A stretch of DNA of 25,081 nucleotides from a virus. The position numbers and the translations under genes were made by a program. This document shows, piece by piece, positions 1-25,081 of the stretch (position 1 is the first letter of the stretch; the number at the start of each line of letters is the position of its first letter). The DNA lies in IMG/VR virus record IMGVR_UViG_3300020400_000035, positions 1 through 25,081 of that record. One strand, 5' to 3'. The notes under the pieces are model-generated. The model saw nothing but the letters and a program-made list of their open reading frames with translations. It was not told where the DNA came from and did no database searches.

Positions 1-820
1 CAAATGGTTTATTGAATCTTGTTTTCATTACTTTAACTGCTGATCTAATACCAGTAACATCTGATATCTTGTTTCCAGATTCATCTTCTTTAAGTTTTAG
101 TTTTTTCATAGCAACAACAATTGAACTTGCATATACAAATCCTTGTCCGCCACTAATCTTATCATCTGGATCAAACATATCCTGTGATGCGTATGTGTGA
201 TTCGTACAAACTAATCCCAAGTTCAACTCAGCGAACATGTTAACACAATTTCTTACAAGTGCTGTTAAGGCTTTTGGTTTTCTACCCATGTCACCTTTCA
301 AATCACCTTTTTCAAATTGTGCAGTGTCTGTTGGAGTCAGCAACATACCCAATGAATCAATTACAAACATAACTTTTGGTCTTTCGCTAACCTCTAGCGA
401 ACCATAATCGTTTCTATAATTTGTTACAAACTCAGAAATAGTTTTTGCTACATCATCAATCATTGCTACGTTGATACGCATTAATTTTTCTGGGGATGTA
501 TCCACTTCAAGTGCTTGTAACCAATTTTCATCTAATGCATTTTCTGAATCAAACACAATACAAAATATACCTTGCTTTTGTGCATTTTTGATAATGTTAC
601 CAGAAGCAACCAAACTCTTACCAGAACCTGATTCACCTGCCAACATTGTTACACGGCCTAGTGGTATACCTTTGTTAAAGTCGCCACTGATCAAATAGTT
701 TAGGCAGTAGTTTCCTGTTGAAATCCATGTGTCCGGATCAGAATCAAAACCTGTAGAAATACCACCGATGCTTTTTGTTATTGACTTTCTAAATTTACTT
801 ACGTCAAATGGTCTTACCAT
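1..820 (-). CDS. uvsX: UvsX RecA-like recombinase (3' end cut by window edge)
   Basis: Strand-exchange recombinase of the T4 UvsX/RecA family, which polymerises on gp32-coated single-stranded DNA for recombination-dependent replication and repair. Translating the minus strand gives about 273 residues. Walker A GESGSGKS lies at about residues 62-69 and a Walker B-like VMFVIDSLGM near residue 150, followed by the RecA-fold regions around TNHTYAS and ISGGQG. T4 UvsX is about 390 residues, so roughly the last 120 lie beyond base 1. The ATG at 820 is preceded by AGGAG with 5 nt spacing, which fixes the start. It lies directly downstream of gp32, its functional partner, and has its own sigma70-like promoter overlapping the gp32 stop. 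Identification is from motifs and translation by eye; confidence is high. Confidence 0.95.
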   Translation of the reverse strand, partial: MVRPFDVSKFRKSITKSIGGISTGFDSDPDTWISTGNYCLNYLISGDFNKGIPLGRVTMLAGESGSGKSLVASGNIIKNAQKQGIFCIVFDSENALDENWLQALEVDTSPEKLMRINVAMIDDVAKTISEFVTNYRNDYGSLEVSERPKVMFVIDSLGMLLTPTDTAQFEKGDLKGDMGRKPKALTALVRNCVNMFAELNLGLVCTNHTYASQDMFDPDDKISGGQGFVYASSIVVAMKKLKLKEDESGNKISDVTGIRSAVKVMKTRFNKPF

Positions 821-841
821 AATTTCTCCTTGTCTGTAATA

Positions 842-861
842 GTGCATGATTGCTCATGCAC
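842..861 (-). promoter_or_regulatory. Hairpin in the gp32-uvsX junction, near the uvsX mRNA 5' end
   Basis: Perfect 7-bp inverted repeat GTGCATG/CATGCAC with a 6-nt loop. It has no U-tract on the minus strand, so it does not look like an intrinsic terminator. The transcription start predicted from the promoter at 866-894 is about 859, so this stem would sit at the extreme 5' end of the uvsX mRNA, where it may protect the transcript. Alternatively it is an mRNA processing or attenuation site for gp32 read-through. Confidence 0.5.
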
Positions 862-865
862 CACT

Positions 866-894
866 ACTATACTATATTTTACTTGTTTTGTCTA
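866..894 (-). promoter_or_regulatory. Sigma70-like promoter for uvsX
   Basis: On the minus strand, -35 TAGACA (889-894), a 17-bp spacer and -10 TATAGT (866-871). The -35 overlaps the last codons of gp32 and the uvsX ATG is at 820, giving a predicted leader of about 39 nt that begins with the hairpin at 842-861. It would allow early uvsX expression independent of gp32. Confidence 0.55.
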
Positions 895-1907
895 GCTCTA
901 ATCATAGCCAAAATATCATCTGCTGATGCTTTTGACTTGTCTTCAGTTGCTGTTGCTGTTGCAGTAGCAGTTGCCACTTCTGGCTGTGCCACTGGTGCTT
1001 CTACTTTTGCTTCTACAACAGGTGTTTCTACTTTTGCTTCTGCCTGTGGAGCAGGAGTCGGAGTAGATGTTGCTGTTGTTGTTGCAGTTGTAGTTGCTGA
1101 TGCTTTCGAACTTGGTGATGATGCCATTCCAGCTGGTCTGTAATACTGACCAAATCTGCTTTCATCATATAATTCACCATCAACTGATGCTTTAAACATT
1201 TCTGCGATTATTTTTACTTCTTCCGCAGAAGGTTTCTTAGGAAGATAATCACCTAGATTATGTAACCCATGAGAGTCGATTGCTGATCTTTCACTATCAC
1301 TTACTGATCTTTCTTTGAAAGACCAAGTTGAAGTTGAATAATCTGCATAACCACCTTTTTGAGTTTTGGTTAATTTGAAGTCCCTACCTTTATCAATATC
1401 AGTTGGCAGATCTTCCATGTCTGGATTCATCAATGCTGATCTAATAATGTTAAAGATTGACGGATTAATTACAAAACGTCTAATTGGATTCTCCGGTGTT
1501 GAATCTTCTTCAAGTGGAGAGTTAACAACAAAACCTTGGAAAATGTATGAACGTTTTTTCCAGTATTTTCTACCCATGTCTTCTAGACTTGGATCTTTAA
1601 ACCATGGACGAATTTCACTTAATACTGGACATGGTTCTCCCCACATCTCCATACAAGGAACTTGTACCGTAGTTGGTTTTGCTTCAGACTGACCTTTGAT
1701 ACCAGCAAATGGTAATCTAATCATTTGTCTTTCAACCCAAAAGAAAGTATTGTTTGGATCTTTGTCTGATAAAAATCTTAGTGTTGCTGTTGTGCCTTCA
1801 GGAATATTCCAGAACGGATAAATTGCGTTGTCGCCTCCTGAACTATTTGGTGAACGTTTTACTTCTTGTTCTTGAAGTTTTGCTCTTATTTCTGCTAAAG
1901 TTGCCAT
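879..1907 (-). CDS. 32: gp32-like single-stranded DNA-binding protein
   Basis: Coats single-stranded DNA at the replication fork and during recombination and recruits partner proteins. Protein of 342 residues (T4 gp32: 301). The basic N-terminus (MATLAEIRAKLQEQE) resembles the cooperativity domain, followed by the OB-fold core (about 25-230) with aromatic-rich YPFWNIPEG, KYWKKRSYIFQGFVV and FGQYYRPAG. Only two cysteines appear in the zinc-site region (C85 and C93, in VPCMEMWGEPCPV), fewer than the T4 His/Cys3 set. Residues about 265-330 are a low-complexity Ser/Thr/Ala/Val/Pro linker containing ATTTATTTATS-like and KVETPVVEAKVEAPV repeats. The C-terminus (DDILAMIRARQNK) ends basic, unlike the acidic T4 tail. 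The leader carries four 10-nt repeats ending in the ribosome-binding site. It precedes uvsX. Confidence 0.93.
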   Translation of the reverse strand: MATLAEIRAKLQEQEVKRSPNSSGGDNAIYPFWNIPEGTTATLRFLSDKDPNNTFFWVERQMIRLPFAGIKGQSEAKPTTVQVPCMEMWGEPCPVLSEIRPWFKDPSLEDMGRKYWKKRSYIFQGFVVNSPLEEDSTPENPIRRFVINPSIFNIIRSALMNPDMEDLPTDIDKGRDFKLTKTQKGGYADYSTSTWSFKERSVSDSERSAIDSHGLHNLGDYLPKKPSAEEVKIIAEMFKASVDGELYDESRFGQYYRPAGMASSPSSKASATTTATTTATSTPTPAPQAEAKVETPVVEAKVEAPVAQPEVATATATATATEDKSKASADDILAMIRARQNK

Positions 1908-1910
1908 AAT

Positions 1911-1950
1911 GTATTCTCCTATATTAGCCTATGTTAGCCTATGTTTGCCT
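1911..1950 (-). repeat. Four tandem 10-nt repeats forming the gp32 leader (candidate autoregulatory operator)
   Basis: Reading toward gp32, the units are AGGCAAACAT, AGGCTAACAT, AGGCTAATAT and AGGAGAATAC, in exact 10-nt register and followed by ATT and the ATG at 1907. The last unit contains the Shine-Dalgarno AGGAG. T4 gp32 represses its own translation by binding cooperatively to an unstructured repeat-bearing leader, so this array is a natural candidate for the same role. Confidence 0.7.
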
Positions 1951-1957
1951 AAATTAA

Positions 1958-1979
1958 ATAATGTTATTCTCAACATTAT
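1958..1979 (-). promoter_or_regulatory. Hairpin at the 5' end of the gp32 leader
   Basis: Perfect 8-bp inverted repeat ATAATGTT/AACATTAT around a 6-nt loop. It lies at the predicted transcription start (about 1978) and immediately before an AU-rich run and the 10-nt repeats. In T4 a 5' pseudoknot nucleates gp32 binding on its own mRNA; this hairpin is in the equivalent place. I could not identify a second pairing that would make it a pseudoknot. Confidence 0.55.
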
Positions 1980-1984
1980 CTACT

Positions 1985-2013
1985 AGTATATTTATTCTTT
2001 TTGTATTTGTCAA
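1985..2013 (-). promoter_or_regulatory. Strong sigma70-like promoter for gp32, overlapping a late TAAATA box
   Basis: Minus strand: -35 TTGACA (2008-2013), 17-bp spacer, -10 TATACT (1985-1990). A TAAATA late-type box (1989-1994) overlaps the -10, so the same site may serve both early and late transcription. Predicted start is about 1978, giving a leader of about 71 nt that contains the hairpin and repeats. Confidence 0.7.
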
Positions 2014-2027
2014 GTGATTTTTTGAAG

Positions 2028-2064
2028 AAAAAGAACCATAGTATAGAAACCTTAGGTTCTTTTT
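2028..2064 (-). terminator. Intrinsic terminator after the 745-residue gene
   Basis: Minus strand AAAAAGAACC pairs with GGTTCTTTTT (10 bp, 17-nt loop) and ends in a run of U, starting 16 nt after the stop of the gene at 2080. It separates the long late operon from the gp32/uvsX early unit. Confidence 0.65.
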
Positions 2065-2079
2065 GTTGGGAGGTGTTTA

Positions 2080-4317
2080 CTAAAGACCTGCTAGATCTTT
2101 AATTCTTTGAATATTTTGATCTTCGTCTGCTTGTTCGTTAACTTCGTAACCAGCTTTTGATAATACATCTACTACAGCACGTTCTGGACTCATTGTGTGA
2201 ATATTTACGCCACCTTGTATCATTTCGTTTGGTTCACATGATGCTTTAATGCCAGCTTTTCCTAATAACAATTCCATTTCATCACAATCTTTATCTGTGA
2301 TTCCTCTGTCCATGTCATAGTCACCGTCAACTCTGAGTGTGTGCATATATGGTTCTGCTGTACCTTCATAACCACTTGCTTCAGTTCTTGCATTTTCCAT
2401 TTCATCTGCAATAGCATTTAACCAAGTTGGCTCTGATGGATGTCTATCACCATCTGATACGTCAGCATAACCAATTGAGTCTGCTTCTTTTCTTAGCATT
2501 GCAATAATTTCTTGTTTTGATTTACCTGCATACATGCTCTTAGGATCTTTAATATCACTCATTACTGCATCTTTGTATTCTTCAAAGTCATGCATGTCAG
2601 CAAATCTTTCTGAATCTAAATCTGCTTGAGTCATTGGCTCTTCTTTCATGCCTTTTTCTTTTGCTTCAGCATCTAATTCTGCTTTACGTCTCATTAATTC
2701 TTTTTTAAGTTTTTCATCTTTGTGAGTGTTTGGATCCATTTGAATATCTTGTAAGGCTTTTTTCTTTGCCATGTAATCTTCTTTGTCTTTAATGCCAGAA
2801 TCATGTGACTCATTCTTTTTACTTAATCTCTGTATTTCGTGACAGTTGCAATGAGCACAATCTGGACCACATGAACATTCCATTACTGGTGCACCACAGC
2901 ATACTTCTGGACATACCAATTTGCCATCTACTTTTCTTTCAAGCATAAATGATTCATCTTCACCAAATGGTGCTACTGCTTCTTCTAATTCTGTTTCTGG
3001 ATTTGGAACAATGTCTTCTGCTTTTGGCAATGCTTCTGGTTCTGGTTTGACCGTTTTCATACTTGCCGCTTTAATAATTGCTTTTGCAACTTGATTTTCT
3101 ATTTCAGTTGGTTGCGGTGCAAATTTGCTAGTGTGCATGTGTCCGTACTTGTCAGAAAGTCTTGATAAAAATACACTCATTTCATCATCTTTAATTCTAC
3201 CTGCCAAGTCTGCTAATCTAAATGAAATTTTTGCTTCTTTGTTAGTAAATGCACCAACTTGTTCTGGATCATAATCTGTTTTTGCAGGTGACATTAATTC
3301 TACTTCTTCACCTGACTTTAATCTTTGCATAATTCTTTGTGCCATTGCTGGAGTTGTGTTGTCTTGTTCTTTTTTTGCTTCATCTACAATTGATTGTAGT
3401 AAAGGAAGAACTTCACCAATCTTTTCATCAAATTTTGTAACTGTAAATTTGTCTTTTAATTCTTCAAGTGCTTCAATTGTTGGCTCTACTGATTCTGATG
3501 CTTTGTAGTTTTCTACAAAGTCAGCATAACCACTTGCAGTTGTTAACTTGTGAATTGATTTTTTAATATTTCCAATTTTATTATCAACTAATGGTAAAAT
3601 ATCTGCCGCTTGTTCTTGTACTTGACTAAAACGTCTTGCGTATTTTGTAACTTCTTTTAATTTTGCTAATTGATCTGATAGGTTAACAATTGCTTCACCT
3701 ACTTCATCATGTGGTTTACCACCTGCGTGTACGTGTCTTGCCATTGCTCTAGCACCATTTAAATGAATGTGTGGATATTTAAATCTTTCACCTTCTGATG
3801 TTTCTACGAAAATACCTTGAATATTTCTTGATCTTGCACCTCTGCTAGTTTCATCAACTGCTTTATTGTGTCTAACGATCACCTTTACACCTTCAAGTTT
3901 TTGTTCACTTGTTTTTGTTGATCCTTGTAACGGTGTATAACCTTCTGTTTGTAATTCACTCATTTGCTTTTCTGTCCTATTTTGATCAATTTTAAATGCA
4001 TAGTTTTTTGGTTTTAACTCTTTACCAAAAATCCTATGATCAAAATCTAGCATATAACTTTTTGAAATATGCTTAATGTTATTTATGACTCCTTTAACTT
4101 TTTCGTCTGTTTTTTCAGAACCCTGATGTAGTTTAATTTCACTATTATCTGGGTCAAGATGCACCATATAATTAGGTTCTTTTACGTAAAAATAACGTGA
4201 TTCTTCTGGATTTACTGTTTCATTACCAGTAGCAGAGTCATACATTTTGACATCATGCCCAGAACCCTTGATGATTTTAAATATCTTACTCGAAATTGTG
4301 TTATAATCTACTGCCAT
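2080..4317 (-). CDS. Conserved phage protein with an eight-cysteine cluster, function unknown
   Basis: Protein of 745 residues, directly downstream of gp17. The N-terminal 230 residues are mixed alpha/beta, including a stretch near 163-230 (SRNIQGIFVETSEGERFKYP then RAMARHVHAGGKPHDEVGEA) that recalls conserved proteins of T4-like marine phages; that resemblance is from memory. Residues 230-420 are helical and charged. Residues 469-493 hold eight cysteines plus a terminal histidine (C469, C473, C474, C481, C483, C487, C490, C492, H493), a likely metal-binding knob. The rest is acidic and helical. The late box TATAAATA ends 5 nt before the ATG with no ribosome-binding site, suggesting a leaderless late mRNA. 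Length and late context suggest a virion or packaging-associated protein, but no function is assigned. Confidence 0.85.
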   Translation of the reverse strand: MAVDYNTISSKIFKIIKGSGHDVKMYDSATGNETVNPEESRYFYVKEPNYMVHLDPDNSEIKLHQGSEKTDEKVKGVINNIKHISKSYMLDFDHRIFGKELKPKNYAFKIDQNRTEKQMSELQTEGYTPLQGSTKTSEQKLEGVKVIVRHNKAVDETSRGARSRNIQGIFVETSEGERFKYPHIHLNGARAMARHVHAGGKPHDEVGEAIVNLSDQLAKLKEVTKYARRFSQVQEQAADILPLVDNKIGNIKKSIHKLTTASGYADFVENYKASESVEPTIEALEELKDKFTVTKFDEKIGEVLPLLQSIVDEAKKEQDNTTPAMAQRIMQRLKSGEEVELMSPAKTDYDPEQVGAFTNKEAKISFRLADLAGRIKDDEMSVFLSRLSDKYGHMHTSKFAPQPTEIENQVAKAIIKAASMKTVKPEPEALPKAEDIVPNPETELEEAVAPFGEDESFMLERKVDGKLVCPEVCCGAPVMECSCGPDCAHCNCHEIQRLSKKNESHDSGIKDKEDYMAKKKALQDIQMDPNTHKDEKLKKELMRRKAELDAEAKEKGMKEEPMTQADLDSERFADMHDFEEYKDAVMSDIKDPKSMYAGKSKQEIIAMLRKEADSIGYADVSDGDRHPSEPTWLNAIADEMENARTEASGYEGTAEPYMHTLRVDGDYDMDRGITDKDCDEMELLLGKAGIKASCEPNEMIQGGVNIHTMSPERAVVDVLSKAGYEVNEQADEDQNIQRIKDLAGL

Positions 4318-4322
4318 ACTTG

Positions 4323-4330
4323 TATTTATA
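4323..4330 (-). promoter_or_regulatory. T4-type late promoter box TATAAATA (leaderless start)
   Basis: Exact TATAAATA on the minus strand, 5 nt before the ATG at 4317. No -35 TTGACA is seen about 17 bp upstream. The same arrangement occurs before gp17. Confidence 0.7.
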
Positions 4331-4335
4331 CTTTC

Positions 4336-5931
4336 CTATATGATTATTGGCATCGGATCTTGATAATCATCATCGTCATCTAATTGAGCTCCTAATGATT
4401 GCTCCATTGTAGCGTCATATTTTGTTAAAAAATCCGTCATACGTACTACTAATAACAATGCTGATACTAAATCATCATGCTCCCCTGATTTTGCTTCAAA
4501 AGAATTACCTTTTGCAACAAATACTTTTAGTTCTCTTATAAGTGGTTTTGAAAATAGTGTAATTTTATCTGTTTCTACCCATGCTTTTAGTTTAGAACAA
4601 GCAGTAACCTTTGATTTATTTGTAGTATTGTAACCTTTACGTACTACTCTACGTTGTTGACCGCCTTTACGTGGCTCATGTAAGAAATATCCTGGAAATT
4701 TATCTTCTCCCATTTCGTCAACAGTTACAATTGCGGCTTCACCAAGTGTATTATTTTCAATAGTCCAATATATTTCTGGATTTGGCGTGCCAGTTGCTCG
4801 TAACTGTTGATCTATTTCTTTGAGTATGCTGTGCATAACTCTAACTTGCCCCTGGATAGGCGTTTTGTTGTGTTGCCATTCAGCAACTTGTTTGAAATCT
4901 GGTAAACTAAACACTTGTATGGCCGCAAAGTCTCCACCTGTGCCCAAGCATGGATCCAATGATACCACATAAGTGTTACCTTTTTGCACTTTTTGATACC
5001 AACGCACTTGACCATGCTTCACTAAAGGTTGTGTTCCTTGTAATGTAATTAATTTTATACCATCAATAAGTGTTTCGTCAAAAGCGATAAACTCGCATTC
5101 ATGTTCTCTTCTAAATCTTTCTTCACCAATACGTTGTCTTTCTTCTTTGGCCCATTCATCATTTCTTTCAGGGTGTTGACTCCAGTGTACAAACTTCGGT
5201 CTGAAACCATTTAATCCTACTTCTGCTGGATTACCATATTCATCTTGTAATTTATTAGCACCTCTCCATAATTGTGCAAACAAATCATCATCATTATTTG
5301 GTGTAGATGTAATAATACATTTACCACCTGTTGACAAAGTTGGTGATAAGGAAGTCCAAAACTCTCTTGCTTTGTTTTGTGGTTCAACGAACGCAAACTC
5401 ATCCATGTATATCATTGAAATGGACATACCACGTCCTGTTGTTTCTGTGGTTGTTTGTGCTATGATCCTTGAACCATTATCAAAATCCATCGATCCTTTA
5501 TTATAACTTGTTACTCCACATCTAATATAGTCAGGACATTCTTCGTACGCAAATCTCACACGTTGCATAATATCTTGTGCACCTTGGTATTTGTGTGCCG
5601 CAATTAATATTAATGTATCCGGATGAAACATAGCATACCATAATAAGTATCCCGCCGCACAGGTTGTCTTACCTGTTTGCCTCGCACACATGGCGATAGC
5701 AAATCTATAACCATTATATGTTTCTAATAATTCTTCTTGGAATGGATATGGATTAAATTTCATACGTCCTTTAGTAGGATGTTGAATCCACATGTGTGTT
5801 TTCATAAAATGTATGTAACCATCTTTTAAATCTGCACACTTTTTTAAATCTTGTAATTGTTCTTCTGTGTATTTAGATTTTGCGTATGCTTTTTTGACTA
5901 GATTACCTTCTAAAACTTTACTGCGTGACAT
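4336..5931 (-). CDS. 17: gp17 terminase large subunit (packaging ATPase-nuclease)
   Basis: Motor that pumps DNA through the portal into the prohead and cuts the concatemer. Protein of 531 residues (T4 gp17: 610). The ATPase domain has Walker A ARQTGKTT at 83-90 and Walker B MIYMDE at 173-178, followed by the coupling motif region ITSTP (207-211). The C-terminal RNase H-fold nuclease has likely metal ligands D326 (VVSLDPCLGTGGD), E392 (TIENNTLGEA) and D486/D487 (EHDDLVSAL). The C-terminus is very acidic (run of Asp at 518-522). TATAAATA lies 5 nt before the ATG with no Shine-Dalgarno, so a leaderless late transcript is predicted. The small subunit gp16 is about 1.6 kb upstream on the same strand, not adjacent as in T4. 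Confidence 0.97.
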   Translation of the reverse strand: MSRSKVLEGNLVKKAYAKSKYTEEQLQDLKKCADLKDGYIHFMKTHMWIQHPTKGRMKFNPYPFQEELLETYNGYRFAIAMCARQTGKTTCAAGYLLWYAMFHPDTLILIAAHKYQGAQDIMQRVRFAYEECPDYIRCGVTSYNKGSMDFDNGSRIIAQTTTETTGRGMSISMIYMDEFAFVEPQNKAREFWTSLSPTLSTGGKCIITSTPNNDDDLFAQLWRGANKLQDEYGNPAEVGLNGFRPKFVHWSQHPERNDEWAKEERQRIGEERFRREHECEFIAFDETLIDGIKLITLQGTQPLVKHGQVRWYQKVQKGNTYVVSLDPCLGTGGDFAAIQVFSLPDFKQVAEWQHNKTPIQGQVRVMHSILKEIDQQLRATGTPNPEIYWTIENNTLGEAAIVTVDEMGEDKFPGYFLHEPRKGGQQRRVVRKGYNTTNKSKVTACSKLKAWVETDKITLFSKPLIRELKVFVAKGNSFEAKSGEHDDLVSALLLVVRMTDFLTKYDATMEQSLGAQLDDDDDYQDPMPIII

Positions 5932-5936
5932 ACATG

Positions 5937-5944
5937 TATTTATA
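5937..5944 (-). promoter_or_regulatory. T4-type late promoter box TATAAATA for gp17
   Basis: Exact TATAAATA followed by CATGT and the gp17 ATG at 5931. If the box is centred near -10, as in T4 late promoters, transcription starts at or within a base of the start codon. Confidence 0.72.
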
Positions 5945-5960
5945 CTAATTAAATGCGTAC

Positions 5961-6224
5961 TTAATGAATATTGAATATATCGTCTACAGGATTAAATTCT
6001 ACCTGTTGTAAGTGTCCTGAATGTGCCAAATAGATGTCTTGGATCACTGCATCTATATTGTCATGCCAATGATTTAGAAATTTATGGGCTCTTGGAAACT
6101 GTGGAGGTATATCATCAAACTGCCACATGAACAATTGTATCACACTTTGATAGTCAGGCATAAAATAATATACCTTCATTGTTGTGATTCTAGTATCATA
6201 AAGTATTTGATCTCTGATACGCAT
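5961..6224 (-). CDS. Small conserved-looking protein upstream of gp17, function unknown
   Basis: Protein of 87 residues, rich in aromatic residues and histidine (MKVYYFMPDYQSVIQLFMWQFDDIPPQFP, broken here only by residues; HKFLNHWHDNID). No signal peptide or transmembrane segment. CTAAATA stands 5 nt before the ATG at 6224 and supports the longer start MRIRDQ rather than the internal Met at residue 16. It is followed after about 29 nt by the gp17 start with its own late box. I do not recognise a function; position next to terminase suggests a late, possibly packaging-related role, which is inference only. Confidence 0.75.
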   Translation of the reverse strand: MRIRDQILYDTRITTMKVYYFMPDYQSVIQLFMWQFDDIPPQFPRAHKFLNHWHDNIDAVIQDIYLAHSGHLQQVEFNPVDDIFNIH

Positions 6225-6229
6225 ACAAA

Positions 6230-6235
6230 TATTTA
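6230..6235 (-). promoter_or_regulatory. Late promoter box (C)TAAATA for the 87-residue gene
   Basis: TAAATA on the minus strand with TTTGT between it and the ATG at 6224: the same 5-nt spacing as before gp17 and the 745-residue gene, and no ribosome-binding site. Confidence 0.55.
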
Positions 6236-6242
6236 GTGCGTT

Positions 6243-6614
6243 CTAGGATACTAGTAATACGATAATATAATATGTTAGATAATGTAAGCCTTGGTCAATT
6301 GAACACAAAAACCAATAAGCCTTTTCAGGAGACTTTACATTAAACTTTCGTTGTGTTCTACTTTTTAAAAAATCAATGTGCCAATGTGCTATGTAATCAA
6401 ACATACCAAATACTATAGCAAGTGGCCATGGTATAAAAAATAATAGTACAAGCATTGTACCAATGCCATGTTGTATATAATGTGTATGTGCTGATAATGA
6501 AGTGTATGTTGATTTTTTTTGGCTATATGTTAATAAACTTTGTAGCCATAGATCAACTGTGCAGTGTTTCAGTAGTATTAAAAAGTATAAACTACTTACT
6601 TCAACAGTAGACAC
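6243..6614 (-). CDS. DUF3307-like membrane protein
   Basis: Protein of 123 residues with two or three hydrophobic segments (about 8-18, 52-70 and 112-122). The pattern of polar residues in the membrane resembles the DUF3307 family: H17-x3-D21-x3-Q25 near the N-terminus, several His at 43-49, D73-x3-H77-x3-D81-x2-K84, and a C-terminal D107Q108-x2-H111-x3-Y115. The family's biochemical role is not established; it is found in bacteria and large phages. The start is GTG at 6614, a few bases after the stop of the upstream gene at 6620, which suggests translational coupling. The assignment rests on remembered family signatures. Confidence 0.72.
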   Translation of the reverse strand: MSTVEVSSLYFLILLKHCTVDLWLQSLLTYSQKKSTYTSLSAHTHYIQHGIGTMLVLLFFIPWPLAIVFGMFDYIAHWHIDFLKSRTQRKFNVKSPEKAYWFLCSIDQGLHYLTYYIIVLLVS

Positions 6615-6619
6615 TTGAA

Positions 6620-6925
6620 TTATTCTTCGATTTTAAAATTTTTATATTCTTCTGCTAAACGTGATTCTTTTTCTTCTAAAGATTCACCAGCAACAATTGG
6701 ATTGTCACCTTGTCTTGCAGGAACAAATCTTAACTTGCGTTGTGCCTTTTTAGATGGTGTTAATGCATCAATGTCAATCTCTTGCTCATCTGGTTCATTA
6801 GTACCAGCAACTTCAACATCTTCTTCTGCAACATCTTTGTTTGTTACAACAACAACAGTTGGCTGAATACCAGCAAGTGAAAGTAATCTTGACAATGCAT
6901 CATTTTCGTTAATTTTGTCTGACAT
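6620..6925 (-). CDS. Small acidic protein, function unknown
   Basis: Protein of 101 residues, strongly acidic in the middle (roughly 31-55, including EEDVEVAGTNEPDEQEIDID) with a short basic patch (SKKAQRKLRFVPARQ) after it and a charged helical C-terminus. Its ATG overlaps the stop of the upstream gene (TAATG at 6925), so it is translationally coupled. Charge distribution and setting in a head-gene cluster would suit a scaffold-like or head accessory protein, but no homology is recognised. Confidence 0.75.
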   Translation of the reverse strand: MSDKINENDALSRLLSLAGIQPTVVVVTNKDVAEEDVEVAGTNEPDEQEIDIDALTPSKKAQRKLRFVPARQGDNPIVAGESLEEKESRLAEEYKNFKIEE

Positions 6926-7494
6926 TACTTTTTCCCTTTCGCAATATAACTTGTAACTTTTGATTCTTGTAAACCAGTTACTACTTCGACATTGCCGCCT
7001 TCTTTTTTCTGGGCCTTTGCAAGTCCTTTTAGGAAACCTTCTTTTGACTCTTCGCTGTGTACTACATCTGAAGCATCTGCTTCTTCTTTTTTATCATATG
7101 GTTGACCTGTAATTGGTTCATATGCATCATCAGTTTTTTCAGCATTTAATTTTTCTTGCTCTTGATGTAATGGATCATTTTCTGATTGTACAACAACTGA
7201 TTCATATGGTAATCCCATATGATCTGATAAGTGTCTTGACAATGTTTGATATGAAACTGGCATAGCAGTTGTAACTTCAATTATTGTTACTTCAGTGTTA
7301 GTAACATTTGCTGGAAAATCCAATGGGTGTTCTTGCATAATAGTTTTTTTAGGGCTACCTATTTTTACTACACTGTAAGGAGCCAATGCTAATTCCATTG
7401 CATTTAAATGTGAGTCTTCAAGTACACCTGCAATTTTTACTTTAAAAGTATACTCTTTTACTGCTTCAACTAGATATTCTTTAAATGTTTTCAT
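6925..7494 (-). CDS. Putative internal head protein with T4-type capsid-targeting N-terminus
   Basis: Protein of 189 residues. The N-terminus MKTFKEYLVEA closely matches the T4 internal-protein targeting sequence (MKTYQEFIAEA in IPIII), and LVE|A at residues 8-11 fits the gp21 prohead-protease rule (Leu/Ile-x-Glu then a small residue). Residues 14-110 form a plausible alpha/beta domain (YTFKVKIAGVLEDSHLNAME, then TNTEVTIIEVTTAMP). The second half is acidic and lysine-rich with low complexity. A ribosome-binding site (AGGA, 8 nt before ATG) and a TAAATA late box at 7514-7519 precede it. Known logic: proteins with this signal enter the prohead, are trimmed, and may be injected with the DNA. Function of the mature domain is unknown. 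Confidence 0.78.
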   Translation of the reverse strand: MKTFKEYLVEAVKEYTFKVKIAGVLEDSHLNAMELALAPYSVVKIGSPKKTIMQEHPLDFPANVTNTEVTIIEVTTAMPVSYQTLSRHLSDHMGLPYESVVVQSENDPLHQEQEKLNAEKTDDAYEPITGQPYDKKEEADASDVVHSEESKEGFLKGLAKAQKKEGGNVEVVTGLQESKVTSYIAKGKK

Positions 7495-7512
7495 CGTTAG
7501 TTTCCTATATTT

Positions 7513-8100
7513 TTATTTATCTTTTTTATCGTTATCTACTCTGTCTAAGATCTGCTTTAATAATTCATTGCGATCTCCTACCACATATCCTTCACCTTCA
7601 ACAATATCTGTGCTTGAATCTCCTGTTTTTCCCATTTGATCTACCCTTTGTTTCTTTAATTGTAGCTCAACCATGCGTAATTTCTTTTCTAATTTAGCAT
7701 TTTTGGCTTCAACAGCATTTTTAAGCATGGTAGAAGCAACTTCAAATAACTTTCCTGAGTGTCTAACTTCTACGTTCATTCCTAAATTCATTAAATCTTG
7801 ATACGATTTCATCGCTTCCGTGGCGTATGTGTCCATATCTTTGTCTTCAGCGTCTAAGCCTGTAACTTGTGGTAATGCACGATCAATTTTTTCAGCAGTT
7901 GTAATTGCTTTTAAGATTGGTGTTGCATCGGTGTTCTGGATGCTATTTTCTTTAGTTTGCTCGTTATCTTCCTCTTGAATTTCTTCTTGGCTATCTTGAT
8001 GTTTCGAATCTTCTGTTTGCCCGATAGTTTCCTGCTCATCTAAACCCTCCTTGGCTTGATCTATTATATCTTCCATTGGTATTTTATTTTCATCTGTCAT
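7513..8100 (-). CDS. 16: gp16-like terminase small subunit
   Basis: DNA-recognition/regulatory subunit of the packaging motor, working with gp17. Protein of 195 residues (T4 gp16: 164). The N-terminal 65 residues are acidic and Gln-rich. The central coiled-coil (about 98-155, YQDLMNLGMNVEVRHSGKLF and following KNAKLEKKLRMVELQLKKQR) carries the R-H motif and Asn-rich hairpin seen in gp16. The C-terminal part (IVEGEGYVVGDRNELLKQIL) matches the T4 pattern of a variable-region strand, then G-x-x-x-E-L-x-x-x-I. It lies in a head-gene cluster. A late box (8130-8135) overlaps the gp4 stop codon upstream. Identification is by pattern, not by a search. Confidence 0.8.
   Translation of the reverse strand: MTDENKIPMEDIIDQAKEGLDEQETIGQTEDSKHQDSQEEIQEEDNEQTKENSIQNTDATPILKAITTAEKIDRALPQVTGLDAEDKDMDTYATEAMKSYQDLMNLGMNVEVRHSGKLFEVASTMLKNAVEAKNAKLEKKLRMVELQLKKQRVDQMGKTGDSSTDIVEGEGYVVGDRNELLKQILDRVDNDKKDK
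7514..7519 (-). promoter_or_regulatory. Late promoter box TAAATA for the internal-head-protein gene
   Basis: TAAATA at the very end of gp16; the downstream ATG at 7494 has AGGA at a normal distance. An adjacent promoter independent of gp16 is plausible but the AT-rich context makes chance matches possible. Confidence 0.45.
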
Positions 8101-8129
8101 TTTTAGTACCTATTAACTACGTATATAAT

Positions 8130-8135
8130 TATTTA
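8130..8135 (-). promoter_or_regulatory. Late promoter box TAAATA for gp16, overlapping the gp4 stop codon
   Basis: The TAA stop of gp4 supplies the first three bases of TAAATA. The ATG of gp16 is 30 nt downstream, with a weak AGGT ribosome-binding site between. Confidence 0.5.
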
Positions 8136-8561
8136 TCTCTTTAATTTATATATTGATTCTTCATTGAGTATTCTAAACATAATGCCTTTACGTTTGCACC
8201 ATTCCCCGGCCGCTTTCCATTTAGCTCTATTAAGTGCAATAGTGGCCCTGTCTTTTGCAGTCTTGGCCGCTTCCTGAATTGTTTGTGCCCTTGGTTTTAC
8301 TTCGATCATTTCAGCACGTGGCTTGCCACTTTTAGTTAGATACTGTATCAAGAAATCAGGAACATAAACTGTGTACTTGCCTGTGAAAGGATTACGATAG
8401 GGTATCTTAACAGGTTCACTTGACCAAGCAACTATGTTTGGATTGGTATCACAGAACTGCATAAATGCCGCTTCCCAACTTGATCTATAGATTGGTACAC
8501 GTTGCCCAACATACTTGCGTGGGTTCTTTGGTTCAAATTGTCCTTGTTTAAAATAAGCCAT
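8133..8561 (-). CDS. 4: gp4-like head completion protein (nuclease fold)
   Basis: Head-completion protein of the T4 gp4 (gp50/65) family, needed to make filled heads competent for tail joining. Protein of 142 residues, close to T4's 150. Conserved elements: FEPKNPRKYVG near the N-terminus, YRSSWE at 25-30, NPNIVAWSSEPVKIPY at 40-55, a PDF with D69, IEVKP with E87 and K89, and a C-terminal KWKAAGEWCKRKGIMFRIL. The D69...E87-x-K89 arrangement is the PD-(D/E)xK nuclease pattern. TAAATA lies 6 nt before the ATG with no Shine-Dalgarno. Confidence 0.93.
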   Translation of the reverse strand: MAYFKQGQFEPKNPRKYVGQRVPIYRSSWEAAFMQFCDTNPNIVAWSSEPVKIPYRNPFTGKYTVYVPDFLIQYLTKSGKPRAEMIEVKPRAQTIQEAAKTAKDRATIALNRAKWKAAGEWCKRKGIMFRILNEESIYKLKR

Positions 8562-8567
8562 CAGTAG

Positions 8568-8573
8568 TATTTA
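8568..8573 (-). promoter_or_regulatory. Late promoter box TAAATA for gp4
   Basis: TAAATA with CTACTG (6 nt) before the ATG at 8561 and no ribosome-binding site; a one-base variant of the 5-nt spacing seen elsewhere. Confidence 0.5.
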
Positions 8574-8582
8574 ACCACTAAA

Positions 8583-8771
8583 TTATAAATTTTTACATTC
8601 TATACTTAATCTGTAGTATTCGTTTTGTTCAAATTTTATCCATTTATCTTTGGCTTCGATGCATTCATTATAACTCATTGGTTCCTGATAAACTGCTTGA
8701 TTACCAACATACACCCATTCAGATCCATTGAATCCCCACAAAGATAAAACTATGACAAATAGTTCAACCAT
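8583..8771 (-). CDS. Small protein with an N-terminal hydrophobic segment, function unknown
   Basis: Protein of 62 residues. Residues 3-14 (ELFVIVLSLWGF) form a short hydrophobic stretch that could be a membrane anchor or export signal; two cysteines lie at about 37 and 59 in the polar part. The start overlaps the stop of the upstream gene as TAATG, which supports translation despite the small size. No homology recognised. Confidence 0.6.
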   Translation of the reverse strand: MVELFVIVLSLWGFNGSEWVYVGNQAVYQEPMSYNECIEAKDKWIKFEQNEYYRLSIECKNL

Positions 8772-9211
8772 TAGTAGGCAATCATTCGTTTAATATGGTT
8801 AGGTGTTTGTGAAACTGTTAATACTGTGCCAACCTGACTAGTTATTGGACGATAGTGATTTATTAATGTTAATCCTAAATTTGAAAATGCAATAGGATCA
8901 GTTGTTGATTCAAAAAGTTGATCAAAAGAAATGTTTAAAGTCTTGACAGCATCAATACAAAGTAGTGCGTATGCTTTTGCAATTTGTTCGCCAAGTCCTG
9001 CTGATGTAAACACTCCTAATATGTAATCATATTTTGCCGGCGATATTTGATTTAGAACACCACCATAACTATTTAAAATTAAAGTTGTGATATCTTCCGA
9101 GTTCAATCCAGGCTGTGCATTTTGTAGTGCATTGAAGACATTACCAAATAGAGTTACTACTTGTTCTTCACCACCTAATCTTGCTATTTGTTTTGTACTT
9201 TGGTTTGCCAT
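8771..9211 (-). CDS. Probable virion structural protein, function unknown
   Basis: Protein of 146 residues, mostly predicted helical and uncharged (LFGNVFNALQNAQPGL, then TTLILNSYGGVL and AKAYALLCIDAVKTL), ending in a beta-like segment (YRPITSQVGTVLTVSQTPNH). Stop/start TAATG overlaps join it to the tail-tube-fold gene upstream and to the 62-residue gene downstream, so all three are translationally coupled and co-transcribed with gp19. Context suggests a tail or baseplate component; I do not recognise the family. Confidence 0.78.
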   Translation of the reverse strand: MANQSTKQIARLGGEEQVVTLFGNVFNALQNAQPGLNSEDITTLILNSYGGVLNQISPAKYDYILGVFTSAGLGEQIAKAYALLCIDAVKTLNISFDQLFESTTDPIAFSNLGLTLINHYRPITSQVGTVLTVSQTPNHIKRMIAY

Positions 9212-10908
9212 TATCTATTTTTCACCTGTTTTGCAAAATTGGCATCATATCCACTGCTATTCACAATGTTATTTCTTGATACGTTACCATTTTTATTTTT
9301 TATAATTTTACCGTTAGCACTAACATTACTTCCTGACGAATTTCCTCTAAAGTTTTTCGAGTCCGGATTCCATCTACCATCTCCAGGACCTGTAAATCCT
9401 GTCTTTAACTTGTCACCTAGACCGCCAATAAAGTTACTGCCGCCACTGCCACCTGATTTACCTCCACCTAAGAAACTAGACACTGCTGATTTCGTTGTGC
9501 TGTAAACTTCACTTGATGCGGCGTTAATTGCATCTGTTATAGGAGTACCATTCAATATACTTCCATTAAATGCCGCTCCAACTGAACTGATTGCTTGTGA
9601 AACAGAGTTTGCTCCCATTACATTTGAGCCTGAACCTACCGTTGCCGCAGATGTATCTGATCCAACACTTGACGCAGAAAGTTTTGTCCAGTCTGTATTT
9701 TCTACTGCTGTACCTGACTTACCTTCATCTTCAACTTGAGCTGTTGTTGGTGTGTCTGGCATATCTTCTGTTTCAAATACTTGATTTAAGTCAATACTAA
9801 TATCTTGTTGCGATGAATCAAATGAATGATTAAGTGTTTCATATATTACTGTTTCATATGCAAACTGTAAACTAATTTCTATTGGTTGACTTGATTCATA
9901 CGTGAATAAGTCATGTTGCATTGCAATAACTTTAGGATGTATAAATCTAATTAAGTTATATTTTTTAGCATGTACTATAAACAAGTCTAAACTTTTTATC
10001 GGATATGTATGATTAATAATACTTGATTCTAAACCAAAATTATGACTTGATAAAAATTCGTCTTTATCTGTTAGTGAATTTGGTTGATATGGTGATCTGT
10101 TTGCTTGTTTTGAACTACCCATATCACCTGCATACGTTGGACTTTTGTTTCTTCCATCTCTAAGGTTTAATTCATATAAGTATTTCCAAAACTTTAATGC
10201 TGAATTATTCATTGTATCATGGAAAACTATGTTAATTGGATCATAATCTACACGTCTATATACATTTCTTTTTCTATTGTATTGATTTAATGTATCGTAC
10301 TGGAAATTAACTTTTGGTCCATCTACTGATTTTACATTAAACATCAAAGAACGTCTAATTGCATCTAATGTTTCTTGTTTGTTTCTTTGCGTTGCACCAG
10401 TAACATTTAATCTTCTTTTCTTTTCTTCATATGATATACCTCTTTCAGTTGGAGGTATATTTCCACTCCATGTTTCTGCTAACATGTTATCATATGATTC
10501 TGCTATTTCATCTGAGAAAATAGTTTCAAATAAATCTGTTCCTGAAAATCTAAATGCCGCAACGTATTCAAATTTTAATCTAGGAACCCCTGTCATTAAT
10601 GTTGCTGGGGCTTGTCTTAATGTGTATGTGTCTTGTGCTCTTGTTGGAGGTCTTACATTTGGATCACTATTATCTGCTGGTCCTCTTTGAAAACTTCCCG
10701 TCGCTTGGTCAAGGCTTAATCTCTGTTCAGCTTCTGGAGATAAACTATCGATAGCATCTTGGTTTATTGCTATTGCTGATTCTTGTGGTCCACCAGGTGG
10801 TAAACCACTTATATCTTGTTGGGTGGATACAGAAGAAGCTCCTCCTAATTGTGAGTCGATGAACTTCTTCTGTTCCGGAGTAATTTTATTTGGGTCGACC
10901 TTACTCAT
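9211..10908 (-). CDS. Tail-tube-fold structural protein, possibly baseplate/tube initiator (gp48/gp54-like)
   Basis: Protein of 565 residues immediately after gp19 (28-nt gap, AGGAG 8 nt before ATG). Residues 198-242 resemble the tube protein encoded next door: here VDYDPINIVFHDTMNNS, in gp19 KHTWEPITLTLRDDINNS. A later segment (FIHPKVIAMQHDLFTYESSQ then PIEISLQFAYETV) matches the second half of the tube fold, as in gp19 and T4 gp54. The first 100 residues are Gln/Ser/Pro-rich; the C-terminal 100 are glycine/serine/asparagine-rich (SFLGGGKSGGSGGSNFIGG). A tube-fold protein larger than gp19 and beside it would suit a tube initiator or cap at the baseplate, but the T4 equivalent cannot be fixed from sequence alone. 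Confidence 0.82.
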   Translation of the reverse strand: MSKVDPNKITPEQKKFIDSQLGGASSVSTQQDISGLPPGGPQESAIAINQDAIDSLSPEAEQRLSLDQATGSFQRGPADNSDPNVRPPTRAQDTYTLRQAPATLMTGVPRLKFEYVAAFRFSGTDLFETIFSDEIAESYDNMLAETWSGNIPPTERGISYEEKKRRLNVTGATQRNKQETLDAIRRSLMFNVKSVDGPKVNFQYDTLNQYNRKRNVYRRVDYDPINIVFHDTMNNSALKFWKYLYELNLRDGRNKSPTYAGDMGSSKQANRSPYQPNSLTDKDEFLSSHNFGLESSIINHTYPIKSLDLFIVHAKKYNLIRFIHPKVIAMQHDLFTYESSQPIEISLQFAYETVIYETLNHSFDSSQQDISIDLNQVFETEDMPDTPTTAQVEDEGKSGTAVENTDWTKLSASSVGSDTSAATVGSGSNVMGANSVSQAISSVGAAFNGSILNGTPITDAINAASSEVYSTTKSAVSSFLGGGKSGGSGGSNFIGGLGDKLKTGFTGPGDGRWNPDSKNFRGNSSGSNVSANGKIIKNKNGNVSRNNIVNSSGYDANFAKQVKNR

Positions 10909-10936
10909 TATATATACTCCTGTCTAAAAGATATTA

Positions 10937-11539
10937 TTAACTGATACCTGTTGAGCCACCAAATGTTAATGGGAATTGTGGGAATATTTCTCCACCACCA
11001 GGACCAAAATGTGTAGCATTGTCGTATCTCATAGTCATAATAACTTGTACAGGTTCAGAAACAGCATAATCACCGTCTGAGTAATCAACGTTCTGTAAGA
11101 AACAACCTTCTAAGTTCCATTGTTCTAACTCTGCATCATTAGTACCATCTAAGATCTCAACTTTTGTAGTGAATTTGTATTGACCACCACTAATTGGACC
11201 AGTCTGCTCAAAGTGGTTCATTTGTTTCTGAACTTGCTGACCAGTTAATCTTGAAATACTGTTGTTGATGTCATCACGTAAAGTGAGTGTGATAGGTTCC
11301 CAAGTGTGTTTACCCATCATGTATGCCACTGAGTTATAAACGTGTACAGGAACTTCTTCGTGTGTTACTTTTGGTCTCGTTATGTTCATAACCTGTTGAG
11401 TCAAATCAACTGGGTTCGCACCTAAGTTACCAAATCCTGTAAAACGTACTCTAAAACGATATTTAAGTTTTGGTTGTAAAATACCACCTCTACCTGTAGA
11501 ACCGTCTATTGGTACGCCAAATTTGTTTAATGTAGCCAT
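10937..11539 (-). CDS. 19: gp19 tail tube protein
   Basis: Inner tube of the contractile tail, through which DNA passes. Protein of 200 residues (T4 gp19: 163), with the tube-fold signature: N-terminal KYRFRVRFTGFG strand, long hairpin VPVHVYNSVAYMMGKHTWEPITLTLRDDINNS, and C-terminal strands ending VQVIMTMRYDNA. A glycine-rich tail (FGPGGGEIFPQFPLTFGGS) follows. It has its own late promoter and a strong terminator just upstream that stops gp18 transcription, so tube and sheath are transcribed separately. The ATG is preceded by AAGGAGAGATTACA, identical to the gp18 leader. Confidence 0.96.
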   Translation of the reverse strand: MATLNKFGVPIDGSTGRGGILQPKLKYRFRVRFTGFGNLGANPVDLTQQVMNITRPKVTHEEVPVHVYNSVAYMMGKHTWEPITLTLRDDINNSISRLTGQQVQKQMNHFEQTGPISGGQYKFTTKVEILDGTNDAELEQWNLEGCFLQNVDYSDGDYAVSEPVQVIMTMRYDNATHFGPGGGEIFPQFPLTFGGSTGIS

Positions 11540-11552
11540 TGTAATCTCTCCT

Positions 11553-11568
11553 TACAAATTAATTTGTA
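11553..11568. repeat. 16-bp perfect palindrome in the gp19 leader
   Basis: TACAAATT/AATTTGTA, perfectly self-complementary, between the late box (11576-11581) and the ribosome-binding site. In RNA it could form a short hairpin with a tight loop, or at the DNA level be a dimeric protein site. It abuts the Shine-Dalgarno. Confidence 0.45.
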
Positions 11569-11575
11569 TTACTAG

Positions 11576-11581
11576 TATTTA
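11576..11581 (-). promoter_or_regulatory. Late promoter box CTAAATA for gp19
   Basis: CTAAATACTAGTAATAC on the minus strand, 36 nt before the gp19 ATG. The fibre gene has a near-identical CTAAATAATAGTAATAC, and gp32 has TAAATATACTAGTA, suggesting an extended late-promoter consensus downstream of the box. Confidence 0.65.
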
Positions 11582-11628
11582 GTCAAATATAGGAAAATTT
11601 AGAAAAAAGTTTGAGCTTAAAGGGTAAA

Positions 11629-11662
11629 AAAAAGGCTACTGTATCTCTACAGTAGCCTTTTT
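11629..11662 (-). terminator. Rho-independent terminator after gp18
   Basis: Perfect 14-bp stem AAAAAGGCTACTGT/ACAGTAGCCTTTTT with a 6-nt loop, ending in eight U residues on the minus strand, 17 nt past the gp18 stop. It isolates gp18 from gp19. Confidence 0.9.
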
Positions 11663-11678
11663 ATGTGTATTTTAACTA

Positions 11679-14600
11679 TTAACTATAGCTCATATTCTCA
11701 CCAGTGTTCTTTATTCTGATCGGAATGTATATGAATTCAGCCGCTTTTGCTGGCTGTATCGCTACATCGATCCACATCTGGTTAGCATCAATTCTAGTTG
11801 GTGTGTTGTTTGAATCATCACAAACAACTAAGAAGTCAAATAATGCTCTTTTTGAAGCCAAGTCTGCTAAGAATCTTTCAAAAGTATCAGTTACTTGATC
11901 TCTTGTCATTCTGTCATTTAATTCAAACAAGAATGGTTTTGCAAGTTGATCAAATTGATATCTTAAGTAAACAATTAATCTTGCTACGTTAACTCTATCA
12001 AGTGCTGATGATACAGGGTGTAATGTTTTTTGACCAAACACTACTAAACCTCTGTTAGGCATAAATGCAATTGGGTTAACTTTCTTAGAGTATAGTGTAT
12101 CTCTTGAACCTTCACTTAATACAACTGAATTATATTCGCCCGTTTCTGAGTCAATATAACCAACTGATGATGCATTTGTTACTAAACCTCTTTGGTAACC
12201 TGCTGGTGCAAACCATTGGAATGCCGCGTTATCATTGAAAGCAATAGTTCTTAATGCTATGTGTGAAGCTGGAACAACAACGTTGTTACCTGCTAAATCA
12301 GTTGTTAATGCTGATGGATAATAAACAGATGAGTAAGTGTTACCTGATACTAAACCATCTTCACCGTTAGTTGTTGCATTTGCTGAGTTTGACATCCAGT
12401 TAGATACATCTGAAGGAGTTTTTAATCTAAATGGAGCATCAACAATAATAAATGCAGTTTCTTTTCTTGCTGTATTAAGAGCAATCATTTCATCATATGT
12501 TTCAGCATAACCTGGACATGCAATTAAATTAAAGAATCTTGAGTCTGCTCTAATTTCATCGTTTGATGTAAACACAGATTGTAAAGCTGTTACAACAACT
12601 TGTCTCTGTGCTTTTCTGCCCATGAATGGAGAACCATCTGCTTTGTTGCCCGCCGCATTAATCCAAATTGGACCAATGTCTGTGCCGTTAACAATATATG
12701 ATGTTTTGTATTCTTTTACATTGTAACCTGATACTCTAGTGTTAAACAACAATGTACCTTCTGCATAGTTAGCCGGATCAACTGCATCTGAATTAAATGA
12801 TGCATATGGTGAACCCCAACCTTGTGTTGCTGTTGTAGTACCTGCTGGGTCACCTACTGCATCACCAAACACAATGCCAGAAGCTGATGATTGATCAGTG
12901 TTATCAAGTAATACCCATGCACTTGTACCCGTGTTGTATCTGTAAATTTTTGGATATGCTTCTAATTCATTTGAGTCAATCCAAATGTCACCGTTTTCAA
13001 GTGCTGTACCATCTGATTGTTTAGTTGGTTCACTTGATACCATTTGTAAGTCTCTTAAACCTGAAGCCATACCGTTTTTACCAGTATTAACATTAGACGC
13101 TGTAAATGTGTCTTTTGAGTTTGCGTATGCAAACCATTTCATAGTACCACCGTCGTTTTCAGCAACATATAAATCTGCTGTTAAGTTAGTGTCATACCAT
13201 AAAGTACCATCTACTGGCGCTGTTGTTGGTGCGTTAGCTGATGCTTCATAAGCCAAATCGCTCCATAATGAAGCCATGTACCATGAATCAGAACCTGAAG
13301 CCATATTATCTGTGAAGCCTAAAGTTGCTGTTGTTACACCAATTATAGTACCTGCTGTTGTTGTATCTTCAATCCAAATGTTTTTACCATTTGTTCTTTC
13401 AAGTTTTAAGTACTCTTTTGTACCTGAACTTGCTTCGATTGATGCTACAACTGTTTTAGCCGCCAATTGTGTGTCGTTGTTAATTGCGCCAACGATTTCT
13501 GCTAGTGTTACATTTGAACCTGCACCGCCTGCCGCTGTTACTGTTACGTCTTGGTTACAAATATTAATTTTTAAACCTGTCTCTGCACCAGTTAAGTCAA
13601 TACCATTACCTGAAAGGTCTGCGGTCCCAGTAGCTGTTGTTGTAGTTCCAGTACCTCTTAATCTAATTGTGTATTCTACTTCTGGTGTTGAGTTGTTTGC
13701 TGTTTGTTTGTATGTTGCGTTATCAATTCTATCATTGTCCCACGCCGCATCATCTTCGTCATCAAATCTAACATACAATGAATTAGCCGCTGGTTTTAAG
13801 TCTGTAATTGCATTGTCATCATCAGCATATAATGGTGCTGAAATTGTTGACCATGTGTTTGTGCCTGTTGAAAAGTATTTTACTACTACGTTAGCACCAC
13901 CGCCAACTGCTGTTGATTTAATCCAAACAGAACCTGCCACTGCCGCACTTGGAGCCGAACCTGAACCTGGCTGTATGAATACAGCTGGTGTACCTGATTT
14001 TGCGGCAATCCATGTATCAGCACCACATTGGTACCATGTACCTGAAACTTTTTCCCAAAGTTTTGCAGTTGCTATTCCGTTTGTTGTGTTTGAACCGTTA
14101 GCAACAATAACAAAGTCACCATTTGCACCATAAGATGTTTTTGGTGTTCTTTCTGTATCGTTGTTTACGTTCGATGTTGCTGAAGCATTTGGTTCATCAG
14201 TTAATACTGCTGGAGTTTTTTTACTCCAATTTGTACCATCTGCTTGATATACACCCCAATTAGTTGACGCTGTGTCTAACCAATATGTTCCGTTATTTGG
14301 TGTACCTGCTGGAACGTTTGTTGAGCCTGTAAGTTGAGCTAAATCTACATCAGCACGAACTACGAACGCTCTATTTGAAATTCCTAAGTATGAATATGCG
14401 GCTAATAAACCGTATTCATTTCTTTCATCACCTGGCAACATAGTTGAACCAGCTGAATAAAATGTTGGTGTACCGAATGTCGATAACAGTTCTCTTTGTG
14501 AACCGATCAAATACGCTTTACCCACGTTTGCACTTGTAGTACCAATTGCTGTTGAATTTGTAGTGCTTGGATCAGCTTTGTCTTTTGCTGAAGCCACTAC

Positions 14601-14690
14601 AAATAAAGGCACTGTACCCTGTGATGCGCCGGCGTAAAACGATTCATCAGTTACTGTAACTGAAACACCCGGTGAAACTAAATCTGGCAT
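11679..14690 (-). CDS. 18: gp18 tail sheath protein with very large modular insertion
   Basis: Contractile sheath subunit surrounding the gp19 tube. From the ATG at 14690 the protein is 1003 residues (T4 gp18: 659). N-terminal sheath fold: MPDLVSPGVSVTVTDESF, GTVPLFVVASAKDKADP, YGLLAAYSYLGISNRAFVVRADVDL (to about 117). C-terminal core from about 695: TALQSVFTSND, FFNLIACPGYAETYDEMIAL, NRGLVVFGQKTL, LNDRMTRDQVTDTFERFL, IYIPIRIKNTGENM. Between them, residues 124-685 form an outward insertion with repeated G-x-x-W-x-D-T-like modules, one stretch of which is shared with gp14. The start is chosen for AAGGAGAGATTACA directly before the ATG; an in-frame start 51 nt upstream lies within the late box region. 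Confidence 0.96.
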   Translation of the reverse strand: MPDLVSPGVSVTVTDESFYAGASQGTVPLFVVASAKDKADPSTTNSTAIGTTSANVGKAYLIGSQRELLSTFGTPTFYSAGSTMLPGDERNEYGLLAAYSYLGISNRAFVVRADVDLAQLTGSTNVPAGTPNNGTYWLDTASTNWGVYQADGTNWSKKTPAVLTDEPNASATSNVNNDTERTPKTSYGANGDFVIVANGSNTTNGIATAKLWEKVSGTWYQCGADTWIAAKSGTPAVFIQPGSGSAPSAAVAGSVWIKSTAVGGGANVVVKYFSTGTNTWSTISAPLYADDDNAITDLKPAANSLYVRFDDEDDAAWDNDRIDNATYKQTANNSTPEVEYTIRLRGTGTTTTATGTADLSGNGIDLTGAETGLKINICNQDVTVTAAGGAGSNVTLAEIVGAINNDTQLAAKTVVASIEASSGTKEYLKLERTNGKNIWIEDTTTAGTIIGVTTATLGFTDNMASGSDSWYMASLWSDLAYEASANAPTTAPVDGTLWYDTNLTADLYVAENDGGTMKWFAYANSKDTFTASNVNTGKNGMASGLRDLQMVSSEPTKQSDGTALENGDIWIDSNELEAYPKIYRYNTGTSAWVLLDNTDQSSASGIVFGDAVGDPAGTTTATQGWGSPYASFNSDAVDPANYAEGTLLFNTRVSGYNVKEYKTSYIVNGTDIGPIWINAAGNKADGSPFMGRKAQRQVVVTALQSVFTSNDEIRADSRFFNLIACPGYAETYDEMIALNTARKETAFIIVDAPFRLKTPSDVSNWMSNSANATTNGEDGLVSGNTYSSVYYPSALTTDLAGNNVVVPASHIALRTIAFNDNAAFQWFAPAGYQRGLVTNASSVGYIDSETGEYNSVVLSEGSRDTLYSKKVNPIAFMPNRGLVVFGQKTLHPVSSALDRVNVARLIVYLRYQFDQLAKPFLFELNDRMTRDQVTDTFERFLADLASKRALFDFLVVCDDSNNTPTRIDANQMWIDVAIQPAKAAEFIYIPIRIKNTGENMSYS

Positions 14691-14741
14691 TGTAATCTCT
14701 CCTTCATAAAGTATGGCAACTATCTTGTTACCATTATACAT

Positions 14742-14747
14742 TATTTA
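14742..14747 (-). promoter_or_regulatory. Late promoter box TAAATA for gp18
   Basis: AAATAAATAATG on the minus strand, about 50 nt before the gp18 ATG. The intergenic interval 14691-14818 holds this box and the divergent plus-strand late box for the HNH gene, forming a back-to-back late promoter pair. Confidence 0.55.
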
Positions 14748-14807
14748 TTTAAAGTTGGGTAAAAGAGGGTGGTTTAAGCACCTATATTTTCCCCTTTAAA
14801 AGGGCAG

Positions 14808-14813
14808 TAAATA
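14808..14813 (+). promoter_or_regulatory. Late promoter box TAAATA for the HNH-like gene
   Basis: TAAATA, then CATAT, then the ATG at 14819. No ribosome-binding site and no -35 element are seen, matching the leaderless arrangement at other late genes. Confidence 0.55.
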
Positions 14814-14818
14814 CATAT

Positions 14819-15175
14819 ATGACAGACAATAGACCATTATGTAGTAAATGTAAGTCTAGACCCAGTGCCTTTAATTATAAAAAAGGTGATAAGACCTATT
14901 ATCGTAAAATGTGCGACAAATGTATACGTTTAAGCAAGGGCAAAGGCATAAGTTCTACGGCTACATGGCAACAACACGGATACAAAAAGAAAGCCATATG
15001 TGAGAAGTGTGGTTTCAAAGCCAAACATCATGCACAATTAGATGTGTATCATGTAGATGGCGATTTACGTAATAGTGCTGTTAATAATTTAAAAACTATA
15101 TGTGCCAACTGTCAAAGAATTATGACCATGGAAGAATTTAAATGGCGTCAAGGTGATTTAATGCCTGATATTTAA
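14819..15175 (+). CDS. Small HNH-like zinc protein
   Basis: Protein of 118 residues with four Cys pairs: C8-x2-C11, C32-x2-C35, C61-x2-C64 and C95-x2-C98. The second half has the HNH pattern: CEKCGF, then VYHVDGDLRNSAVNNLKTICANC, with H78, D80 and N90 as candidate active-site residues. The final HNH histidine position reads Gln (CANCQ), so activity is uncertain; endonuclease and plain zinc-ribbon DNA-binding are both possible. It is an isolated plus-strand gene between dNMP kinase and gp18, as mobile HNH genes often are. Its stop overlaps the convergent dNMP kinase stop by 4 bases, with no terminator between. Confidence 0.8.
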   Translation: MTDNRPLCSKCKSRPSAFNYKKGDKTYYRKMCDKCIRLSKGKGISSTATWQQHGYKKKAICEKCGFKAKHHAQLDVYHVDGDLRNSAVNNLKTICANCQRIMTMEEFKWRQGDLMPDI

Positions 15176-15834
15176 AATATTTGAGTTGCTTTTTTGTCTT
15201 TTGATACTCTAGATAATACTTTGGCAACACTGTTAACTTTGTCAGTCAACTGTTCTAATGTACCGTTATTTTCAATTATAAAGTCCACTAGCACACCTGT
15301 ATGATCCCACTCACTTGCATGTATACCAATATCCGATAATTGTTGTTCAGCGAATGCATCTCCTTCTTGTGCTTGTTTGGCTAATTCAGTCCAATGTGGA
15401 TCTTCTCCACGTTTTACTCTAATAGTAAATCCGCCCATCTGTTTTACAAATGCCAGTTCATTTCTAAATCTACAATCAGTAATAATTGTTGGTTTTTGAC
15501 CGCCTGCAATATATCTATGTTCTAAACTATCTAACCAAATTTTGTGATGGAAAGATTCTCTCATTATTTCAGTACCAATAATTTGCAATGCAAGCCTTGG
15601 TGTAAAATTTTTGATTGCTAGTTTAGTTGCCCAGTAGGGATCAACACATTCTCTAAAATGCCTACTGTGATCAGTGTCACCTTCCAACGTTTTTCTGGGC
15701 CAATTAAATATATTTGATACAGCATCTTTCAATGGTGCCGCAAATGAGTCTCTTTTATAGTCGTGTTGTGATGCTAAAATATCTGCAACAGTATTTTTAC
15801 CACTGCCGATCCAGCCTACTAATCCAATAATCAA
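15172..15834 (-). CDS. 1: Deoxynucleoside monophosphate kinase (T4 gp1-like)
   Basis: Phosphorylates dNMPs to dNDPs to feed phage DNA synthesis. Protein of 220 residues (T4 gp1: 241). P-loop GLVGWIGSGKNT with K13, then a DSFAAPLKD segment, the DTDHSRHFRE lid-like region, ALQIIGTEIMRESF, and IITDCRFRNELAFVKQMGG, all typical of the family. The start is TTG at 15834, one base after the TAA of the upstream gene, with a GAGGTGG ribosome-binding site inside the upstream coding end, so it is translationally coupled. It is transcribed from the early promoter ahead of the 86-residue gene, as suits a nucleotide-metabolism gene. Confidence 0.93.
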   Translation of the reverse strand: MIIGLVGWIGSGKNTVADILASQHDYKRDSFAAPLKDAVSNIFNWPRKTLEGDTDHSRHFRECVDPYWATKLAIKNFTPRLALQIIGTEIMRESFHHKIWLDSLEHRYIAGGQKPTIITDCRFRNELAFVKQMGGFTIRVKRGEDPHWTELAKQAQEGDAFAEQQLSDIGIHASEWDHTGVLVDFIIENNGTLEQLTDKVNSVAKVLSRVSKDKKATQIF

Positions 15835-15835
15835 T

Positions 15836-16096
15836 TTACCACCTCAATTTTAATTGTGTTGCAATGTCTTTGTTATCAACTTTTACAGTCAATTCATCAC
15901 AACCAGCATCTTCCCAATGCCAGTCTTTTTCATATTTGTAACCAAGCATACCCATATAGTTGGCAACTCTAGCCACTGCATCAACTTCTCTGTAGTTGGC
16001 ATTCAAAGCACCACCTTCAACACTGGTACCTGTTGATTGTCCTATATATTCATCTCTTTTGGAAATTTTATCTATATCTAAAGTAACTTCAATCAT
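15836..16096 (-). CDS. Small protein coupled to dNMP kinase, function unknown
   Basis: Protein of 86 residues, acidic, with a central helical segment (REVDAVARVANYMGMLGYKY) and beta-like ends (MIEVTLDIDKI; DELTVKVDNKDIATQLKLRW). It begins an early two-gene unit with dNMP kinase (stop TAA, one base, then TTG). The -10 of its promoter lies 8 nt before the ATG, so transcription should start 1-3 nt before the start codon: another near-leaderless gene with no ribosome-binding site. No homology recognised. Confidence 0.75.
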   Translation of the reverse strand: MIEVTLDIDKISKRDEYIGQSTGTSVEGGALNANYREVDAVARVANYMGMLGYKYEKDWHWEDAGCDELTVKVDNKDIATQLKLRW

Positions 16097-16104
16097 GTTA
16101 CTAT

Positions 16105-16131
16105 ATTATAACATTATTCAAATCTTGTCAA
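16105..16131 (-). promoter_or_regulatory. Sigma70-like early promoter for the 86-residue gene and dNMP kinase
   Basis: Minus strand -35 TTGACA (16126-16131), 15-bp spacer, -10 TATAAT (16105-16110). Both hexamers are consensus; the spacer is short. The ATG at 16096 is about where transcription begins. Confidence 0.65.
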
Positions 16132-16137
16132 ATGAAA

Positions 16138-16887
16138 TTATCCAATTATTATACCAAGTGGATCACCACCATCTGTATAGTTTCTAATTTCTTCTTCTAA
16201 CCTATCCATTGTAGATTGTGCTTCTGCTTTAAGATCAGCACCATTTAGTGTAACTCCACCTTGTGCACCAGGTAACTGGCCAAATTTTGATCTTGCTTCG
16301 CCTAACATCATTTTACACTGTGCGAGTGCATATTCTCTTATCCATGACTTTGCGTATGGATCATCTAATAACGTTTCATCTGTACGTTTCATATAAACTT
16401 GTAATAATAATGTTTCTGCATTTCTTGGTCTTCTAATAATTGTAAATTTTTTAGTTACTGTGTCCCAAGTAAAATTAATTTTGTTACCAAACAATCTACC
16501 AACTGTTTCTTGATATTGACTGAATGCTTCCCAAGTAGTTAAACCACCAATTCTACCTGCTTGTAAAAAGTATAAGTTGGTATATGCAATTTCAAAAGGA
16601 TCAACGTCAATACCTGATTGCTGATCTGATCCTAATGCACGTCTAAATGTTTCACGTACTTCGATTACTTCATTTGGTAATGTGTATTCATTTATGTCTT
16701 TTTGCATTTGTAAAAATAATGTTGCTTCTTCATTAGCATTTGACGATCTTTGTCTAAATCTATCAAAAGCCATGTCCAAACCTTGATTGTAGTGTTTTGG
16801 ATCAAGCTCAACATCAACCATACCATCACCAAGTAGGTTACGCATATCTTCAATAATTTTGTCTCTATTAGATTTTACTTTGGCCAT
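16138..16887 (-). CDS. 13: gp13 neck protein
   Basis: Neck protein that completes the head after packaging and joins head to tail together with gp14. Protein of 249 residues (T4 gp13: 309). The N-terminal pattern LLGDGMVDVELDPKHYNQGLDMAFDRF is the recognisable gp13/connector signature (short helix, V-E-L, then helix). The body has paired beta-strands (FTWDTVTKKFTIIRRPRN) and a C-terminal helix bundle (WIREYALAQCKMMLGEARSK; STMDRLEEEIRNYTDGGDPLG). The start is supported by AGGA 9 nt before the ATG and a late box at 16906-16911. Unlike T4, gp14 and gp15 lie on the opposite strand. Confidence 0.9.
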   Translation of the reverse strand: MAKVKSNRDKIIEDMRNLLGDGMVDVELDPKHYNQGLDMAFDRFRQRSSNANEEATLFLQMQKDINEYTLPNEVIEVRETFRRALGSDQQSGIDVDPFEIAYTNLYFLQAGRIGGLTTWEAFSQYQETVGRLFGNKINFTWDTVTKKFTIIRRPRNAETLLLQVYMKRTDETLLDDPYAKSWIREYALAQCKMMLGEARSKFGQLPGAQGGVTLNGADLKAEAQSTMDRLEEEIRNYTDGGDPLGIIIG

Positions 16888-16905
16888 TTTAATATCCTAT
16901 ACTTG

Positions 16906-16911
16906 TATTTA
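16906..16911 (-). promoter_or_regulatory. Late promoter box TAAATA for gp13
   Basis: AAATAAATACAAGTAT on the minus strand, just before the stop codon of the upstream gene ends, leaving a leader of about 13-15 nt with AGGA. It shares TAAATACAAGTAT with the box before the 745-residue gene, but here the ATG is further downstream. Confidence 0.6.
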
Positions 16912-16916
16912 TTTCC

Positions 16917-17855
16917 TTATTGGAAAATACGGAGTAGTATAGTTTCCTTATTTAATCTTCCGTTAAGTTTAGTTTCAGTCGTAGATAGTGCGTTAAAAGT
17001 GTTCTTAATCGCTTGTAAACCCCCCGTATTTAGCTTTTCCAGGACATCTTGGGGTTTACGTACTGTTTTCTGTAAAGCCGTGCTTAGATCGTAATTTAAT
17101 AGGGTTGTGCCTTTGAGTGTTAAACCATGATGTTTATGTGTGGCTTCATATATACCCAGTTTCCTGTTTTTAGTATTGAATACTACCACTGCTGTACAAC
17201 CTGGTAAATTAATAGGTTGTTCAGACACTAATTTTAGATCTTTATCTTCTGGTTTATATTTGACTTTGGCCGCTAGTTTTTCTTTTGAAGGTGGCTTATA
17301 CTTGCGTGGCTTACGTTGTTTCTTTTTATTTGCTTCCCATAATTCACAATCTTTGTATACACGTTCCCACCAAGCAATATGCTGTTTCATTTGAGATTTA
17401 GAATAAGATTCAAAACTTTCTACGTAATCTTGTTGTTCATCTGTACGATCTTTTGGCTTGATATCTCTATATTCTAGCCCTTTTACTTGCTCATCAATAT
17501 ATACATCTACTTGTTGTTTAAGCATTTTCATAAAAGCACCAGGAATATCGTTACTAAGAAAGTAGTGATATGCTTTAAATTTCTTTGGATCTTCATCTCT
17601 TGCCCATACATTTTCAAAGGCATCATCTATATCGCCAACAATATACATCAACCTTCTACGCATACGATCTTGTATCGAAGGGCGTTTTGGCTTTTCTTCA
17701 ACTGGCTCTATTTCAGTTGGTTTTTCTTCAACTGTTTTTTCTTCTACAGGCTGTTCAGCTACTTCTGGTGCATTTTCGCTACGATTTTCGTCTAAACGCC
17801 TTAGGAAATCTGGTATATCCAGCAATTTATCGTTTTTCAATTTTTTCTCATCCAT
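16917..17855 (-). CDS. Conserved T4-like phage hypothetical protein
   Basis: Protein of 312 residues. N-terminal 20 residues (PDFLRRLDEN) precede an acidic Glu/Pro/Lys repeat (about 30-58, with VEEKTVEEKPTEIEPVEEKP). Then comes a helical, charged middle (60-190) and a basic Lys/Pro stretch. The C-terminal domain (about 205-312) has CTAVVVFNTKNRKLGIYEAT, GLTLKGTTLLNYD and LNGRLNKETILLRIF. From memory the C-terminal pattern resembles a hypothetical protein conserved across cyanophages and relatives; no function is known to me. It has a consensus sigma70-like promoter, unlike the neighbouring late structural genes, so it may be expressed early. Confidence 0.85.
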   Translation of the reverse strand: MDEKKLKNDKLLDIPDFLRRLDENRSENAPEVAEQPVEEKTVEEKPTEIEPVEEKPKRPSIQDRMRRRLMYIVGDIDDAFENVWARDEDPKKFKAYHYFLSNDIPGAFMKMLKQQVDVYIDEQVKGLEYRDIKPKDRTDEQQDYVESFESYSKSQMKQHIAWWERVYKDCELWEANKKKQRKPRKYKPPSKEKLAAKVKYKPEDKDLKLVSEQPINLPGCTAVVVFNTKNRKLGIYEATHKHHGLTLKGTTLLNYDLSTALQKTVRKPQDVLEKLNTGGLQAIKNTFNALSTTETKLNGRLNKETILLRIFQ

Positions 17856-17872
17856 ACTGCTATATATACATC

Positions 17873-17900
17873 ATTATACATAATTCGCTAGTTTTGTCAA
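17873..17900 (-). promoter_or_regulatory. Sigma70-like promoter for the 312-residue gene
   Basis: Minus strand -35 TTGACA (17895-17900), 16-bp spacer, consensus -10 TATAAT (17873-17878). Predicted start about 17866, leaving an 11-nt leader without a ribosome-binding site. A TATATATA run (17861-17868) also lies 5 nt before the ATG. Confidence 0.7.
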
Positions 17901-17912
17901 TCTTTGATTGAA

Positions 17913-17918
17913 TAAATA
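17913..17918 (+). promoter_or_regulatory. Late promoter box TAAATA for gp14-gp15
   Basis: GAATAAATAGTTATAC, plus strand, with AAAGGA 7 nt before the ATG at 17940. The 84-bp gap 17856-17939 therefore holds a divergent pair: an early-type promoter leftward and a late-type promoter rightward. Confidence 0.55.
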
Positions 17919-17939
17919 GTTATACAAAAGGATATTGAC

Positions 17940-19778
17940 ATGCCACGACTGAGCTTATGGAAACCACAAAAAGGTAACGATTACAAAATGATAGATCGTG
18001 TGATCCGCGAACATTTTAATGTTGGTGGTACTGGCGTATTCATACACAAATACCTTGGTCCACATGCTCAAGCAAACAGTACAGACAGCACACAACCTGA
18101 TAATTCTGTGGTACGTCCTAACAATATACAAGATTTATTATTTCTAGAAAACAGAGATCGCAAGTATGATGCTGATGTTTATGATATGCGTGGTGTATAT
18201 CAGGTACAAGATTCAGATTTTGATCTAACACAATTTGGTGCATTTTTATCCAACGATACTATCTATATGACATTTCATTTAAATGAAATGATTAATATTT
18301 TAGGTAGAAAATTAATGAGTGGTGATGTATTAGAATTACCACATCAACGTGATGACACCATGTTAGATATGGCACGTTTAGAGTTTACCACAAAGCCAGC
18401 AAAAAAATTTAGAAAAGGCGAAACCATTACAGGTGCAACAAGTGGTACAACTGCGACAGTGATAAATTATAATCACGATGCAAAAGTTTTAAGAATGGTC
18501 ACTGATGGAGATTTTACAGTTGGTGAAACTGTTACAGGTACATCAAGTTCTGCCGCAGGAGAAGTTGCGGCTTATTATCCAGAAGGACCACAAGCAATCA
18601 ACAGATATTATGTAATCGAAGACGCGGCAAGAGGCAGTGAAGGTTATTCGCCAACTTGGTATCCGCACATTTGGAGAGTTAAATGTACTCCATTAGTAGA
18701 CAGTCCAGAGTTTTCAGATATACTTGGTACTGGTGAACAAAAAGATGATTTACGAAATTTAATTTCTACATATCAATCAGAAATTGATATAGGTGATGCA
18801 ATTGTCAATCAAGCACAAACAGAAGTTCCTAAAAAAGGTTACGAAACTGCACACCTATATGTGAACAAAGCAGACCAATTTATTCCTGGTAGTTTATATG
18901 GACATTGGCAAACCAATGTTGCGTCATTTAAACTATATGAATCAACGGAATCAAATTGGCAAACATTTGATCACTTTGTAAGTTCAACGGCACCAACTGC
19001 TAATTTTAAAAACGGTGACTATTGGTTAGACACAGCAAACACCAACTGGGGATTATATGTTGGTAACGGTACTGTGTGGAACAGCCAGGCTGTATCAGTA
19101 GTTGACTCGGCAAATATTGATGGCAGTACTAAAACACCAATATCATCATATGTACCTTCAAATGATTATGCTGTAGTAGTTTCAGATAGAAACGTTGGTG
19201 CAACGTATTTCAAAAAAGTTGCAAATGGTTCATGGGTAAAAATTGCAACAGATTCAACAACGACTGGTTTACTTGGAGTAGATGTTGCAATAGGAACAAC
19301 TCAACCTTCAACTAATACAAGTGGTAAAATTTGGTGGAGAACAGAAACTGAAAATGGTTTAAACATTTCATTTAAAAAATATTCTTCAACAACAGACAGT
19401 TGGGTTACACAAGATATTAAACTACACTCAAGTCAAGATTCAGCCAACAATGCATTTGGATTTAGTAATAAAGTTGGTGTACATGCCGGATCGGCAACAC
19501 CACCGAATGGTATTGCAATAGCACACACAGGTTCTAGTTTCCCAAGTTCATTAAACGATGGAGACTATGTATTACGTACTGATTATGAACCAAACAGATT
19601 ATTCAAGAAAGCTGGAAATAGATTTATTAGAATATCAGATGACCATAGAGGTAGTTATTCTGCGGCAAATAGAATATTAAATACATTTATAGAAAACACA
19701 AACACTAATACAGATAATACAGATGGTAAAGAGCAACAAGGATTAAGTAAAGCAGTTAAACCTAGGACGGATGTATAA
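17940..19778 (+). CDS. 14: gp14-like neck protein with inserted beta modules
   Basis: Neck/head-completion protein acting with gp13. Protein of 612 residues against 256 in T4. Core elements: GGTGVFIHKYLGP (29-41), FLENRDRKYDADVYDMRGVY (68-87), FDLTQFGAFLSNDTIYMTFH (94-113), GRKLMSGDVLELPH (122-135), and RYYVIEDAARGSEGYSPTWY then HIWRVKCTPL (222-252). Two insertions enlarge it: residues 155-215, two copies of a GETITG/GETVTG-type motif, and residues 345-570, a tryptophan-rich module whose first 150 residues align with part of the gp18 insertion (GDYWLDTANTNWGLY here, GTYWLDTASTNWGVY in gp18). Its stop overlaps the gp15 start (TAATG). Assignment relies on motif order and on the adjacent gp15. 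Confidence 0.85.
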   Translation: MPRLSLWKPQKGNDYKMIDRVIREHFNVGGTGVFIHKYLGPHAQANSTDSTQPDNSVVRPNNIQDLLFLENRDRKYDADVYDMRGVYQVQDSDFDLTQFGAFLSNDTIYMTFHLNEMINILGRKLMSGDVLELPHQRDDTMLDMARLEFTTKPAKKFRKGETITGATSGTTATVINYNHDAKVLRMVTDGDFTVGETVTGTSSSAAGEVAAYYPEGPQAINRYYVIEDAARGSEGYSPTWYPHIWRVKCTPLVDSPEFSDILGTGEQKDDLRNLISTYQSEIDIGDAIVNQAQTEVPKKGYETAHLYVNKADQFIPGSLYGHWQTNVASFKLYESTESNWQTFDHFVSSTAPTANFKNGDYWLDTANTNWGLYVGNGTVWNSQAVSVVDSANIDGSTKTPISSYVPSNDYAVVVSDRNVGATYFKKVANGSWVKIATDSTTTGLLGVDVAIGTTQPSTNTSGKIWWRTETENGLNISFKKYSSTTDSWVTQDIKLHSSQDSANNAFGFSNKVGVHAGSATPPNGIAIAHTGSSFPSSLNDGDYVLRTDYEPNRLFKKAGNRFIRISDDHRGSYSAANRILNTFIENTNTNTDNTDGKEQQGLSKAVKPRTDV

Positions 19779-21151
19779 TGGCACAATTTTGGTATGATCA
19801 ACAGATAAGAAGATACTTATTACAATTTGTACGTATCTTTAATGGCTTTCAAATTGAGAGTGGTCAAAAAAATGCCGGTGGTACATCTTCACAAGTTTAT
19901 AGAACTGTACCAATGCGTTATGCAGATATGTCAAGAATGGTTGCACACGTATTGCGTGGTAACACAGAAAACGCATTAAACTCTACACCATTTATGACTT
20001 GCCATGTTGCTAATTTAAATGTTGCAAGAGAACGTAGACACGATCCTAAATTAATTTCAGCACAGCAAATTCAAGAACGAAAATATGATTCTGTTAATGA
20101 TCAATACACAGCAGAATTAGGTAATACTTATACAGTAGAACGTTACATGCCTGTGCCTTATGATTTAACCATTAACGTTGACGTTTGGTGTTCAAACACA
20201 GAACAAAAATTACAACTATTAGAACAAATATTAACTTTGTTTAATCCAACAGTAGAAATACAAGCAAACACAAATCCGTTAGATTGGACAAACATTACAG
20301 TTGTTGAATTAATTGATATACAATGGTCATCAAGATCTGTTCCTCAAGGAGTAGATTCTCAATTAGATATTGCTACACTTATTTTCCAAGTTCCAATTTG
20401 GATTAACCCCCCAGCAAAAGTTAAAAAGCAATCAATCATACAATCTATTATCAATAGAATTCACTTAGATGACAATTTATCTGATTTAGAATATGATAAA
20501 AATATGTCAGATTTTTTTGAACAATTTAGTAATCTTGAAGAAATTGTTGTTACACCACAAGATGCACAGGTTGATGTAACTGGTAATACTGTAAGTCTGT
20601 TAAATGCACATGGTATTAATGAAGGTTATTCTTGGAAAGAATTCTTTGAACAATACGGAGAATTCCAAGCATCTACGTCAAAATTAAAATTAAGAAGAGC
20701 GTCTGATATTGAAGATTCGACACAAGACATTGTTGGAACAATTGCTTATAATCCAACAAATGATAACCAATTAATTTTTACAATCGATTCAGCAACATTA
20801 CCAACCAATACTCAAAATGCTGTATTAAAAATTATTGATCCTCAAAAAAATCAACCAGGAGATGGTACACTAGCAGGACAACAAGCTGGCCAAAGATATT
20901 TAATTATTAATGATATTGTACAAAATTCTAGTAACTGGGGTAATGTAGTTGCATCTACAAATGATATTATCGAATTTGATGGTATACATTGGAATGTATC
21001 TTTTGATGCAAGTGTAAATGGATCAACTCCACAATATGTTACAAACAGTACTACAAATTATCAATACAAATGGAATGGTACTGAATGGATCGACACTTAC
21101 CAAGGTCAATACAAACCAGGTTATTGGATACTAAATTTAGCAGGCATTTAA
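19778..21151 (+). CDS. 15: gp15-like tail sheath stabiliser/terminator protein
   Basis: Caps the finished tail, stabilising tube and sheath for head attachment. Protein of 457 residues (T4 gp15: 272). N-terminus AQFWYDQQIRRYLLQFVRIF matches the T4 pattern of F-x-Y-x3-x-RRY. VPMRYADMSRMVAHVLRG (44-61), then LTINVDVWCSNTEQKLQLLE and QILTLFNPTVEIQ follow the T4 order, ending with FQVPIWINPPAKVKK. The C-terminal 200 residues are extra beta-rich sequence (NDIIEFDGIHWNVSFDAS; YQYKWNGTEWIDTYQGQYKP) resembling cyanophage gp15 tails. It is translationally coupled to gp14. Confidence 0.92.
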   Translation: MAQFWYDQQIRRYLLQFVRIFNGFQIESGQKNAGGTSSQVYRTVPMRYADMSRMVAHVLRGNTENALNSTPFMTCHVANLNVARERRHDPKLISAQQIQERKYDSVNDQYTAELGNTYTVERYMPVPYDLTINVDVWCSNTEQKLQLLEQILTLFNPTVEIQANTNPLDWTNITVVELIDIQWSSRSVPQGVDSQLDIATLIFQVPIWINPPAKVKKQSIIQSIINRIHLDDNLSDLEYDKNMSDFFEQFSNLEEIVVTPQDAQVDVTGNTVSLLNAHGINEGYSWKEFFEQYGEFQASTSKLKLRRASDIEDSTQDIVGTIAYNPTNDNQLIFTIDSATLPTNTQNAVLKIIDPQKNQPGDGTLAGQQAGQRYLIINDIVQNSSNWGNVVASTNDIIEFDGIHWNVSFDASVNGSTPQYVTNSTTNYQYKWNGTEWIDTYQGQYKPGYWILNLAGI

Positions 21152-21155
21152 CACA

Positions 21156-21186
21156 TTGACTAAATTGTAAAACCGTGCTATAAATA
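21156..21186 (+). promoter_or_regulatory. Combined early/late promoter for the Nudix gene
   Basis: -35 TTGACT (21156-21161), 17-bp spacer, -10 TATAAA (21179-21184), which is also the start of an exact late box TATAAATA (21179-21186). The ATG at 21192 lies 5 nt past the box; either mode gives a transcript starting at or one base before the ATG. No ribosome-binding site. Confidence 0.68.
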
Positions 21187-21191
21187 TATGT

Positions 21192-21614
21192 ATGTACGAT
21201 GCCGTAGGAGCCACTTTTTTATCAAAAGATACGAAAAAATTTTGTCTTAACATGCGATCAAAAAAAGTAAGTAATCCAGGAACTTGGAGTTTTTGGGGTG
21301 GCAAAGTAGAAAAAGGCGAAACAGTGATTGGTGCTCTTAAACGAGAAATAAAAGAAGAAATTGGATTTGTTCCTAAAATTATTAAAATACATCCACTAGA
21401 TATCTATCAAAGTAATGATGGTCATTTTATGTATCATACATTTGTTATTGTTACACCAACTGAATTTGAACCAAATATAAATCACGAATCACAAGATTAT
21501 TGTTGGTCAAAATTAAGAAAATTACCAAGACCGTTACACCAAGGTGCACGTAAAACATTGTTAGATAAAAACAATGTTAAAAAATTAAATTTAATCGTAA
21601 ATAGTACTGATTAA
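21192..21614 (+). CDS. Nudix hydrolase
   Basis: Hydrolyses a nucleoside diphosphate linked to another moiety. Protein of 140 residues with an exact Nudix box G-x5-E-x7-REUxEExGU at residues 37-59 (G37, E43, R51, E52, E55, E56, G58), preceded by WSFWGGKVEKGE. The catalytic metal-binding glutamates are intact. T4 encodes a Nudix enzyme (NudE) acting on dinucleoside and ADP-ribose substrates; substrate here is unknown. It lies among tail genes but has its own early-type promoter, so it is probably a metabolic or host-takeover gene lodged in a late block. The following gene starts 22 nt after its stop. Confidence 0.93.
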   Translation: MYDAVGATFLSKDTKKFCLNMRSKKVSNPGTWSFWGGKVEKGETVIGALKREIKEEIGFVPKIIKIHPLDIYQSNDGHFMYHTFVIVTPTEFEPNINHESQDYCWSKLRKLPRPLHQGARKTLLDKNNVKKLNLIVNSTD

Positions 21615-21636
21615 AAATAAACACAGGATATAAACA

Positions 21637-22308
21637 TTGTCAAGAATTATTAATTTTAACCAGGCTAAAATAGCTCATAGTTTTGAGAAATTTTCTCGAG
21701 ATGGTGTTATAACTGATGATATTTTAGAAAACATTAATGCTAACTTTCATTTCGAAAGCGACATTAAAGACGTATTAAATGAATATTCAGATCGTGATCA
21801 AAAACGTTTTTACGAAATATTACTTGATATAAAAGATGCTGTAAAACAAATGACTAGTGATGAAAATATGGATATTAGGTTTTCATTAGAAGATGAATAT
21901 TTTAATCTGTTGCAAAACTTAGAATCAAATGATCCAAAATATAAGATTCCATCAATACTAATAAAATACAGAAAAGATATAAATCCTATACGTGCATTAA
22001 AATTTGAATTACAAGAAATTATGGCAATGTATACTGTCGACGATGATTATCATTTGTGGTTAATAAAAGAATTTAAACGTGAAGACAAAATTAAAGAAAT
22101 TATATTTGCAGTAAAAAATGACATAATCAAAATTGTCGAAATGCAAAAAAAATTCAAACGTGCTAAAAAGAAATACTCATATTTTGTGTTACCAATGAGT
22201 TATTATCACTGCATTGAAATGGAAGCTGATATGGTTAGTTGGATAAAAACTTTACAAGAATTTTTAGTTTGGAGTACGCAAGATGATATTAAAAAACGTT
22301 ACGATTAA
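21637..22308 (+). CDS. Charged helical protein, function unknown
   Basis: Protein of 223 residues, almost wholly predicted helical and Lys/Asp/Glu-rich (DRDQKRFYEILLDIKDAVKQ; IIEVMQ-like and KKFKRAKKKYSYFVLPMSYY further on). It starts at TTG (21637) with AGGA 8 nt upstream; no earlier ATG is in frame and the next Met is far inside. It is probably co-transcribed with the Nudix gene. Its stop overlaps the convergent fibre-gene stop by four bases, with no terminator between. No signal peptide or membrane segment; no family recognised. Confidence 0.75.
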   Translation: MSRIINFNQAKIAHSFEKFSRDGVITDDILENINANFHFESDIKDVLNEYSDRDQKRFYEILLDIKDAVKQMTSDENMDIRFSLEDEYFNLLQNLESNDPKYKIPSILIKYRKDINPIRALKFELQEIMAMYTVDDDYHLWLIKEFKREDKIKEIIFAVKNDIIKIVEMQKKFKRAKKKYSYFVLPMSYYHCIEMEADMVSWIKTLQEFLVWSTQDDIKKRYD

Positions 22309-24614
22309 ACAACAATATTAATTACTTTAATACCTGTATCAGTACTATTTTCTAAAGACTTACCAATTATACACCAAGCAGGTGGATTTGCACTTTCTGG
22401 TGCAAGTGCTGTTGCTGTTCCAGGTTTAACATTTGATACTAATACATCACCTTTTTTAACTGCACCTTCTACTTTACAAGGAACTTTACCACGCAATGCA
22501 ACTGCTACACCATTTGCATCTTTGTTCATTAAGTATGCAGGATTAGTTGATACAACACCTGCTACTCTATGATCTGCTAACATCAATGTTGTAGTAACTT
22601 CTTTGTCTCCACCAAATACCACAACTGTGCCTGGTTCATAGTTATCATCTGCTTCGTAAATCTCAGCCAAGTCAGCATATTGGGCCGTTGTTGCTGTTGC
22701 ATAAACTGTATCTGCTTGTATATCTGCATTTGCTGTTACTGTGATATTTGTATCTGATGCTGTTGATGTTGTAGTTGCCGCTACCCATCTATCAGTACCT
22801 TCTTCCCATATCCATGCCGCATTGTTTTCTGATGAACCACGTTGTATAATTAATCCTGCATCAGTTGTATTATTAGCTGGTTGTACTGCGTGTTTGTTCA
22901 ACAGCATGATAGGATCTTCAACTTCAACGTTGTTTACTTCTAATGTTGTTGCTGTACCTTGTACAACTAAATCTGTAGCAATAACAACTCTACCACCAGT
23001 GTCCGGTGTTAAGTTAATGTCTGCTCCGCCTGTTGTTACAATGCTATTACCATTCATATCCAAGTTACCACCAAGTTGTGGTGTTGTATCATCAACAACT
23101 TCTGTAATAACATCAATACCTGCTGTCCATACATATGATGATGTACCATGATCATATTTTAATAATTTTTGATCATCTGATGCTGTAGGCTGTGTTACTC
23201 CTTGTAGTGAGTAAAGACTAATATCTGCGGCCATTGTGTTTGGATCTACATTTACAAATGATGATCCATTATATCTTAGTACATGACCTGCACTTGGTGT
23301 ACTTACAGCAACATCTGAATTATTTGATATTGTTGGTGTTTCATTTACCCAATTAGATCCATTATATTTTATATATTGTCCTGAGGCTAATGATGCTACT
23401 TGTACGTCTTTTAATAAACCTGTTAATTCAATGTGTTCTATTGCTGTAAAACTCATATTACTAAATTGATAAGTGTTAGTTGTTCCACTATCAAATTTAA
23501 CAACTACTTGATATTCTACTGAGTTTGCTGTAACACTATCGTATAATGTAAATGCAAAATGGTTATTTGCTGATGGACTTGAATATTCTGCTATTGGTGA
23601 ACCATAAGTCATTGCATTACCATTAATTGCTCTAAATACACCAACTGTTGCGTTACCTGGTGTTTCTTGTACAACTTCTATCGCAAAGTTAATTTGTACT
23701 TTTGTATCGTTTACTGTATCTAAACTAAATGATGATATTGTTGCTAATTTTTTTGCACCAACGTATGATGTACCAACATTAGATATTGTACCTGACGTTG
23801 TACCTGAATCTCTTAAATTTACAACTGCACTTGCAGGAGCTCCCGGAGTGTAATAACCTCCTGCTTGATTCCAAACTAAAACTTGTCCATCTGTTGGTGT
23901 AGCACCGGAGTTTACATCACTCAATGCTTTGATTGATGATGCCGCAATCCTTGTATCTGCATCTGCGTATGTTGTTGTTTGATTGTAATATAAATTTGTT
24001 GACCCTTGTGGTAAATTATCTGTGTTTACTTTGTTTCCTGTTGTACCAAAGTCAATCATTGTGTTATCAATTGAGTCTGCCGCAATTGCTGTCAAGTAAC
24101 CTGCGCCTGAGTGATCACCCCAACTGTATGCCGCATTCCAATTTGATATTGTTGATGCTGTTACACCTATTGTTGTTAATCTTGTATCAACTCTTGTATC
24201 TGTATAATACAATGCTGATCCTTGTGCAACATCATCAGTTGTTAGTGAATCAAATTCAACACCTGTTTCACCTGGATTAATTTTTAAATATTTGCCTGCA
24301 TGACCTGTATAATTTGCTGGAGTGTCTCCTAGACCAACAAAGTTAGCACTAATATTACCCATGTTTGTTAAATTAGCACCACCAAAATCCCAGCCTGATG
24401 ATTTGTAAACTAATGATCCAACAATTGATCCATTTGATTCAATTTCAACTCCAGAACCAGCCGCCGGAAGCGAACTAGCACCCTTGTTTAGTGTTATGGT
24501 ATTATCTTTGATTGTTGTATCTGAAGTAGACGTAACAATTTGCTCACCAGTAACTTTTAAGTTACCTTTAACAATTAGCTCGTCTGCTACATTTAATTGT
24601 TTAAAATCTGCCAT
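22305..24614 (-). CDS. Fibre-like virion protein with duplicated domain and conserved C-terminal domain
   Basis: Long, uncharged, Thr/Ser/Asn/Gly-rich protein typical of trimeric tail or head fibres. The ATG at 24614 (769 residues) has GGAG 6 nt upstream; an in-frame TTG 12 nt earlier overlaps that site and is rejected. Residues 12-80 and 548-615 look like two copies of one domain (LIVKGNLKVTG...TLNKG; LVVQGTATTLEV...LLNKH). The middle has three 'xYNGSxWVN' repeats (about 410-500) and the common fibre motif PQLGGNLDMNGN (512-523). The C-terminus (645-769: YADLAEIYEADDNYEPGTVV, RVAGVVSTNPAYLMN, GKVPCKVEGAVKKGDVLVSN) is a domain I recall at the ends of cyanophage and pelagiphage structural proteins. 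Its role in receptor binding is inferred. Confidence 0.85.
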   Translation of the reverse strand: MADFKQLNVADELIVKGNLKVTGEQIVTSTSDTTIKDNTITLNKGASSLPAAGSGVEIESNGSIVGSLVYKSSGWDFGGANLTNMGNISANFVGLGDTPANYTGHAGKYLKINPGETGVEFDSLTTDDVAQGSALYYTDTRVDTRLTTIGVTASTISNWNAAYSWGDHSGAGYLTAIAADSIDNTMIDFGTTGNKVNTDNLPQGSTNLYYNQTTTYADADTRIAASSIKALSDVNSGATPTDGQVLVWNQAGGYYTPGAPASAVVNLRDSGTTSGTISNVGTSYVGAKKLATISSFSLDTVNDTKVQINFAIEVVQETPGNATVGVFRAINGNAMTYGSPIAEYSSPSANNHFAFTLYDSVTANSVEYQVVVKFDSGTTNTYQFSNMSFTAIEHIELTGLLKDVQVASLASGQYIKYNGSNWVNETPTISNNSDVAVSTPSAGHVLRYNGSSFVNVDPNTMAADISLYSLQGVTQPTASDDQKLLKYDHGTSSYVWTAGIDVITEVVDDTTPQLGGNLDMNGNSIVTTGGADINLTPDTGGRVVIATDLVVQGTATTLEVNNVEVEDPIMLLNKHAVQPANNTTDAGLIIQRGSSENNAAWIWEEGTDRWVAATTTSTASDTNITVTANADIQADTVYATATTAQYADLAEIYEADDNYEPGTVVVFGGDKEVTTTLMLADHRVAGVVSTNPAYLMNKDANGVAVALRGKVPCKVEGAVKKGDVLVSNVKPGTATALAPESANPPAWCIIGKSLENSTDTGIKVINIVV

Positions 24615-24639
24615 GCTGTGCTCCAATATGTATTACTAT

Positions 24640-24645
24640 TATTTA
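24640..24645 (-). promoter_or_regulatory. Late promoter box CTAAATA for the fibre gene
   Basis: CTAAATAATAGTAATAC on the minus strand, 25 nt before the ATG, nearly the same as the gp19 promoter CTAAATACTAGTAATAC. A normal GGAG ribosome-binding site follows. Confidence 0.65.
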
Positions 24646-24684
24646 GCAGATTTGGCCAATTTATAATATGTGTATTTGTCAAGG

Positions 24685-24711
24685 GAAACCCCGGAATAAA
24701 TCCGGGGTTTC
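24685..24711 (-). terminator. Terminator hairpin after gp23
   Basis: Perfect 11-bp stem GAAACCCCGGA/TCCGGGGTTTC with a 5-nt loop, 17 nt past the gp23 stop and the most GC-rich spot nearby. The U-run is short (three U before the final C), so it may act as an mRNA-stabilising 3' hairpin as well as a terminator. Confidence 0.75.
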
Positions 24712-24728
24712 TATATTGATATCTACAA

Positions 24729-25081
24729 TTAGATAAATGTTACGTTTGAGATAGCAATTTTTGATAGGTAGTCTGCTGAATTACCAAGTGATGATGCAGT
24801 GTTTGTTAACTCTACATAACCGTATCTTGTCATGAAGCTTACTACTGGCTCAAAAGTTGACGGATCCACAATAACGCCTGATGACATTAATGGGATGTAT
24901 GGGCAATAGAATGCCGCCGCGTCTACTTCGCCTGCGCCTTTGTAACCAATCAATACTGGTGAATCATCTACCAAGTATGAGTTTACATATACTCTCATTG
25001 CGCCGTTTAATGTACCAACAAATTTTGTGTTAGTAGGTGCTTCGAAAGTACCTTCAGTTGTTCTTGCGAACGCTGAAGTTG
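24729..25081 (-). CDS. 23: gp23 major capsid protein, C-terminal fragment
   Basis: Hexamer subunit of the head. Only the last 116 or so residues are in the window; the reading frame is open to base 25081 and continues beyond. Diagnostic C-terminal sequence: RVYVNSYLVDDSPVLIGYKG, DAAAFYCPYIPLMSSGVIVD, FEPVVSFMTRYGYVEL and a final YLSKIAISNV strand, matching the T4 gp23 order (V-D-P-Y, GYKG, GAFYAPYVPL, TRYG). The Met at 24998 is internal, not a start. A hairpin terminator follows the stop. Confidence 0.96.
   Translation of the reverse strand, partial: TSAFARTTEGTFEAPTNTKFVGTLNGAMRVYVNSYLVDDSPVLIGYKGAGEVDAAAFYCPYIPLMSSGVIVDPSTFEPVVSFMTRYGYVELTNTASSLGNSADYLSKIAISNVTFI

Follow-up and report, generated by a model that had tools for sequence, protein, structure and literature searches.

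A conserved hairpin-and-repeat leader of a phage gp32-like gene as a candidate translational operator, with the same repeats preceding a DnaE-like polymerase gene in relatives

Autoregulation of gp32, the phage single-stranded DNA-binding protein (SSB), is a textbook case that has been described in detail for T4, T2, and RB69 only. The gp32 proteins of T4 and RB69 repress their own mRNAs via a 5' pseudoknot and an unstructured, repeat-bearing linker that leads to the ribosome-binding site; the pseudoknot nucleates cooperative binding of gp32 along the UUAA(A)-repeat linker and over the ribosome-binding site (PMC3014915, PMC535899). The T4 and RB69 operators differ in sequence, yet either gp32 represses either target (PMC3014915, PMC535899). 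The literature asks what happens in T4 relatives that lack the pseudoknot, and by what means an SSB without sequence specificity recognizes a specific mRNA.

The gp32-like gene and its leader

The window (the whole 25,081-nt stretch of DNA analyzed here, from a marine giant phage) encodes a 342-aa protein that the initial annotation took to be gp32, an assignment borne out by a match to the PHROG SSB family phrog_1192 (E = 7.6e-72) and by an AlphaFold model (pLDDT 72), for which the top six PDB matches are all RB69 or T4 gp32 cores (E = 2e-8 to 4e-8 for the best). The match to the Pfam gp32 family PF08804 (20.6 bits, E = 5e-4) falls under the curated gathering cut-off of 26.8. Judging by the model, this is a gp32-like protein with the predicted gp32 core fold. 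The gene lies between an upstream gene of a structural protein family and a downstream UvsX/RecA-like gene (Table 1), and the same order (structural gene-gp32-UvsX) is found in the giant phages GAP32, CBB, RaK2, and Phosso. Elsewhere, the window encodes a tail sheath protein of unusual length (1020 aa, phrog_10581; 11679-14741, minus strand).

The gp32 promoter appears to combine sigma-70-like and late-like elements (Table 1). TTGAC is conserved in many relatives' gp32 leaders, and TAAATA is present in 77% of the gp32 leaders vs 15% of the control leaders described below. T4 late promoters allow 5 nt between TAAATA and the transcription start, and the start is predicted here at approximately G1983 on the basis of that spacing. 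An inverted repeat with a T-run lies upstream of the promoter; its arms (2025-2037 and 2055-2067) are 92% complementary, but it was not called by a terminator scan, the loop being too long, and its role as a terminator is putative. TAAATA also adjoins many other window genes upstream, both on the minus strand (4328, 5942, 7519, 8135, 8573, 11581, 14751, 16911, and 24645) and on the plus strand (17913 and 21181); judged by sequence, these window-wide elements are consistent with T4-type late promoters.

Direct reading places the leader element on the minus strand where the initial annotation had located it. The hairpin, originally described as having 8 bp, actually comprises 12 bp, including some G-U pairs, with arms 1982-1971 and 1966-1955 and a 4-nt loop (1970-1967); it begins about 1 nt past the predicted transcription start and would be truly 5'-terminal if that prediction is right. 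The leader folds with z = -2.5 (4 of 200 shuffles were equally good). The hairpin is followed by ATTT and by four units, the last of which holds the Shine-Dalgarno sequence, upstream of the gp32 start codon (1907-1905, minus strand). The four repeats had been called exact, which is correct for their 10-nt spacing; the copies themselves are merely similar, the array detected by TRF (1918-1956, 10-nt period, 3.9 copies) having 82% matches. Units 1-3 conform to the consensus AGGCWAAYAT, and unit 4, which is in register with them, is the Shine-Dalgarno sequence, as had been noted: its AGGAG forms a duplex of -7.3 kcal/mol with the anti-Shine-Dalgarno, vs -2.4 kcal/mol for each of the three AGGC units. 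The linker between the hairpin and the AUG is about 47 nt long and largely single-stranded, with room for six to seven 7-nt (T4-sized) units or four to five 10-nt units. The suggestion that 10 nt approximates the site occupied by one gp32 monomer does not agree with the 7-nt site size of T4 gp32 (PMC10484735), which it exceeds. In an Rfam search of the window, no match reached the gathering score, and the matches obtained were at chance level. An earlier description of such a repeat-bearing gp32 leader was not found in the open-access literature.

Table 1 Features of the window and of related loci
Feature	Coordinates	Strand	Basis or remark
UvsX/RecA-like recombinase, truncated by the window end	2..820	minus	Pfam RecA, E = 1e-11
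gp32-like single-stranded DNA-binding protein, 342 aa	879..1907	minus	PHROG, Pfam, structure model
Repeat unit 4, AGGAGAATAC, with Shine-Dalgarno AGGAG	1911..1920	minus	Direct reading, anti-Shine-Dalgarno energy
Repeat unit 3, AGGCTAATAT	1921..1930	minus	Direct reading, TRF
Repeat unit 2, AGGCTAACAT	1931..1940	minus	Direct reading, TRF
Repeat unit 1, AGGCAAACAT	1941..1950	minus	Direct reading, TRF
Hairpin, UAGAUAAUGUUG-AGAA-UAACAUUAUUUA, 12 bp, some G-U pairs	1955..1982	minus	Folding
Predicted -10 hexamer, TATACT	1985..1990	minus	Same sigma-70-like promoter scan as -35
T4-late-promoter-like TAAATA	1989..1994	minus	Overlaps -10
Predicted -35 hexamer, TTGACA	2008..2013	minus	11/12 consensus with 17-nt spacer; top site in window 1-6000
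Terminator-like inverted repeat and T-run, AAAAAGAACC...GGTTCTTTTTCTT	2025..2067	minus	Upstream of the gp32 promoter
DnaE-like leaders with AGGCAnA repeats (relatives)	L137:5908-5935; L188-L263; G011/G012 DnaE loci
Structured RNA (relatives)	L352:12990-13330; L347:1325-1673	plus; minus	Covarying stems

Conservation and specificity of the hairpin and repeats

The conservation of the leader was examined in eighty relatives with 58-90% protein identity, and 73 leaders of other genes from the same contigs were used as controls. Pairing was tested by arm swapping because a first whole-leader MAFFT alignment misplaced some of the 3' arms. In these comparisons, for which the P values are optimistic because the sequences are related and non-independent and the hairpin limits were picked by eye, at least two units are present in 45% of the gp32 leaders vs 1.4% of the control leaders, the median best stem score is 21 vs 14 (P = 1.6e-10), and native arms outdo exchanged arms (in none of three groups did any of 5000 permutations do as well), the exchange costing about 4-5 kcal/mol. 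Down to about 58% protein identity, the sequence of the hairpin varies whereas the pairing is retained, and, according to RNAalifold, both sides have changed at 4 of 11 and 3 of 7 hairpin pairs. Purifying selection evidently acts on the leader: where the proteins are about 70-76% identical, the aligned leader sequences are 0.85-0.96 identical, compared to 0.49-0.57 at 4-fold sites. The most common spacing of the units is 10 nt (47 of the 83 intervals), although it varies in other clades. The initial annotation had tied its proposal to the behavior of the leader in related phages, and there both the repeats and their register are conserved. About a hundred natural variants, in which pairing and register are kept while the sequence has changed, define the determinants for a binding test.

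This conservation is the strongest argument against a chance pattern. Within the window, the two-unit pattern is confined to the gp32 leader (3 overlapping matches vs 0.08 expected; 0 of 100 shuffles). When the 2.9 million contigs of IMG/VR were searched with a 17-mer repeat probe, 20 contigs matched, 19 of them directly before a gp32 homologue. A degenerate two-unit 22-mer retrieved 88 stretches from IMG/VR, 80 of which are located 30-70 nt upstream of a gp32 start (for one of these, L132, the distance was taken from the visible N-terminus); of the remaining eight, five lie in DnaE-like leaders and one in a structured-RNA-like locus (L177), and L115 and L136 are unrelated arrays. At the relatives' loci, the density of GGC[AT]AA is 22.4 per kb in the sense strand of the leader, 0 in the antisense strand, and 0.48 per kb elsewhere. 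We also considered a general ribosome-binding motif, which was rejected given that AGGC occurs 20 nt or less from the start in just about 3-6% of the ORFs of five large contigs. Coding-sequence noise aside, the repeats in five large contigs are restricted to gp32, DnaE, and one RNA.

Other genes preceded by the same repeats

The finding is broader than the initial annotation could see: the same repeats also precede a gene for a DNA polymerase. About 30 distinct leaders from relatives were examined, and in nearly all of them AGGCAnA repeats that follow TAAATA reach the start codon of a gene for a DnaE-like polymerase (564 aa; Pfam DNA_pol3_alpha, E = 2.5e-41), which raises the idea of an SSB that controls more than its own gene. 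The hairpin-repeat module AGGCAAATGATAGAGTAGTAGTTGCTACTCGTAGGCACATAG is common to the gp32 and polymerase leaders of the 316-kb contig G012, with an identical 37-nt core in the search; this core is found again at two further polymerase loci and upstream of gp32 in the 328-kb contig G011, where the polymerase leader carries plain repeats instead of the module. If, as it appears, two replication-gene leaders have swapped a module, the best explanation is a shared binder that acts in trans, and gp32 is suggested as the simplest candidate for such a repressor with several targets. No DnaE domain was found in G001 and G004, so the polymerase is not a target throughout the relatives. Additional short DnaE-like fragments are present in G011 (141689-141904, minus strand), G012 (312974-313186, plus strand), and G002 (184095-184331, minus strand), the last of these with one internal TAG.

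Fifteen contigs (G001, G004, and 13 others) contain a structured RNA that is apparently non-coding and at least about 300 nt long. Its 5' end carries AGGCA repeats after a TTGAC promoter, and RNAalifold predicts 60 pairs, 9 of them with two-sided changes. The RNA has no match in Rfam, and tRNA or tmRNA identity, which was also considered, was not found. An 80-aa coiled-coil/transmembrane ORF, rather than gp32, is preceded by TAAATA, by a hairpin, and by GGCTAA repeats at two further loci (L093, ~3150-3260, minus strand, and L181:1360-1500); the two hairpins differ in sequence while the pairing is kept.

Candidate mechanism and comparison with known operators

Taken together with the T4 precedent, the leader probably acts in cis as a translational operator that lets the gp32-like SSB repress its own mRNA. 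Transcription would start at about 1983, yielding an mRNA that opens with the hairpin followed by the repeat linker. By analogy with T4 and RB69, gp32 in excess of the available single-stranded DNA would bind the leader, possibly nucleating at the hairpin and spreading cooperatively along the repeats, such that the protein coat would reach and cover the ribosome-binding site; the 10-nt unit probably sets the preferred contacts or register for this particular gp32. In the larger relatives, the operator probably also acts in trans on the DnaE-like polymerase leader, since its repeats recur there, accompanied in one genome by the hairpin module as well. More tentatively, and with considerable doubt, free SSB might repress, in trans and at the level of translation, a replication regulon that includes its own mRNA, the DnaE-like polymerase mRNA, and the structured RNA, via AGGCWAAYAT with or without the hairpin; if so, the synthesis of replication proteins would be matched to the amount of single-stranded DNA. 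T4 gp32 binds nucleic acids with little sequence preference. The conservation of repeats containing G and C appears to go beyond the needs of a non-specific coating protein, which counts against gp32 as the ligand of the operator.

Because the element also precedes the DnaE-like polymerase gene, the 80-aa ORF, and the conserved structured RNA, a different RNA-binding factor could be the ligand, such as a phage regulator with a role like that of RegA, which would coordinate gp32 with DNA polymerase and the structured RNA. We consider this improbable: the RegA family was unmatched in six large relatives (in a search run without a positive control), gp32 is the most common and most elaborate target, and the T4 precedent points to gp32. 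Nor does it seem likely that the leader merely raises gp32 production without autoregulation, with the hairpin blocking 5'-end-dependent decay and the AGG repeats serving as standby or decoy ribosome sites. Such a function would be in line with the position of the hairpin at the predicted 5' end, with the unusual stability of the T4 gene 32 mRNA (PMC3014915), and with the presence of AGG in every unit of the window. However, the AGGC units pair only weakly with the anti-Shine-Dalgarno (-2.4 vs -7.3 kcal/mol), and repeats without AGG are retained in relatives (the Atu_ph07 repeat TTAGCACAA and the CBB/GAP32 repeat AAGAAGCAAA), which also weakens the decoy role put forward in the initial annotation; moreover, such leaders are mostly absent from other genes, including structural ones, and a stabilizing role does not require a conserved repeat register.

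The 10-bp spacing, close to one helical turn, and the location of the repeats directly downstream of the promoter might instead indicate a DNA-level operator, in which a transcription factor would contact the repeats along a single helix face. This we regard as very improbable: the repeats are always in a single orientation and occur only between the transcription start and the start codon, the final unit is the Shine-Dalgarno sequence, the spacing varies in other clades, a compensating RNA hairpin lies upstream of the repeats, and in the polymerase leaders the units reach the ATG.

With respect to gp32 autoregulation, which we favor, several cultured giant phages offer a comparison. In most of Atu_ph07, CBB, GAP32, Munch, RaK2, and PA5oct, the structural gene-gp32-UvsX order is present, and in several, a repeat-bearing A-rich linker precedes gp32; the repeats are lineage-specific (TTAGCACAA; ACAAAGAAGCAAA) and occupy the same pre-gp32 site (L104:620-700 in Atu_ph07, L106/L107 in CBB and GAP32, and L109 in Munch). 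In the Agrobacterium phage Atu_ph07, the leader combines its TTAGCACAA repeats with a hairpin. The PA5oct gp32 leader lacks such repeats and contains a possible pseudoknot: a candidate H-type structure, AGTTTTGC/GCAAAACT with AACCC/GGGTT, could form in PA5oct (L103:630-680) and Cassandra (L361). The AACCC/GGGTT pairing in PA5oct was equaled in 8 of 200 shuffles, and the near-identical Cassandra leader yields no covariation; going by sequence, the arrangement in these two phages could be closer to that of T4 than the arrangement in the window is.

The gene 43 operator of T4 and RB69 (PMC3014915) resembles the candidate operator of the window in that a leader hairpin and a sequence proximal to the ribosome-binding site control a replication gene. 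In gene 43, however, the hairpin is a distinct one to which the polymerase itself binds, whereas here the polymerase and SSB leaders share repeats. The likeness to the gene 32 operator of T4, T2, and RB69 is closer, with a 5' RNA structure near -70 upstream of an unstructured repeat linker and gp32 downstream (PMC3014915, PMC535899), a final repeat region that overlaps the Shine-Dalgarno sequence, and a layout that is kept while the operator sequence diverges among phages. The T4 architecture claimed in the initial annotation is thus present as regards the 5' structure, the repeat-bearing single-stranded linker, and the Shine-Dalgarno sequence, but no sign of a T4-type pseudoknot was detected in this lineage, where loop-to-linker pairing is not in clear excess over shuffles, none being reported for the window itself. 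In place of the H-type pseudoknot and the A+U-rich linker with UUAA(A) repeats (the T4 leader was read for comparison), the window leader has a plain hairpin and GC-containing AGGCWAAYAT repeats at 10-nt spacing and, unlike in T4, T2, and RB69, repeats of this type also precede a DnaE-like polymerase gene in relatives. The best reading appears to be an arrangement that works like the T4 operator, with a plain hairpin and GC-containing repeats instead.
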